A stretch of DNA of 58,994 bases from Nostoc sp. JL34. Lineage in GTDB: Bacteria > Cyanobacteriota > Cyanobacteriia > Cyanobacteriales > Nostocaceae. The translations under genes and the position numbers were made by a program. The stretch is from NCBI RefSeq assembly GCF_017114945.1, contig NZ_JABXKQ010000043.1, positions 1 through 58,994 of the forward strand, given 5' to 3'. This document shows positions 1 through 58,994 of this stretch, piece after piece (within the stretch, counting starts at the first letter, position 1; each line of letters starts with the position of its first letter). The notes under the pieces are model-generated. The model saw only the letters and a program-made list of their open reading frames with translations. It was not told where the DNA came from and ran no database searches.

Positions 1-54
1 GCTGCTGGCGATTCCGCTCCTGTAGCTCTAACCGCTCCTGCTATCAACGGTTAA
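1..54 (+). CDS. psbA: Photosystem II D1 protein, C-terminal end only (partial)
   Basis: The first 54 bases translate to 17 residues and a stop, reading AAGDSAPVALTAPAING. This matches the C-terminus of cyanobacterial D1. The first Ala would be the mature C-terminus (Ala344 in the family), and the remaining 16 residues the extension removed by the CtpA protease in the thylakoid lumen. The rest of the gene lies upstream of the window. A strong hairpin terminator follows about 45 bp later. The call rests on this short but characteristic tail. Confidence 0.85.
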   Translation, partial: AAGDSAPVALTAPAING

Positions 55-98
55 TCATAATCTGAGATACGCTCTTCACGCTTATCTATAAGTCAAAG

Positions 99-126
99 AC
101 GCTCTCCCGAAAGGGGGGGCGTTTTT
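99..126 (+). terminator. Intrinsic terminator of psbA
   Basis: A 10-bp stem (ACGCTCTCCC, loop GAAA, then GGGGGGGCGT with two G-T pairs) runs straight into a five-T run. It sits 45 bp after the psbA stop codon. Confidence 0.85.
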
Positions 127-382
127 GCATTGGGTTAATCTGTTAAACATCAATATAATTCAGTTAGCACCACAAACCTTAAACTGTGTAGGTTGATTTT
201 CGGGGCTTTGCTTAACCCAAGCGTATTGCGTTAAAAATGGCACTGGACACTTTTTTAAGTGCAAAAACGACCCTTATAGTTGAGAACTTAGGAAATAATT
301 ATCAAAAAGTAAATTTTACGGGTAATAATTGCTAGCAGCGCAGATAATTGCCTCAAAGCTTAACTATAAGGAGAAGCCAAGA

Positions 383-892
383 ATGATTTTACACCGTGGG
401 CGTAGGGTAGTAGCCGCTTTGTTGCTGTCAGTGGTACTACTGACAACAGCCTGTACTCCAAAAGCACCTGGACGTTTTGACCAGGTACAAAAAGAAAGCA
501 CTCAACAAAAAAAGGGTCAATCGGTTGCTAAGACTGCAACTCAGGGTAGCGAATTTAATAAACTTTTCCCTGATTCGGGTGATGGCTACCAGCGCGTCTA
601 TACCCAAGAGAAAAAAGGCTTTGCGGAAGCGAAGTTGAAAAAAGGCGGTAAAGATATAGCATTGCTGTCTATTTCAGATACCACTAGCACACCGAGTGCA
701 GCAGCAAAGTTCTCGAAAAGTACCAAAAAGATTGGTGGTTATCCCGCAATAGAAGTTGGTAAGACGCAAACTGCAATTTTGGTAGGTAAGTACCAAGTTA
801 AAGCGCTTTCTCGCGATTCGTCATTTACAGCTAGCGATCGCGCAGATTGGTTAGAGAAGTTTAATCTTAATCGTCTAGCTAACCTGAAATGA
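383..892 (+). CDS. Predicted lipoprotein of unknown function
   Basis: 169 residues from the ATG at 383. I chose this start because an AAGGAG-like site lies about 8 bases upstream and because it gives a clean lipoprotein signal: basic MILHRGRR, a hydrophobic stretch, then the lipobox LTTAC. An upstream TTG at 329 is less likely. The mature part is rich in Lys, Ser and Gln and shows no motif I can name. It should be anchored to a membrane by the lipidated Cys. It lies just upstream of another cyanobacterial unknown on the same strand (49-bp gap), so the two may be co-transcribed. Confidence 0.75.
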   Translation: MILHRGRRVVAALLLSVVLLTTACTPKAPGRFDQVQKESTQQKKGQSVAKTATQGSEFNKLFPDSGDGYQRVYTQEKKGFAEAKLKKGGKDIALLSISDTTSTPSAAAKFSKSTKKIGGYPAIEVGKTQTAILVGKYQVKALSRDSSFTASDRADWLEKFNLNRLANLK

Positions 893-941
893 TCCACATT
901 GCTGACATTAAGGATAATGAACCCTAAATAAGGAGATTTTT

Positions 942-1829
942 GTGAGTAAATCGATTTTTGAGTTGGTTGATCAATTGCCAACCGGCGGTTTGACTGTTTC
1001 TCTGTTAAAGTCCCTGGATTTTGTCGCTCCTGGCCAGTGGCAAAATACTGTTGGCTTTGTCAACACCATTAAGACTGTCACTGGCGAAGATGACGAAGAT
1101 TTAATTCAGCAAATTGGTGAACGAGCGATTTATCTATTCAACGACAAATCCCAAGGATACCAAACAGCCTTGTGGCTTTATCAAACCGTTGATGCTACAG
1201 ATAGAGCGCTTGGTGCAGCAGCTTTAGCTAACAAAGTTGGTGAGAAAATTCCTCTGTTGGGTTTTTTAAACTCTGTCACTCCCAAACCTGATAAAGCCCA
1301 AACCATTGATTTGACATTAAAATTAGTGGCTGAGTTGGTAGCCTTCTGTCAAATTAACGGCATTCCCGGAGACAGTATTGGGGATTTTGTCGCCTCTTTA
1401 GGTGAGTATAGTGGTGAGTCGCTCATCCGCATGGTAGCGTTAGTTTGCGTTGATGGTTTGATACCTCTGGGCCCTGATTTTATTAGCAAAGCGATATCTG
1501 GGCTTAATCAAACAAACCCACAGGAGTTAGAACAAAACTCGACTTTTCAAAATATCAAAGATGTGATTCCAGGAAATAATTCTGCTGGAAAACTCAACTT
1601 TATCGGCGAAAGCTTTGACTCAGTTAAAGGTTGGATGAGTGGGCTAGTTAGCGCCAATAATTTAACGCCACAAAAGGTTGTCCACAATTTGCAAAGTTTT
1701 GTCGATATTGCCGATGACAAGTTAGATTACCTTGCAGCATTCCTGGATGTATCAACAAATTATTATGAACACACTGGCACGCAAACTTTAGCACATCGCT
1801 TGATTGAGCGGGCGGTAGCTGAGATTTAG
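942..1829 (+). CDS. Conserved cyanobacterial protein of unknown function
   Basis: 295 residues from a GTG start with an AAGGAG site 7-8 bases upstream. There is no signal peptide. The protein looks soluble, mainly helical and acidic. I recognise no catalytic motif. The middle (about residues 120-185) is hydrophobic and could pack as a helical bundle or touch a membrane. It follows the lipoprotein gene at 383 on the same strand. The downstream neighbour is convergent. Confidence 0.7.
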   Translation: MSKSIFELVDQLPTGGLTVSLLKSLDFVAPGQWQNTVGFVNTIKTVTGEDDEDLIQQIGERAIYLFNDKSQGYQTALWLYQTVDATDRALGAAALANKVGEKIPLLGFLNSVTPKPDKAQTIDLTLKLVAELVAFCQINGIPGDSIGDFVASLGEYSGESLIRMVALVCVDGLIPLGPDFISKAISGLNQTNPQELEQNSTFQNIKDVIPGNNSAGKLNFIGESFDSVKGWMSGLVSANNLTPQKVVHNLQSFVDIADDKLDYLAAFLDVSTNYYEHTGTQTLAHRLIERAVAEI

Positions 1830-1842
1830 GTTGATCAGGACT

Positions 1843-1883
1843 GGGGACTAAAGATGAGGAAGATTTCCCAATACCAAGTCCCC
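1843..1883. terminator. Weak inverted repeat between convergent genes
   Basis: GGGGACT at 1843-1849 pairs with AGTCCCC at 1877-1883. It lies between two converging genes and could end transcription from both sides. The stem is only 7 bp with a long loop, and the GGGGACT unit also belongs to the 7-mer repeats of this genome, so the role is uncertain. Confidence 0.3.
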
Positions 1884-1894
1884 AATCCCAATCC

Positions 1895-2617
1895 CTATTG
1901 GGGTAAATGCAAATCTGCTGCGATCGCATACAAGTAAGGTTGAAAAATAGCCAAGTTTTCCAGTTTATCAAACTTACCTGTTTGCGTACCTGTGTCAAAT
2001 GCAGTGGTAATTACGTAAAGTTTACTGCCATCAAAGGCAACATGACCGATATGTTGCTCTTGTACTCCACCTTGTTGCTTCAGTCCGGCGAACCCATAGC
2101 GGATTCCCTGAAGTTTACCAACGGGTACTGGTTGCGGTGGGTAGGTTGAGAAAGTAATCTCCTTTCCATATTCACCCTGACGGTCTTTTGCAAAAGCAGC
2201 GTAGTGGTCTGCAACCCAAGCCTTGAGTACTGGTAATACCTGGGCTTGGTATTGGGAACTTTGGTAGTCGACTTGGGAACCAGTTGGAATTCCAGCTGCT
2301 ACCAGTTTCTTTCGGAAATCCTCATTGTTTGCTAGTGGGTAAACATTAATCTCAACTGTACCCAAACGTTTCCCTTTGGAGGATACGCACAACAGAGGTG
2401 CATTTCCCTCACAAGCAGCAACTTGCCAGTTAGTAGGAGCAGCAGCATTTCCCAGGATTTTCTGCCAGATATTTCCTTCATTAGGGTTGGGAAGTTTCGC
2501 AATGATAGGGGGTTTTTCCACTTTCGGTGGAGAAAATTGTGGGAGAACAAATTTTGCTCCCAGCGGTATTGACACCAGCAAAATAGAACCTAGTAATAAA
2601 TGATAAAGTCGTAACAT
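1895..2617 (-). CDS. Exported or membrane-anchored protein of unknown function
   Basis: 240 residues. Residues 1-27 form an uncleaved-looking signal anchor (MLRLYHLLLGSILLVSIPLG). A Pro-rich linker follows (about residues 28-45), then a globular domain with several aromatic residues and two Cys near positions 69 and 77 (ACEGNAPLLC). I do not recognise the family. The protein probably faces the periplasm or lumen. No operon partner is evident: the upstream side is a spacer of about 300 bp. Confidence 0.65.
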   Translation of the reverse strand: MLRLYHLLLGSILLVSIPLGAKFVLPQFSPPKVEKPPIIAKLPNPNEGNIWQKILGNAAAPTNWQVAACEGNAPLLCVSSKGKRLGTVEINVYPLANNEDFRKKLVAAGIPTGSQVDYQSSQYQAQVLPVLKAWVADHYAAFAKDRQGEYGKEITFSTYPPQPVPVGKLQGIRYGFAGLKQQGGVQEQHIGHVAFDGSKLYVITTAFDTGTQTGKFDKLENLAIFQPYLYAIAADLHLPQ

Positions 2618-2756
2618 TTTCTTAAAAATCCAGAGCCAAGGATTGCAGACTAACGATATCTACAATACTTTATGGGTATAGAGGAAGAGTGCATTTATAT
2701 TGCTGCAAGTTCCGTAAATGGAACTCAACAAATTATATTGCTTTTATATGGTTATA

Positions 2757-2806
2757 TACTGTTCTTAGTAGCGCTGAAAACAAACACAGCGCTACTAAGA
2801 ACAGTA
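2757..2806. repeat. Perfect 20-bp inverted repeat (long hairpin)
   Basis: TACTGTTCTTAGTAGCGCTG at 2757-2776 is followed by a 10-base loop and its exact reverse complement at 2787-2806. It lies 110 bp beyond the end of rpsU. Neither side has a good T run, so it is not a standard terminator. It could protect 3' ends or be a small mobile palindrome. Confidence 0.8.
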
Positions 2807-2915
2807 TTGTTTATTGATGTATGCCTAATTACTTGTGTCTTGCCGGAGGTATGATGGTAACAATAAAGAGATTCTGGCAGGATGTCAAATTGAAAGGCAA
2901 ATTTGCTTGGACTTG

Positions 2916-3110
2916 TTAACTGAAGCGAGAACGTTGTTGACGACGTTGCTTGTGCCTAGCAATTGCTTTACGCTTTTCTTTTTCTATCGGCGTTTCAAAG
3001 TGACGTTTTTTTCTCATATCTTGGAAAATTCCTGCTTTAGAAACTTCCCGCTTAAATCTTCTCAAGGCTGATTCAATACCTTCATTCTCCCCTAAAACTA
3101 CTTGTGTCAT
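2916..3110 (-). CDS. rpsU: 30S ribosomal protein bS21
   Basis: 64 residues beginning [20 protein letters not shown], with the conserved bS21 core ([13 protein letters not shown]) and a very basic C-terminus ending RRQQRSRFS. bS21 sits on the small ribosomal subunit near the mRNA exit and helps initiation. Two ATGs are possible. The AAGGAGG at 3118-3124 is only one base from the ATG at 3116 but seven bases from the one at 3110, so 3110 is preferred. It lies about 120 bp downstream of an RRM RNA-binding protein gene. This rbp-rpsU pairing is known from Anabaena, where the cluster responds to cold. Confidence 0.95.
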
Positions 3111-3166
3111 TCTCATTCCTCCTTAATATGGATGAATAGTTCAAGACTAGATACAAAATAAAATAT

Positions 3167-3202
3167 TCCAGCAGAGTGGAGCCTTTGGCTTTATCTGCTG
3201 GA
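3167..3202 (-). terminator. Hairpin between rbp and rpsU (terminator or attenuator)
   Basis: TCCAGCAGA pairs with TCTGCTGGA (9 bp), with a further GAGCC/GGCTT stem inside. On the minus strand it is followed by a T-rich stretch. It lies after the rbp stop and before rpsU, so it may let only part of the transcripts continue into rpsU. Confidence 0.6.
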
Positions 3203-3233
3203 GACTCTAAATGTGAAATTTTCAGGAATCGAC

Positions 3234-3545
3234 TTAGTAGCGATTATTGTTACGGCGGGCATTACCGCCACCCCAGTTACCACGAGAGGAGTTGCTTCTT
3301 TCCTCACGAGGTTTAGCTTTGTTCACTTTCAAATCACGTCCCATCCACTCAGCACCATCAAGTGCATCAATGGCAGCTTGTTCTTGCGTGTCTGATTCCA
3401 TTTCCACAAAAGCGAACCCACGCGGCCGGCCTGTTTCCCGATCTGTGGGTAGTTGAACACGATTCACTGTTCCGTATTCTGCAAAAGCCTGCTTTAGGTC
3501 CTCTTCTGTAACCTGATAGGACAGGTTTCCGACGTAAATTGACAT
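3234..3545 (-). CDS. RRM-type RNA-binding protein (cyanobacterial Rbp)
   Basis: 103 residues from the ATG at 3545, which has a GGAG site seven bases upstream. A longer in-frame extension lacks support. One RNA recognition motif fills residues 1-80: RNP2 is IYVGNL at residues 3-8 and RNP1 is RGFAFVEM. The short tail is rich in Gly, Asn and Arg (GNWGGGNARRNNNRY), typical of the glycine-rich cyanobacterial Rbp class. Family members bind RNA and many are cold-induced. rpsU follows on the same strand after a hairpin. The 5' side is a spacer of about 390 bp that should contain the promoter and a long leader. Confidence 0.93.
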   Translation of the reverse strand: MSIYVGNLSYQVTEEDLKQAFAEYGTVNRVQLPTDRETGRPRGFAFVEMESDTQEQAAIDALDGAEWMGRDLKVNKAKPREERSNSSRGNWGGGNARRNNNRY

Positions 3546-3939
3546 AGAAATCTCCGAATTCAGGGAGTGTAGAGAGTTAAATTCGGAGAGACACTTTTTA
3601 GAAATCAAAACGAGTTACTCAACCGAAAATAATCTTTATGTCCATGAGTGTAGCACAGCCTCCAGCCTTTGAATATCGTCTTATAGTGAATTTTATTCAC
3701 AAATAGACTCTACAGGACAGGTTTACAGACCTTCCAACGACGGGCTTTTGTTGCTTGTACTATAAAAGTTACACTTTTAACAAAAAATCGGAATTAACTA
3801 GCGATCGCTTAGTTATTTAGCGTTTTGAAAATTAAGCTGTGGACTAAAGGGTAAAGATTATTATCGGTAGTGGAGGCAATGATACCATAACTAACTGTCT
3901 TAAAAGCAAATTAAAAAATATTCATCCTCAAATACCCCA
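3546..3939 (-). promoter_or_regulatory. Spacer with the rbp promoter and probable long 5' leader
   Basis: No gene is visible. The stretch lies upstream of rbp and downstream of the phosphatase gene, both on the minus strand. It has one GCGATCGC site and is AT-rich. Cyanobacterial rbp genes are known for regulated 5' untranslated regions, so a leader here is an inference from the family. I could not place -10/-35 boxes with confidence. Confidence 0.4.
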
Positions 3940-4800
3940 TTAGCTATGGTCAAACTGCGCTAAAATCCTTTCTGCTTCCTTACACAGCACCTCGTGATAT
4001 TCACCATTACTAGCCAACAAACCTCCCCATTGATTGATATCACCAGTGTTGTACTGCAACGGAGTGCCATCGAAGTGGGTAAATTTACCACCAGCTTCTG
4101 TTAAAATTAGTTCTGGGGCTGCTATATCCCAGTCTTTGGGCGCAGACTTCCCGGAAAGAGAAATGTAGATATCTGCCTGTTGCTCGACAATGGTGGCGAT
4201 TTTGCAACCTACACTACCCACAGATTTCTGATTTTGACAGGGTAAGTTTTGTAGTAAGTAATCTAATCTTTGGTTGCGGTGAGAGCGACTAACGACTAAG
4301 GTTAAATCCTCAACTTGTTTACCTGATGAAACTTGTAAAGGAACAGATCCATCACGGGTTTCTACAAATGTACCCCCACCTTTGATAGCGTAATATAACT
4401 TTTGAGCCTCTGGGACTGCTACCACTGCCAATACTGGGCGGGTTTCTTTGACTAAAGCAATATGAACCGCATAATCCCCAGTTTTTTTAATAAAGTCTCG
4501 TGTACCATCTAAAGGATCAATTATCCATACCCAAGGGGCACAAGGCTGTGTACTACTATTTGGCGATTGATAGGTTTCTTCGCTGATGTAAGCAAAATCT
4601 TCGTTACCTAAAGTTGCTTGTAGCCTCTGCAAAATGTATTGACTCACAGCGACATCGGCAACGGTAACAGGCTCGTTTTGTTTATATTGTACTTCTAAGT
4701 TCGGGTCTTTAGCAGTGCCGTGGTAATACGATCGCAGTATATCTGCTGCGCCCCAACCTACCTCACGAGCGATCGCTAATATTTCTTGTAAGTCTTTCAT
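3940..4800 (-). CDS. cysQ: 3'(2'),5'-bisphosphate nucleotidase, CysQ-like (inositol monophosphatase family)
   Basis: 286 residues from the ATG at 4800 (MKDLQEILAIAREVG). An upstream in-frame extension reads through spacer sequence and is not supported. The metal-binding motifs of the family are present: ISEET around residues 72-76, DPLDGTRDF at 95-103, and WDIAAPELILTEAGG from about residue 224. CysQ removes the 3' phosphate from phosphoadenosine phosphate (PAP) left by sulfate assimilation. Some relatives act on inositol phosphates, so the substrate is inferred. It lies about 46 bp downstream of a sugar kinase gene on the same strand, probably in one operon. Confidence 0.85.
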   Translation of the reverse strand: MKDLQEILAIAREVGWGAADILRSYYHGTAKDPNLEVQYKQNEPVTVADVAVSQYILQRLQATLGNEDFAYISEETYQSPNSSTQPCAPWVWIIDPLDGTRDFIKKTGDYAVHIALVKETRPVLAVVAVPEAQKLYYAIKGGGTFVETRDGSVPLQVSSGKQVEDLTLVVSRSHRNQRLDYLLQNLPCQNQKSVGSVGCKIATIVEQQADIYISLSGKSAPKDWDIAAPELILTEAGGKFTHFDGTPLQYNTGDINQWGGLLASNGEYHEVLCKEAERILAQFDHS

Positions 4801-4846
4801 TAATTTGCCCTGCTCTAAAAATATATATAATCTAGGCGGTGCGCCT

Positions 4847-5740
4847 CTACTTGAAATCCATCCAGCGCCGAGTACCAAAAAATTTACAGGAATCAGCCGC
4901 AATATTAGCTGCTAGTGCCAGTGCATCAGTAAAATTTTCCCTTAAAATGTAATGACAGAAGGCACCGTGGAAAATATCTCCAGCCCCTAATGTATCAACC
5001 GCTTGAATCTGCGGCACATCTACGATACCAGTTTTAGTGCAACTCAAGTATTCAATTGGTTTTTGTCCGTGGGTAATGGCGATGTGAGGAATGCCAAATC
5101 TGCCTAGATAGGCAAAAACGTCTTCTCCAGTCTGGCAGTTGGGGGGATAAAAATTAGCCGAACAGATGGCATAATCTACAAATGGCAGAATTTGCTCAAA
5201 TCCAGACTTCCAACTCCCACAATCGAGTGCTACTGGGATATTCTTGGCTTTGGCCATTTGGGCTATGGAATAACTAACCATCATCTGATGTCCATCAATC
5301 AGTACTATATCGACATTTTGCAAAATATTTGGCGGGATAGATCCGCTGTTGGCTTGAGTTTTGACAGAATTGATGGAAACCACCGCTCGTTCACCTGTGG
5401 CTTGGGTGACAATGATTGAGGAGACAGGCGGTGCTAAATCAGTGGTAGGCTCAAGGTCTGCGATCGCAACTTTATAATTTACCAGATCACCTCGAATTAG
5501 CTGCGTCATCGGGTGAGAACCCACTACACCCAAGACTGTAGCTTGATTATCTAAATGGCTGAAAGTCACAGCCGCGTTGGTTGCAGGGCCCCCTGCCGCT
5601 ACAGTATAGTCAGTAGCGACAATCTTCTGATTACTCTTAGGGGCAGAGTCAGCAAGGTAAATCAAATCTAAGGTTACTAAACCGACAAATAACCCGCAAT
5701 CCGATTTTGGATTTTGAATTTTGGATTTTAGATTATCCAT
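4847..5740 (-). CDS. PfkB-family carbohydrate kinase
   Basis: 297 residues, the usual length for ribokinase-like enzymes. The N-terminal sugar-binding motif appears as AAGGPATNAA (about residues 48-57). The C-terminal catalytic motif is DTLGAGDIFHGAF, with the catalytic base at D255. The enzyme should phosphorylate a sugar or nucleoside with ATP; the substrate cannot be read from sequence. The first 14 residues (MDNLKSKIQNPKSD) are encoded by AAAATCC-type repeat DNA that usually lies between genes. Either the true start is a later non-ATG codon or the repeat has become coding. The CysQ-like gene follows on the same strand. Confidence 0.85.
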   Translation of the reverse strand: MDNLKSKIQNPKSDCGLFVGLVTLDLIYLADSAPKSNQKIVATDYTVAAGGPATNAAVTFSHLDNQATVLGVVGSHPMTQLIRGDLVNYKVAIADLEPTTDLAPPVSSIIVTQATGERAVVSINSVKTQANSGSIPPNILQNVDIVLIDGHQMMVSYSIAQMAKAKNIPVALDCGSWKSGFEQILPFVDYAICSANFYPPNCQTGEDVFAYLGRFGIPHIAITHGQKPIEYLSCTKTGIVDVPQIQAVDTLGAGDIFHGAFCHYILRENFTDALALAANIAADSCKFFGTRRWMDFK

Positions 5741-5774
5741 TTCTCATATATGTTCTTAATTATTTTTAACTCTT

Positions 5775-5840
5775 GTACAGACGCGATTCATCGCGTCTCT
5801 CCTGTCTCTCCTGCACAGACGCGATGAATCGCGTCTCTAC
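5775..5840. repeat. Two copies of the AGACGCGAT palindrome
   Basis: Two 20-bp palindromes built on AGACGCGAT/ATCGCGTCT lie at 5779-5798 and 5817-5836, 38 bp apart, in the spacer between the divergent PfkB and rsmI genes. The same family recurs at 28357-28384 and 57998-58066. Confidence 0.85.
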
Positions 5841-5859
5841 AAACTCCTAACTCTTGCTT

Positions 5860-6720
5860 ATGCCAACCGATCCAAAACCAGGAACACTTTACGTCGTCGG
5901 CACACCAATTGGCAACCTGGAAGATATCACCTTTCGGGCGGTGCGAATTTTGCAAACTGTGGATATCATTGCTGCGGAAGACACCCGTCACACAGGGAAA
6001 CTGCTACAGCATTTTCAAGTTAAAACACCCCAGGTGAGTTACCACGAACACAATCGTACCAGCCGTATCCCAGAATTATTAGAGCATTTAGTTAACGATA
6101 AAGCGATCGCTCTTGTGAGCGATGCTGGAATGCCAGGTATTTCCGATCCTGGATATGAACTGGTGAAAGCTTGTATTGAGGCGGGAATTCCTGTAGTTCC
6201 TATTCCTGGCGCTAGTGCAGCAATTACCGCTTTGAGTGCAGCTGGATTACCAACGGATCGGTTTGTCTTTGAAGGCTTTCTGCCGGCGAAAACTCAACAG
6301 AGACAAGAACATTTAGAATCTCTGCAAACAGAATCTCGTACATTGATTTTCTACGAATCGCCCCACCGTTTGCGAGATACTTTGCAAGACTTAGCAGAAG
6401 TTTGGGGAAGCGATCGCCAAATTGTGCTAGGACGGGAGTTAACTAAATTGTATGAGGAATTTTGGCGGGGGACAATTGCTGAAGCGATCGCTCACTACAG
6501 TCAACGAGAACCCCAAGGTGAATATACATTAGTCGTGGCAGGAATTCCAGCCAGTCAGCCCCAACTGACAGAAGAGGAATTGAAAGCCGAATTGAAACAG
6601 TTAATTACTCAGGGGATATCGCGATCGCAAGCTAGTCGTCAGTTAGCAAAATTTACCTCACTTCCCCGTCGTCAACTCTATCAACTAGCTCTTTCTTTAG
6701 TTCTTACTTCTGAGCCTTGA
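5860..6720 (+). CDS. rsmI: 16S rRNA (cytidine1402-2'-O)-methyltransferase
   Basis: 286 residues from the ATG at 5860 (MPTDPKPGTLYVVGTPIGN); a TTG two codons earlier is unlikely. The SAM-dependent tetrapyrrole-methylase fold is clear from the N-terminal VVGTPIGNLEDITFRA, from AAEDTRHTGKLL, and from the central SDAGMPGISDPGYEL and PIPGASAAITALSAAGL. RsmI adds a 2'-O-methyl group to C1402 in the decoding centre of 16S rRNA. The length matches the family. It is transcribed away from the PfkB gene. Confidence 0.93.
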   Translation: MPTDPKPGTLYVVGTPIGNLEDITFRAVRILQTVDIIAAEDTRHTGKLLQHFQVKTPQVSYHEHNRTSRIPELLEHLVNDKAIALVSDAGMPGISDPGYELVKACIEAGIPVVPIPGASAAITALSAAGLPTDRFVFEGFLPAKTQQRQEHLESLQTESRTLIFYESPHRLRDTLQDLAEVWGSDRQIVLGRELTKLYEEFWRGTIAEAIAHYSQREPQGEYTLVVAGIPASQPQLTEEELKAELKQLITQGISRSQASRQLAKFTSLPRRQLYQLALSLVLTSEP

Positions 6721-7338
6721 ATATCTAATACCGCTTTTTAAAACTTAAAAATCAATCAGACATTCGCGGACTTGCTATCTGCCAGTCACACAGAATTTAA
6801 TTATGAAAAAAATAGTGTCTTGGCGTTGAAGAATATTATTTAAATGCAAGAATATTTCCCTGAAAAATTATATCCAGTTCGGATGATTAATTATAATAAA
6901 ATTTATCAATGTAGGTTGGGTTGAACGGCAGTAAAACCCAACATGAACAAGGATCAAGCGTTGGGTTTCGTTCCTTAACCCAACCTACAGATGTTATAAG
7001 TATTTAACCTAACCTGATATTACGCCCGCCGACTGTAACCTGAATTACAACTATCTAGCTTAACAAGAATACCAAGTTATAACTAATTTATATATAGGAC
7101 TCCTATTTAATTGTGAGAAGAATGGTACATATTCTTTGGCGTTATCTCTTATACAAGTAATTTTAGGAATCAATCGGGTTTCTAATATTCATCCTCAAAG
7201 AGTATCTGGTGAATATTCAAATGATATCTAAAGATTTTTGATATTAGTTCTCTAGATAGATCAGAAATTTTGTAGGTAAAATTTAAGATGAAATAGTCAA
7301 AAGCAAACAAAGCAGGTTCTCACGAAGGAGAAATTCAC
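6721..7338. other. Spacer without a recognisable gene
   Basis: AT-rich spacer between rsmI and the stress membrane protein. It holds one inverted-repeat element (6911-6988) and otherwise only short open frames. The promoter of the gene at 7339 should lie in its last 200 bp. Confidence 0.6.
6911..6988. repeat. GTAGGTTGGGTT inverted-repeat element (MITE-like)
   Basis: The element starts GTAGGTTGGGTT and ends AACCCAACCTAC, giving 12-bp terminal inverted repeats. Inside, AAACCCAAC and GTTGGGTTT form a second pair. At 78 bp it looks like a small non-coding mobile element or large hairpin. A partial copy lies at 58912-58939. Confidence 0.8.
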
Positions 7339-7617
7339 ATGACTAACATTATTGCTTGGTTGGTTTTAGGTTTAATTGCAGGTGCGTTAGCTAAGTTATT
7401 TTATCCAGGAACCCAAGGTGGCGGTATTCTCTCCACAATTGTATTAGGTATCCTTGGAGCCGTAGTCGGAGGTTATTTGGGTCAAATTTTGTTAGGAAGT
7501 AGTTCCGCAGCCGCCGCATCTGTGGGAGCTTTATCCCTGGGTAGTATTTTATTTGCTGTTCTTGGTGCTATGCTACTGATTTTCCTTTGGGGTTTGCTTA
7601 CTCGTCGAGCTGTATAA
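7339..7617 (+). CDS. GlsB/YeaQ/YmgE-family stress membrane protein
   Basis: 92 residues with an AAGGAG site nine bases before the ATG. It has three predicted membrane helices rich in Gly and Ala, with the family signature IAWLVLGLIAGALAKLFYPG at the N-terminus and GGGILSTIVLGILGAVVGGYLG in the middle. Members are small inner-membrane proteins linked to general or acid stress; their biochemical role is unknown. Another stress-type gene starts 58 bp downstream, suggesting one transcript. Confidence 0.88.
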   Translation: MTNIIAWLVLGLIAGALAKLFYPGTQGGGILSTIVLGILGAVVGGYLGQILLGSSSAAAASVGALSLGSILFAVLGAMLLIFLWGLLTRRAV

Positions 7618-7675
7618 TTACCTCAAATTAGCTAAGACTTTTGGGAATCACTTCTAGCTGCAATCAGCCGATAAA

Positions 7676-8587
7676 ATGACATTAGAAAAAGAGCGAAGAA
7701 CTATAGGAGTTTTCGCTAAATGTTCCGATGCACAATTAGTACTTCAGGAACTAAAAGCTTCTAATTTTCCAATGCACAAAGTTTCTGTAATTGCACGGGA
7801 TACAGAACAACAAAGTGATATTGCTGGTGTTGATGTTGAAGAACACACTAGCAATACCTCCTCAAAAGATGCTACTGGAGCCGTTACTAGTAGTGCTTTA
7901 GACAGTCTAACCGACTTATTGGTCGGTTTAGTCCTCTGGGCAATTCCCGGTATAGGCCCAGTCATCCTAGCCGGAGCAGAAGCAGCAGCGATCGCTACCA
8001 CTTTAACAGGTGGTTTGCCTGGTATATTGCTAAATTTAGGAATTTCTGAAGAACAGGCACTAGGTTACAGTAATCTTGTCTGTAAAGGTCACTATTTGGT
8101 GATAGTAACCGGCATAGATATAGAAATCCGTCTTGCTAAGAGGATTTTTAATCGCCGTGATATCCAACAGTGGAGTGTTTATCAGCCATATTCAACCCCA
8201 AATAGTCGCTATAAACACGCAGTTGGTGTTTTTTATATCCGCCAAGATGTAGAAAGAGCACTTACTGAACTTAGAACCGCTGGCTTTCCGATGAGTCAAG
8301 TATCAATAGTTGCTAAAAGTATAAGCAATATAAGTGATACTTTTGAGGTAAATATCAGCAGTTCCCAAGATAACTACACTACTTTAGGAATTCCTGATGA
8401 GCTCGCCAGATATTATGAACATCAAGTGACTCTTGGGCATTACCTAGTAGTAATAAAAGGCACTGATATCTACATAGCAGGTGCAAGAGCTATTTTAGAG
8501 AGTAACAAGATCCAACATTTTAGTATCTATAGCCAATCTGAACTTGACGTACCTAGAAGCGATCGCCAGATTATTACGAACTTCTAG
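7676..8587 (+). CDS. Tandem general-stress (YflT-like) domain protein
   Basis: 303 residues. A segment at about residues 8-45 (RTIGVFAKCSDAQLVLQEL, then FPMHKVSVIARD) is repeated at about 183-220 (HAVGVFYIRQDVERALTEL, then FPMSQVSIVAKS). So it is a duplicated YflT/general-stress-protein domain. Between them lies a Gly/Ala-rich hydrophobic segment (about residues 85-115: LVLWAIPGIGPVILAGAEA) that could insert in a membrane. The function is unknown beyond the stress link of the family. It probably shares a transcript with the small membrane protein gene just upstream. Confidence 0.75.
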   Translation: MTLEKERRTIGVFAKCSDAQLVLQELKASNFPMHKVSVIARDTEQQSDIAGVDVEEHTSNTSSKDATGAVTSSALDSLTDLLVGLVLWAIPGIGPVILAGAEAAAIATTLTGGLPGILLNLGISEEQALGYSNLVCKGHYLVIVTGIDIEIRLAKRIFNRRDIQQWSVYQPYSTPNSRYKHAVGVFYIRQDVERALTELRTAGFPMSQVSIVAKSISNISDTFEVNISSSQDNYTTLGIPDELARYYEHQVTLGHYLVVIKGTDIYIAGARAILESNKIQHFSIYSQSELDVPRSDRQIITNF

Positions 8588-9587
8588 TTACAAGTCAAGT
8601 TATATATCAAGACGTTTGACGACATCCCCTGATTATGCATATTCCTAAGAAATTAGAGGATAAGTATTTATCTTGTCCTATAAATTACATTATCTTAGGG
8701 GTATACTTTGTCTTTTGAAACCTTAACTTTCTACTATAATATTGCTTGTACTCGCTAAGATTACTATTGGTCTGTATAGTGATGTACAATTATACTGATG
8801 TCCATATCCAACCGCAAAAGCCATTATATTTAGCTTTTCTATAAATTGCATTTTAAGGAACCTAATTTTCACTATCCGGCTGTTTTATTTGACTATCCAG
8901 CCTTTTTGTCAATCCCAAAAGTGGTTTAACCATGACAATAGAATATTAGATGAGAGTTAAATTATTTAATATTCTCTAAGTGTTTTTTGGTAAAAAGATG
9001 ATGTCAATATAATAAAACCTAAGTGACAAGAGGGTAATCTTGGAGTAAAATAATATCTGTTTCAAATAGTAGTTTTGTAACCGATTCTACCCTTTTGTGG
9101 TGCTATTAAGATATGACCTGTATTCAGAGTTAGGATGGAATTGTATTACTATTTTCAATCCACCCAGAAATTCTACCTTTTACCCTTTGCAGAATTCGGG
9201 TTTTGCTAGGGAAACTACTGTACAAATAAAAGCCATATTTTTTAGTCAATTATAACTATAATATTAAATTTATAATCTAATAACAAGTATTTAATTATTC
9301 ATCGCCAGATTTAATTAAAAATAAGACGATTGCTGATTATCAAAGAAGTTATACTATCTATCTAAAGGTTTATCTTAGTTAAAGAATCAAGATTTTAGGT
9401 AAAAAGATTATTTATATTCAAAATAACGTTATATTTGTAAATATATGAAGAAATGATAATATTTGAAGTAAAAAAACTAGCTACACATATCCTACGTGAA
9501 CGAAATATCTAACATTTGTTTTGGATAGTTAAAACATAATCAAAATAGTCTCAAAAACAGAAATAATTTGAATACCCACCTGGAATA
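8588..9587. other. 1-kb AT-rich spacer, no gene seen
   Basis: I see no open frame with a plausible start site and no tRNA-like fold. The DNA is markedly AT-rich compared with the flanking genes, most strongly at 9230-9480. It should carry the promoter of the large histidine kinase at 9588 and may hold a small RNA or a decayed gene, but nothing can be named. Confidence 0.5.
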
Positions 9588-12500
9588 ATGTTGAACCGTT
9601 TGAAGATTGGAACCAAGATTGGAGTAAGTTTTGTCCTGAGTTTGGCAACTCTGACCACCATTGGTCTAATCTCCTACCAAAGCACCAATAATCTAATTGA
9701 AACTTCGCGCAGAGAAAACCATACCTACCAGGTGTTAAGTCAGCTTGAAGACCTGAACTTACAAATGACAAATGCTGAAACTGGGCAACGTGGTTACATT
9801 GTTACTGGAGAACAGCGCTATTTAGAACCTTATAATACTGCCATTCAAGTAGTGAATCAAAAAGTTAGGGAACTTCAGAGGTTAACAGCAGATAACCCCA
9901 ACCAACAGAGTCGGCTTGATATTTTACAGCCATTAATCGATCAAAAGCTGGCTGAACTTCAAGAAACCATTGACTTGCGTCAGAACCAAGGTTTTGAATC
10001 TGCTCAGAAGGTTGTTCTGACAGACCGAGGCAAGCAACTGATGGCTGAAATCCGCAAAGTTATCGAGGCAATGAAAACTGAGGAGAATAGACTGCTAAAA
10101 CAGCGCTCTGAAAATGCACAAGGAGCTGCCCAGCAAACCATCGCCAGTATTGTCTATAGTATTCCCTTATTTTCTTTGCTCTTAGCTTTGATCGGATTCG
10201 CCCTAACCAGACATATCTCAGTACCGCTGAAGCAAGTTTCTGATCTGGCAGAAAAAATGGCAGATGGGGATTTATCAGTGAGTTTACCAGATAGCGATCG
10301 CTTGGATGAAATTGGCGTGTTGACGCGTACCTTCAACCAGATGATCGTTAATCTGCGAAACACAACTAAAAAAAATGAGGAGCAAAACTGGCTAAAGTCT
10401 AATTTGGCTGAATTTACCCAGATGCTCCAAGGACAGCGAAATCTGGAAAGTGTCTCTAACCTAATCTTGTCAAATTTAGCACCACTGGTTGGGGCATCAC
10501 AGGGCGTTTTTTATGTGATGGACTCTATAAACAACCAGCCGATGCTGAAGTTGTTGAGTAGTTATGCTTACAAAGCCCGCAAAAACCTGGCAAATCAGTT
10601 TCGCTTGGGCGAAGGACTGGTGGGACAATCCGCCCTTGAAAAACAAAGAATCCTCCTGACGGAAGTTCCTAGTGACTATATCCGCATCAGTTCCGGTTTG
10701 GGAGAAGCACCACCGCTAAATATTATTGTGTTGCCTATACTATTTGAAACGCAGGTAAATGCCGTAATTGAACTTGCCTCTTTTGGGCCTTTTAACGAGT
10801 TGCACCTGACATTTTTAGAGCAATTAAGTGAAAATCTGGGTGTATTTTTAAATAACATCGCCTCACAATTACAAACCCAGCAACTACTTGAAGAGTCTGT
10901 TGCTTTAACAGAAGAACTGCAAACCCAGCAAGAAGAACTACAGCAAAGCAATCAACGCTTGGAAGAACAAGCACACGAGTTAGAGGAATCACAATTTCTT
11001 GTCAAGCAGTCTAACGAAGAATTACAACAACTAAATGAAGAGTTAGAAGAAAAAGCAGAATTGTTAGAAGTGCAAAATCAGGAAGTTGCCCGCAAGAATC
11101 AGGAAGTTGAGCGGGCAAGGCAGTCTTTTGAAGAAAAAGCTGAACAACTGGCGTTATCTTCCAAATATAAGTCAGAATTTCTCGCGAATATGTCCCATGA
11201 ACTGCGGACACCGCTAAATAGCCTGTTAATTTTAGCAAGGCTGCTAGCAGATAACTCTCTTAACAACTTGACCGACAAACAAGTAGAGTACAGTCGGACT
11301 ATTTACTCGGCTGGAAATGATTTGCTGGAGTTGATCAATGACATTCTAGATTTGGCAAAAATTGAGTCGGGTACTATGTTACTCGATATTGAGCAAATTG
11401 CTTTTGTAGATTTGCAGACATCTCTAGAGTATACTTTCCGGCAACTTGCTCAGAATAAAAAACTCGGTTTTACTATTCAACTGGATGATAAGTTACCCTC
11501 GACAATTTCTAACGACTCCAAACGCCTACAACAAGTACTGAAAAATCTCCTAGCTAACGCCTTTAAGTTTACAGAACAGGGAGGCGTGAAATTACAAATT
11601 AGCATAGCGGATGAGGCAGGTGAAGTTGATAATTCCATGATTGCTTTTGCAGTTAGCGATACGGGTATAGGCATTCCAGCCGAGAAGCAGAAAATTATTT
11701 TCGAGGCATTTCAGCAAGCAGATGGCACAACTAGCCGCAAGTACGGAGGAACTGGCTTGGGCTTGTCCATCAGCCGCGAATTGGCTCAACTGTTGGGAGG
11801 GAGAATTGAATTAGTCAGCCAACCAGGAGAGGGAAGCACCTTCACCCTCTACTTACCCAGGCGACAGGAAAATAATGCTAAAAATCCTCTCACCACACCA
11901 CCCCCTGAGCCAACTACCTCTATCCGCACAGCATCGACCATAAAAGAAGTGCCAATGGTGGAAAACAGACCTACAACTGTGGACACATCTGCGTCCGCGA
12001 AAATACTTACCACCTTCCCCAGCGAAATTCCAGATGATCGGGAAATAATTCAACCAGGCGATCGCATTTTGCTAATTATCGAAGATGACGATAAATTTGC
12101 CCGCATCTTACTAGATATGGCACGTGAGCAGGGCTTTAAAACCATTGTTGCTTTACAGAGCAAACAAGGTCTAGCACTCGCACAACAATTTAAACCTAAT
12201 GCGATTATGCTAGATATCCACATGCCAGAGATGGATGGCTGGACTGTGCTGGATCGTCTGAAACATAAACCTGATACCAGACATATACCAGTACACATCC
12301 TTTCTGTTGATGAAAGACAGCAACGGGGATTACATTTAGGAGCGATTACCTATCTACAAAAACCTGTTTCTCCAGAAGCGCTAACTCAGGTATTGACTGA
12401 GATTAAAGGCTTTATTGAGCGTCAGGTAAAAAATCTGCTGATCGTCGAAGATGACCCCGTACAAGCCCAAAGTATTATCGAACTGATCGGTAATGGTGAT

Positions 12501-13232
12501 GTCCAGAGTACAGCAGTGGGTACAGGTGCAGAAGCCCTCTCGATTCTGCGATCGCATCACTTTGATTGCATGGTACTGGATCTGGGTCTGCCCGATATGA
12601 GCGGGTTTGCACTAATTGAGCAGATAAAGCTTGAACCCAAGCTTTTGAAACTGCCGATTATCGTTTACACCGGCAAAGAACTCAGCCGACAAGAAGAAAC
12701 CCAGCTGCGGGGATTAGCAGAGACAATTATCATTAAAAATGTGCGATCGCCAGAGCGGTTGTTAGACGAAACTGCCCTGTTTTTGCATCGAGTGCAAGCA
12801 AATTTGCCTCCACCAAAGCGTCAAATACTAGAGCAACTACATCAAACAGACCCGGTGCTGGCTAATCGGAAAATTTTGATTGTGGATGATGACCTGCGAA
12901 ATATTTTTGCCCTCACCAGCTTTTTAGAAAGCTATCAAATGCAAGTGCTGTTTGCCGAAAATGGCAGAGATGGTATAGAGAGGCTACAAACTAATCCTGA
13001 CATTAATATAGTTTTGATGGATATCATGATGCCGGAAATGGATGGTTACCAAACCACCCGCGCCATCCGCCAGCAACAACAATTTCGCTCACTACCAATC
13101 ATTGCTTTAACTGCCAAAGCCATGCCAGGTGACAAGGAAAAGTGCATCGAAGCTGGAGCCTCTGACTACATCACCAAACCTGTAGATACTGAGCAACTGC
13201 TTTCACTACTCCGGGTTTGGCTGTATCGGTAA
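9588..13232 (+). CDS. CHASE3 hybrid histidine kinase with three receiver domains
   Basis: 1214 residues. Order: first membrane helix (about 10-30); periplasmic CHASE3 sensor domain with the family signature TGQRGYIVTGEQRYL; second membrane helix (about 185-205); HAMP; GAF (about 270-420); a long Gln/Glu coiled coil (about 420-520); HisKA with phosphorylatable His537 in MSHELRTPLN; HATPase ([17 protein letters not shown]); then receivers with phosphoacceptors Asp876, Asp998 and Asp1145. Receivers 1 and 3 keep the usual Lys-Pro; receiver 2 has Lys-Asn. It should sense an external signal and relay phosphate to partners elsewhere. The gene stands alone after a long spacer, and the next gene converges on it. 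Confidence 0.93.
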   Translation: MLNRLKIGTKIGVSFVLSLATLTTIGLISYQSTNNLIETSRRENHTYQVLSQLEDLNLQMTNAETGQRGYIVTGEQRYLEPYNTAIQVVNQKVRELQRLTADNPNQQSRLDILQPLIDQKLAELQETIDLRQNQGFESAQKVVLTDRGKQLMAEIRKVIEAMKTEENRLLKQRSENAQGAAQQTIASIVYSIPLFSLLLALIGFALTRHISVPLKQVSDLAEKMADGDLSVSLPDSDRLDEIGVLTRTFNQMIVNLRNTTKKNEEQNWLKSNLAEFTQMLQGQRNLESVSNLILSNLAPLVGASQGVFYVMDSINNQPMLKLLSSYAYKARKNLANQFRLGEGLVGQSALEKQRILLTEVPSDYIRISSGLGEAPPLNIIVLPILFETQVNAVIELASFGPFNELHLTFLEQLSENLGVFLNNIASQLQTQQLLEESVALTEELQTQQEELQQSNQRLEEQAHELEESQFLVKQSNEELQQLNEELEEKAELLEVQNQEVARKNQEVERARQSFEEKAEQLALSSKYKSEFLANMSHELRTPLNSLLILARLLADNSLNNLTDKQVEYSRTIYSAGNDLLELINDILDLAKIESGTMLLDIEQIAFVDLQTSLEYTFRQLAQNKKLGFTIQLDDKLPSTISNDSKRLQQVLKNLLANAFKFTEQGGVKLQISIADEAGEVDNSMIAFAVSDTGIGIPAEKQKIIFEAFQQADGTTSRKYGGTGLGLSISRELAQLLGGRIELVSQPGEGSTFTLYLPRRQENNAKNPLTTPPPEPTTSIRTASTIKEVPMVENRPTTVDTSASAKILTTFPSEIPDDREIIQPGDRILLIIEDDDKFARILLDMAREQGFKTIVALQSKQGLALAQQFKPNAIMLDIHMPEMDGWTVLDRLKHKPDTRHIPVHILSVDERQQRGLHLGAITYLQKPVSPEALTQVLTEIKGFIERQVKNLLIVEDDPVQAQSIIELIGNGDVQSTAVGTGAEALSILRSHHFDCMVLDLGLPDMSGFALIEQIKLEPKLLKLPIIVYTGKELSRQEETQLRGLAETIIIKNVRSPERLLDETALFLHRVQANLPPPKRQILEQLHQTDPVLANRKILIVDDDLRNIFALTSFLESYQMQVLFAENGRDGIERLQTNPDINIVLMDIMMPEMDGYQTTRAIRQQQQFRSLPIIALTAKAMPGDKEKCIEAGASDYITKPVDTEQLLSLLRVWLYR

Positions 13233-13301
13233 GGGAGTAGGAAAGTAAGGGAGGAAAAAACCTGATCCAAAAATCCTTTGAAACGTTTCGTTACTTTCTA
13301 A

Positions 13302-14708
13302 TCAAGCAATCATCTTCTCCAAAGCAACCTGTAAATCTTTTGTCAAATCGCTCACAGCTTGTCTAGAGGCTAAGCGATTTCCCTGACAATTGTGAGAGCG
13401 TTCAGTAACTGAAATTGGCTCTCCCACAGTGATTTGTGCCTGTCGCAAACCTAACCGAGGTCGCCCCGGAAGTGTTGTATCCTGAATTCGGGAAAGCATA
13501 TCGAATACAAGCAAAGCTGTTTCTGCAAACCGTTCCGGCGTCGGTTTTTCCTGAATATAAGTAGCTGTGACTGCAACAAAACTTTCCACTATCCGCATAT
13601 GCCGCATTCGCAAGTCTGCTTCCTCTGCAATCCAGTCTGCCAAACCGCGTTTAAAGGGTGGTAAAGCATTGATATCTGGCAAATCTTCCCGATAAATGTA
13701 ATTCCAGCCAGCTTCTTCCAAGCGACGACAGCGGTCAATAAAATTACCCTGCGCTGGAACTGCAAAATATTGCTCGGAAACTTGTAAAGCCTTATCGAGT
13801 AAGCGATGAAGTCGAGCAATCAACACCTGATTAGGACTAGCAGATTCATCAGTTGAGATGGTTTTTGGGATGTCTTGATGATAGAAGCGACGATAAAACT
13901 CTTCCATCTCAGTGATCAGATATTCAGCCAACCGATAAAGGCGTTGATAGTAAATCTCTTCGCTATCGCCCGAATCAATTGCCAAAACTTTCAAGCCACT
14001 ATCAGCTTCCAACTTACTCAACAGCCAATCCAGTCTAGACCAAGGTGGTTCAGCGTAGCGATATTGGATGGCGATCGGCACAATGATCACAGTCTCAGTC
14101 CGGTTAGCTTTTTGCAAGTCTTCTACACACCAGAACCCCATTTGAGCAACGCCAGGTTCCAGTGGGCTAACAATACCACTATGACCATTAGTACCTCCTT
14201 CGGGTGCTACTGCGATCGGTAGTTTGCCATTAGCAAACAACTCCCGTGCCATTTGGATTGCTTGGCGATCTAGTCGCCTACCGCGATGAACCGGCACACC
14301 CCCCAACCGAGAGAACAACCAACCCAGCCACTTTCCAGCCCAAACCGTCATCCCGCGATCGTAAAGAAAATAGCTGTGAACCAGGAATTGTAGTGTAATA
14401 CCTTCCTGACGAGCGACTTGTGGCACAATGCGGGAAAGCAAATACAGCATACACAGGGGATCTTCCACCTCTGGGTGGCGAAATGCCAACAAAAAGCGAA
14501 TTTTTCCAGCCTGGAATTGTTGATAAAGTTCAGCTAATACCTCAACATTTTTGGCTTCAATCCTGACAATACCAGCTGGTAGCCAAGGGCGAGTGCGAAA
14601 TCGGAGTGCGATCGGCAGTAACCACCGAACAATCTGGAGTACCAGCGGGTTTAACCGTTGAGGAATAAATTTCAGTGGTGGTTGAGTAGAGTGAATCGAT
14701 CTAGGCAA
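13302..14708 (-). CDS. PlsC-like glycerolipid acyltransferase family protein
   Basis: 468 residues, longer than the usual PlsC of about 250. The acyltransferase HX4D motif is FRHPEVEDP (His78, Asp83). The substrate-binding block is VPVHRGRRLD (about 139-148), and APEGGTNGHSG (169-179) matches the EGT motif. The C-terminal 200 residues are a helical extension of unknown role. The enzyme should transfer an acyl group to a glycerol-phosphate-type or other lipid acceptor at the membrane; the exact substrate is not visible. Its neighbours give no pathway clue. Confidence 0.75.
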   Translation of the reverse strand: MPRSIHSTQPPLKFIPQRLNPLVLQIVRWLLPIALRFRTRPWLPAGIVRIEAKNVEVLAELYQQFQAGKIRFLLAFRHPEVEDPLCMLYLLSRIVPQVARQEGITLQFLVHSYFLYDRGMTVWAGKWLGWLFSRLGGVPVHRGRRLDRQAIQMARELFANGKLPIAVAPEGGTNGHSGIVSPLEPGVAQMGFWCVEDLQKANRTETVIIVPIAIQYRYAEPPWSRLDWLLSKLEADSGLKVLAIDSGDSEEIYYQRLYRLAEYLITEMEEFYRRFYHQDIPKTISTDESASPNQVLIARLHRLLDKALQVSEQYFAVPAQGNFIDRCRRLEEAGWNYIYREDLPDINALPPFKRGLADWIAEEADLRMRHMRIVESFVAVTATYIQEKPTPERFAETALLVFDMLSRIQDTTLPGRPRLGLRQAQITVGEPISVTERSHNCQGNRLASRQAVSDLTKDLQVALEKMIA

Positions 14709-14905
14709 GTCGCTCTCCAGATTGTATTTCTAGCGATTGTACAACGGGGGGTCTTGGTTTTGCGTAAAGCCGCAGCCTCTTGCGATCAAACATTTCAATC
14801 CCCACGTTTTGCTCTCTTGGTTACTCAGCATGGGCGAAACCCTAGCTATCCACTAACAGGATTCATAAACTCTCCAAGGATAGATCCTAAGTATCGAATC
14901 AAAAA

Positions 14906-15352
14906 TTAGTTTGCATGTTTAGGAAAATTTCGGAATAAATAGCCAAAAACTGTTAAGTTCAACACCAGAATCAGTATTTTTATAGGAGATATTCCCCAAA
15001 ACAATTCATAAATTTCTGGTGGAATACTGATACCAACAAGTCCTAATACTAAGACATGTGCCCAACGTTTTTCGTACCATAAACCAACAGCTTCAATACT
15101 AGTAACAATAGCATATATTCCTGCTCCAATGCCGCTAAATGCCAAAGTTCGGGGATTTAAGTTAAGAACTTTCTTTAAAAGCCAATCAATAATTATCGAT
15201 TTACCTTCTAAAACATAATTTTCTGAAAACGTTTCTAGAGTTTGATAATTTTTTAATGTCAATAATAAAGCGATCGAAGTAACCATAAGCAGCAAGGCGG
15301 TAAATGATTTGTAGAGAACAATTGCCACTAACCCCAATGGACGCTTTTTCAA
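14906..15352 (-). CDS. DUF2127-family membrane protein
   Basis: 148 residues, about four membrane helices. Near the N-terminus RPLGLVAIVLYKSFTALLL fits the start of DUF2127 proteins, and the conserved middle reads AVGLWYEKRWAHVLVL, followed by PPEIYEL. The function of the family is unknown. It lies about 200 bp upstream of the acyltransferase gene on the same strand, with no strong evidence of co-transcription. Confidence 0.75.
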   Translation of the reverse strand: MKKRPLGLVAIVLYKSFTALLLMVTSIALLLTLKNYQTLETFSENYVLEGKSIIIDWLLKKVLNLNPRTLAFSGIGAGIYAIVTSIEAVGLWYEKRWAHVLVLGLVGISIPPEIYELFWGISPIKILILVLNLTVFGYLFRNFPKHAN

Positions 15353-15515
15353 ACAACCCCCTAAGTATATATAAGTAAAAATTTAATTCCCTGGCTCTGA
15401 ATGATGCCAACTAAAACGCTTATTGTCGCAGTTCTTGCTCACCCCATATTTCCACTTTTCCTAACAAGCAAACTAAATGTTTATGACTACACTATTGCTA
15501 ACAAATTCATAACCT

Positions 15516-15615
15516 CACCCGAATGGGTGAGAAACAATTCAACCTATTGGATGAACTAAGTGCAGGAAGTTAAGGTTTATAACAAAGAAGATACTGCTAC
15601 TAGAAAAGATTAATT
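15516..15615 (+). promoter_or_regulatory. Leader element shared with the gene at 40624
   Basis: The stretch begins with the palindrome CACCC-GAAT-GGGTG. From 15527 to 15615 it aligns almost base for base with 40509-40597: both begin GTGAGAAAYAATTCARCC and end TACTAGAraAGATTrATT, about 27 bases before the ATG. Conservation of DNA sequence and of spacing to the start codon points to a common promoter or 5' leader. Confidence 0.7.
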
Positions 15616-15642
15616 AAACCCCACTTATTTAAGGATACCTCT

Positions 15643-16071
15643 ATGAAACTTGCAACTTTGATCAATTCTGGAGTTTTGATTGCTTCAGTTGCCCTGACAT
15701 CTGGAATTGCTAACGCTCAACCAGCCACAAATAACAACTACGGCAGTGCTAGTGTTACGACTGATGCAAAGAATAAGCCAATCAAAGTTACTGTAAATTC
15801 TAACACTTTACTCAGTAATTCCACGACTACTAGTTATCTTCAACCCTTCAATCTTGTTTCTCTTGCTTACCAAGGTGGTCTAGAGCAACAGGGCATTCCT
15901 AGTGCAGGAACTTTGATCTTTGAACGCCAGAACAGAAGTATTATTGCGGAAGATTTAGTTAAGGCTGCTGTCAGGGCTAACAAATTACCGCCTCAAGTTT
16001 TGAACGATCAAAATTATCTAAGTGCCGTCAAGTCAGAGTTCACCTCCTTATCTAGAGATTTCTCTAACTAA
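15643..16071 (+). CDS. Small exported protein of unknown function
   Basis: 142 residues with a clear signal peptide (MKLATLINSGVLIASVALTS), probably cleaved after ANA (A-N-A|Q-P). The mature part begins with a Thr/Asn/Ser-rich stretch (about 25-65) and ends in a helical region with no known motif. The signal peptide and upstream DNA resemble those of the beta-barrel-like gene at 40624, although the mature proteins differ. A strong terminator follows, so it is probably a one-gene transcript. Confidence 0.75.
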   Translation: MKLATLINSGVLIASVALTSGIANAQPATNNNYGSASVTTDAKNKPIKVTVNSNTLLSNSTTTSYLQPFNLVSLAYQGGLEQQGIPSAGTLIFERQNRSIIAEDLVKAAVRANKLPPQVLNDQNYLSAVKSEFTSLSRDFSN

Positions 16072-16148
16072 ATACGACTTTGGATAGGGGTAATTTAGAT
16101 GCAATTTCAACTTCACTCCCTCCTCAACCCCTGCCTAGCAAGGAAAAT

Positions 16149-16179
16149 AAGCCCATTCCCTATGAAGGGATGGGCTTTT
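16149..16179 (+). terminator. Intrinsic terminator of the exported-protein gene
   Basis: AAGCCCAT(T)CCCT pairs with AGGGATGGGCTT, a 12-bp stem with one bulged T, followed by four T. It lies about 80 bp after the stop at 16071. Confidence 0.8.
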
Positions 16180-16247
16180 GATTGACATTGTATGTGCATA
16201 AACGTAGCCCGACGCAGGGATCACACACTGAGATAAATCATATCCAA

Positions 16248-16320
16248 TGGAGGTTAGCGGACTCGAACCGCTGACATCCTGCTTGCAAAGCAGGCGCTCT
16301 ACCAACTGAGCTAAACCCCC
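16248..16320 (-). tRNA. tRNA-Ala, anticodon UGC
   Basis: 73 bases on the minus strand that fold as a complete cloverleaf. The 7-bp acceptor stem is GGGGGTT with AACCTCC and discriminator A. The D arm contains AGCTCAGTTGGTAGAGC. The anticodon loop CTTTGCAAG gives UGC. The T arm contains GGTTCGAGTCC. The CCA end is not encoded. It stands alone upstream of, and divergent from, trhO. Confidence 0.97.
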
Positions 16321-16391
16321 ATAAAATTAAAATAGTAGGTAACTTTGATTGCCGTTGCTATTGTAACTTATATTGTTCGATTACCAAAGGG

Positions 16392-17306
16392 ATGAAGCCA
16401 GAAAATATTCAAGTTGTTGCAGCACTGTATAAATTTGTCAAGCTGCCAGATTTTGCTGAGAAACGAGATTCTTTACTATCTTACTGCCAAGCGCAAGGTG
16501 TGAAGGGGACAATTTTGCTGGCACAAGAGGGGATTAACGGTACAATTGCGGGTTCGCGTCAGGCTGTTGACTCAGTTCTCTGGTTTTTGCGTTCTGACCC
16601 TCGTCTAGCAGACTTAGAATCCAAAGAGTCCCATACCGAAACCCCGCCTTTTGAGCGAATGAAGGTGCGGTTAAAGCAGGAAATCGTCACTTTGGGTTTA
16701 CCGGAAATTGACCCAAATGAGCAAGTTGGCACTTATGTCAGTCCCCAAGAATGGAATGATTTGATTTGCAATCCAGAAGTAACCGTGATTGATACCCGCA
16801 ATGATTATGAGGTGAATATCGGTACTTTTCAAGGAGCAGAAAATCCCCAGACTAGCTCATTCCGGGAATTTCCTGATTATGTGCGCCACCACCTCGACCC
16901 AAATAAACACAAAAAGGTTGCTCTGTTTTGTACGGGCGGCATTCGCTGTGAAAAAGCCTCATCCTTCATGCTTGCCCAAGGTTTTGCAGAAGTCTATCAT
17001 CTCAAGGGTGGCATTCTCAAGTATTTGGAGGAAGTTCCAGCACAAGAAAGTTTATGGGAAGGGGAATGTTTTGTCTTTGACGAACGGGTAGCGGTTAGTC
17101 ATGGATTGGAAGAAGGGAGTTGTGAGCGATGCTTCAGTTGTGGACGCCCGATTTCTGAGGAAGATAAGGTGTCTCCAAAGTATGAGCAAGGGATTTCATG
17201 TCCTTATTGTTTTGATAGCATCACCGAGGAGAAAAGAGCGCGTCAGCAAGAAAAATGGCACCACTACCAAACCCAGGTTGGTAACAAAAATCGGGATGTG
17301 AGTTGA
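16392..17306 (+). CDS. trhO: tRNA uridine(34) hydroxylase (rhodanese-like, YceA family)
   Basis: 304 residues. An N-terminal acylphosphatase-like domain (about 8-100; [17 protein letters not shown]) precedes a rhodanese domain (about 115-215) whose active loop is [12 protein letters not shown] with catalytic Cys180. A Cys-rich tail ([12 protein letters not shown]; about 240-280) probably binds a metal. TrhO makes 5-hydroxyuridine at position 34 of tRNAs using oxygen, the first step to methoxy- or carboxymethoxyuridine. It is placed beside and divergent from tRNA-Ala(UGC), itself a U34 tRNA; I treat that as a curiosity, not proof of a link. Confidence 0.92.
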
Positions 17307-17311
17307 AAAAG

Positions 17312-17353
17312 AATTCCGAATTATAAAGCTTCAGTCAAGGATAATTCGGAATT
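17312..17353. terminator. Shared hairpin between convergent genes
   Basis: AATTCCGAATTAT (17312-17324) pairs with ATAATTCGGAATT (17341-17353), a perfect 13-bp stem. It starts six bases after trhO ends and covers the last codons and stop of the converging kinase gene. It probably ends transcription on both strands. Confidence 0.65.
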
Positions 17354-18838
17354 TAAGGGCAAAATTACTGTAAATGTAGTACCGACTCCAACTTGACTTT
17401 TGACACTGATTTGACCTCTATGTACATCAACGCACCTTTTAACGATTACTAACCCCAATCCAGTCCCTTGAATTGATTTAACATTTGAGGCTCGGTAGAA
17501 TGATTCAAAAATTCGAGCTTGGTCTGGTTCGGGAATGCCCATACCTTGATCTTGAATATAAAAAACTGCTACTTTCTCAATCGGATCGCATATTAAATCA
17601 AATTGAATATTGCCACCTATGGGAGAATATTTAACCGCGTTTGAGAGCAGATTTACAAACATGTAATGTATGAGGACTTCATCCATGACAGCATTAGTAT
17701 GAGGACTATGACAAGTAAAAATAATTTCACATCTGCTACTTTTAACAATCGAAAAATCTTTGATCAACTCTCGACAAAATTGCTCTAAGTTAAGTGGAAT
17801 CGGGTTGAATATGAGTTTTTCGGCTTCTGCTCGACCCATAAACAGCACATCTTCCATCAGCTTTTCCATAGATTGTACAGCACCTTGAATTCGCTTTAAA
17901 TAGATGCCTTTTTTTGCATCTGTCAAATTTGCTCCTTGCATTTCTATGAGTTCTACTGCCGTTTGAATAACAGTCAAGGGATTACGAAACTCATGAGATA
18001 CGGTAGAGATAAATAGGGACTTGAGACGGTTAAGTTCTTGCTCCTTCTCCAATGCTTGCTCTAGCAATTTTGTTTGGCGTCGTTCGCTAATATCCCAGAA
18101 AACAACTACTACACCATTTATATGGTCAGATCCTCGCTTTAGTGGTGAAGCACTATCACCAATTGGAACTCTTTTGCCGTTTTTTGTAATCAGAGATGTG
18201 AATTCCCCTAAATAAACAACCTGTTGCTCCCGCAACACTTTTGTCACAGGGTTTTCTAATGTAGTCTCTGTAACTTCATCAACAATATGAAAAATTTTCG
18301 CTGCCTCATTTCCTAAAGCATCTTTTTGTTGCCAGCCAGTCAGCGCCTCAGCTGCGGGATTCATAAATGTCACTTTTCCCTGCTCATTTGTAGCAATTAC
18401 AGCATCACTCATCGAGTTTAAAAGGGTTGCTAACTGATCTCGATTTTCCCGCAGTTCCCGTTCTAATTGGTGCTTTAAAAGACCGATTTCAATCGCTATT
18501 TTTAAATCTTTTGTAGTAAATGGTTTAACGATATATCCGAAGGGTTGAGTAATTTTGGCTCTTTCTAAAGTATGATCGTCACCATAAGCTGTTAAATAAA
18601 TTACAGGCACATCTAACTGCTCACGAATATGGCTGGCGGTAGCAATACCGTCCATATCACCTTTGAGAATAATATCCATTAATACTAGTTCTGGTTGAGT
18701 TTCCGATGCCTTGGCAATGGCAACTTTTCCAGATGAAGCGGTACCCGTAACAATGTATCCTAGCTGACTGAGTTGGCTGGCAATAGTCCTAGCCACAATC
18801 ACTTCATCTTCAACAACTAAAATCCTAGCTTGACCCAT
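17321..18838 (-). CDS. Response-regulator/PAS histidine kinase
   Basis: 505 residues: an N-terminal receiver domain (1-125; acidic VVEDE, phosphoacceptor in VLMDIILKGDMDG, Lys in IVKPF), a PAS domain (about 140-260; DISERR at its end), HisKA with His in STVSHEFRNPLT, and HATPase (QDQGMGIP, GTGLGLVIV). A receiver placed before the kinase suggests the kinase is gated by phosphate from an upstream histidine kinase. The obvious donor is the 933-residue kinase whose gene ends seven bases upstream, in the same operon. Confidence 0.92.
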   Translation of the reverse strand: MGQARILVVEDEVIVARTIASQLSQLGYIVTGTASSGKVAIAKASETQPELVLMDIILKGDMDGIATASHIREQLDVPVIYLTAYGDDHTLERAKITQPFGYIVKPFTTKDLKIAIEIGLLKHQLERELRENRDQLATLLNSMSDAVIATNEQGKVTFMNPAAEALTGWQQKDALGNEAAKIFHIVDEVTETTLENPVTKVLREQQVVYLGEFTSLITKNGKRVPIGDSASPLKRGSDHINGVVVVFWDISERRQTKLLEQALEKEQELNRLKSLFISTVSHEFRNPLTVIQTAVELIEMQGANLTDAKKGIYLKRIQGAVQSMEKLMEDVLFMGRAEAEKLIFNPIPLNLEQFCRELIKDFSIVKSSRCEIIFTCHSPHTNAVMDEVLIHYMFVNLLSNAVKYSPIGGNIQFDLICDPIEKVAVFYIQDQGMGIPEPDQARIFESFYRASNVKSIQGTGLGLVIVKRCVDVHRGQISVKSQVGVGTTFTVILPLNSELSLTEAL

Positions 18839-18845
18839 TTGATAT

Positions 18846-21647
18846 TTACTGATGCAAAGTTAACTGCGTGAATTGGATTTTGAATCCTGTTCCATGATTT
18901 CGCTCTAGAGTAATGTTGCCTTCGAGTTGTTCTGTAACCAAGTCATATACTAAGGACAGACCCAAAGAATCAGTATTTCTCCAATCTAAATTCTCTGGTA
19001 AACCAATCCCATTGTCTCGGATAGTCATCTCGATACTATTACCGATATTGCGTAGAGCAATACTGATTGTACCTACTTGTTGGTTGGGAAAAGCGTGCTT
19101 GAGGGCATTGGAGATTAATTCGTTAATAACCAATCCACAAGCAATAGCTTGGTCAACATTCAAACTGACTGAATCTATATCAGTTTCTAGAGCAATTTTA
19201 CCAGGACATATTTGATAAGAAATGAGCAGACTTGCTGCTAAATTACTAATATAGTCAGCAACATCAATTTGCCCAATATTAGCGGAAGTATATAAATTTT
19301 TGTGAATTAGAGATATTGACTCAATTCGGTTTTGACTTTCTCGAAGAACTTTGATGACTTCCGGATCTTTGAGTGTTTGAGACTGAAGTTGTAATAGACT
19401 AGAGACAATTTGCAAATTATTTTTAACTCGATGATGAACTTCTTTTAAGAGAACTTCTTTTTCAGCTAAGGCATTTTTTAACTTGACTTGAGCTTTTTGT
19501 CTTTGAACAAGTTCAGTTTGAGCTTGCTCAAGGATACTGGATTGTTGAATTGCGATCGCTAATTGGACTGTAACTTGATCGAGCAAATCTAATTGATTTT
19601 CTTCCCACTTGCGGGAACCAGAGCATTGGTGAGCAACCAGTAAACCCCAAAGATGAGAGCCAGGGTTTTGAGAGCTTACTTCTAGTAAAATGGGCACAAC
19701 TAAATTTGCTTTGACTTCAAACCGTTCTAACAGGTGAATATGGCAATCAGTTAGTCCAGCTTCATAAATATTAGCGATCGCTCGTTTGTGTCCCTGATAA
19801 TACCCTACTCCTGCGCCTGTTTGAAAACAAGTATCATGAATCTCTACGCCCAAGGAAACTGTCCATCCAGGTTCCACGGATTCCGCCATAATTGTGCCGA
19901 TCATCTCAGAGTCAAACTGATAAACTACCACTCGATCGACCCCAAGTAAATCTCGCACTTCTTGAACTGTTGCATTCAGAATATCTTGGAGATTCAAAGA
20001 TTGACGAATCCGTTGAGCAACAGTTCGCATCAATTGCTCCCGTTCGGCTTGGGCTTTTAGAGCTAGTTCTGTTCGCTTCCGTTCTGTGATGTCTTGCCCA
20101 ATACCGATAATTTGACCATTGGAAAGTTTAACATTAGTCCAAGACGTATCCAGTAAATAACCATCGCGTACCTGAGTTCTAAAGTCACCCCAATTGCGTT
20201 GTGCAGACTGAATAAAATTAATTACATACTGTCGATATTCAGGATTAGGATATAACCCTTCCAAGACATCACGAGTTTGAAAATCTTGAAATTTCCAACC
20301 TAGAACACTTTCCCATTCTTGGTTCACCCACTGGAGTTTGCCATTGGCATTAATCAGGGTAATCATCAACGGTATACTCTCAAAAATTATTCGTAAAAAC
20401 TCATTTTGCTCTTGGAGTTTTGTCTCGGCATTTTTTCGGTCATTAATATCATAAAATACTGTAAGTATTGCTAATTCATTATTAAAATTTAAATATTGTA
20501 GGGAAGCGATCGCCCAAAAATAAGTTCCATCTGCTCTTTTTAATTGAATTTCATAATTATGAATAATCCTATGTTGATTAAGAACTTCTAGAAGCACTTT
20601 GAAATCTTCAAAATCATGATACAAATCTAATATTTTTTTATGATTAACTAAATGCTCTGGAGAAAATCGAAATGTTTGAAGCAATTCTGGATTAGCATAT
20701 AAGATCAACCCATCAGATACGCGCGAAATAATTAATGGAACAGGAATAGCTTCAGAAATGGCTCGAAACCTGGCTTCACTTTCCTGAAGAGTTTTTTCTA
20801 TTTTTTTGTATTCTGTGATATCTCGTATATTAACCAAATGAGCGTTATAACGGCCATAGTCTATTGGATGTGTGAAAATTTCAACATCAATAATCTGTCC
20901 ATTTTTTCGCCGATGTCGCCATTGTCCAGCAAAGTATAAGTTAGGGTACTTTTGTCCTAAATATTCCATGAAGATAGGCACATTTTCGACAGGGCGAATG
21001 TCAGTTATTCGCATTTGTAAGAACTCTTCTCGTGAGTAGCCATAGTGAACAACAGCAGCTTCATTTACATCTAAAAATTGCAGATTATTCTGGTTATATA
21101 CCCACATTGGGTTAGGGTTTTTGGAGAAAAGGAGATTAAAACTCCTTTGGCTATCATCAATATTTTTTTGCAGTTCTAACTCTAAATATCTGATTATTTG
21201 TCGAGCCAATTGTTGTAAGGCTACTTGTTCTTTAACACTTAAGTTTCGCGGTGCAAAATCAATTACGCAAAGACTACCTAATGCAAAGCCGCTTGAGGTA
21301 ATCAGCGGAACTCCCCCATAGAAGCGGAAATAAGGATTTGATGTGACAAGGGGATTTGTTGCAAACCGTTCATCTTGCAAAGTGTCAGGAATAATTAATA
21401 TTTGATTTTGCAAAATAGTATAACTACCAAAAGAAATGCTTCGAGAGACTTCCGATATAGTTACTCCAGTTTTTGACTTGAACCATTCTCGTTCTGCATC
21501 AACTAGGCTAATGAGAGCGATTGGTGTTTCACAAAGGTTAGCAGCTAGTTGAACTAGTTCATCGAAAACTTCTTCTGGTGGCGTATCTAAAATTTGATAT
21601 TGATTAAGTACTTCTAGACGTTGGCTTTCATTCTCAGGAAATAGCAT
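18846..21647 (-). CDS. GAF-PAS-GAF histidine kinase (HisKA_2 type), candidate photoreceptor
   Basis: 933 residues, no membrane helix. Order: GAF (about 1-155), three PAS domains (about 165-285, 290-405, 410-525), a second GAF (about 545-705), then a HisKA_2 kinase with EVHHRVKNNLQ (His739 likely phosphorylated) and HATPase. The second GAF carries both cysteine motifs of cyanobacteriochromes: Asp-Thr-Cys-Phe (DXCF, Cys607) and Cys-His (Cys635) in IYEAGLTDCHIHLLE. It may therefore bind a bilin; this is inference from motif. The REC-PAS kinase gene follows after seven bases, making a two-kinase operon. Confidence 0.9.
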   Translation of the reverse strand: MLFPENESQRLEVLNQYQILDTPPEEVFDELVQLAANLCETPIALISLVDAEREWFKSKTGVTISEVSRSISFGSYTILQNQILIIPDTLQDERFATNPLVTSNPYFRFYGGVPLITSSGFALGSLCVIDFAPRNLSVKEQVALQQLARQIIRYLELELQKNIDDSQRSFNLLFSKNPNPMWVYNQNNLQFLDVNEAAVVHYGYSREEFLQMRITDIRPVENVPIFMEYLGQKYPNLYFAGQWRHRRKNGQIIDVEIFTHPIDYGRYNAHLVNIRDITEYKKIEKTLQESEARFRAISEAIPVPLIISRVSDGLILYANPELLQTFRFSPEHLVNHKKILDLYHDFEDFKVLLEVLNQHRIIHNYEIQLKRADGTYFWAIASLQYLNFNNELAILTVFYDINDRKNAETKLQEQNEFLRIIFESIPLMITLINANGKLQWVNQEWESVLGWKFQDFQTRDVLEGLYPNPEYRQYVINFIQSAQRNWGDFRTQVRDGYLLDTSWTNVKLSNGQIIGIGQDITERKRTELALKAQAEREQLMRTVAQRIRQSLNLQDILNATVQEVRDLLGVDRVVVYQFDSEMIGTIMAESVEPGWTVSLGVEIHDTCFQTGAGVGYYQGHKRAIANIYEAGLTDCHIHLLERFEVKANLVVPILLEVSSQNPGSHLWGLLVAHQCSGSRKWEENQLDLLDQVTVQLAIAIQQSSILEQAQTELVQRQKAQVKLKNALAEKEVLLKEVHHRVKNNLQIVSSLLQLQSQTLKDPEVIKVLRESQNRIESISLIHKNLYTSANIGQIDVADYISNLAASLLISYQICPGKIALETDIDSVSLNVDQAIACGLVINELISNALKHAFPNQQVGTISIALRNIGNSIEMTIRDNGIGLPENLDWRNTDSLGLSLVYDLVTEQLEGNITLERNHGTGFKIQFTQLTLHQ

Positions 21648-22617
21648 TAGTAGTTATGTGACAAAAGTTTTTTAAGTATCAGATTTAATTTGCTTAAATA
21701 TGAAAAAAAATGATTTTTTTTGAATGAAGCAGAAGGCAATTAACTCTTGTACTCTGGGAGAAGCTGACGCCAAAAGTGGAGGTCTTAAAGTCTTGCATTC
21801 TCTAGTTGCTTTCCTGAGACTGAGGGCAGTTTTTCTCCTACCTTCTTCGATAAAATTTGCGAAATAAAAATTTTATTTTTATTAACGTTTATGATGCAAT
21901 ATTAAATTAGTTAAATCCTATATATCCTGAAATTAATCAATGTTATTACTCTAAAAAATTGTTCAAATATTTATTTTGATTTGGTCATAATTTCCTTCAT
22001 TTGAATAACTAATATTATGTCTGTCTAATTGCCAACCAAAAAAACTCTCTGTGTCTTTGCATCCCCGCATCAGCCCTAATGAGAAGTTTTAATCGGACTT
22101 GATATAATTGGCGTTGCTTAAGGGTAGGTTTCAAAAAAATAATATTCACTAACAGTATTTTTATCAAACTATGGGCAGTTTTTACAACCTCGTCGATAGA
22201 TAAGTTGAGTAAAGGATTTCACTTACTAAACAATCAAGAAGATGGGGACACACAGAGATTAATAACTCCTAACTCCTAAACTAAGTTTACAGGGATAGCT
22301 TGCTTTTGCTACAGCAAAGTTTCAAAAGGTATTACCTCAGATGAAAGCAAATTGAACCCCAAAAGAAGGTTGACAATTTTTTGGGACGGTAAAAATTGAT
22401 GGTAAAACTGAAGTAATAACTGTAGTCACGTGCCTTTATCAGGTAAAAATATTTACAGATTATATTTACCAACAGAAGTTTAAGTTAAGAAAGGAACCGC
22501 ATACTACGGAAAGCAAGCTACGCGCCGTGGACGCACCAGAAGAGTTCATTCGCGTAGCCTCTCGTAGAGAAGAATCTTTATGGACTTTGTGTTATTTGCG
22601 GTAGCCTGCGCTATGTT
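21648..22617. other. 970-bp spacer, no gene seen
   Basis: AT-rich spacer upstream of the two-kinase operon and downstream of the SagB-like gene, so it should hold the operon promoter near 21650-21800. Bases about 22505-22575 carry a fragment of a dispersed repeat (GTGGACGCACCAG, then CGCGTAGCCTCTCGTAGAGA) also seen in pieces at 38360, 47080, 47890 and 51190. I found no convincing coding frame. Confidence 0.5.
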
Positions 22618-24150
22618 TTATCTTGGGCGTCCCAATGTAGTTATATATAAAACAGCTTCATCAGCAGGAATACCCAAAACATCATTTACTTGATCATCAA
22701 AGAATCCACCGATACCACTGACGCCTACATTCAGATGCATTGCAGCTAAATTCAAGCGCTGTCCCAAATGACCAGCATCCATGTGTAAGTAACGGTAAAC
22801 GCGATCGCCATACTGTGCGATCGCAGCTTTCAAATCGGCTGTATGAAATAACACTGCTGCGGCATCCCGTCCTAATTCTTGCCCCAAACAGAGAAAATGT
22901 AACTCTCGCCGAAAGTTTTTAAACCGAATTTGGCGTAATTCTTGGGCTTTAGGTGCGTAATAATAACAACCTGCCTCCAATCCTTTGACTCCGCAAACAG
23001 CAATGAATGTTTCTATTAAATTCAGATCAAAGTAGTCAGGAGAAATATCTAAACTTTGGTCGATATAATTTTGCGGTTGGTAAGTGAAATCGAGTAAATC
23101 TTTCAATTCATCGAAAGTTAAATCATCACCATTGTAGGCGCGGGTAGAGCGTCGCTTGTACATAGTGATTTCTAACTCTGACAGTTTTTGTCCCCATTGT
23201 ATGGGCGCAGTAGTGGTGGGAATTTTTAAACAGAAAGGAAAGTTGTATTTATCCTCCAAAGATTTTTCTTGTTTGATAGTTGGTAGATTGAGATTGCCAG
23301 TTATACCTGATTGGATTTGGGTGTGTCGATGGAAATATGTCAGCAGTTCGCCATCAGGAATTTGGGGATAACTGGTTTCGGTAGCGGAAGGTAAAGCAGT
23401 ACATCCCAATGGCAAATTTTGATTGACATCTAACAAGTCTGCCAGAGGTAAGATAGCGATCGCACCTTCTTGTTGCGGATCGATATAAAGCAAATCGTTA
23501 ACAGATTCATCCACAAAGCCGCCGATTAAATGGGGGCGATAGTCAGTAATCGCAGCAGCTAACTCGATATTGCCCAACAAGTGTCCCGTATCTAGAAAAA
23601 TCCGACGATAAGCCCGATCTTCATAGCGCCACGCAGAACGATAGAAAACCGCAGTAACAATAATTGCTAACTGGGTATTTTCTAAAGAAGGATGCCAGAA
23701 ACAAGCTGCTTGGAGAGTTTGCCAAACATCACTTTCCCAATAATGCATGAGAGAATGAGTCCGACACTGGTAGTTATACAGACCAGGTGGCAATAACGAC
23801 GTACCACGGGAAACCACATACACTTCGGCAGGGTATAATCCGCCTGCACTGGGAGCAGCACGTAAATACACCGCACTACCCATAGAAGGCATTTTCGCCG
23901 TCAATCCATAGCTGCGAAACAACAGTCGCGAGAGTCTTTGCCACCATAGAGCATCTGGATTATTAGCATAAGCCTCTGCTTTTTCTTGGATATAGGGTTT
24001 GAGATCAAAAGTAGAGCCAATTTTATATTCTTTAAACGGCACTGGCTGTTTAGCCCAGTCTAACCGCTGATTTTTGGAGGCGAGAGTCTCAGGGTTGTAT
24101 TTAGTCCGTTCGTGATAATGCTGGGCAATTGATTGGTGTAATTCTGGCAT
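22618..24150 (-). CDS. SagB/ThcOx-type nitroreductase-family dehydrogenase (double domain)
   Basis: 510 residues from the ATG at 24150 (MPELHQSIAQHYHERTKY), preceded by AAGGA about 12 bases away. An extension to a TTG at 24231 is weaker. Two FMN-dependent nitroreductase-like halves are visible: residues about 70-260 (RAAPSAGGLYPAEVYVV, DTGHLLGNI) and 320-505 (RRSTRAYNGDDLTFDEL, MDAGHLGQRL). SagB-type enzymes oxidise azolines to azoles during peptide natural-product maturation, but many cyanobacterial relatives stand alone. No cyclodehydratase or precursor peptide gene is nearby, so the substrate is unknown. The alpha/beta hydrolase gene is divergent. Confidence 0.82.
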   Translation of the reverse strand: MPELHQSIAQHYHERTKYNPETLASKNQRLDWAKQPVPFKEYKIGSTFDLKPYIQEKAEAYANNPDALWWQRLSRLLFRSYGLTAKMPSMGSAVYLRAAPSAGGLYPAEVYVVSRGTSLLPPGLYNYQCRTHSLMHYWESDVWQTLQAACFWHPSLENTQLAIIVTAVFYRSAWRYEDRAYRRIFLDTGHLLGNIELAAAITDYRPHLIGGFVDESVNDLLYIDPQQEGAIAILPLADLLDVNQNLPLGCTALPSATETSYPQIPDGELLTYFHRHTQIQSGITGNLNLPTIKQEKSLEDKYNFPFCLKIPTTTAPIQWGQKLSELEITMYKRRSTRAYNGDDLTFDELKDLLDFTYQPQNYIDQSLDISPDYFDLNLIETFIAVCGVKGLEAGCYYYAPKAQELRQIRFKNFRRELHFLCLGQELGRDAAAVLFHTADLKAAIAQYGDRVYRYLHMDAGHLGQRLNLAAMHLNVGVSGIGGFFDDQVNDVLGIPADEAVLYITTLGRPR

Positions 24151-24270
24151 AGTACTTTCAATATCCTTGGCGCATCCTTTTTTTTGATCTTGGCATTCAT
24201 TAGCCTCATTATTTCGTGTCAATTGGTACAATCCTCAGAGTCACAAAGTGGTATTTGGTAACAATTGAAT

Positions 24271-24298
24271 TGGGCATTGGGCATTGGGCATTGGGCAT
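24271..24298. repeat. 7-bp tandem repeat (TGGGCAT)4
   Basis: Four perfect copies of TGGGCAT in the spacer between the divergent SagB-like and hydrolase genes. One of several heptamer arrays in this window. Confidence 0.9.
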
Positions 24299-24411
24299 TG
24301 TTCAAGAATCATTAGATTGTTCTTCCCCTGCCTCCCCTGCTTCCCCACTCCCTCATCTCCTTTCGCAGTACTATATAAACGCAAAACTATCTAACTAAGG
24401 GTGGATGTGCA

Positions 24412-25251
24412 ATGATGCCTGTACGTCAAACTTTATCAAAGCCTGATATTCAACTTTCTTATTTAGAGTGGAACCAAGGTCAAGAACCTTTACTGCTGTT
24501 ACATGGCTTAGGCGACCATGCTCTTGTGTGGTCTAGTTTAGGAGATTACTTGGCGGCAGACTACCACATAGTTGCACCAGATATGCGCGGACATGGCCAA
24601 AGTAGTAAGCCAGAGATAGATTATAGCTTTGAGAGTGCGATCGCAGACCTTGAAGCACTCATGGATCATCTGGGATGGACTTTTGCCCATATTGTCAGTC
24701 ACTCGTGGACAGGCAAATTGGCCGCCATCTGGGCAAGGCAAAACCCAAAGCGTTTGCGGAGTATAATTCTTGTCGATCCAATTTTCATCTGGAAAATGCC
24801 CAGTCTTCTCAGAGTAACTTTTCCGATGTTATATCGCTTCTTGCCTTTTCTCAAAAGCATGGGCCCCTTTGCCAGCTACGAAGAAGCCGAACAACAAGCA
24901 CAGCAATTAAAGCAATATCAAGGATGGACTTCCTTACAGCAGCAAGTCTTCCAAGCAGGAATAGAACAAAAATCCGATGGTAGTTGGGGCAGCAAATTTA
25001 CCATAGCCGCCCGCGACGGAATTTTTGAGGCAGTAATGCAGGTGCCCGGTTTTACAATTCCCCTTCACACCCCTGCCCTATTCGTCCAGCCAAAACAAGG
25101 TCTAAACCGCCAAGGTTGGCAAATCCAACCCTACAAAACTTATCTTAAAAACCTACGCATCTGCCAAGTTCCCGGCAATCATTGGCCGTTTTTGACACAA
25201 CCAGAAGCATTCAACCAAACTGTGGCAGCTTTCTTGGCAGAACACAGATAG
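24412..25251 (+). CDS. Alpha/beta hydrolase with altered active site
   Basis: 279 residues (ATG at 24412 or 24415). The fold is clear: LLLLHGLGDHALVW (27-40, oxyanion region), VAPDMRGHGQSSKP (54-67), a nucleophile elbow HIVSHSWTGKLAA (93-105; Ser98), and a C-terminal GNHWPF with His257. The elbow is Ser-His-Ser-Trp-Thr instead of Gly-X-Ser-X-Gly. The strand that normally bears the acid reads ALFVQPKQGLN with no Asp or Glu. It may have shifted its acid residue or lost classical hydrolase activity. Substrate unknown. An array of 7-mer repeats lies just upstream. Confidence 0.82.
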   Translation: MMPVRQTLSKPDIQLSYLEWNQGQEPLLLLHGLGDHALVWSSLGDYLAADYHIVAPDMRGHGQSSKPEIDYSFESAIADLEALMDHLGWTFAHIVSHSWTGKLAAIWARQNPKRLRSIILVDPIFIWKMPSLLRVTFPMLYRFLPFLKSMGPFASYEEAEQQAQQLKQYQGWTSLQQQVFQAGIEQKSDGSWGSKFTIAARDGIFEAVMQVPGFTIPLHTPALFVQPKQGLNRQGWQIQPYKTYLKNLRICQVPGNHWPFLTQPEAFNQTVAAFLAEHR

Positions 25252-25539
25252 AAAATCTCATTATTATTTAGACGGGATTATCATACTGCAACAGAAGAAT
25301 TAATAGGAGCGATGTCTAAGGGGATTATGGCATGGGGCAAACAGTTCCGAGTTCCCAGTTCCGAGTTCTGAGTAAAGAAGTGAGATTTTCTACTCAGTAC
25401 AGGCTAAACGCCCCGCTACCCCTAACAGCACTAATCAGGGGCATTGGGCATTGGTTATTCCCTCATCTCCCCCACTCCTCATTCCCCATTACCCCTTATC
25501 CCCAGAGGGGGCCCCACCTTCCCCACTCCCTAGTTAGTC

Positions 25540-27270
25540 ATGAGCCTTTGTATCAATCCCGTTTGCCCTAAACCAAATCACCCGAATAATCATCAAAACC
25601 GCTTTTGTCAAAGTTGTGGTTCCCATCTGGAATTGCTAGGGCGTTATCGGGTGACGTGCCTGTTGAGTGACAAAACAGGTTTTAGTAAAGTTTATGAGGC
25701 ATACGAACAAGATACTCCCAAAATCCTCAAGATACTCAAAGAGGATCTATCAGGCGACGCCAAAGCAGTAGAACTATTTCAGCAAGAAGTAACCGTATTG
25801 GGACAACTCAAGCATCCCGGCATTCCCAAAGAAGATAGTTACTTCCAGTATCAAACCCGAAATGGTTTAGTGTTGCATTGCATTGCAATGGAAAAAATCG
25901 ATGGCTACAACTTAGAAAAGTGGCTACAGCAGCAAAATAGCCCCATATCCCAAGAACAAGCCATAGACTGGTTAAGACAGTTTATAGAAATTTTGGATGT
26001 AGTGCATAGCAAACAGTACCTACATCGAGATATTAAGCCATCTAACATCATGATTAAATCCCCCCTTGAGAAGGGTTGGGGAAACCTAGTACTGATTGAT
26101 TTTGGCACTGCCAGTGAAATTACTAAAACCTACCAAGACCAACTCAACGACAGCGACAAGATGACAGCACTTATGTCATCTGGTTACAGTGCTCCAGAAC
26201 AAATGAATGGTCAAGCAGTACCGCAATCAGATTTCTTTGCTTTGGGACGCACATTTATATTTTTGCTAACAGGAAATCATCCTTTGGATATGTATGATGT
26301 CCAGCACAATTTATTGTACTGGCAAAATCATGCCATCCATATCTCACCCTTACTGTTGAACTTAATTGATTGGCTAACAGCATTAGATATAGAAAAACGT
26401 CCTGCCAATACGCAGGAAATTTTGCATTCCCTAAAAGAAATTGAAACTCAACTAACAGAAACTAATTCTGTAAATATCAATCCCATAGAAGTTTCTCAAC
26501 TTGAACCTTTACCCCAGCCTATTAAGCCTATTAATAACGACTTACTGTCTCCACATAAACAACCAGAAAAAGTGCCACTACTGGCATTTTTTGCAGCGTT
26601 GCTAGTGGTGTTAGGATTACTTAGTATAGTGGCTTTAACAACACGAAAATCAGAACCTTCTGGAATGTCAAGTTATAGACAATATCCAGAAAAAAAAGGG
26701 AGCATCAATTATTTTACTTATAGAGAAGGTAAGGATAGTCAGGGAAGAATAGCTGAGTTTAATATAGCGGTTTTATCACTAGAATATAAATGGCTTTTAG
26801 GTAGCAACTTTCAAATTAAATATAATGATGAGATTATTAGTATTGACCTTTTAAAATTGAACTTAGAACAAGAAGGTATAGATAAAATAATGGAAGCTCC
26901 TAGTGAGATTATCTCTGTAGGCACAGCTTCTTGTAAAGGTAACACAACAGTTCAAGAAGGTGTGGCTTTAGAACGTTCCAAACAAATACAACTTTTAGTA
27001 AAAAATTTATTTATTAATACACCAAGTGTCAAAGGTTATCGCTTATTAAATTTGGGTCAATTTCAACGAAGTAATTGTCAGGTAAATCAGGATTTAACCA
27101 CATATCAGAGAAGTGTTATAATCATCGGCGTCAAAAAAGAATCGGCAGGTGTGATTATCGATGAGGCGCTACGGAATAGGTTAGAAAAGAAGCCTTTTGC
27201 TGATTTTAAATTAGAAGACTATTCTTTAGGGTCAGCACAAAAATTTAAGACGATACCGAGCAATTTATAA
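25540..27270 (+). CDS. Zinc-ribbon serine/threonine protein kinase with C-terminal extracytoplasmic domain
   Basis: 576 residues. A four-Cys ribbon (Cys4, Cys9, Cys23, Cys26) leads into a Hanks-type kinase (about 33-305). HRDIKPSN (162-169) holds catalytic Asp164, DFG is at 187-189, and SGYSAPEQ is the activation/APE region; the Gly loop is degenerate. One membrane helix follows (about 345-367), then a domain of about 205 residues outside the cytoplasm, rich in beta strands, that I do not recognise. The layout suggests a sensor kinase that reads a periplasmic signal and phosphorylates proteins inside. It is a single gene on this strand. Confidence 0.88.
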   Translation: MSLCINPVCPKPNHPNNHQNRFCQSCGSHLELLGRYRVTCLLSDKTGFSKVYEAYEQDTPKILKILKEDLSGDAKAVELFQQEVTVLGQLKHPGIPKEDSYFQYQTRNGLVLHCIAMEKIDGYNLEKWLQQQNSPISQEQAIDWLRQFIEILDVVHSKQYLHRDIKPSNIMIKSPLEKGWGNLVLIDFGTASEITKTYQDQLNDSDKMTALMSSGYSAPEQMNGQAVPQSDFFALGRTFIFLLTGNHPLDMYDVQHNLLYWQNHAIHISPLLLNLIDWLTALDIEKRPANTQEILHSLKEIETQLTETNSVNINPIEVSQLEPLPQPIKPINNDLLSPHKQPEKVPLLAFFAALLVVLGLLSIVALTTRKSEPSGMSSYRQYPEKKGSINYFTYREGKDSQGRIAEFNIAVLSLEYKWLLGSNFQIKYNDEIISIDLLKLNLEQEGIDKIMEAPSEIISVGTASCKGNTTVQEGVALERSKQIQLLVKNLFINTPSVKGYRLLNLGQFQRSNCQVNQDLTTYQRSVIIIGVKKESAGVIIDEALRNRLEKKPFADFKLEDYSLGSAQKFKTIPSNL

Positions 27271-27514
27271 AATCTCTAGCAAAGTATATCAGTGCAGAGT
27301 CATAGCACATCGTAGATATTACCGCTATAGCCATAAACTACTGATGCCAAAAATCTCTCCATTTTCAGATTTAGAACAATTAAAGGTAATTTACTGAGGC
27401 GTATTCAAGATGAATATTTTAGATGAAGTGGATGAACTAATTCGCAACACTCAAATTTCCTCAATTGAGCTAAACTCTTGGGTATAAACCTCGTAATTAG
27501 GAATTATAAATTGT

Positions 27515-28303
27515 TCATGCTCCCATCCCAGAATACCGCTTCAAACCCACACGCCAAAGCAAGCGATTCGCACCCCAAAATACTAATATCCAACCCACCA
27601 TTGACCAAAATCCCCGTCCTATATCCACGGGTAGCCCTACCAAAAGACTCGCAGGAAAATCAATCAAATAGGGAAAAGGCGTAAACATAACTATTTTTCG
27701 TACTGGTTCTGGAAAGACCTCTAAAGGTGCTATCAAACCAGACAAAAATAGATAAAATAACAACCAGAAATTTTCTAAAGCGCTAGCCCGTTCTGTCCAA
27801 AAGGCGAACATGGCAAAAGTGTACTGAATCAAAAACCGCAAAGTAAAAGCTAGCACTCCCGCCAATGTAAACAGCAAAAATCTATCTAAACTTGGTATCC
27901 AAAAAGCCTGGGGATAAAGAATAAAAAATAATCCCACTAATAAAAAAGCAAACATTAGGCGAGCAAATCTTTCAGAAATATGGGATGCAACATGATGCCA
28001 TACTGGGTCGAGTGGTTGTAGTAACTTGGGCGAAAGCTTGCCTTCCACAACCTCCCTTTCAAAGTCCCAAATTACCCAAACAACTGTGAGTTGTCTGACA
28101 ATAAAAACCGTGATGAAGTAACGGGCAAAATCCACAGGTGATAGCCCAAACTTTCCTCCTTGTGCGGCTTGTATCCAGACACCCATGAGGATAATTGGCA
28201 AAGACCCAGCTAAAACCCATAATATTAGTTCTGCCCGATACTCAACCATATAGGCGTAGTATACTGACAGCAAAGTTAGGGCTTTTCTGATTATCTGCTT
28301 CAT
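27515..28303 (-). CDS. ABC-2 type transporter permease
   Basis: 262 residues with about six membrane helices. WVLAGSLPIILMGVW marks the N-terminal helices, and YFITVFIVRQLTVVWVIWDFE together with LSPKLLQPLDPVWHH is typical of the DUF990/ABC-2 permeases. The C-terminal part (LSGLIAPLEVFPEPVRKI) is also characteristic. It should form the membrane channel of an exporter with the ATPase encoded 77 bp upstream. Substrate unknown; such pairs often carry lipids, polysaccharides or drugs. Related loci often have two permeases, but only one lies here. Confidence 0.85.
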   Translation of the reverse strand: MKQIIRKALTLLSVYYAYMVEYRAELILWVLAGSLPIILMGVWIQAAQGGKFGLSPVDFARYFITVFIVRQLTVVWVIWDFEREVVEGKLSPKLLQPLDPVWHHVASHISERFARLMFAFLLVGLFFILYPQAFWIPSLDRFLLFTLAGVLAFTLRFLIQYTFAMFAFWTERASALENFWLLFYLFLSGLIAPLEVFPEPVRKIVMFTPFPYLIDFPASLLVGLPVDIGRGFWSMVGWILVFWGANRLLWRVGLKRYSGMGA

Positions 28304-28356
28304 TTATTCACTTTCCACTACAAAAATTACCCACCTACTCAGAATTTCTCACTCTT

Positions 28357-28384
28357 GTAGAGACGTGATTAATCGCGTCTCTAC
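28357..28384. repeat. GTAGAGACG palindrome between the ABC genes
   Basis: A 28-bp near-perfect palindrome beginning GTAGAGACGTGATT and ending CGCGTCTCTAC. On the minus strand it starts G-TAG, and that TAG is the stop codon of the ABC ATPase gene (28381-28383). It belongs to the same family as 5775-5840 and 57998-58066. Confidence 0.88.
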
Positions 28385-29364
28385 TCCACAACACCTGCCT
28401 GAAAAACTCGTCCAATTACTTCTTCCACAGGCGGTTCGGTAACTGTTAAGTCAATTACCTCTAAATCCGCTAAAATCTGAGATACGGTGCGGGTAAGCGC
28501 CTCTCGCGATACTGTAAAACGCACTGCTCGCCCTTCTAAGAGTTTCACGTCACCATAGGTCATGAGTTTTTCTATTGGTAGAGGTTGGGCTAACTCTATA
28601 TAGACTTCTCGGTAAGGAGCAAAACGTTCCAGCAGTCCATCTAAGCTACCGTCATACATCAGGCTTCCCTGGTGAATCAATAGCACCCGTTGACACAAAG
28701 CTGTGATGTCAGCCATGTAATGACTCGTCAACAGCACTGTAGCCTGATAACGCTGATTGTATTCACGCAAGAACTCGCGCACCGCTACTTGAGCATTTAC
28801 ATCCAATCCTAGCGTCGGTTCGTCTAGGAATAATACGTGGGGACGATGCAAAAGTGCTGCCAATAATTCTGCCTTCATCCGTTCACCTAAAGACAGTTTC
28901 CTTACTGATTGGGTAAGTTTGCCTTCTAGGGAAAGCATCTCTGTTAATTCTCCCACACGCCGTTGGAACTCTTTATCAGAGATGTTGTATACAGCAGCAT
29001 TAATTTTCAGAGAATCGAGAGCTGGTAAGTCCCAAATTAGCTGCTGCTTTTGCCCCATTACCAAGGTAATTTTTTGCAAAAATGCTTCTTTACGATGAAA
29101 TGGAACTTGTCCAGCTACTTTGACTGTACCGCTAGAGGGATGAATCAGCCCCGTGAGCATTTTGAGTGTAGTGGTTTTCCCAGCACCATTTGGGCCCAAA
29201 AACCCCACTATTTCACCAGGAGCAATTTCAAAGGAAACATCCTGAACTGCTTTAATTGAGCGGTAGGTGCGGCGAAAAAAGTGAGTGATTGTACCTTTAA
29301 TTCCTGGACTTTTAACTGCTACTGGATAATATTTACTCAGATTTTCAGCAATGATGATTGACAT
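28381..29364 (-). CDS. ABC transporter ATP-binding protein
   Basis: 327 residues from the ATG at 29364 (MSIIIAENLSKYYPV); an upstream extension reads spacer DNA. All ATPase motifs are present: Walker A GPNGAGKTTT, Q-loop VMGQKQQLIWDLP, signature LSLGERMKAELLAAL, Walker B VLFLDEPTLGLD, and a switch His in TSHYMAD. The C-terminal 80 residues resemble the accessory region of ABC-2-type exporter ATPases. It pairs with the permease gene just downstream. Its stop codon lies inside a dispersed palindrome, which may have replaced the original end. Confidence 0.93.
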   Translation of the reverse strand: MSIIIAENLSKYYPVAVKSPGIKGTITHFFRRTYRSIKAVQDVSFEIAPGEIVGFLGPNGAGKTTTLKMLTGLIHPSSGTVKVAGQVPFHRKEAFLQKITLVMGQKQQLIWDLPALDSLKINAAVYNISDKEFQRRVGELTEMLSLEGKLTQSVRKLSLGERMKAELLAALLHRPHVLFLDEPTLGLDVNAQVAVREFLREYNQRYQATVLLTSHYMADITALCQRVLLIHQGSLMYDGSLDGLLERFAPYREVYIELAQPLPIEKLMTYGDVKLLEGRAVRFTVSREALTRTVSQILADLEVIDLTVTEPPVEEVIGRVFQAGVVE

Positions 29365-29401
29365 ATTTTTTTTATATTTGAACCACAGATGTACACACAG
29401 A

Positions 29402-29436
29402 GAAGCCTGAGCGGCAGAAGCCAACGCTCAGACTTC
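29402..29436. repeat. Short inverted repeat GAAGcCTGAGCG/CGCTCAGaCTTC
   Basis: An imperfect 12-bp stem with one mismatch and an 11-base loop, in the 230-bp spacer upstream of the ABC ATPase gene. Role unknown; it may be part of a repeat or of the mRNA leader. Confidence 0.5.
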
Positions 29437-29595
29437 GGGGTAAACACACATAAATTATTGGTGTTTAGCGCTGTTGACAGCAGGAGTCATTCAATTTTAT
29501 ATTTTAGATTTTTTCTTCTATTAAAAATCCAAAATGACGCTCTATACGAGACGCTAAAAGCGAACGTGGACTCGCTAACAAAATCTAAAATGGTT

Positions 29596-31242
29596 CTACC
29601 GTAAACGTCCCGATCGCAATGTACTGATAATTAACCACAAACCCAATAAACTAGCGACTGCAAATAGGATAGTGCTTAAAAAAGATAGCTGAGTTGTCTG
29701 CGCTCTGGTGGAAATAATTGCTGCACCCATAATCAGCGAACCCACTAAAATACTAAAAGATAGTCGGTTAGCAGCATCGTCCATAGTGCGCCGCACCCCA
29801 TCTAACCCCCGCAGCGATAGATTCCACTGTAAGGTTTCAGAGGTAACTCGATCTAATAACAGTTCTATTTGGCGGGGAGATTGGAGAGACAGACTTTTTA
29901 GATCCAAGGCTGTCCTCAGGAGCGATCGCACTGGATTATCCCCTACTAGCTGGCGACGAAACAAGTCTGTAATTAATGGTTTGACTTCATCAAAAAAATT
30001 AAGCTCTGGGTTGAATGTCCGCGCTACCCCTTCTAAATTTGCTAGGGTTTTGGCATACAAACCCATATTACTAGGCAACTTAATTTTATTGTTGCGGGCA
30101 ACTTGTAAAACTTCATAAATTATCTGACTGAAGTTTATTTGTGTGAGGCTAACATTGTGATACTTTCGCAACATGCGATCGTAATCATTTTCTAACCGCG
30201 ATAAAATTACTGGTTGAGCAGAATCTGATAGCTGTAAAGTTAACTGAGCGCACCTCTGAGCATCTAAATCAACGATCGCTAACAACATTTCTGTTAATAT
30301 CTGCTGTGTCCGGGGATCGAGTCTTCCCACCATGCCACAGTCTAAGAGAGCGACACGACCATCTTTGAGATAAAACAAGTTTCCTGGATGGGGATCGGCG
30401 TGAAAAAAGCCATCAATATATAGTTGCTGGAAAAATACCCGAAATAACAAAGTAGTTATTTCTTTACGCTTTTCGGCAGAGTCTTTAACGTTGGGGTCAT
30501 TATCCAAATCTGCCGCCAGAAACGGTACTCCATCCAGCCATTCCATTACCAGCAATTTCTCTGTGGTCAACTCCCAGTTAATTTCCGCAACCACTATTTG
30601 TGTGGGATCGTACCAGCGACTTTTAGATAAGTTGCGCCGCAGTTGGTCTGTAAAACCCGCTTCCCGTGTAAAATCTAACTCAGCTTCTAAGGCTTTGGTA
30701 AATTCTTCAGCAGTAGATTTGATTTCATAGGTTTGCCCAAATTCAGTCCGCGCCACTAAATCGGCAATACCTTGAATTAAAGCAATATCTTGGGCAATAG
30801 TAATATCAATTCCTGGACGTTGCACTTTCAGAGCGACTTCTCGACCGTCTGCTAATGTAGCGCGATGTGTTTGGGCAATTGATCCCGCGGCTACTGGAAT
30901 CGGATTAACTGTGCTGAAGGTTTCTGCTAGTGGACGTTTTAATTCTTTGCGGAGGATTATTTCTATCTCTGACCAAGGAACTGGTGGTACTTCGTCTTGT
31001 AAAGTTGACAATTCCTCAATATAGGAGGCGCTTAGTAAGTCGGGGCGGGTAGAAAGTAGCTGACCAAGTTTGACGTAAACTGGCCCCAAGTCTACCAGAA
31101 TATTTTTTAAAACCGCAGGTGTCGGCAGCTGGGGTTCATCAGCTTTGCCACCAGTAAGCAACCTTCGCATATAGTCCCAGCCATTGCGAAGGAAGACTTC
31201 CAGGATTTCTCGTTGACGGGGAACAGTTTGGGTGAGGAACAT
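29596..31242 (-). CDS. UbiB/ABC1-family atypical kinase
   Basis: 548 residues from the ATG at 31242 (MFLTQTVPRQREI); an upstream ATG would run close to yidD. The family's hallmarks are visible: KLGQ (58-61), the Ala-rich loop VAAGSIAQTH (117-126), ALKVQRP with Lys139, HADPHPGN and LLDCGMVG. Two membrane helices lie at the C-terminus (about 490-545). UbiB proteins are linked to biosynthesis or release of quinones and other isoprenoid lipids; cyanobacteria and plastids have several copies, so plastoquinone or tocopherol metabolism is plausible here but not shown. yidD is 31 bp upstream on the same strand. Confidence 0.9.
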   Translation of the reverse strand: MFLTQTVPRQREILEVFLRNGWDYMRRLLTGGKADEPQLPTPAVLKNILVDLGPVYVKLGQLLSTRPDLLSASYIEELSTLQDEVPPVPWSEIEIILRKELKRPLAETFSTVNPIPVAAGSIAQTHRATLADGREVALKVQRPGIDITIAQDIALIQGIADLVARTEFGQTYEIKSTAEEFTKALEAELDFTREAGFTDQLRRNLSKSRWYDPTQIVVAEINWELTTEKLLVMEWLDGVPFLAADLDNDPNVKDSAEKRKEITTLLFRVFFQQLYIDGFFHADPHPGNLFYLKDGRVALLDCGMVGRLDPRTQQILTEMLLAIVDLDAQRCAQLTLQLSDSAQPVILSRLENDYDRMLRKYHNVSLTQINFSQIIYEVLQVARNNKIKLPSNMGLYAKTLANLEGVARTFNPELNFFDEVKPLITDLFRRQLVGDNPVRSLLRTALDLKSLSLQSPRQIELLLDRVTSETLQWNLSLRGLDGVRRTMDDAANRLSFSILVGSLIMGAAIISTRAQTTQLSFLSTILFAVASLLGLWLIISTLRSGRLR

Positions 31243-31273
31243 TGTTGTAAAAAATTGCAAAGATGCAGAGGAG

Positions 31274-31570
31274 TTAAAGAGGTAAGCAGCAGGGAATGAC
31301 AATACAACCGAAATCGGCTCTATTTTTGATGCCTGTTAAAGTTTTGCTAGCTGCTGCACAATCTTGAAATCTTTTTATGGATGATTGTACGGCTTCGTAG
31401 AGCTTCTGTTCACTCAGAAGAGTTTTGACGTAATTAGAGCAGGAATCCCCACCGTGTAATAAGCGATGGGAACAAGAAAATCCTTTGGATGGAGAAATAT
31501 ATTTTTGATAGGCAGTAATAGAATCGATTGCCATTGTCTTGGCAAGAGGCTCAAAGCGAATAATGTCCAT
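31274..31570 (-). CDS. yidD: YidD-family membrane protein insertion efficiency factor
   Basis: 98 residues. The signature ITAYQKYISPSKGFSCSHRL (from about residue 18) matches the family's YQRYISP-x-x-G-x-x-C block, followed by a conserved SCSNYVK and a C-terminal Cys cluster. YidD is a small amphipathic protein that helps YidC insert membrane proteins. This copy has a shortened middle and a Cys-rich tail (about 88-96, FGCIVIPCC) not typical of enteric YidD. It lies in an apparent operon with the UbiB-type gene. Confidence 0.8.
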   Translation of the reverse strand: MDIIRFEPLAKTMAIDSITAYQKYISPSKGFSCSHRLLHGGDSCSNYVKTLLSEQKLYEAVQSSIKRFQDCAAASKTLTGIKNRADFGCIVIPCCLPL

Positions 31571-31648
31571 AACTGTCAGATAAAATAATAGACTGTCAAG
31601 TTATAATGGAAAAATAGACTTTTTCGCCTCTGCCAAGGGTTTTAACTT

Positions 31649-32713
31649 TTATAGCAGGTCGGTAAATCGGGAATCACTTTGGAGAATTTTGAGGATCTGC
31701 TTGATTTCCTGGGTACGTTCTTTTTTAACAACGAGGGTGACATTGCGATCGCGCACAATCACCACGTCCTCTAAACCAATAGTAACAACTACATCCTCTG
31801 GATTTGAGGCATAAATAATCGCCCCCTGCGTATCCAGCCCTACGTGGGTAGCAAGTTCCACATTGGGAGTCTCTTCTGTCTTCAGTAAGCGTTCGATCGC
31901 ATTCCAATCTCCTAAATCATCCCAACCAAAATCAACTGGCAAAACGTATGCTAGAGTTGTCTTTTCCATTAAGGCATAGTCTATACTCTTCTTAGGCAAC
32001 TGGGGATAGATATCAGGACCATGTTGTTCTAAAGGTTCGATAATTTCTGGAGCATGGGTATGTAGTTCCTTGAGAACAACCCCTGCCCGAAAAACGAACA
32101 TTCCACTATTCCAGCTAAAGTGTCCCGTAGATAAAAAAGTCTCTGCCGTTTCCCGGTTGGGCTTTTCAGTAAAGCGGTTGACATGATAAGCTGGCAACTC
32201 ATTAAAGCTACCTATTTTTTCACCTTGTTCAATGTAGCCGTAACCGGTTGATGGAAAAGTAGGCTTGATCCCCAGTGTAACGATCGCTGCTGTGCTTGTT
32301 GCCAGTTGCGTAGCCGCGCTTAATGTGTGTGCAAAGGCTTCTTGGTCAGCAATCCAGTGGTCAGCAGGGAAAAAGCCAATCACAGCGTCTTCTCCATAGC
32401 GCTGTTTGATTTCTAAACTTGCCCAAGCAACGGCTGCGGCAGTATCTCTTCCTTCTGACTCGATCAGTAAGTTTTCAACTGGTAAATCAGGTAATTGTTG
32501 TCTTACCCCTTCAGCTATCTGACTAGAAGTTATGACCCACAAGGAATCCCAACTTCCTCCGAGTGCTAACAAGCGATCGGCGGTTGCTTGTAATAGACTT
32601 CTAGAGCTACCATCAAGACTTAAAAATTGCTTGGGTCGGTCTTTGCGACTCAGGGGCCAAAAACGTTCACCTTTACCACCAGCAAGGATTACGGGGAACA
32701 ATAAAGTATTCAT
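31649..32713 (-). CDS. manC: Mannose-1-phosphate guanylyltransferase
   Basis: 354 residues from the ATG at 32713. The nucleotidyltransferase signature is LLFPVILAGGKGERFWPLSR at the N-terminus, followed by RPKQFLSL. Further family motifs are FFPADHWI, TEKPN, WNSGMFVF and WDDLGDWNAIERLL. It makes GDP-mannose from mannose-1-phosphate and GTP. The isomerase half found in some ManC proteins is absent, so this is the short GMP form. The product feeds exopolysaccharide, LPS and glycan synthesis. It is divergent from an LCP gene, and about 115 bp between them should hold both promoters. Confidence 0.92.
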   Translation of the reverse strand: MNTLLFPVILAGGKGERFWPLSRKDRPKQFLSLDGSSRSLLQATADRLLALGGSWDSLWVITSSQIAEGVRQQLPDLPVENLLIESEGRDTAAAVAWASLEIKQRYGEDAVIGFFPADHWIADQEAFAHTLSAATQLATSTAAIVTLGIKPTFPSTGYGYIEQGEKIGSFNELPAYHVNRFTEKPNRETAETFLSTGHFSWNSGMFVFRAGVVLKELHTHAPEIIEPLEQHGPDIYPQLPKKSIDYALMEKTTLAYVLPVDFGWDDLGDWNAIERLLKTEETPNVELATHVGLDTQGAIIYASNPEDVVVTIGLEDVVIVRDRNVTLVVKKERTQEIKQILKILQSDSRFTDLL

Positions 32714-32828
32714 GTTGTCATACACGCCTACCGAAGAACATTACAAGTTTACAGTGAGCTTTTCCACTGGCAATATTTGTAGCTTGCATTAACATACTTT
32801 TAGGGAGTGGTTGAGTGGGGAGATAATT

Positions 32829-34349
32829 GTGATAAAACAAGTCGAATGGTCGGAAAATCCGGTTACATCTCAACAAGTAGTAGAGTTTGAAAATGAAGTG
32901 CGATCGCAGCAACTTCAACGGACAGAAAATCAAGTAACGCCTGCACCAGTAGCCGACTCAGAGGAGGAGGAGGTCGAACTAAACCAGCCAGCGAATCTGA
33001 ACCGTAGCGTCGTCGAATCTGTAGGCGCGATTCCCAATCAGCTTTCTGAGAGACTGGGCTTAACCATGCCTCGATGGCTGTTGTGGATCATGACGGTTGT
33101 CATTGGCATCATCTTATCTGGGCTGCTGGTGTCAACGTTAGCGCTGTGGACTCCTTTGTGGAGCAATCTAGATCGAACAGATGAAGATTTAGGAACTGCT
33201 GGTAAAGACGAGCCAAAAATTCCACTACCAGGGGAATTATGGAGCAAACTCTCCCAGTACAAGCTTTCACGACCGATGAATATTTTAATCATGGGGATTG
33301 AACCAGTCAGCGGTACTGTTGATGGCTCACCAGAAAGCTTTGCCGGGAAAAGCGACTCCATGCTGCTGGTACGCCTTAATCCTAGTGAAAAATCTGTACG
33401 GGTGCTTTCCATTCCCAAAGATACAATGATTGCCATCCCCGAAAAGGGAGAAAAGGGATTAACTAAGGTATCTGATGCCAATGCCAAAGGCGGCCCAGTC
33501 TTGGCAGCACGGGTAGTTAGCCGTACCTTAAACAACGCCCCAATCGATCGCTATATCCGTATTTCTACTAGCGGCTTACGGCAGTTAGTCGATCAGTTAG
33601 GCGGAGTAGAGGTTTTTGTTCCCCAATCAATGGAATATAAAGACTCCAGCAGCCGACTGTCGATTAATTTAGTCAGTGGCTGGCAAACCCTCAACGGCGA
33701 ACAAGCAGAACAGTTTGTCCGATTCCGCGAACCAGGTTTGGGAGATTTGCCGAGAGTGCAGCGTCAGCAAGCACTAACAGCAGCCCTGCTGCAACGCTTA
33801 AATAGTCCCACTGTCTTACCCAGGTTGCCTCAATTAACTCGCTTAATGCGAAAATACTTTGATACCAACCTGAAGATGGAAGAAATGATGGCGTTGGTGA
33901 ACTTCGGTCTCAACTTGGATCGCGATAATTTCCAAATGACCGTGTTGCCTGGTACTTTTAGCCGTTTTAGCAAAGACCCTGATAGCTATTGGCTGAATAT
34001 GACTGGACAACAGAGCCTGTTGAATGATTATGTTGGGGTAAATGTACCTGGTCTAAAACCAGATATGCGTCAGGTTCCTAACCTCAAAATTGCTATTCAA
34101 AATGCTTCAAATCAACCTCAGCTAACTGAAAAAGTTATTGCTTATCTCAAACAGAAAGGCTTTAATAATATTTACAAAGTGCCTGATTGGCCAGATACTC
34201 AACGTCAAACTCAGATTATTGTCCAAAAAGGCAACCGACGAGTTGGAGTTGATTTGCAAAAAGTCTTAGGCTTGGGTCAAATTGAGGTGTCTGCCATTGG
34301 TGATTTAGAATCTGATCTGACAATCCGCATTGGGAAAGATTGGAAATAA
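32829..34349 (+). CDS. LytR-CpsA-Psr (LCP) family protein
   Basis: 506 residues from a GTG at 32829 with a GGGGAG site about seven bases upstream; a TTG at 32811 is an alternative. An N-terminal cytoplasmic part rich in Glu and Gln precedes one membrane helix (LLWIMTVVIGIILSGLLVST). The LCP catalytic domain follows (NILIMGIEP, SDSMLLVRLNP, VLSIPKDTM, Arg-rich RFREPGLGDLPRVQRQQ), then a C-terminal LytR_C domain (LKIAIQNASNQPQLTEKV). LCP enzymes attach glycopolymers to the cell wall. Divergent manC makes a sugar nucleotide, so both serve envelope glycan assembly. Confidence 0.92.
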   Translation: MIKQVEWSENPVTSQQVVEFENEVRSQQLQRTENQVTPAPVADSEEEEVELNQPANLNRSVVESVGAIPNQLSERLGLTMPRWLLWIMTVVIGIILSGLLVSTLALWTPLWSNLDRTDEDLGTAGKDEPKIPLPGELWSKLSQYKLSRPMNILIMGIEPVSGTVDGSPESFAGKSDSMLLVRLNPSEKSVRVLSIPKDTMIAIPEKGEKGLTKVSDANAKGGPVLAARVVSRTLNNAPIDRYIRISTSGLRQLVDQLGGVEVFVPQSMEYKDSSSRLSINLVSGWQTLNGEQAEQFVRFREPGLGDLPRVQRQQALTAALLQRLNSPTVLPRLPQLTRLMRKYFDTNLKMEEMMALVNFGLNLDRDNFQMTVLPGTFSRFSKDPDSYWLNMTGQQSLLNDYVGVNVPGLKPDMRQVPNLKIAIQNASNQPQLTEKVIAYLKQKGFNNIYKVPDWPDTQRQTQIIVQKGNRRVGVDLQKVLGLGQIEVSAIGDLESDLTIRIGKDWK

Positions 34350-34357
34350 CGAAGAAT

Positions 34358-34399
34358 CATTAGTCATTAGTCATTAGTCATTAGTCATTAGTCATTGGT
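34358..34399. repeat. 7-bp tandem repeat (CATTAGT)5 plus variant
   Basis: Five perfect copies of CATTAGT and one CATTGGT directly after the LCP gene. Confidence 0.92.
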
Positions 34400-34413
34400 T
34401 AAATGACAAAGCG

Positions 34414-34452
34414 CAAAGTTCTGAGCAGAGGTTTCCTCTGCTCAGAACTTTG
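34414..34452. repeat. Perfect 18-bp hairpin with 3-base loop
   Basis: CAAAGTTCTGAGCAGAGG (34414-34431), loop TTT, then its exact reverse complement (34435-34452). It ends 45 bp before the pentapeptide gene. No T run follows, so it is either a transcript-end protector for the LCP gene, a leader hairpin for the pentapeptide gene, or a mobile palindrome. Confidence 0.85.
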
Positions 34453-34497
34453 TAAGATAGGACTAATGACAAAGGACTACTGAAAAATAATAAAGTT

Positions 34498-35004
34498 ATG
34501 AAAAAGATTTTACTCCGCTTTTTGGGTTTGATTGTGATTTTGCTACTAGCCTTTGGGTGGATAATACTTAATCCCAAACCGGCTTTCGCTCAGATAAACA
34601 CAATTAATTACAACAATATAAATTTAGAAAATCGTGACTTTTCTCATACTAATTTGGCAGGTGTAACTTTTGTAGCAGCAGAAATGCGGGGGACGAATTT
34701 TCAAGGAGCGAATTTAACCAACGCAATTCTGACTAAAGGAGTTTTATTAAAGGCAAATTTGGAAGGTGCGAACTTGAGCGGCGCTTTAGTCGATCGCGCC
34801 ACTATGGATGGTGCTAACCTGAAAAATGCCATCTTTACTGAAGCAACTTTGACCCGCAGCCGCTTTTTTGATGCTGATGTCACTGGCGCTGATTTTACCG
34901 ATGCTTTAATTGACCGCTATCAAGTGTCACTGCTGTGTGAAAGGGCTGATGGCGTAAATCCGGTTACGGATGTGTCAACGCGAGATAGTTTGGGTTGTCG
35001 ATAG
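34498..35004 (+). CDS. Exported pentapeptide-repeat protein
   Basis: 168 residues. A signal peptide or anchor (MKKILLRFLGLIVILLLAFG) ends near AFAQ. Pentapeptide repeats of the A(N/D)LXX type run from about residue 43 to 143 (for example ANLTN, ANLEG, ANLSG, ANLKN), forming a right-handed beta helix. A short C-terminus contains two Cys (LLCERAD, SLGCR) that could form a disulfide. Similar proteins are found in the cyanobacterial thylakoid lumen; function unknown. It stands alone, flanked by a strong hairpin upstream. Confidence 0.88.
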   Translation: MKKILLRFLGLIVILLLAFGWIILNPKPAFAQINTINYNNINLENRDFSHTNLAGVTFVAAEMRGTNFQGANLTNAILTKGVLLKANLEGANLSGALVDRATMDGANLKNAIFTEATLTRSRFFDADVTGADFTDALIDRYQVSLLCERADGVNPVTDVSTRDSLGCR

Positions 35005-35125
35005 TAGGATGTGTTATTTTAAGTTGACACCAATACCAATGTACATCTGTACGCCCCTACCAATGGATCTGTACCAGGTATTTGGTAAAATAGTATTATT
35101 TAGAATTGTCAAAAATCAGTCGCCT

Positions 35126-38100
35126 CTAATTACCACTGGGAATTTCAATTAAAAACTCTGTTCCTTCTCCTGGTTTAGAGGAACACTTAATCTGACCATG
35201 ATGTTTTTCAACTATTATTTGATAGCTGATAGACAATCCTAACCCTGTACCTTTACCTGGTGCTTTGGTGGTAAAGAAGGGGTCAAACATGTGCGATCGC
35301 ACTTCTTCTGGAATCCCAAGACCATTATCAGCTATTCTAATTACAATCTGGTTCTGAACGGCTTGCGTACTAATCCAGATGGTCAAAGGTATTTTCGGAC
35401 ACGTTTGCAATAACTTCAAATATCTTTGCTGTATAGTGTTAAACTTTTCCTCTAATGCATCAATACTGTTACTCAAAAGATTCATAAACACTTGATTTAA
35501 TTGTGCTGGATAGCATTCGAGCAAAGGGAAAGTACCGTATTCTTTAATAATCTTAATAGCTGGACGTTCAATGTTATTTTTGAGTCGATGCCCTAAGATT
35601 AGCAAAGTACTATCCAAGCCTTCATGAATATCTACGGGCTTCAATTCAGCTTCATCTGTACGAGAAAAGTTACGCAGTGATAGCACAATTTCACAAATCC
35701 GCTCTGTTCCTAGTTGCATTGACTCAAGGGTTTTGGGTAAATCTTCAATGATAAAGTTCAAATCAGTTTTGTCAATTTGCTCTTGGACAGTTGGCAACAG
35801 TGAAGAGTTTTGTTGGTAAATTTTCACTATCTTTAGCAGTTCTTGAGTATATTCATTTAAATGAATCAGATTGCCAAAAATAAAACTGATGGGATTGTTG
35901 ATTTCATGGGCAACTCCAGCAAGTAGTTGTCCTAATCCTGCCATCTTTTCACCCTGAATTAACCTGGTCTGAGTTTGTTTTAATTCTTGCAGAGTTTGAG
36001 TCAGTTCTAAGGTTTGACGTTTAGTTTGTTCGAGTAATTCTGCTTGTTGAATCGCAATTCCTAATTGCACCCCGACTTGAGCCAGTAAATTAATTTCTTC
36101 CTCTTTCCAATAACGCGGTTGCGAATTTTGATAAGCAACTAATAATCCCCATAATTTTTCACCTTCCCGAATCGGAACAAAGGTTTCGTTACGCGGAAGT
36201 TCGTTATCGTCATCTGTGTCCTCAAAAGTTTCTATAATCATTGGTTGGGCTTGTACAACAGGTTTCCAACCATCTTTAAAAGAATCTGCTACAAATTTAC
36301 CGCTCCAATCCGGGTTGAAGCGGTAGATTGCAATTCGCTCGACTTCGAGCAACTCTCGCACAGCTTGAGTAGTGGTTCTAAAAATAGTTTTAATATCGAG
36401 TGACTGGCGGATTTTATCAATTGTTGCAGCCAGCAGTTCTTGCCGTTCCATTGCTTTCTCCCGTTCAGTGGCTTCTGCTAACTGGACAACCTGCATTTGA
36501 ACTTGCTTTAAATAAGAATCCTGTTTTAATGCTACTCCCAATTGCTCGGCTATTTGACTAGTAAATTCAATTTCAGAGGGTTGCCAATAACGAGGAGCGG
36601 TGCATTGGTGAATACACAGCAATCCCCAAAGTTCACCATTTTTCAATAGAGGTGCAACCAGATTTGCCCGCACTTGAAATTTTTCTAGGATTTGGACGTA
36701 GCAACCGGGAAACTTTGCTTGATGAATGTCAGCGATCGCATTTACCCGACCTTGGGCGTAAAGGTGTGCAAAGTTTTCCCCGAAGCAATAATCATAAACT
36801 TTTTCTGCTATTACCGAGTTACATTCAGGTACAAAATCCTCAGAAATAAATTCTCCTTCCCAATCTTTTTGCGGGTCAAAACGAAAGACTGTTACTCTGT
36901 CTGCTTGCAACATTTGCCGGGCCTCGGTGACAGTAGTCTGGAAGATTGTATCTAAATCTAAAGACTCCCGAATTCGAGTAATCACACTAGTTAATGTCTT
37001 TTGTTGCTCTGCTTGGTACTGAGCGTATGCCAGCAACTTATGGTGTCGGACTGCTACCCCAATTTGTGTACCAATTTTGAGCAGTGATTCGACTTCATAA
37101 GATTGCCACTGTCTGGGTGAGGTATTTTGGTAAGCAGCGATGATTCCCCAAAGTTGATCTCCCTGGAGAATAGGGGCAGTTGCAAAGGCTTTTGCCTGAA
37201 ATTGCTCTAACAGGGTTACGTGACAGTCTGTTAATCCAGCTTGATAAATGTCATTGACGGTAAATGTCTGGTTATTAACGTAACGTCCCCCTTGCGTTTG
37301 TTGTAAATAAGTATCAGCGATCGCAGGCTGAACGCCAACTAAAGGAGTCCAGCCTTCAGCAAATGATTCAGCAACAAAGTTACCACTCCAATCTGGATTG
37401 AAGCTAAATATGGCAACTCGATCAGCTTGCAGCAGCTTGCGTATTTCTTGAGTTGTGGTTTTAAAGATGGTTTCAATATCAAGAGGTGAGCGAATTTCAT
37501 CGACAATCTGAGCAATTACTTGGTCGCGCTGAACTGCTTGAGCTAATTTTGCGGCTTGCAATTGAACTTCATGGAGATGCCTCGCTTGTTGAATCGCTAC
37601 GGCAAGATGGTCAGCAATTTGACGAATAAATTCAATTTCTGATTCTTTCCAGTCACGAGTCTCACTGCACTGATGAATGCAAAGCAATCCCCACAGTTCC
37701 TTGTCTCGCGATAGAGGAACAACAAGATTGGACTGTACCTGGAATTTACTCAAAATTGCCAGATGACAATCACTCAGTCCCGCCTTGTAAATATCTGCTA
37801 TTGCTTGGACTTCACCTTGTTGATAACTGGAAGTAAATTGTTCTCCAAAGCAGTGATCGTAAACTTTTACTGCCATTGCTGAGTCCCAGCCAAGTGCAAC
37901 ATCTTCAGAAACAAATTCTCCCTCCCAGTTTTGTTCACGGTTGAACTGGAAGACTGCTACTCGGTCAGCATTTAGCAACTGTCGCACTTGTGTAACGGTA
38001 GTTTGAAAAATTGTTTCTAAGTCAAGAGACTCCCGAATCCGCACAATTACACTCGCCAAAGCCTTTTGTTGCTCTAGTTGCTCTTGAAGTTGAGCGCTTG

Positions 38101-38143
38101 ACAAGAGAAGTTGATGTTCCGTGAAATTTGAATTGGGTTCCAT
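35126..38143 (-). CDS. Four-GAF histidine kinase, candidate multi-chromophore cyanobacteriochrome
   Basis: 1005 residues, soluble. GAF1 (about 30-190) has Asp-His-Cys98-Phe plus Cys126-His. GAF2 (about 210-370) has [12 protein letters not shown] and Cys307-His. GAF3 (about 380-545) has Asp-Tyr-Cys453-Phe plus Cys481-Tyr. GAF4 (about 570-705) has neither Cys. A coiled coil leads to a kinase with GVAHEINNP (His746) and an HATPase ([20 protein letters not shown]). GAF1 and GAF3 fit the two-cysteine DXCF class, and GAF2 fits the red/green class. Bilin binding is inferred from these motifs. No response regulator lies next to the gene. Confidence 0.9.
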
Positions 38144-38866
38144 TGCTCTGGATTATGTCGTTTTTATACAAAGGTTCCTGACACAAAACTTCATAGGGTT
38201 AAAGGGTGTCAAAAATATGACAAACTGTAAATTTTTACAGTGTTCAACTATTTCCCAGAAGACGGTTATGAGAGAAGGCAGGAGGGAGAAGGACGTTCAG
38301 CGATCGCTCAGTCGAGCCGCAGAAGACAGGAGAAAAGAAGTATGAATGAAAACTTTCCTTCTCTACGAGAGGCTGCGCCAACGACAAGCTCAGGAACCAT
38401 AGTGCTGGGTGATTACCCAGTTGAAATAGAAGATACTGGTGCAAGACGTGCAGCCCGAGATATAAAGCTTCCACAGCCTAAGTCCCACGTTTTTAAGAGT
38501 GGGTTACTCCTGCCTCCTGATTGTTATAGTTCCCCTTTCTTGATCTATCCTCGTAATGGGTTAAAAAATAATTTTGGCTTGTCCACAACAGAGGAGATGA
38601 CTAAGTTAGTGTTGCCCAGGCAAATCAGAAAAGCGATCTGACCCCTTTGGAATCGGGATCTAACCAACTTGCAATTCGCTGTATCATAGCAATACTCAGG
38701 AATTTAATTTTAAGCGTAGGCGTAGCCCAAAGTAGACATCGCTCCGCCAATGCAGGGGCGAAGGGGTTTAAAATTACTAATTTATCAAAATTTACCTGAC
38801 AGACTGCGGGATTTCAGGTTAAATGTTTTAAAGTATGCACTCTGCAAGAGTTGTCGGGTATTATTC
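38144..38866. other. 720-bp spacer with repeat fragments
   Basis: Between the divergent four-GAF kinase and murJ. It contains an open frame (38240-38641) that I do not believe: its translation has no family signature and runs through repeat DNA (CTCTACGAGAGGCTGCGCC at 38362-38380; GGCGTAGCCCAAAG near 38715). A piece around 38481-38515 (GTCCCACG, then GTGGGTTACTCC) resembles the hairpin at insertion-sequence right ends, but no transposase is left. Both promoters must lie here. Confidence 0.45.
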
Positions 38867-40471
38867 GTGACACAACAAGACCAAAAACCCTCTCGTTCTT
38901 TCGCTGGAATTGCTGGCATTGTTGCCGCAGCCACATTAATTAGTAAAGTCTTCGGTTTAGTACGGCAGCAAGCGATCGCTGCCGCATTTGGTGTTGGTGC
39001 TGCTGCCACTGCCTATAGTTATGCCTATATTATCCCTGGCTTTCTATTGATCTTACTCGGTGGCGTAAATGGACCATTACACAGTGCGCTCGTCAGCGTT
39101 TTAGCGAAGCGGCGGCGAGAAGAAGCGGCTCCCCTAGTGGAAACTGTGACAACGCTAGTCGGTGGAGTGCTGTTACTAGTGACAGTTGCTCAGATTTTCT
39201 TTGCGGATGCGATCGTTGATATAGTTGGTCATGGTTTGGAAGAGACAACCAGAGCGATCGCCATTCAACAACTCCGCATTATGGCACCGATGGCTTTATT
39301 TGCCGGTTTAATTGGCATAGGCTTCGGTACTCTCAATACAGCCAATCAATATTGGTTACTCTCCATTAGCCCTTTATTATCCAGTATTACCGTTGTTGGC
39401 GGTCTTGCTATCTTGGCAATGCAACTGGGCAAGGACATTATTAAGCCGGAGTACGCTTTAATCGGGGGAATGGTATTAGCTTGGGGAACTTTGGCAGGAG
39501 CAATTCTCCAGTGGTTAGTGCAGCTAATTGTCCAGTGGCGGTTAGGGTTGGGCACATTACGCCTGCGGTTTGAGTTTAAATCCCCAGGCGTTCAAGAAGT
39601 TATCAAAATCATGACTCCGGCAACAGTTTCCTCTGGAATGATGCCTATTAATGTTGCCACTGACCTTTATTTTGCTAGTCCTATCCCTGGGGCGGCGGCA
39701 GGATTTAACTATGCCAATCTATTAGTCCAAACTCCCTTAGGGATTATTTCTAATATCATTTTACTGCCTCTATTACCGATATTTGCCAAACTTGCTGGCC
39801 CCGAAAATTGGCCAGAGTTAAAATCACGCATTCGCCAAGGACTGCTACTCACTGCTTTTACGATGTTACCGCTAGGGGCACTGATGGTGTCGCTATCAGT
39901 ACCCATTGTGCAGGTGGTATATGAACGCGGTGCTTTCAAGCCAGAAGCCACACAGCTAGTTTCATCATTGTTAGTGGCTTATGGAATTGGGATGTTTGTC
40001 TATTTGGGACGTGATGTCTTGGTGCGAGTATTCTATGCTTTGGGCGATGGACAAACACCTTTTCGCATCAGTATTTTTAATATCTTGCTCAACATCTTAT
40101 TAGATTGGTTTTTCGTTAAACCTTTTGGCGCTCCCGGTTTGGTGTTAGCAACAGTGGGTGTAAATTGTAGCTCAATGTTAATGCTGTTATGGTTGCTTGA
40201 TCGCAAACTCAATGGTTTACCTTGGCGTGAGTGGAGTTTGCCGATTCTGGGTTTGGCTGGTGGTAGCGTGCTAGCTGGGGTAGCAAGCTATGGAACTTTG
40301 ATTGGTTCTCAGCACTTGTTAGGTAAAACGGGTTTACTAATTCTGGTGTTGCAGTTGTGTGTATCTGGCTTCGTAGGGCTTGTGGTGTTTGCTGCGATCG
40401 CTTCATGGCTGAAAATACCAGAGGTGAATATATTTATATCTCGTCTACGTCAGCGTTTTTTGAAGAAATAA
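38867..40471 (+). CDS. murJ: Lipid II flippase MurJ
   Basis: 534 residues from a GTG at 38867 (reads VTQQDQKPSRSFAG); a longer frame upstream reads repeat DNA. About 14 membrane helices. Signatures: ATLISKVFGLVRQQAIAAAF near the N-terminus, GGVNGPLHSALVSVLA, RVFYALGDGQTPFRIS, and VNCSSMLMLLWLL. MurJ flips the peptidoglycan precursor lipid II to the periplasmic face. Length and topology match the MviN/MurJ family. It is a single gene, divergent from the GAF kinase. Confidence 0.93.
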   Translation: MTQQDQKPSRSFAGIAGIVAAATLISKVFGLVRQQAIAAAFGVGAAATAYSYAYIIPGFLLILLGGVNGPLHSALVSVLAKRRREEAAPLVETVTTLVGGVLLLVTVAQIFFADAIVDIVGHGLEETTRAIAIQQLRIMAPMALFAGLIGIGFGTLNTANQYWLLSISPLLSSITVVGGLAILAMQLGKDIIKPEYALIGGMVLAWGTLAGAILQWLVQLIVQWRLGLGTLRLRFEFKSPGVQEVIKIMTPATVSSGMMPINVATDLYFASPIPGAAAGFNYANLLVQTPLGIISNIILLPLLPIFAKLAGPENWPELKSRIRQGLLLTAFTMLPLGALMVSLSVPIVQVVYERGAFKPEATQLVSSLLVAYGIGMFVYLGRDVLVRVFYALGDGQTPFRISIFNILLNILLDWFFVKPFGAPGLVLATVGVNCSSMLMLLWLLDRKLNGLPWREWSLPILGLAGGSVLAGVASYGTLIGSQHLLGKTGLLILVLQLCVSGFVGLVVFAAIASWLKIPEVNIFISRLRQRFLKK

Positions 40472-40508
40472 CTGTTATTTGAATTTTTCAGTTGTTACAC
40501 CCAAGTGT

Positions 40509-40597
40509 GTGAGAAATAATTCAGCCACTTGGGTGAACCAAGTGTGCGAGGTTACATTTTGTAAAAAAAGAGATTCTAGTACTAGAGAAGATTGATT
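40509..40597 (+). promoter_or_regulatory. Leader element shared with the gene at 15643
   Basis: Aligns over about 90 bases with 15527-15615 and ends 26 bases before the ATG at 40624. It includes CACTTGG-GTGAA-CCAAGTG, a perfect 7-bp inverted repeat at 40526-40544 that is weaker in the 15-kb copy. Confidence 0.7.
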
Positions 40598-40623
40598 TTA
40601 CTAACTCTAGTGAGAATAATTCT

Positions 40624-41136
40624 ATGAAATTTACAAAATTAGCTGCCTCTTTCCTTGCTGTTGCTTCCATTGTCCTCTCAGCCGGCATTGCATCTGCTCA
40701 AACAGCAGGTACTAACGGTAACTACATCGGTGCTGGTGTTGCTGTTGGTGCAACCAGTGGCGGACAAGGAAACGATGAAGCACAAATTGGTGGTAATATT
40801 CAAGGACGATACGCCGTTCCCAATGCCCCTGTTTCACTGCGGGGTTCTGTGCTGTATGGTGGTGATGCTGCTGCAATTATGCCCATAGTCACTTATGATG
40901 CACCCATCGCCAAAAATACTAACGTTTACTTCGGTGGTGGTTATTCTTTTGTAACTGACGAAGGTCAAAAAACCCCATTGGGCAATCGGAATTCACCTGT
41001 AGTCACCCTTGGTATTGAATCAGAAGTTAGCAAAAATGTCATTGCCTACGGCGATACTAAATGGGGTATTGACGCTTACAGAAATAGTGATGCTGATGCC
41101 GTCAGTTTCCAAGCCGGATTAGGCTATCGTTTCTAG
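40624..41136 (+). CDS. Small outer-membrane beta-barrel-like protein
   Basis: 170 residues. The signal peptide MKFTKLAASFLAVASIVLSA is cleaved after ASA. The mature part has alternating strands rich in Gly, Tyr and Val (GNYIGAGVAVGA, NVYFGGGYSFV) and ends FQAGLGYRF, with the terminal Phe that outer-membrane barrels use for assembly. About eight strands would fit. No named family is recognised. It has its own leader, shared with the exported protein at 15643, and its own terminator. Confidence 0.8.
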   Translation: MKFTKLAASFLAVASIVLSAGIASAQTAGTNGNYIGAGVAVGATSGGQGNDEAQIGGNIQGRYAVPNAPVSLRGSVLYGGDAAAIMPIVTYDAPIAKNTNVYFGGGYSFVTDEGQKTPLGNRNSPVVTLGIESEVSKNVIAYGDTKWGIDAYRNSDADAVSFQAGLGYRF

Positions 41137-41211
41137 TGATTACGAGCTAGAAAACGGCTTATTCGGAAGTTAAAGCAATGATGTTTACCAGCCGTAATAG
41201 TAATTCATTCT

Positions 41212-41254
41212 TTCATACCTGAGTATTCATATTCAGGTATGAATCATTTTTTTT
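41212..41254 (+). terminator. Intrinsic terminator after the beta-barrel gene
   Basis: TTCATACCTGA pairs with TCAGGTATGAA (11 bp, 10-base loop), followed within three bases by eight T. Confidence 0.88.
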
Positions 41255-41346
41255 GATGATTTTGATAAAAAATGATATTGGCTAGTATTGATACTTTCTC
41301 TTAAAGTGAAATGAGCAATAGCGAATATACGTATAAGATATTACTG

Positions 41347-41631
41347 ATGAAAAAAATTAATTCCATTCCAGAAATAGTTGGTGAAACAACTGACGTGGAA
41401 TCTTGGCTGATTCGAGCGGGGCTAAGATTTTCTGACTTAGGTAATGATGCCGCAAGTATTGCAATCCGTAAGCAATGGCGAGAGTACCAAGCCGCAGTTC
41501 ACAGATGCTGTGTAACTCTACACCAACCACCATCACGTGTTCAACTAAGCGGCGACTATGCCAACTTGAGAATACCTGGTGGTGCATCAACCAATTCTGC
41601 GATCGCCTGTCGAGTTGTCCCAAGTCCTTAG
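41347..41631 (+). CDS. Possible small protein, doubtful
   Basis: 94 residues from the ATG at 41347 (MKKINSIPEIVGETTDVESW). The N-terminal half looks protein-like (VESWLIRAGLRFSDLG), but the C-terminal half is low in character, and an open frame of similar length lies on the other strand. No family is recognised and no clear ribosome binding site is seen. Confidence 0.3.
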   Translation: MKKINSIPEIVGETTDVESWLIRAGLRFSDLGNDAASIAIRKQWREYQAAVHRCCVTLHQPPSRVQLSGDYANLRIPGGASTNSAIACRVVPSP

Positions 41632-41850
41632 ACTGGGTAAAAGAGAGAAAATCTATAGCAGTCTGCTTTGATTTCTGAATTTATTTGTATAGGCAGGCAA
41701 TATGATGTGCTTTTTAGTTGCATAGTTCAAATGGCTAGAAAGACGCAAAGATATGGGGACACGGAGATCCGCAGATGCAATAATATAATAGGCATTTTTC
41801 CTCCCCTGTCTCCCCTACTTATCCGAACCGTATCGACTCAGCACGATTCA

Positions 41851-44733
41851 TTAATTACCCTGTTGCACACCGCCCACTACTGGCTTAACTTCCGAAAATG
41901 GATCAGTGCCACCACCCCAGTTAAAATCACTAATTCGGATGCTGAAGCCGCCTAACTCCAGCACCGGATTGTAACGCAAGGTGATGCCATAGGTGCGACG
42001 GCTATATTCCAAAATGTAGTCGGTACTAGATTCTTTACCAGTATCCAAGTTAACAGATGTTTGAAAACCTAAGCGAAAAGGGCCGTAGATTTGCTGTGAT
42101 ATTCCAGCCGTCAAAACTTTGTTGTCAACGGAACGGTCAAACAAAAACGGTGATAAACCGTTATTTAAGCCTTGAGAGAAAATGATATTAAAGGCGGTGT
42201 AGTCTAAAAAAGGTCGAGAAAAATGACCAATTTGCCCTACTAAGCCAATTGTACCAGTTAAGGTGCTTTGGTTATCACCATTGCTGTAATAACTGGTAGT
42301 GCCTGTGAGTCCAGCGATCGCTTGCAAGTAAGGAACTACAGGGCTAGCCGTGTATCGTAATCCCTCAGCAGCAGTAGGTGGTAATGGTTTTCCCCGCCAT
42401 AGCAACACCCCAGTATTTAGGGCAACGCTGCCTTGTAAACGACCTAGTGAGATGCGATCGTTTTCTCGGACTGGTTTTAGCAAGTCTTGGCGATCGGTGT
42501 TGGCATCAATATACTGGGCACTTCCCTGGTAGCTGAGGTTGATGCCACTTTTTCCTAAAGGAATCACCGGAGAGGTAATAATGCCGCCAAAACTGCTCTG
42601 GACAGTTTGAAAACCCAGAGTACCGTTGTAGAGACGATCGCGGTAGTTATATTGCACATTCAATGTGTGGGGAAGGGAACTGCCTAATATCTGGCGTAAT
42701 CCCAAATTCACTCGCAAATTTTCTTCCACGTTGTTCAAGTTAAAACTAGTTAACTCCCCAGTTCCCTGAACTACCGTCCGTGGACTCAAAACAGAATTTA
42801 TCTTGGTCTTCACACCAAACAGTGCGCCTAAGTCACCCGTGCCTTCTTGCACAGCTCTCTGTACGAATAACTGGGGCGTGATCGTCAAGCGTGTCTGCTC
42901 TGTATCGATCACTGGAAAGCCACGCTCAATATATAAACCACCCCGCTTATCTCCATCATAGCCAGGGGAGACTATTGCAGGTGTCACGTCCCGCTCCCGG
43001 CGGTCAATAGTCCGCTCATTCAGCGGAATTGGTAAGGAAATTCTTTGATCCAATACTAAACGCTGCTTCTGTGTCCTGATGCGGTCTACCAAGGGTGATT
43101 CTCGCGTCAAAGTTACTTTATCTGCGCGTAATTCTAGTTCTGGGGGCGAAAAAGGATCGTTGGTGATGCGGACATCGTTTGCTTGCCAGCCTTGTGGGTA
43201 GAAGTCAATGTGTTCAGCTTCAAACCTGAGCCGATTCACTGCACCCCCTGTTTTCTGGGGCGGGATGTTGCTAGCATCTGCCTGACCACCAAATGTCAGA
43301 TCAATTCCTCCAGGACTGCTCACACCGGAAACGGGCTGATTGGCTCTAATGCGATCGCTTGGCGGACGTTTTGGGACTCCACCAGTACTTACATCGGTGG
43401 GTAAAAAAGCAAAATCAGTTTGTGCTGAGGGTACGTAAATTTCTCCTCGACCATTTTCCAGTTCCCCACTATCTTGAACAAAGTTATAGGTAAAGCGTTG
43501 TCCACGCAGTATCTGATCGCCCCGTGTTAAAGTGATGTTGCCTTCCCCCGCAGCGATCAAGTTGTCCAAATTTACTTGCAAGCGATCGGCATCCACTACC
43601 GCCCCATCAAATCGCACAACTACATTACCTACAGCTGTAATAATTCGCCGTTGCTCATCATACTCTTGCCGATCTGAAGTGACTTCTACAATTCTCGGCC
43701 CGGTTGGCGGCGTGCTAGCTGGCGCAGTTGTACCAGATGGTTGAGCTTGTGGCTGATTAGTGGTATTTACCTGTGGTGTAGGCGTTGGTACTTGAGCTTG
43801 TTGCTGGACTTGGGACTTGAATTCTACAGTGATGGGCGTTGAGAGTTGGTTTGTCGGTTTACGAGACTTGAATGTTATAAAATTTTGTACTGATTGAGAA
43901 CTCGGTGCAAGATCAGCAGCAGATACAGAGATATTGTCTCTTTTTGGAGACTGTTGTGCAGTAATATCACGTTGCTGTTTTTGTTGGGTTAACTTCTCAG
44001 CTAAAATTTCCGCCTTGGATTTGCCTAACTTGTTGCTGTTTGTGACAACTGGGGCAATTTGAAGAGGGCGCGGAGATTGAGCGACAAGGGGATTTGGAGA
44101 AACTCTATAGCTAAAGCTAGAAGAGTCCAAAAAGGTTTGTTTTTCTGCACCACTAGAGGTTGGATCTAGCGATCGCTCACCGAGTTGTTGAGAAGGTTCA
44201 CTTTTTGCGTGGTCAGAAGCCTCTGCTGCAACTTTTCTTGGCAACGCAGCGGTTTCTCTTTGCATCTCCCGTTTCCGCAGCGCCGATATGAGGAGAAGTT
44301 CCGAGCGCCGAACTCCGCCACTAGGACTTGTCTTTGTGTCTTCTGTATTTTGGCGATTAGAGGTTGTAACTTCCGGCGTGGGATAACCAACGACCAGTGG
44401 CTGCCCCAAAAGCGCAGCAGTTGTAGAACCGATGAGTGGCGAACTTTCCGGTGGGAAGGTTTCTGGTGAATAAGGTACAGAGGAAGTTTCGGCAACTACC
44501 AAGTCATCTTGAGTTGAGTTGATCGGAGTTGGCAATGAAGGATCACTCTTGGAGTTGCCCACTATTGCCAACTGAGGCAAATCCTTTGGCTGCTTGGATT
44601 TATCTGTTTTTTCGTGTATTCCAGTATCTACACCTGAAAGAAACTGTGTATGACTAGCAGATGAGGTGGGATTTACAGGTTGTAAAGATTCAACGATAGG
44701 AGGCGGAGCGGGTGGCAGAACTGGATGAAGCAT
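41851..44733 (-). CDS. OstA/LptA-domain outer-membrane assembly protein (DUF3769 type)
   Basis: 960 residues from the ATG at 44733 (MLHPVLPPAPPPIVE); an ATG at 44793 is also in frame. Residues about 1-360 are a low-complexity Pro/Ser/Gln-rich linker. Then comes an OstA-like beta domain (RIVEVTSDRQEYDEQRRIIT, TAVGNVVVRF, ITLTRGDQILRGQRFTYNF). The C-terminal half is beta-rich with barrel-like strands (TLNVQYNYRDRLYNG, YILEYSRRTYGITLRYNP), fitting DUF3769. It is the likely cyanobacterial counterpart of LptD in placing LPS in the outer membrane; that role is inferred. psbI lies just upstream on the same strand. Confidence 0.82.
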   Translation of the reverse strand: MLHPVLPPAPPPIVESLQPVNPTSSASHTQFLSGVDTGIHEKTDKSKQPKDLPQLAIVGNSKSDPSLPTPINSTQDDLVVAETSSVPYSPETFPPESSPLIGSTTAALLGQPLVVGYPTPEVTTSNRQNTEDTKTSPSGGVRRSELLLISALRKREMQRETAALPRKVAAEASDHAKSEPSQQLGERSLDPTSSGAEKQTFLDSSSFSYRVSPNPLVAQSPRPLQIAPVVTNSNKLGKSKAEILAEKLTQQKQQRDITAQQSPKRDNISVSAADLAPSSQSVQNFITFKSRKPTNQLSTPITVEFKSQVQQQAQVPTPTPQVNTTNQPQAQPSGTTAPASTPPTGPRIVEVTSDRQEYDEQRRIITAVGNVVVRFDGAVVDADRLQVNLDNLIAAGEGNITLTRGDQILRGQRFTYNFVQDSGELENGRGEIYVPSAQTDFAFLPTDVSTGGVPKRPPSDRIRANQPVSGVSSPGGIDLTFGGQADASNIPPQKTGGAVNRLRFEAEHIDFYPQGWQANDVRITNDPFSPPELELRADKVTLTRESPLVDRIRTQKQRLVLDQRISLPIPLNERTIDRRERDVTPAIVSPGYDGDKRGGLYIERGFPVIDTEQTRLTITPQLFVQRAVQEGTGDLGALFGVKTKINSVLSPRTVVQGTGELTSFNLNNVEENLRVNLGLRQILGSSLPHTLNVQYNYRDRLYNGTLGFQTVQSSFGGIITSPVIPLGKSGINLSYQGSAQYIDANTDRQDLLKPVRENDRISLGRLQGSVALNTGVLLWRGKPLPPTAAEGLRYTASPVVPYLQAIAGLTGTTSYYSNGDNQSTLTGTIGLVGQIGHFSRPFLDYTAFNIIFSQGLNNGLSPFLFDRSVDNKVLTAGISQQIYGPFRLGFQTSVNLDTGKESSTDYILEYSRRTYGITLRYNPVLELGGFSIRISDFNWGGGTDPFSEVKPVVGGVQQGN

Positions 44734-44845
44734 AAGTGAGCAAAATCGGGCTAACAAACAGCCAAATGACGAAGGGAAGGATAAACTATACATTTTGCCT
44801 TCCGACTGTCGCCTTCTGCTACCTACAGCAAGCTACCTGGAGGAA

Positions 44846-44876
44846 GAAACTTACTAATTTTCGCTTAGTAAGTTTC
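44846..44876 (-). terminator. 12-bp hairpin after psbI
   Basis: GAAACTTACTAA pairs perfectly with TTAGTAAGTTTC across a 7-base loop. It lies about 55 bp beyond the psbI stop and before the OstA-like gene, so it probably separates the two transcripts. The T run is weak. Confidence 0.55.
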
Positions 44877-44929
44877 CGTGGCGTTTAGTATTTTCCGCCT
44901 TCCAAAGTCGCGGATGATTTATCGCCCTT

Positions 44930-45046
44930 TTACTCTAAGTCCCGACGGCCGGGGTTACGAGCTGGATCGTTCGACAAAAATCCGAAGATGAAGATAGTTA
45001 CGAAGAAGGCAACAACAATATAAACAGCGATTTTTAAAGTCAGCAT
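44930..45046 (-). CDS. psbI: Photosystem II reaction centre protein I
   Basis: 38 residues beginning [20 protein letters not shown] and ending [14 protein letters not shown], an unmistakable PsbI: one membrane helix followed by the conserved charged tail. The ATG at 45046 has a GGAG site seven bases upstream. PsbI binds next to D1 and CP43 early in photosystem II assembly. The gene is short enough to be missed by length cut-offs. It has its own upstream spacer and a hairpin downstream. Confidence 0.97.
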
Positions 45047-45409
45047 AGAAATATCTCCAACGGGTAAAACAAAGAGAGCTTTTTTTCAGGATCTGCCATG
45101 CAGAAAACACAGCTACTTTATATTACCCAAATCTCGTCCCTTTTTTAGAGGACTCTGGGGACTGAGGATTGGGGACTGGGGATTAGGGATTGATAGTGCC
45201 TATCCTACACTTATTGAGAATAGTGCAAGATATCGTCTGACTTTTAGATGCCCTTAGGAAATAACTCAGAGAGTGTTTACTCCTGTGACGTTGACTAACG
45301 GTAAAGGTTTCTAAAAAAAAGGAACAGGTTACAGGTTACAGAAAATAATTACTATCCCACTAGTCCCCAGTCCCCAGTCCCCAGTCCCCAGTCCCCAATC
45401 CCCCATTTC
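45047..45409. other. Spacer upstream of psbI with repeat islands
   Basis: No gene seen. It should hold the psbI promoter in the first 100 bp. A degenerate run of GGGGACT/GGGGATT heptamers lies at about 45150-45190 and an array of TCCCCAG at 45364-45398. Confidence 0.6.
45364..45398. repeat. 7-bp tandem repeat (TCCCCAG)4 plus variant
   Basis: Four perfect TCCCCAG units and one TCCCCAA, ending just before the stop codon of the acyltransferase gene at 45410. Confidence 0.92.
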
Positions 45410-46105
45410 TCAGCTTGAAGCTTTGGCTATATCTTTGCCAATTCGGTTTTTGATTACTCGTGCAGGTATGCCTACAGCAACCGAGAAAGGAGGAATATCT
45501 CTATTGACAACTGCTCCCGCACCAATAACACTGCCTTTGCCAATAGTAACGCCATCTAATACTGTTACTCCATGTCCTAACCAACAATCATCCTCAATCA
45601 CAATTCCCTGGCGAGTAACACCTTGGTATTTAATCGGCTCCATCGGATCGGTAAAATTATGATTATTGGCATATATCCCTGAGTGGGCAGCAATCAAGCA
45701 GTGTTTACCAATTCTAATGTCTCCTGGCCCCTCAATAGAGACATTAGGAGCAATGAAGGTGTCTTCATCAATATATATAGATGTATCTTCCAAAGACCCT
45801 ATATCAACATTACGCTCAATAGCAACTCTATCTCCTAGATGAATTCTATTATTTTTGTGACCTCTAGCATCCATCCGCACACCCTTGAAAATATAGACTC
45901 CACTGCCTATCTCAATACAAGAAGTACCGTTAAATTCAACACCATTTTGAATATATACTGGGCTGCCTATCTGGGCAAAAATACTCCGATATCCAAAATT
46001 ACGCAACTTTGGGCCGAGAAAAAGTGTCGGAATATCTCCTAACACTGTACTTACTAAAAGTTCTTGCACGCGCTGCAATTTTGAAAAATATTGCTCGTTC
46101 TGCAT
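45410..46105 (-). CDS. Hexapeptide-repeat (left-handed beta-helix) acyltransferase
   Basis: 231 residues. Hexapeptide repeats ([LIV]GXXXX) run through most of the protein (IGSGVYIFKGV, IGSLEDTSIYIDEDTFI, IGKHCLIAAHSGIY, IGKGSVIGAGAVV). The loop YANNHNF carries the probable catalytic His, and GIPARVIKNR is the usual C-terminal end of xenobiotic/sugar acetyltransferases. It should O- or N-acetylate a sugar in surface polysaccharide or lipid, using acetyl-CoA as a trimer. The acceptor is unknown. It has no close operon partner. Confidence 0.87.
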   Translation of the reverse strand: MQNEQYFSKLQRVQELLVSTVLGDIPTLFLGPKLRNFGYRSIFAQIGSPVYIQNGVEFNGTSCIEIGSGVYIFKGVRMDARGHKNNRIHLGDRVAIERNVDIGSLEDTSIYIDEDTFIAPNVSIEGPGDIRIGKHCLIAAHSGIYANNHNFTDPMEPIKYQGVTRQGIVIEDDCWLGHGVTVLDGVTIGKGSVIGAGAVVNRDIPPFSVAVGIPARVIKNRIGKDIAKASS

Positions 46106-47504
46106 GGCTACATATCTCTTTAATCAATTGTTGTTGACAGTGTTTAAAGTTGTTTTGCCTGTATCCTAATCTTCTGCCAATACCAATAAGCTCTGTGTGT
46201 ATTAATACATGAGCTAATATAGCAGGATCACCAAAATTTCCCAGGATTTTTAGATGGTTTTCCAAGATTTGAAAAACCAGACTCTGGCTTTGACTATGCG
46301 AGCAATTCTTGAGGTTAGGTGTGTAGAATTACTCAAGTAATATGCACAATTGCGTTAAGTCGCTAGAAGTTTTTGTACTATATGTACGTAAAGCTTTGGC
46401 TTCTTTTTCACAAAATCAATTAACAAAACAGTTTCAGTGCATTGCCGAGTCAAAACTCAGACTATTAAATTGTCTGATGGGAAATTGGCTGGTAAAGATT
46501 AGGCTACTGTTTTGGTTTTCTGGCAAATTTGAAAAGCTTGCTACCGCTAACAGCACTCCTAAAATAACTAGGGATAATGTTGTTTGTCTTGAGGTTATTT
46601 TCTCTCAAGCGGTTTTAGTCTTTTGAAACAACTCAGTTCCACAAGCTATCTGGCAACAAAAAATACATTTAACTAGACTATATTCAAAGTTTAGATAAAA
46701 TTTCTGCCTAGCATGACAATGTAATTATTGTTGGATTTTTCTGGGTATTTTTGCCCAAATAAAACCCAATTAGGGTGGATTATCTCCCACATCAGCCATC
46801 ACATTGAAGTTAACCATCGGTGCAAACAAGTAAGCGCTTCCCCGACTGCTATGACGGCTTTCTTGCAACGAATTTCTAGAGTATGCTGCTCCAATCATGT
46901 TGCACACGGATGATTTACAGACTAGCCAATTCACGTTTGTAATTACATGAATGGTTTTTAATAACAATTGTTTTTAACGATAACACATTTTATTTTTAGT
47001 GGAACATTCTCATTAAATAAGTTGATTTTCAGGTTGCTTGTTGATGAGAATGGTAGAAATTAAGTTACCTTTTTTACTGGTGCGATGCCTACGGCGGACA
47101 AAGTCTACGCTACTCTAAAATAATTTGAGACACTTAGGTTAAATCCATTGAGTCCGATGAGTTAAAAATGCTGTAATAATTAGCATTTTTGTCCATATTT
47201 TTACCGTTGCTCATCCAAGTAATTTTATGATTGGGTGTTAAACTCAGAATGATATCTACTATACTTGTGACACCCTATTCTTGAAAAAGCTAAAAATTTT
47301 CCTCTTCCTTATTACTTATATCTAAAAATTTGTAAATCACCCATTCGGGTGAGCCAAGCGGGTGATGCGTGCTTGGCACTACTTATTATAAATTTTATTG
47401 AAAGAAACCTAAAATTTAGCTTAGTTTCCAGGAGAAGTCCACAAAATAACATCCAATTGCCCAAATTGAGGTATCGGTTTTAACTCACACACTTGGTTCA
47501 AATT
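46106..47504. other. 1.4-kb spacer without a convincing gene
   Basis: Only short open frames occur (for example 46342-46626), none with a family signature or good ribosome binding site. A minus-strand frame at 46110-46265, just upstream of the acyltransferase, looks weakly protein-like and could be a gene remnant. A dispersed-repeat fragment (GATGCCTACGGCGGACAAAG) lies near 47082-47115. A GGGTGAGCCAAGCGGGTGAT motif lies at 47347-47366. Confidence 0.45.
47342..47376 (+). promoter_or_regulatory. GGGTGA-CCAAG motif upstream of the gene at 47505
   Basis: The stretch has CACCC-ATTC-GGGTG followed by GAGCCAAGCGGG and a second arm, CCAAGC/GCTTGG. The core GGGTGARCCAAGYG matches the shared leader at 40509 and, less well, that at 15527. 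It lies about 130-160 bp before the start codon. Confidence 0.4.
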
Positions 47505-47828
47505 ATGGCTTTAATTAAAGAAATTGTGCAACAAGCTCTAACTACTGGCTATCTAAGTGTTGTAGCCGAAGATCGACTGCGATCGCAGCTTCAAAGTAAT
47601 TATGACTCAGAAGACCTAGATGCCTGGATCATTTTACAACGAGCGATTGCAGCAGGTGATGTAAAACTTGAGTCGCGCCGAAAAAAAGCTTCCCCCTCTC
47701 CTAAAGCCAAGGACACTTCATCAAGTATCAAACTTGCTTATCAAATGGCAGCGGAGATTGCTTATGCAGCAGCTGTAGCTCTGACAATGACAAAAAATAC
47801 TAAAGATCAGCCTTCACTAGGTGCATAA
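47505..47828 (+). CDS. Small cyanobacterial protein of unknown function
   Basis: 107 residues from the ATG at 47505 (MALIKEIVQQALTTGYLSVV); a TTG four codons earlier is less likely. Residues 1-55 resemble a recurring cyanobacterial N-terminal module (ALTTGYL, then AEDRLRSQLQ, DLDAWIILQRA). The rest has a basic Ser/Lys linker and an Ala-rich helix (MAAEIAYAAAVALTM). No function is known to me. Its upstream DNA carries a motif related to two other small-gene leaders in the window. Confidence 0.65.
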   Translation: MALIKEIVQQALTTGYLSVVAEDRLRSQLQSNYDSEDLDAWIILQRAIAAGDVKLESRRKKASPSPKAKDTSSSIKLAYQMAAEIAYAAAVALTMTKNTKDQPSLGA

Positions 47829-48382
47829 AATAACACGTTACTAAGTCATGTTCCTGATTTAGCTTCAATATTTAATACCAAGTAGTTGCATAGGCGTAGC
47901 CCGCCGCAGGCATCGCTTTTCCTGGTTAACTGCTTGGTACGGTTTTCATGGGATTATTTATGGGGTTTCTCTTCTGCCTCCTACCTTCTGACACTGCAAC
48001 TTTCCCAGCGTAATTTTATTAAAAAATAATTAAAAATTTAACTTTCCTGGACACAGCTATGGGGAATTTTCACCTTCAGCCATGACTCTAGAATTGATCC
48101 CCAGAAGCAATACTAAAATAAATATAAATTATTTATTCAAAACGAGATTTTTTTAAGTGATACATGCCAGTAAATGATTAAATCTTAATATACCAAGTAC
48201 ATGGCTCAGAGTAAGGCATAGAATTAGAAACACCTTGGTGTAAACTTTAGCAACGAGGTTAAAAATAATTCTCAATGCTTAACAAAGTCATCGCTTTTTC
48301 ACAAACTACAGTATAAAGAATTGGCAACATTGGTAAAGAGAGTAAACAATAACCATAGCTAAACTTGGAGTTTTGCCAACCT
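47829..48382. other. Spacer upstream of glgP
   Basis: 550 bp with no gene seen. Near 47889-47920 it contains a copy of the dispersed repeat (AGGCGTAGCCCGCCGCAGGC). The rest is AT-rich and should carry the glgP promoter. Confidence 0.5.
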
Positions 48383-50947
48383 ATGCAGCCAATTCGTACA
48401 TTTAACGTATCCCCTTCACTACCGCCGCGACTCGAACCACTACGGCGGCTGGCGCAGAACTTGCACTGGGATTGGAACGTTGAAACTAAAGATTTATTTC
48501 GTCGCTTAGACTCTGACCTATGGGAGTCTAGCCATCACAACCCGGTGTTAATGTTGGGTACTATCTCTCAATCGCGGCTTCTGGAAGTTGTCGAAGATGA
48601 AGGTTTTCTCGCCCAAATGGATCGAGCTGACCGTCAGTTAGAAGATTATTTGCAAGAGCGCACTTGGTATCAGAAACAACGGGAGCATAAACCAAAAGAA
48701 TGCTACGCCTATTTTTCGGCGGAATTTGGACTTGTGGATTGTTTGCCCGTCTATTCTGGGGGCTTGGGCGTTCTGGCGGGGGATCACCTCAAATCTGCCA
48801 GTGACCTGGGGCTACCGCTTGTAGGTGTAGGTTTACTGTATCAGCAAGGCTATTTTGCCCAGTATTTAAATGCTGATGGCTGGCAGCAGGAACGCTACCT
48901 GATGAATGATTTTTACAATATGCCCTTGCATCTAGAGCGCAATGCCGATGGTTCAGAACTGCGGATTGCGGTAGATTATCCAGGACGCAAGGTATATGCC
49001 AGAGTTTGGCGCGTACAGGTAGGAACTGTGCCCCTATATTTGATGGACACCAACATTGAACCCAACAATGTTTACGACCACGACATCACAGATCAGCTGT
49101 ATGGTGGCGACATCGATATGCGTATCCACCAGGAAATCATGCTGGGGATCGGTGGTGTGCAAATGCTCAAAGCTTTGGGGCTGAAGGTCACTGCCTACCA
49201 CATGAATGAGGGCCACGCTGCCTTCTCTGCCCTAGAACGCATCCGCTTGCTGATTCAGGAAGAGGGACTGAATTATCCCCAAGCTAGACAGGTGGTAGCT
49301 TCCAGCAATATCTTTACCACCCACACGCCAGTACCAGCGGGAATTGACTTGTTTGCTCCCGACAAAATGTTGTACTACCTGGGGTACTATGCAGAGATAT
49401 TTGGATTGCCTAAAGAGCAGTTTTTAGGACTGGGGCGTGAGAATACAGGCGATTTATCTGGGCCTTTCAGTATGGCGGTGCTGGCGCTGAAGATGGCAAC
49501 ATTTTCTAACGGTGTCGCTCAACTGCATGGTGTAGTGTCGCGGCAAATGTTCCAGGGTTTGTGGCAGAAAGTGCCAGTAGAGGAAGTACCAATCGCCGCA
49601 ATTACTAACGGTGTCCATGCTCGGAGTTGTGTGGCGAAATCGACTCAAGAATTGTACGATCGCTACCTCGGCCCAAATTGGTCATCAGCACCACCAGATA
49701 GCCCATTGTGGGAGCGGATGGATGCCATACCCGATGAAGAATTGTGGCGTAATCACGAACGCTGCCGCTTAGATATGATTTTGCATGTGCGAGAGCATTT
49801 GGTCAAGCATTTGACCGATCGCGGCGCTTCTGCTTCCGAAATTATCCAAGCCCAAGAAGTTTTAGATCCTTACGCTTTCACCATTGGCTTTGCCCGGCGG
49901 TTTGCCACCTACAAACGCGCCACCCTCTGGATGCGTGATTTGGATCGCATTAAGCGGCTTCTGCTGGCTAACAAAGACCGGAAAGTGCAATTCGTGATTG
50001 CTGGTAAGGCACATCCCAAGGATATCCCCGGTAAAGAACTGATCCGCGATATCAATCACTTTATCCGCGAACAACATTTAGAAAAACAGGTAGTGTTTGT
50101 TCCCAATTACGACATTCACATATCTCGATTGATGGTTGCGGGTTGCGATATCTGGTTAAATACACCGCGTCGTCCACGGGAAGCCTCTGGTACTAGCGGC
50201 ATGAAAGCGGCAATGAATGGCTTGCCAAATTTAAGTGTACTAGATGGTTGGTGGGATGAAGCTGATTACGTCCGCACAGGCTGGGCAATTGGACATGGAG
50301 AGAATTACGACGATCCTAACTACCAAGATGAAGTAGAAGCAAATGCTCTCTACGAGTTGTTAGAGAAAGAAGTTGTACCGCTATTTTATGAACATCGCGA
50401 TACTGATGGCTTACCCCGTCCGTGGGTTGCCAAAATGAAGGATGCAATTCGGTTGAATTGTCCATTCTTTAATACAGCGCGAATGGTAGGAGAATATGCA
50501 CAAAGGGCTTATTTCCCAGCCAGCGATCGCTATCATACCCTGACTGTTGATAACTATGCCCCAGCTAAAGAACTAGCTGCTTGGAAAGCAAAACTGGGCG
50601 AACACTGGTTTAACATCAGAATCAAAGATGTTGACGTATCAGCAGCTTCAGACATTGAGGTGAACCAAACCGTTGCTGTCAAAGCCAAGGTTGACTTGGC
50701 AACTTTGACCAATGATGATGTGCAGGTGGAGCTATATCAAGGGGCGATCGATGCCAATGGTGAGATTGTCAACGCTGTGCCAGTGGTGATGGATTACCAA
50801 GGTGAAGATGCACAGCAATTGAGTATTTACACAGGTAATATCATCTATACTGCTTCTGGTTTGCAAGGTTTATCTTTGCGTGTATTGCCGAAAAATCCAC
50901 ACCTGGCTAATCCCTATGAACCAAGGTTGATTGCTTGGGCAGAGTAA
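48383..50947 (+). CDS. glgP: Alpha-glucan (glycogen) phosphorylase
   Basis: 854 residues from the ATG at 48383 (MQPIRTFNVSPSLPPRLEPL); a TTG six codons earlier is unlikely. The N-terminus has the DUF3417 region of the alpha-glucan family phosphorylases (LRRLAQNLHWDWN). The catalytic part includes YFSAEFGL, YSGGLGVLAGDH, YHMNEGHAAF, FTTHTPVPAG and the pyridoxal-phosphate loop EASGTSGMKAAMNG with its Lys. It splits glycogen with phosphate to glucose-1-phosphate, mobilising carbon reserves in the dark. A terminator follows directly. Confidence 0.95.
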   Translation: MQPIRTFNVSPSLPPRLEPLRRLAQNLHWDWNVETKDLFRRLDSDLWESSHHNPVLMLGTISQSRLLEVVEDEGFLAQMDRADRQLEDYLQERTWYQKQREHKPKECYAYFSAEFGLVDCLPVYSGGLGVLAGDHLKSASDLGLPLVGVGLLYQQGYFAQYLNADGWQQERYLMNDFYNMPLHLERNADGSELRIAVDYPGRKVYARVWRVQVGTVPLYLMDTNIEPNNVYDHDITDQLYGGDIDMRIHQEIMLGIGGVQMLKALGLKVTAYHMNEGHAAFSALERIRLLIQEEGLNYPQARQVVASSNIFTTHTPVPAGIDLFAPDKMLYYLGYYAEIFGLPKEQFLGLGRENTGDLSGPFSMAVLALKMATFSNGVAQLHGVVSRQMFQGLWQKVPVEEVPIAAITNGVHARSCVAKSTQELYDRYLGPNWSSAPPDSPLWERMDAIPDEELWRNHERCRLDMILHVREHLVKHLTDRGASASEIIQAQEVLDPYAFTIGFARRFATYKRATLWMRDLDRIKRLLLANKDRKVQFVIAGKAHPKDIPGKELIRDINHFIREQHLEKQVVFVPNYDIHISRLMVAGCDIWLNTPRRPREASGTSGMKAAMNGLPNLSVLDGWWDEADYVRTGWAIGHGENYDDPNYQDEVEANALYELLEKEVVPLFYEHRDTDGLPRPWVAKMKDAIRLNCPFFNTARMVGEYAQRAYFPASDRYHTLTVDNYAPAKELAAWKAKLGEHWFNIRIKDVDVSAASDIEVNQTVAVKAKVDLATLTNDDVQVELYQGAIDANGEIVNAVPVVMDYQGEDAQQLSIYTGNIIYTASGLQGLSLRVLPKNPHLANPYEPRLIAWAE

Positions 50948-50980
50948 GAGTGTTGAGTAGTTATTGAATACTCAAAACGA

Positions 50981-51013
50981 GGCGTTGCTAATTTAACTTT
51001 AGCAACGCCTTTT
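50981..51013. terminator. Terminator of glgP overlapping the next gene's stop
   Basis: GGCGTTGCTAA (50981-50991) pairs with TTAGCAACGCC (50999-51009), followed by four T. The right arm contains the stop codon and last two codons of the converging DUF429 gene. Confidence 0.88.
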
Positions 51014-51769
51014 ATCTAAAATTCTTTGGGGGATGACAATGTAGCCAGTGGTGCGATCGCCTAATACTAAATTACGTTGTTCTCCCCAATACCACCAGTA
51101 TGCAGCAACATAAGCGCAAACTAGGCTATCTAATTTATCTTCGGCTGCTTTGAGGGCTGCGCCTGTAGTGGGGATTTCAAGAAGGAACGTAGACGCACCA
51201 GTGACTTGCCGTAGGCTACCGCAGAGACGCAGAGGAGGTGAGAGGAAGGGGAGGATATCAAGAAGATAATTTTGGAGTTTGACTAGTTCTAGGCGACGCT
51301 CACTGAGGCGTCCTTTTTTGTATTTGAGGATGCGTTCTAAGTTGAATAGATTAACGATTGCTGGGTGGGGGAAGACTTCTATTTGATATCTGCTGAGTTT
51401 TTGGGGTTCAATGGTGGGGGCATGTGCAAAACCGCGTGATTCTAATTCTAAACCAAAGTTGATGGTGCGATCGGCGAAGGGTAGGTTTTGATTAGCTGGG
51501 TAGCATCCCGCATGATATTTGCCAAAGTACTTGTGGCTGAGTTTGTCGGGGAGGCGACTGCCGTTAGCGTTGGGTATGAGGGTAGGTGCATCTACGGCGA
51601 TGATGGCTGGTTCACTTGGTTGTACACTCTCATCGACCCAGGTGAGGATGTCTGCAATGGCTTCTTTGCGGTCTAGATCAACTAGTTGTAGTTGTCCATC
51701 TATCCATTCTAAACAGCATAGTCCACTTGGTTGCGATCGCCAGCCTAAATCAATGCCAATAAATTTCAT
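50999..51769 (-). CDS. DUF429-family protein (predicted RNase H-fold)
   Basis: 256 residues. The N-terminus MKFIGIDLGWRSQPSGLCCL and the block AIIAVDAPTLIPN supply the conserved Asp residues of DUF429, a family predicted to have an RNase H-like fold. AAEDKLDSLVCAYVAAYW near the C-terminus is also characteristic. Function unknown; nuclease activity is a prediction. Residues about 180-196 (LRLCGSLRQVTGASTFL) are encoded by a dispersed repeat inserted in frame. The gene converges on glgP. Confidence 0.8.
   Translation of the reverse strand: MKFIGIDLGWRSQPSGLCCLEWIDGQLQLVDLDRKEAIADILTWVDESVQPSEPAIIAVDAPTLIPNANGSRLPDKLSHKYFGKYHAGCYPANQNLPFADRTINFGLELESRGFAHAPTIEPQKLSRYQIEVFPHPAIVNLFNLERILKYKKGRLSERRLELVKLQNYLLDILPFLSPPLRLCGSLRQVTGASTFLLEIPTTGAALKAAEDKLDSLVCAYVAAYWWYWGEQRNLVLGDRTTGYIVIPQRILDKRRC
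51182..51230. repeat. Dispersed-repeat fragment inside the DUF429 gene
   Basis: CGTAGACGCACCAGTGACTT, then GCCGTAGGCTACCGCAGAGA. Its pieces resemble intergenic repeats at 22530-22575, 47082-47115 and 47889-47915. Here it keeps the reading frame open. Confidence 0.5.
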
Positions 51770-51920
51770 AGTAATAACACGAACTTGCGATTATTTTCGC
51801 ATTATCGGGCAACTATTTACCTAAATTTACTTGCTAAAAATCGTGATGAATAATCTTATAATCTTAGGCAGCTTGTCTTAATTTATTTTATCTGGCAATA
51901 AGTTAATCAAGATTATTCCA

Positions 51921-53180
51921 ATGAAAATTTTATTTTTACATCCCAATTTTCCCTCACAATTTCGCAACCTAGCGATAGTTTTAGGTAAAGATCCTAATTA
52001 CCAAGTGGTCTTTGGGACAAATCGTCGGGAAGGGGAAATACCTGGCGTTTATAAAGCTATTTACACTCCTTCTCGGGAAGCGGCTCCCCAAACCCACCAC
52101 TACGTTCGCAGCCTAGAAAATGCTGTTCTTACAGCTCAGGCTGTTTATCGCGTAGCAGAAAAATTAAAAGCTGAGGGTTTCGTTCCAGATATAGTTTATG
52201 GTCATTCTGGTTGGGGGCCAACTTTATTTATGAAAGATGTTTTCCCCAAAGCAGAATTATTGTGTTATTTCGAGTGGTTTTATCAGGCTCATGGTTCAGA
52301 TGCAGATTTTGATCCCAATGAACCGCTGAATGCTGATGATGAATGCCGCATCCGCGTGAAAAATGCGCCGATTTTAACTGATTTATATAGCTGCGATCGC
52401 GGTCTTTCTCCAACGAATTGGCAGCGCCAGCAGTTTCCCAAAGAATATCATAGCAAACTGACTGTAATTCATGATGGTGTTGATACCCAATATTTTGTCC
52501 CCAAACCAGGCGCAAAGTTAGTTTTACCAAGAATAAATCTGGATCTTTCCCATGTGGAAGAGTTGGTAACTTATGTGGGACGCGGGATGGAACCTTATAG
52601 AGGTTTTCCACAGTTTATGGAAACGGTGGCGCTACTTCAACAGCGACGACCTAAGTGTCATGTGGTAGTTGTAGGAGAAGATCGGGTGGCTTATGGGAAG
52701 AATCTCCCCGATGGTAAGACTTATAAACAATTAATGCTAGAAAAGTTATCTTTGGATTTATCGAGGCTGCACTTTACAGATAGACTTCCTTACAATGAAT
52801 ATCTTCAGGTTTTACAAGCTTCTTCTGCTCATGTTTATTTAACCCGTCCTTTTGTATTATCCTGGTCAATGTTAGAAGTAATGGCAGCAGGATGTTTACT
52901 AGTAGCTTCTAGAACTCCGCCAGTATTGGAAGTCGTACAGGATGGAGTAAATGGACTGTTAGTAGATTTCTTTTCTCCCCAAAATATTGCTAATAGGGTT
53001 GAAGAGGCGCTGAATCATCCTCAGGAGATGAATGCAATTCGTGCGAATGCGCGAGAGACAATTTTGAAGCGTTATGATTTAGCGAAACTATTACCACAGC
53101 ATTTGCAATGGATGTTAGCTGGCAAAAGTTCTGATAGTTTGAAAAAGCGCCCACATTCTAAAGGTTTTGGCAGAAGTTAA
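51921..53180 (+). CDS. Family 4-type glycosyltransferase
   Basis: 419 residues with the GT-B fold. The N-terminal domain starts MKILFLHPNFPSQFRNLA. The C-terminal nucleotide-sugar domain has VTYVGRGMEPYRGFPQFMET, HVVVVGEDRVAYG and the GT4 motif region VLSWSMLEVMAAGCLLVASR with a Glu-X7-like segment, then DGVNGLLVDFFSP. It should transfer a sugar during polysaccharide or glycolipid synthesis; donor and acceptor are unknown. A second possible transferase gene follows 180 bp downstream on the same strand. Confidence 0.9.
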   Translation: MKILFLHPNFPSQFRNLAIVLGKDPNYQVVFGTNRREGEIPGVYKAIYTPSREAAPQTHHYVRSLENAVLTAQAVYRVAEKLKAEGFVPDIVYGHSGWGPTLFMKDVFPKAELLCYFEWFYQAHGSDADFDPNEPLNADDECRIRVKNAPILTDLYSCDRGLSPTNWQRQQFPKEYHSKLTVIHDGVDTQYFVPKPGAKLVLPRINLDLSHVEELVTYVGRGMEPYRGFPQFMETVALLQQRRPKCHVVVVGEDRVAYGKNLPDGKTYKQLMLEKLSLDLSRLHFTDRLPYNEYLQVLQASSAHVYLTRPFVLSWSMLEVMAAGCLLVASRTPPVLEVVQDGVNGLLVDFFSPQNIANRVEEALNHPQEMNAIRANARETILKRYDLAKLLPQHLQWMLAGKSSDSLKKRPHSKGFGRS

Positions 53181-53213
53181 GTAAGTAAGTGTGAATAATT
53201 AAAGTTTTTTACC

Positions 53214-53314
53214 ATAGCAATCTGAAATTATTCCTGAGAAACAAGATTCCTGATTTCTTTAACAAATCAGGGATCTGCGGCTTGCAACGATCGCAAATCA
53301 AATAGGATTGCTAT
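53214..53314. repeat. MITE-like element with ATAGCAATC ends
   Basis: ATAGCAATC at 53214-53222 and GATTGCTAT at 53306-53314 are inverted ends. Inside, GATTCCTGATTT pairs with AAATCAGGGATC (one mismatch, 7-base loop). Total about 100 bp, non-coding, between two glycosyltransferase-like genes. Confidence 0.75.
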
Positions 53315-53360
53315 ACTAGACAATTTAATTAATTTTACAAAGAATAAATCTATAGCTTCA

Positions 53361-54227
53361 ATGCGAATTATTTTTACTATTGCCCATTTTTTCAAACCTA
53401 GCAATGAGGGTCGTCATGCTTCCCAACGTAAAAACCCCCAAACCCGCTTGCAGGCGTTAACTAAAAGCATTACTGCCTTACATCAATTATTTGACAAATC
53501 TCAAAGTATTATCAACATTGCTCAACGACTAGCTTTGCCTGCTAATCAACCGCAGTCTCATGAACTAGATATTGTTATTTGTACAACTAAAAACGATCAT
53601 CTTCTAAATCAGCTTCCCTTACCATCCCATTTATATAGGCATCATTCTAGCAATGCAGAACCTCTACTTTTGGGGTTTGAGTGCCAAGCTGTTCTGCAAA
53701 ATTGTCTTGGTGAATATGATTACTACTGCTTTCTTGAAGATGATCTAATTATCCATGACCCTTGGTTTTTTATAAAATTAAACTGGTTTACTCAACAAGC
53801 GGGTGATTTAAATTTGCTCCAGCCACATCGTTATGAAGTCTCCTCCCACGGTTTGGTTCACAAAGCTTACATTGATGGGGATTTGGCTTTAAGAGTAACT
53901 GCTCCCTTTCAAAAGGTGCAGGAGCAAAAAGAATTAAAAGGTACAATTATGAATACACCAATTACCTTTTGTCGTGCCCTCAATCCTCACGCTGGTTGCT
54001 ATTTTTTAAATGCAAATCAGATGGCTCAATGGGCTAATCAAACTTATTTTTTTGACCGAGATATTAGCTTTGTTGGGCCTTTAGAAAGTGCTGCCACCTT
54101 AGGAATTATGAAGACATTCCGAATTTACAAAACCTCACCTGAGCAAGCAAGTTTTTTGGAAATTCAGCACTTTGGAACAGGATTTCTGGGACTAATTGGT
54201 GGACAGGTGGGTTTAGCAGAACGATAA
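53361..54227 (+). CDS. Possible glycosyltransferase-like protein, GT-A type (tentative)
   Basis: 288 residues, no signal peptide. The segment YDYYCFLEDDLIIHDPWFF (about 119-137) resembles the DXD-containing strand of GT-A glycosyltransferases, with acidic residues 126-128. Other segments (DIVICTTKNDHLLNQLP; NPHAGCYFLNANQMAQW) would fit acceptor handling. I do not know the family by name. The neighbouring GT4 gene supports a role in glycan synthesis, but this is inference. Confidence 0.6.
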   Translation: MRIIFTIAHFFKPSNEGRHASQRKNPQTRLQALTKSITALHQLFDKSQSIINIAQRLALPANQPQSHELDIVICTTKNDHLLNQLPLPSHLYRHHSSNAEPLLLGFECQAVLQNCLGEYDYYCFLEDDLIIHDPWFFIKLNWFTQQAGDLNLLQPHRYEVSSHGLVHKAYIDGDLALRVTAPFQKVQEQKELKGTIMNTPITFCRALNPHAGCYFLNANQMAQWANQTYFFDRDISFVGPLESAATLGIMKTFRIYKTSPEQASFLEIQHFGTGFLGLIGGQVGLAER

Positions 54228-54495
54228 ATCGAATTTAAGAACTTGCTGGTTGTGAACAAGATTAATGCGATCGCTATTTATAAAGGGTTTGAAGTTCTGC
54301 TAGAGTTTGATATCAAGTCCGGTTAATTACTTCGGATTATTTATAATTTGTGCATGTTTTGTCAATCTTTGTATTATTAGTTGTCGATAATGTTTTATCT
54401 TATCCATTGTCAAATCTCTTCCTGTTTAGGATCATAGACTATTAACTTAACTTGGTAACGTTGAAGGGCGTTGGACGAAGGGTAGTTGAAAAAAT

Positions 54496-56280
54496 TTATG
54501 TAATGCGATCGCACTCACCATTATTCTGCATTAGTGCGGCAAGTTTTTCTAGATTTTGACGAGCAGTAACACTACGAAGATGATTTTCACCCCAGACTCG
54601 CTCCCAAATAGCTAAAGCTTGCAGATAAAGGGGTTTTGCTTCGCTGTAACGTTCTGTTGCACGATAGATTTCTGCTAAATTGTTGAGACTTTCGGCAACA
54701 TTGGGATGATTTTCTCCCAATAGATGCTTATCAAGTTCTAAGGCTTTTATACATAAGAGTTCTGCTTCATTGTAACGCCCCTGCTCCCTGTACATATAAC
54801 CAAGAGCATAGATAGTATCTGCTAAAAGTGGATGCGCCTTTTGCAGTAAACGCTGCTTAAGTTCCAATGATTGCAAAAACACTGCTTCGGCTTGATCGTA
54901 GCGTCCTTGAGCGCGGTATATTAAACCTAAATTGTGCAAATCTGTTGCAACATCAGGATTCTCTTCTCCCAAAAACCGCTTATCTAGTTCTATTGCTTGT
55001 TGCGACAACGGTTCAGCTTCACTGAAACGTCCTTGATGATAATAAAGTAGCGCTAAATTATTCAGAATGAGAGCGAAAGAAGGATGATTTTCGCCAAGCA
55101 GACGTTTTTCGAGTTCTAATGATTGCAGATACAAAGGTTCTGCTTCATTATAACGTCCTTGCTCATCATATAGTAGTGCCAAATTGTTCAGACTGGCGAC
55201 AACATCGGCATGATTTTCTCCTAACAGGCGTTTCCTCAGTTCCAAAGCTTGTTGATATAGGAGTTCCGCTTTACTATATTGTCCAGTAGATTTGTAGAGT
55301 CCTGCCAAATTATTGAGACTAGTAGCAAAAGAAGGATGATTGTCTCCTAGCAGGCGTTTCCTTAATTCTAAAGCTTGTTTATATAAAGGTTCGGCTTCGC
55401 TGTAGTTTCCTATTGCACGATATATTCCTGCTAAATTATTGAGGCTAGTAGCTAAATCTATCTGCAAACCTAATTCATTTTGTAGTTCACTTGCTTGACG
55501 CCAATACTTAATTGCTAATTCCTGTTCTTCTTGATAATTTTGAGATTCACCCCGTTCTAATCTGCTGCGGTAAATATCACCTAACCTTGAATATAAGGTA
55601 GCCAAGGTGGGATCTTTAGTTCCCTGTTCCTGTTCTACTTTCTCGATTAGCCTTTGTAAATCTTGAATGGGCAAGAAAAAACGATTATTTTCATTAGTAT
55701 CTGTGCTGGCTAATTCTGTATCTCGAAAAACAAAGCGGATATTTTCTAGTTCTTTACCAGGAATAGCATTTGTCTTTTTAGATTCAAATCGGAATACACC
55801 ATTGCGCCAACTCCAAAAATCAGGAGCTTTTTTAATCAGGTTGACTAAAATTTGGTTAGTTACCCAAAGTACAATCGCAAAAGGAAACTCGCGTAATCCT
55901 TCCCTTGTCCACTGTAAATAACCAAAAAATTTCTCCTGTTCCGATTGCTCATTTCCCAATCTGAGAAAATAAAGTTGTTCAGCACCCGTCACAGTAATCA
56001 CCGCCAGGTTCTGCTGACGGAGATATTCTTCTTGTTGTACTAGTTGGTTAAGAGCAGCTTTTAGGCTCGGTTCGTGATGTGCTAAAGTTACTCGATAGGA
56101 ACGGAAGGTGGATTGTAATTCGGCTTCATACTGGGCAATAATCTCATCACGAAAGCTAGCATCATCGCAAACTGCAATCAGTAAATTTAATCCCCGTTTT
56201 TGAGCTTCAATAGAGACAATTAAATCATCATACGCATCTTGATTTTCTCCCTCATCATCTAATAATTCTTCATTTAACAT
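54496..56280 (-). CDS. TPR protein of an ATPase/TPR gene pair
   Basis: 594 residues. Residues 1-190 are an unfamiliar domain (LNLLIAVCDD, AVITVTGAEQLYFLRLG, FAIVLWVTNQILVNLI) that looks like an alpha/beta fold without a Walker A motif. From about 277 to 570 there are seven 42-residue kinesin-light-chain-type TPRs (unit: SLNNLAGIYRA, EAEPLYKQALEL, LLGENHP), preceded by a weaker one. The start codon overlaps the end of the upstream ATPase gene in ATGTTAAATGA, so the two are translationally coupled. It probably senses or scaffolds a partner through the TPRs. Confidence 0.8.
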   Translation of the reverse strand: MLNEELLDDEGENQDAYDDLIVSIEAQKRGLNLLIAVCDDASFRDEIIAQYEAELQSTFRSYRVTLAHHEPSLKAALNQLVQQEEYLRQQNLAVITVTGAEQLYFLRLGNEQSEQEKFFGYLQWTREGLREFPFAIVLWVTNQILVNLIKKAPDFWSWRNGVFRFESKKTNAIPGKELENIRFVFRDTELASTDTNENNRFFLPIQDLQRLIEKVEQEQGTKDPTLATLYSRLGDIYRSRLERGESQNYQEEQELAIKYWRQASELQNELGLQIDLATSLNNLAGIYRAIGNYSEAEPLYKQALELRKRLLGDNHPSFATSLNNLAGLYKSTGQYSKAELLYQQALELRKRLLGENHADVVASLNNLALLYDEQGRYNEAEPLYLQSLELEKRLLGENHPSFALILNNLALLYYHQGRFSEAEPLSQQAIELDKRFLGEENPDVATDLHNLGLIYRAQGRYDQAEAVFLQSLELKQRLLQKAHPLLADTIYALGYMYREQGRYNEAELLCIKALELDKHLLGENHPNVAESLNNLAEIYRATERYSEAKPLYLQALAIWERVWGENHLRSVTARQNLEKLAALMQNNGECDRIT

Positions 56281-57562
56281 TAATAGCTCCCTGTCTTCTC
56301 AAGCTTTCGATAATAATTGGATGAACATCATACCAAGTTTCATCGGTGCGATACTCTAGAACATACAGCCCATGTAACAAATCTAAAAACTCTGCTTGTT
56401 TGGGATCATTGGGCATAAATTGTTCATACACACTCTGCAAAATATCGATATCAGTCTTTCCTAAGCGGATGGAAAAATCATTGCGGATTTTATTGATTGC
56501 TTGAAGGAGAATTTTATCATCAATGATAACTTCGGCTGAGGGATTTCGCCGGATCATCCGCAAACAAATGCGGCAACATTCTTTAGAGATCCGAATTAAC
56601 TCTCGCAATACACCACCACTGTAAATCACAATTTTCTCAGCAGTTTCAGCCGCGATTAATTCACTGGGAATCCGCTTTTGTAAAACTTCACCGAGAATCT
56701 TGGTTGCTTCCAAACGAGGTTGGGCATTAGGAAAGCGATTTTTACCTTTGTCAAAAATTTTTAATACAGGCATTGCTACAACCTGATCGTTGGTTTCTGT
56801 GGTAATTATTGTGCTGATAAATGTTTCCCGAAGGACTGCGATCGGGATGGTGTAAATAATTTGAAAGTTAGGTTGACAGAGAGCCTTAATGTTATCTCGA
56901 TAAATTTCGTTAACTCTTCCTAAGTCAAGTTTATCTAAATCATCAATAATTACTAAAACATTTTGTTGAGTTGCAGCTTGAATTAGAGCAGCAATTTCAT
57001 TAATTCTGGCAACTAAATCTGATAACTTGCGTTCAAATTCTTGCTTAATTTCATCCCGAACACTAGCATCAGCTTTTAATTTAGAGCTAATCAACTTTAA
57101 AAGGTCAAAACCTATACTAACTTCTGCTTGCAAATTGGATTCTTCAGTGCGAGTGCGGGTAGCGAACCATTTATAAAGAGCTTCTTTAGTAGATTGCGGA
57201 ATATCAACTTTGCGTGCTTCTGCCTCTGTCATCAAATTAACTGCGATCGCAAACAGTATATTAATATGATTAACCGCCGACATTTCAATTTTGTCAGCAA
57301 TAGAAAACAGAACTACAAAATATTTATCTTGAATTTGTCGGCTAAATTCAGCTAACAAAGTAGACTTACCACATCCCCGATGTCCTGTAAAGACAATTTT
57401 GCCATCTCCATTAGGACTATCTTCTACTAATTGGTTCAGGTCTGCAATCAAATCATCACCATATTCGACTCGAAATCTTTCCATTTCGTTCCGTTCCATC
57501 AACGGAAACAGTTCGAGATTGCTGTATGCTTCTTGAAAGGAGTTTAATAAGTCTTCAGACAT
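56270..57562 (-). CDS. P-loop ATPase of an ATPase/TPR gene pair
   Basis: 430 residues. Walker A is GHRGCGKST (60-68; Lys66) and Walker B is VLVIIDDLDKL (202-212). An Arg-rich sensor-like region follows (SGGVLRELIRISKECCRI). The C-terminus (about 350-430) looks like a winged helix (LDLLHGLYVLEYR, VHPIIIESLRRQG), giving an AAA/STAND-like layout. A coiled-coil-prone stretch lies at 160-200. It should be a nucleotide-driven switch working with the TPR protein, whose gene overlaps it by 11 bases. The actual process is unknown. Confidence 0.82.
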   Translation of the reverse strand: MSEDLLNSFQEAYSNLELFPLMERNEMERFRVEYGDDLIADLNQLVEDSPNGDGKIVFTGHRGCGKSTLLAEFSRQIQDKYFVVLFSIADKIEMSAVNHINILFAIAVNLMTEAEARKVDIPQSTKEALYKWFATRTRTEESNLQAEVSIGFDLLKLISSKLKADASVRDEIKQEFERKLSDLVARINEIAALIQAATQQNVLVIIDDLDKLDLGRVNEIYRDNIKALCQPNFQIIYTIPIAVLRETFISTIITTETNDQVVAMPVLKIFDKGKNRFPNAQPRLEATKILGEVLQKRIPSELIAAETAEKIVIYSGGVLRELIRISKECCRICLRMIRRNPSAEVIIDDKILLQAINKIRNDFSIRLGKTDIDILQSVYEQFMPNDPKQAEFLDLLHGLYVLEYRTDETWYDVHPIIIESLRRQGAINVK

Positions 57563-57777
57563 TAGAGAGTGCCGTAAACGTGCTAACTATTCATATAATG
57601 GCTCATGATTTTTGAAGCACAAGTTTAGCTCATGTCTAGGATAGAGTATGCCTACATAATTTCTCAAATCCCGTTAATAAATAACTACTAGGTGAGTGGT
57701 ATGTTATGTCTTAAAAAGAGATGCTCTAATACCCAAAATTCAACCTATCAATAAGTAACAGAGGTCAATAATCAATA

Positions 57778-57832
57778 AGACTGAATGATAGATTATACAT
57801 TCGATAATTCAGACTGAATGATAGATTATACA
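57778..57832. repeat. Two 22-bp direct repeats, 33-bp period
   Basis: The same 22 bases (AGACTGAATGATAGATTATA plus CA) occur at 57778-57799 and 57811-57832, 11 bases apart. The spacing is three helical turns. Confidence 0.85.
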
Positions 57833-57997
57833 GATAACATCCTAAAAGCTACTTAACACATAAATAAAATAAAATTTTTAGTTATAAAAATAAATTTTTA
57901 GTGTGCTTCGTCTCATTCCCCTCTAGCCGATGCGATGGTAGCTGTTGTTACTATTAGTTAGTAGTCTGTCAAGAAATAATTGACGAGTACATTCTCT

Positions 57998-58066
57998 GTA
58001 GAGACGGCGATTTATCGCGTCTCTCTAACGTGTCAATTTTTTAGACGCGATAAATCGCGTCTCTAC
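57998..58066. repeat. Double GTAGAGACG palindrome element
   Basis: Two palindromes of the GTAGAGACGCGAT family, at 57998-58026 and 58042-58066. They are outward-facing halves of one 69-bp unit that begins GTAGAGACG and ends CGTCTCTAC. Confidence 0.85.
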
Positions 58067-58088
58067 ATGAGATAAAGCTCTGCGACAT

Positions 58089-58228
58089 CAAAACCAGCTT
58101 TTGTGACTTCAAAACTAGCTTTTGTGACTCCAAAACTAGCTTTTGTGACTTCAAAACCAGCTTTTGTGACTTCAAAACTAGCTTTTGTGACTTCAAAACC
58201 AGCTTTTGTGACTTCAAAACCAGCTTTT
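58089..58228. repeat. 21-bp tandem array, six full copies and one partial
   Basis: The unit is CAAAACYAGCTTTTGTGACT plus T, starting at 58089, 58110, 58131, 58152, 58173 and 58194, with a partial copy at 58215. Units alternate between ACCAGC and ACTAGC. Each unit contains CAAAA and TTTTG arms that can form a small hairpin. Confidence 0.92.
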
Positions 58229-58410
58229 CTCAACAAATTTCAGCAAATATACCCGCATCTATCTAGTTGGCTAATGCCATCCAATGCTTTTATAATTCTG
58301 TAACTTCACTGTGGCTGGTGCATCTGCTTATTGCGTATTTTGATGATATATAAATAACTCAGTGTGTAAAATCGGGGTTATTTATAAATTAATCCAAACA
58401 GGAAAATTAT

Positions 58411-58779
58411 ATGACGCAACGGAAACGAAACTCCATGTCACTAACCAAAGCTGAACGACGGATTGAAGGAATGCAGACAATTAACCCTCAGTTAGACTTT
58501 AGTAATGGGTTTTCAATTGCTACTTACAACATTAAAGTAATTGAGTTACGAGAGAAGCTAGCCGCTTATAATCAAGCATAAACAATAGTAGATAAGACAC
58601 ACAATGCATTAATAGAAGCAGAACGAGAGTTGAATACTTATTCTGAGCAGATGCTATTGAATGTTGCATCTCGCTATGGCAAAAATAGTGATGAGTATGG
58701 GATGGCTGGTGGAACGCGCAGGTCAGACCGCAAGAAACCACGCCCAGTAGTAAACCAAACAGTGACATCTGTGAAGTAA
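58411..58779 (+). pseudogene. Small cyanobacterial protein gene broken by one stop codon
   Basis: The frame from the ATG at 58411 (MTQRKRNSMSLTKAERRIEG) runs 56 codons to a TAA at 58579-58581. It then continues in the same frame for 65 more codons of protein-like sequence (NALIEAERELNTYSEQMLLN, VASRYGKNSDEYGMAGGTRR) to a TAA at 58777. Without the internal stop it would encode about 122 residues: a basic N-terminus, a coiled-coil middle and a basic C-terminus. The coding quality on both sides points to one recent nonsense change. Function unknown; such small proteins recur in cyanobacteria. Confidence 0.75.
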
Positions 58780-58911
58780 TTGTTTGGACTCGCCGCTTCT
58801 TGATACAATGGAATGGTGCGTTGTTACAAAGCACAACGCACCAATGACGATTGAGATGCTGAGTGCGATCGCAAATAGACTAAGGATATCCTCAAACTCT
58901 AAATCATAATT

Positions 58912-58939
58912 GTAGGTTGGGTTAAACGAAGTGAAACCT
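58912..58939. repeat. Partial GTAGGTTGGGTT element
   Basis: GTAGGTTGGGTTAAACGAAG matches the left end of the element at 6911-6988. The right end is not recognisable before the window stops. Confidence 0.6.
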
Positions 58940-58994
58940 TACAGCACTTCCCGGTGTTACGAGGTACAATAACAGCAATTAGCAAACCAGTTTT

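Follow-up and report, generated by a model that had tools for sequence, protein, structure and literature searches.

Cyanobacteriochromes, kinases that carry GAF domains of mixed type in series, and the loss of domains from such proteins are already known. The histidine kinase of Nostoc sp. JL34 examined here has four GAF domains, and parts of it resemble several of the described systems. GAF1 shares with the DXCF-type GAF of TePixJ (3vv4, 4fof) the DXCF Cys and the Cys-His pair, separated by a distance of 28, and the model of GAF3 matches TePixJ (4fof) with a TM-score of 0.87 and AnPixJg2 with 0.89 (by target length). However, TePixJ stands apart from the 52-row branch of the GAF tree that holds GAF1 and GAF3 (99*), and GAF3 differs from it by its Cys-Tyr. 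The XRG red/green cyanobacteriochromes NpR6012g4 (6bhn) and AnPixJg2 (3w2z) share D-T-x-L-Q, the TQGGRY block and Cys-His with GAF2, but they have the Trp of WXDXXL where GAF2 has Ile, and GAF2 falls outside their clade (94). NpR5113 of Nostoc punctiforme presumably has the same domain order, i.e., a DXCF GAF (g1) followed by a red/green one (g2). PMC5240096 counts NpR5113g2 among the red/green GAFs; our literature search found no paper on NpR5113 orthology. PPHK, the dual-sensor histidine kinase of Leptolyngbya JSC-1 (6oap, 6oaq, 6ob8), is the best solved match for both GAF1 and GAF3 (6oap, E 3.9e-39 and 1.3e-43, respectively), and, as described in PMC11480761, its kinase bears sensor domains one after another, as the JL34 protein does; unlike GAF1 and GAF3, its GAF has Tyr at the site of the DXCF Cys (VEDQYF). 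PtxD of N. punctiforme, by its description in PMC6696110, resembles the kinase in having many GAFs in series (up to seven).

From the sequences of the JL34 protein and its relatives, we consider it probable that GAFs 1-3, with their cyanobacteriochrome cysteines, bind bilins covalently, and that GAF3, which is a mosaic, is the product of an in-frame recombination that joined GAF3 to GAF4 in a five-GAF ancestor. By title and abstract, and within the limited library searched, the literature on recombination or duplication of cyanobacteriochrome GAFs yielded no hybrids from an intradomain crossover. Such reports may nevertheless exist.

The kinase gene, its neighbours and its relatives

The window, i.e., the whole stretch of DNA analysed (58,994 nucleotides), holds the following features in and around the kinase gene:

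35126..38143, minus strand: four-GAF histidine kinase gene, an ORF encoding 1005 aa
35744..35935, minus strand: dimerisation/phosphoacceptor region, with the predicted acceptor His746 (HEINNP) at 35906-35908
35135..35509, minus strand: HATPase_c, with the N, G1, F and G2 motifs (NQVFMN, DNGLG, FDPFF, GTGLGL)
34498..35004, plus strand: neighbouring pentapeptide-repeat protein, synteny anchor
38750..40471, plus strand: neighbouring MurJ, synteny anchor

Over the whole protein, Pfam finds PF01590 (GAF) in four stretches (309 bits) and HATPase_c (85 bits), with HisKA at 20.1 bits, below its cut-off of 26.9 bits. The acceptor His and the N, G1, F and G2 motifs that mark a two-component histidine kinase are all there, at residues 746 (HEINNP), 883 (NQVFMN), 939 (DNGLG), 953 (FDPFF) and 965 (GTGLGL). 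Among the 25 NCBIfam matches listed, no equivalog scored above its cut-off. Not one 19-residue Kyte-Doolittle window of the kinase exceeds 1.6, against 86 in the neighbouring MurJ; as no part of the chain is strongly hydrophobic, the soluble kinase of the original prediction is plausible. No response-regulator partner adjoins the gene, whose flanks encode the pentapeptide protein, a LytR-type protein and MurJ. An ORF between the kinase gene and MurJ (38240-38641, plus strand) has no Pfam match and only short and patchy similarity in relatives, and it is probably not a gene.

The best 120 of 6938 proteins, together with loci from named genomes, gave 156 distinct sequences, made up of 107 four-GAF rows, 37 five-GAF rows and 12 others. 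The JL34 kinase's own clade comprises 101 of the 107 four-GAF rows; one of the six outside it, L040, is a five-GAF fragment without GAF1. The five-GAF proteins have the domain order DXCF-His, XRG-type, DXCF-His, DXCF-Tyr and truncated GAF. A scan across Nostocaceae (E <= 1e-200) found matches in 74 of 217 genomes, which overlap with the named-genome loci. Within the genus, 42 of the 53 listed genomes match; 29 have an open four-GAF frame, nine an open five-GAF frame, and the frame is partial or interrupted in the remaining four.

Predicted bilin-binding domains

The features of GAF1 and GAF2, and the cysteines of GAF3, are as follows:

37574..38095, minus strand: GAF1, residues 17-190, DXCF type with Cys-His (motifs, tree)
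37850-37852 and 37766-37768, minus strand: Cys98 (DHCF) and Cys126 (before His127) of GAF1
37034..37552, minus strand: GAF2, residues 198-370, XRG side, with Ile275 at 37319-37321 and Cys307 at 37223-37225
36785-36787 and 36701-36703, minus strand: Cys453 (DYCF) and Cys481-Tyr of GAF3

GAF1 has Asp-X-Cys-Phe with Cys-His and GAF3 has Asp-X-Cys-Phe with Cys-Tyr, all residues being those that the original prediction had named. The two cysteines lie 28 apart in both domains, the same as in TePixJ 3vv4. Among 107 aligned relatives, Cys98, Cys126 and His127 of GAF1 are conserved in 104, 105 and 100, and Cys453, Cys481 and Tyr482 of GAF3 in 107, 107 and 106, respectively. In a tree of 111 of the 124 GAFs (the 13 without a canonical Cys were omitted), GAF1 and GAF3 fall within a 52-row set with a support of 99*, of which 48 rows are DXCF. 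Both thus combine the canonical Cys, the Asp-X-Cys-Phe Cys and the tree grouping of DXCF cyanobacteriochromes, and the tree placement that had been proposed as a check puts all three GAFs inside the cyanobacteriochrome tree. The mean pLDDT of the AlphaFold models is 88 for residues 17-371 and 84 for 371-735, with Cys453 and Cys481 both on helices. The best explanation is that GAF1 and GAF3 would be two-Cys DXCF sensors with a predicted blue-type state.

GAF2 carries the block [12 protein letters not shown], then Cys307-His308, and has no DXCF Cys; the Cys-His is found in 107/107 rows. It matches 6bhn (NpR6012g4, E 2.4e-55) and 3w2z (AnPixJg2, E 4.7e-52), also 5dfx (Slr1393g3), so that among solved structures all three GAFs match cyanobacteriochromes best, and it lies inside the 54-row tree set that holds the XRG references (99*). 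The block and the Cys-His named in the original assignment to the red/green type are there, but the Trp is absent. In PMC11284453, XRG domains are defined by the Trp in WXDXXL, those with Cys at that site make phycoviolobilin and have green/teal cycles, and the NpR3784 lineage has Val there and is red/green. At this site GAF2 (IADTYL) has Ile275, the residue being I, M or V in 107/107 four-GAF and 37/37 five-GAF rows, and it falls outside the 12-row Trp clade (94). Because of this replacement of the Trp, in GAF2 and in its relatives, the colour of GAF2 is unreadable from its sequence, and red/green would be only a guess.

At least one of the three GAFs might bind no bilin and be a structural domain or one for another ligand, a reading that we regard as rather unlikely. 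The loss of the GAF1 cysteines in a few relatives (Cys98 and Cys126 in the counts above) would fit it, as would the loss of each GAF3 Cys in 8/37 five-GAF proteins, whose GAF2 and GAF4 Cys are kept in 37/37, and the Tyr in place of His after the Cys of GAF3. Against it, Cys307, Cys453 and Cys481 are kept in all 107 four-GAF rows.

The mixed order of DXCF and XRG-type domains had been thought unusual, a view that we reject, as 25 of 31 multi-GAF fragments combine both types in what is a similarity-biased sample (fragments with at least two full GAFs, 3 from the JL34 genome and 28 from relatives that a similarity search with GAF3-GAF4 had retrieved). In two of the 25, L004 and L115, the DXCF GAF lacks the canonical Cys.

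Other sensor kinases were seen elsewhere in the window. A second likely DXCF cyanobacteriochrome candidate is a PAS/GAF HisKA_2 kinase of 933 aa (18846-21647, minus strand), whose GAF has DTCF Cys607 and Cys635-His, again at a distance of 28. Directly beside it lies a gene for a receiver-PAS-histidine kinase (17321-18838, minus strand). A CHASE3-HAMP-GAF hybrid histidine kinase with three receiver domains is encoded at 9588-13232 (plus strand).

GAF3 is a mosaic of two repeats

GAF3 of the JL34 kinase divides into two parts that resemble different domains of the five-GAF form:

36812..37030, minus strand: N-part of GAF3, residues 372-444, like GAF3 of the five-GAF form (diagnostic sites, trees)
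36803..36814, minus strand: putative crossover, residues 444-447 (440-461 with single parent pairs)
36509..36805, minus strand: C-part of GAF3, residues 447-545, like GAF4 of the five-GAF form (diagnostic sites, trees)

The 24 diagnostic sites are the positions that distinguish GAF3 from GAF4 in the five-GAF form. As far as residue 444, the JL34 domain is GAF3-type at 7 of these sites and of neither type at 2, and from residue 447 it is GAF4-type at 15/15. The consensus of the 101 clade members is GAF3-type at 8 and neither at 1, then GAF4-type at 15/15, and under site shuffling the chance of an equally clean 8 + 15 order is 1 in 490,314. As controls, GAF3 rows from five-GAF proteins carry the residue of their own type at 91% of the sites and that of the other type at 2.5%, and GAF4 rows at 90% and 6%, rates that are not independent of the consensus used. 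When single parent pairs are taken, one switch accounts for 34/44 to 41/49 informative sites.

The same pattern is seen in the DNA. The median identity of the N-part is 82.0% to GAF3 versus 74.7% to GAF4, with GAF3 nearer in 16/16 five-GAF loci, and that of the C-part is 80.8% to GAF4 versus 64.0% to GAF3, with GAF4 nearer in 16/16 loci. Grouping of the C-part with GAF3 is rejected by the DNA tree test (p-AU 0.0035), and p is 0.066 for the N-part with GAF4. The C-part joins GAF4 in the protein half-trees (100*); the AU tests on protein half-domains reject neither the N-part with GAF4 (p 0.459) nor the C-part with GAF3 (p 0.108). In five-GAF loci, GAF3 and GAF4 are identical in register over stretches of 14 to 23 bases, of which some are close to switch points (424-434, 492-497) and others elsewhere.

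The hybrid is under purifying selection in both its parts, with dN/dS of 0.111 in the N-part and 0.142 in the C-part (21 genes; these and the later dN/dS values are medians over non-independent pairs). A loss of the repeat could have been tolerated, as GAF3 of the five-GAF form has itself lost each Cys in 8/37 proteins. The putative crossover in the JL34 gene retains the Cys pair of the five-GAF GAF4, and the four-GAF gene L031 retains the Cys-His of GAF3. Since one complete Cys pair was left, the hybrid can be expected to function still as a sensor.

Probable recurrence and direction of repeat loss

In 34 five-GAF proteins, one branch separates all copies of GAF3 (93) and one all copies of GAF4 (100*), which places their pair before the five-GAF radiation. 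In two trees the four-GAF rows lie dispersed among those with five; each tree calls for 5 changes, and starred branches force at least 4 of them (trees of 10 four-GAF rows, counting P0101, with 34 five-GAF rows and without distant outgroups). A clade of the JL34 group with L030, L031 and L056 is rejected in the tree of the last GAF and kinase (p 5e-9) and in that of GAF1+GAF2 (p 7e-56). As pairs in the two trees, the JL34 group gives p 2e-4 and 4e-6 with L030 alone and p 0.004 and 3e-4 with L031 alone, and L030 with L056 gives p 8e-4 and 2e-5; the JL34 group with L056 alone is rejected in one tree (p 0.0018) but not in the other (0.053).

The other four-GAF lineages also have other switch points, namely 488-496 in L031 (45/50 sites explained, with P0019 as the parent), 421-424 in L030 (46/53 sites) and 418-422 in L056 (42/43 sites, parent P0013; 404-406 with another parent), and therefore contraction probably occurred at least three times. 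In five more distant four-GAF genes, the residue is GAF4-type at position 411 in 5/5, at 434 in 4/5 and at 444 in 5/5, where the JL34 kinase has the GAF3-type residues M411, S434 and V444. The residues of its C-part are mostly common to the more distant four-GAF proteins, i.e., ancestral, so only the N-part bears a derived signal. In synteny, MurJ adjoins 10 of 16 intact five-GAF loci and also the four-GAF L056, and the pentapeptide gene adjoins 6 of the 16; at the L030 and L031 loci neither was seen nearby. The trees, this partial synteny and the outgroup states favour an in-frame loss of one repeat of about 175 aa, which would have dropped out through a crossover of GAF3 with GAF4 in an ancestor with five GAFs. 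Judged by these sequences, the history probably had four GAFs at first, then one duplication, and then at least three, likely four, contractions.

That four is likely the oldest GAF number, given that distant four-GAF proteins such as L051 and L053 have a single GAF3 (with Cys-Tyr and a GAF4-type C-part), also lends something to another reading, in which the JL34 clade simply keeps the ancestral four-GAF state, the five-GAF form arose once by duplication of GAF3, and the mosaic look came from later divergence. We consider this unlikely, because both trees intersperse four-GAF with five-GAF rows, the JL34 protein is GAF3-type at 411, 434 and 444 where the distant proteins are GAF4-type, and L031 stays GAF3-type as far as about residue 488, its Cys-His being of that type too; the present trees also suggest that five-GAF genomes branch below the JL34 clade. 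The scatter itself could come from a single contraction that passed between strains through horizontal exchange of the gene's middle part. Parts of the gene are indeed mobile, in that the kinase half of P0101 groups with five-GAF strains and the five-GAF P0001 joins the four-GAF clade in the GAF1+GAF2 tree; as these proteins group differently by part, strains swap gene pieces and the trees may mislead. Such a spread is nevertheless very unlikely to explain the pattern, as the switch points differ (444-447, 488-496 and 418-424), and the halves of L031 match GAF3 and GAF4 of its own five-GAF neighbour P0019 (45/50), as those of L056 match the two domains of P0013 (42/43).

Recurrent contraction by recombination between GAF3 and GAF4 is thus the reading that we prefer. 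A broader proposal, which we offer tentatively and hold to be somewhat doubtful, is that intradomain recombination serves as a recurrent device, by which adjacent unlike sensors would be fused, at a point differing by lineage, into chimeric photoreceptors with a full Cys pair and mixed parental pocket walls, so that strains of one genus would have four or five sensors and different hybrid colours. If this is true, these natural photosensor hybrids would be ready-made tests of which half sets colour and which half signalling, and parents and hybrids can be compared, since the same genus has both four-GAF and five-GAF strains.

A truncated but constrained GAF4

36032..36466, minus strand: GAF4, residues 560-704, truncated, without Cys (alignment to GAF2, model)

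The Cys-less fourth GAF that had been described next to the kinase is indeed there, and it lacks the whole attachment segment; relative to GAF2, 28 residues are missing, [28 protein letters not shown], the stretch bearing the bilin Cys. The pattern of the deletion junction is found in 160/176 family entries, fragments included, and in 12/39 further loci, some of which are too short to reveal it. In the AlphaFold model, residues 631-641 of GAF4 have pLDDT below 50. Its dN/dS is the lowest of the protein, 0.076 in four-GAF and 0.058 in five-GAF proteins, versus 0.145 and 0.123 for the kinase. Decay of GAF4, which we had also considered, is rejected on these values in both forms. As the most constrained part, GAF4 is likely a relay rather than debris, and from its sequence its role may be that of a relay or a dimer-forming domain.

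In the working that we propose, GAF2 would be a one-Cys sensor beside the two-Cys GAF1 and GAF3, and photo-switching in each GAF would be passed along long connecting helices. The signal would then cross the truncated, chromophore-less GAF4 to reach His746 and, from there, a distant response regulator. A conserved chromophore-less GAF beside the kinase would be a defined relay candidate.

Other domain complements were observed among the relatives. At the MurJ locus of Nostoc favosum CHAB5714 (L062:5911-7485), the orthologue begins inside GAF2 and is without GAF4 and the phosphoacceptor region, which may be true decay or an assembly error. L134 (G345), a five-GAF orthologue, is broken into two open frames, one of 785 aa and one of 387 aa. 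L131 (G225), of 829 aa, has only three GAFs, the first like GAF1 but Cys-less, the second DXCF with Cys-Tyr and the third truncated, and seems to have lost its XRG-type GAF. P0090, of 1582 aa, has seven GAFs by motif, two of them DXCF, four XRG-type or CY-type, and a truncated last one.
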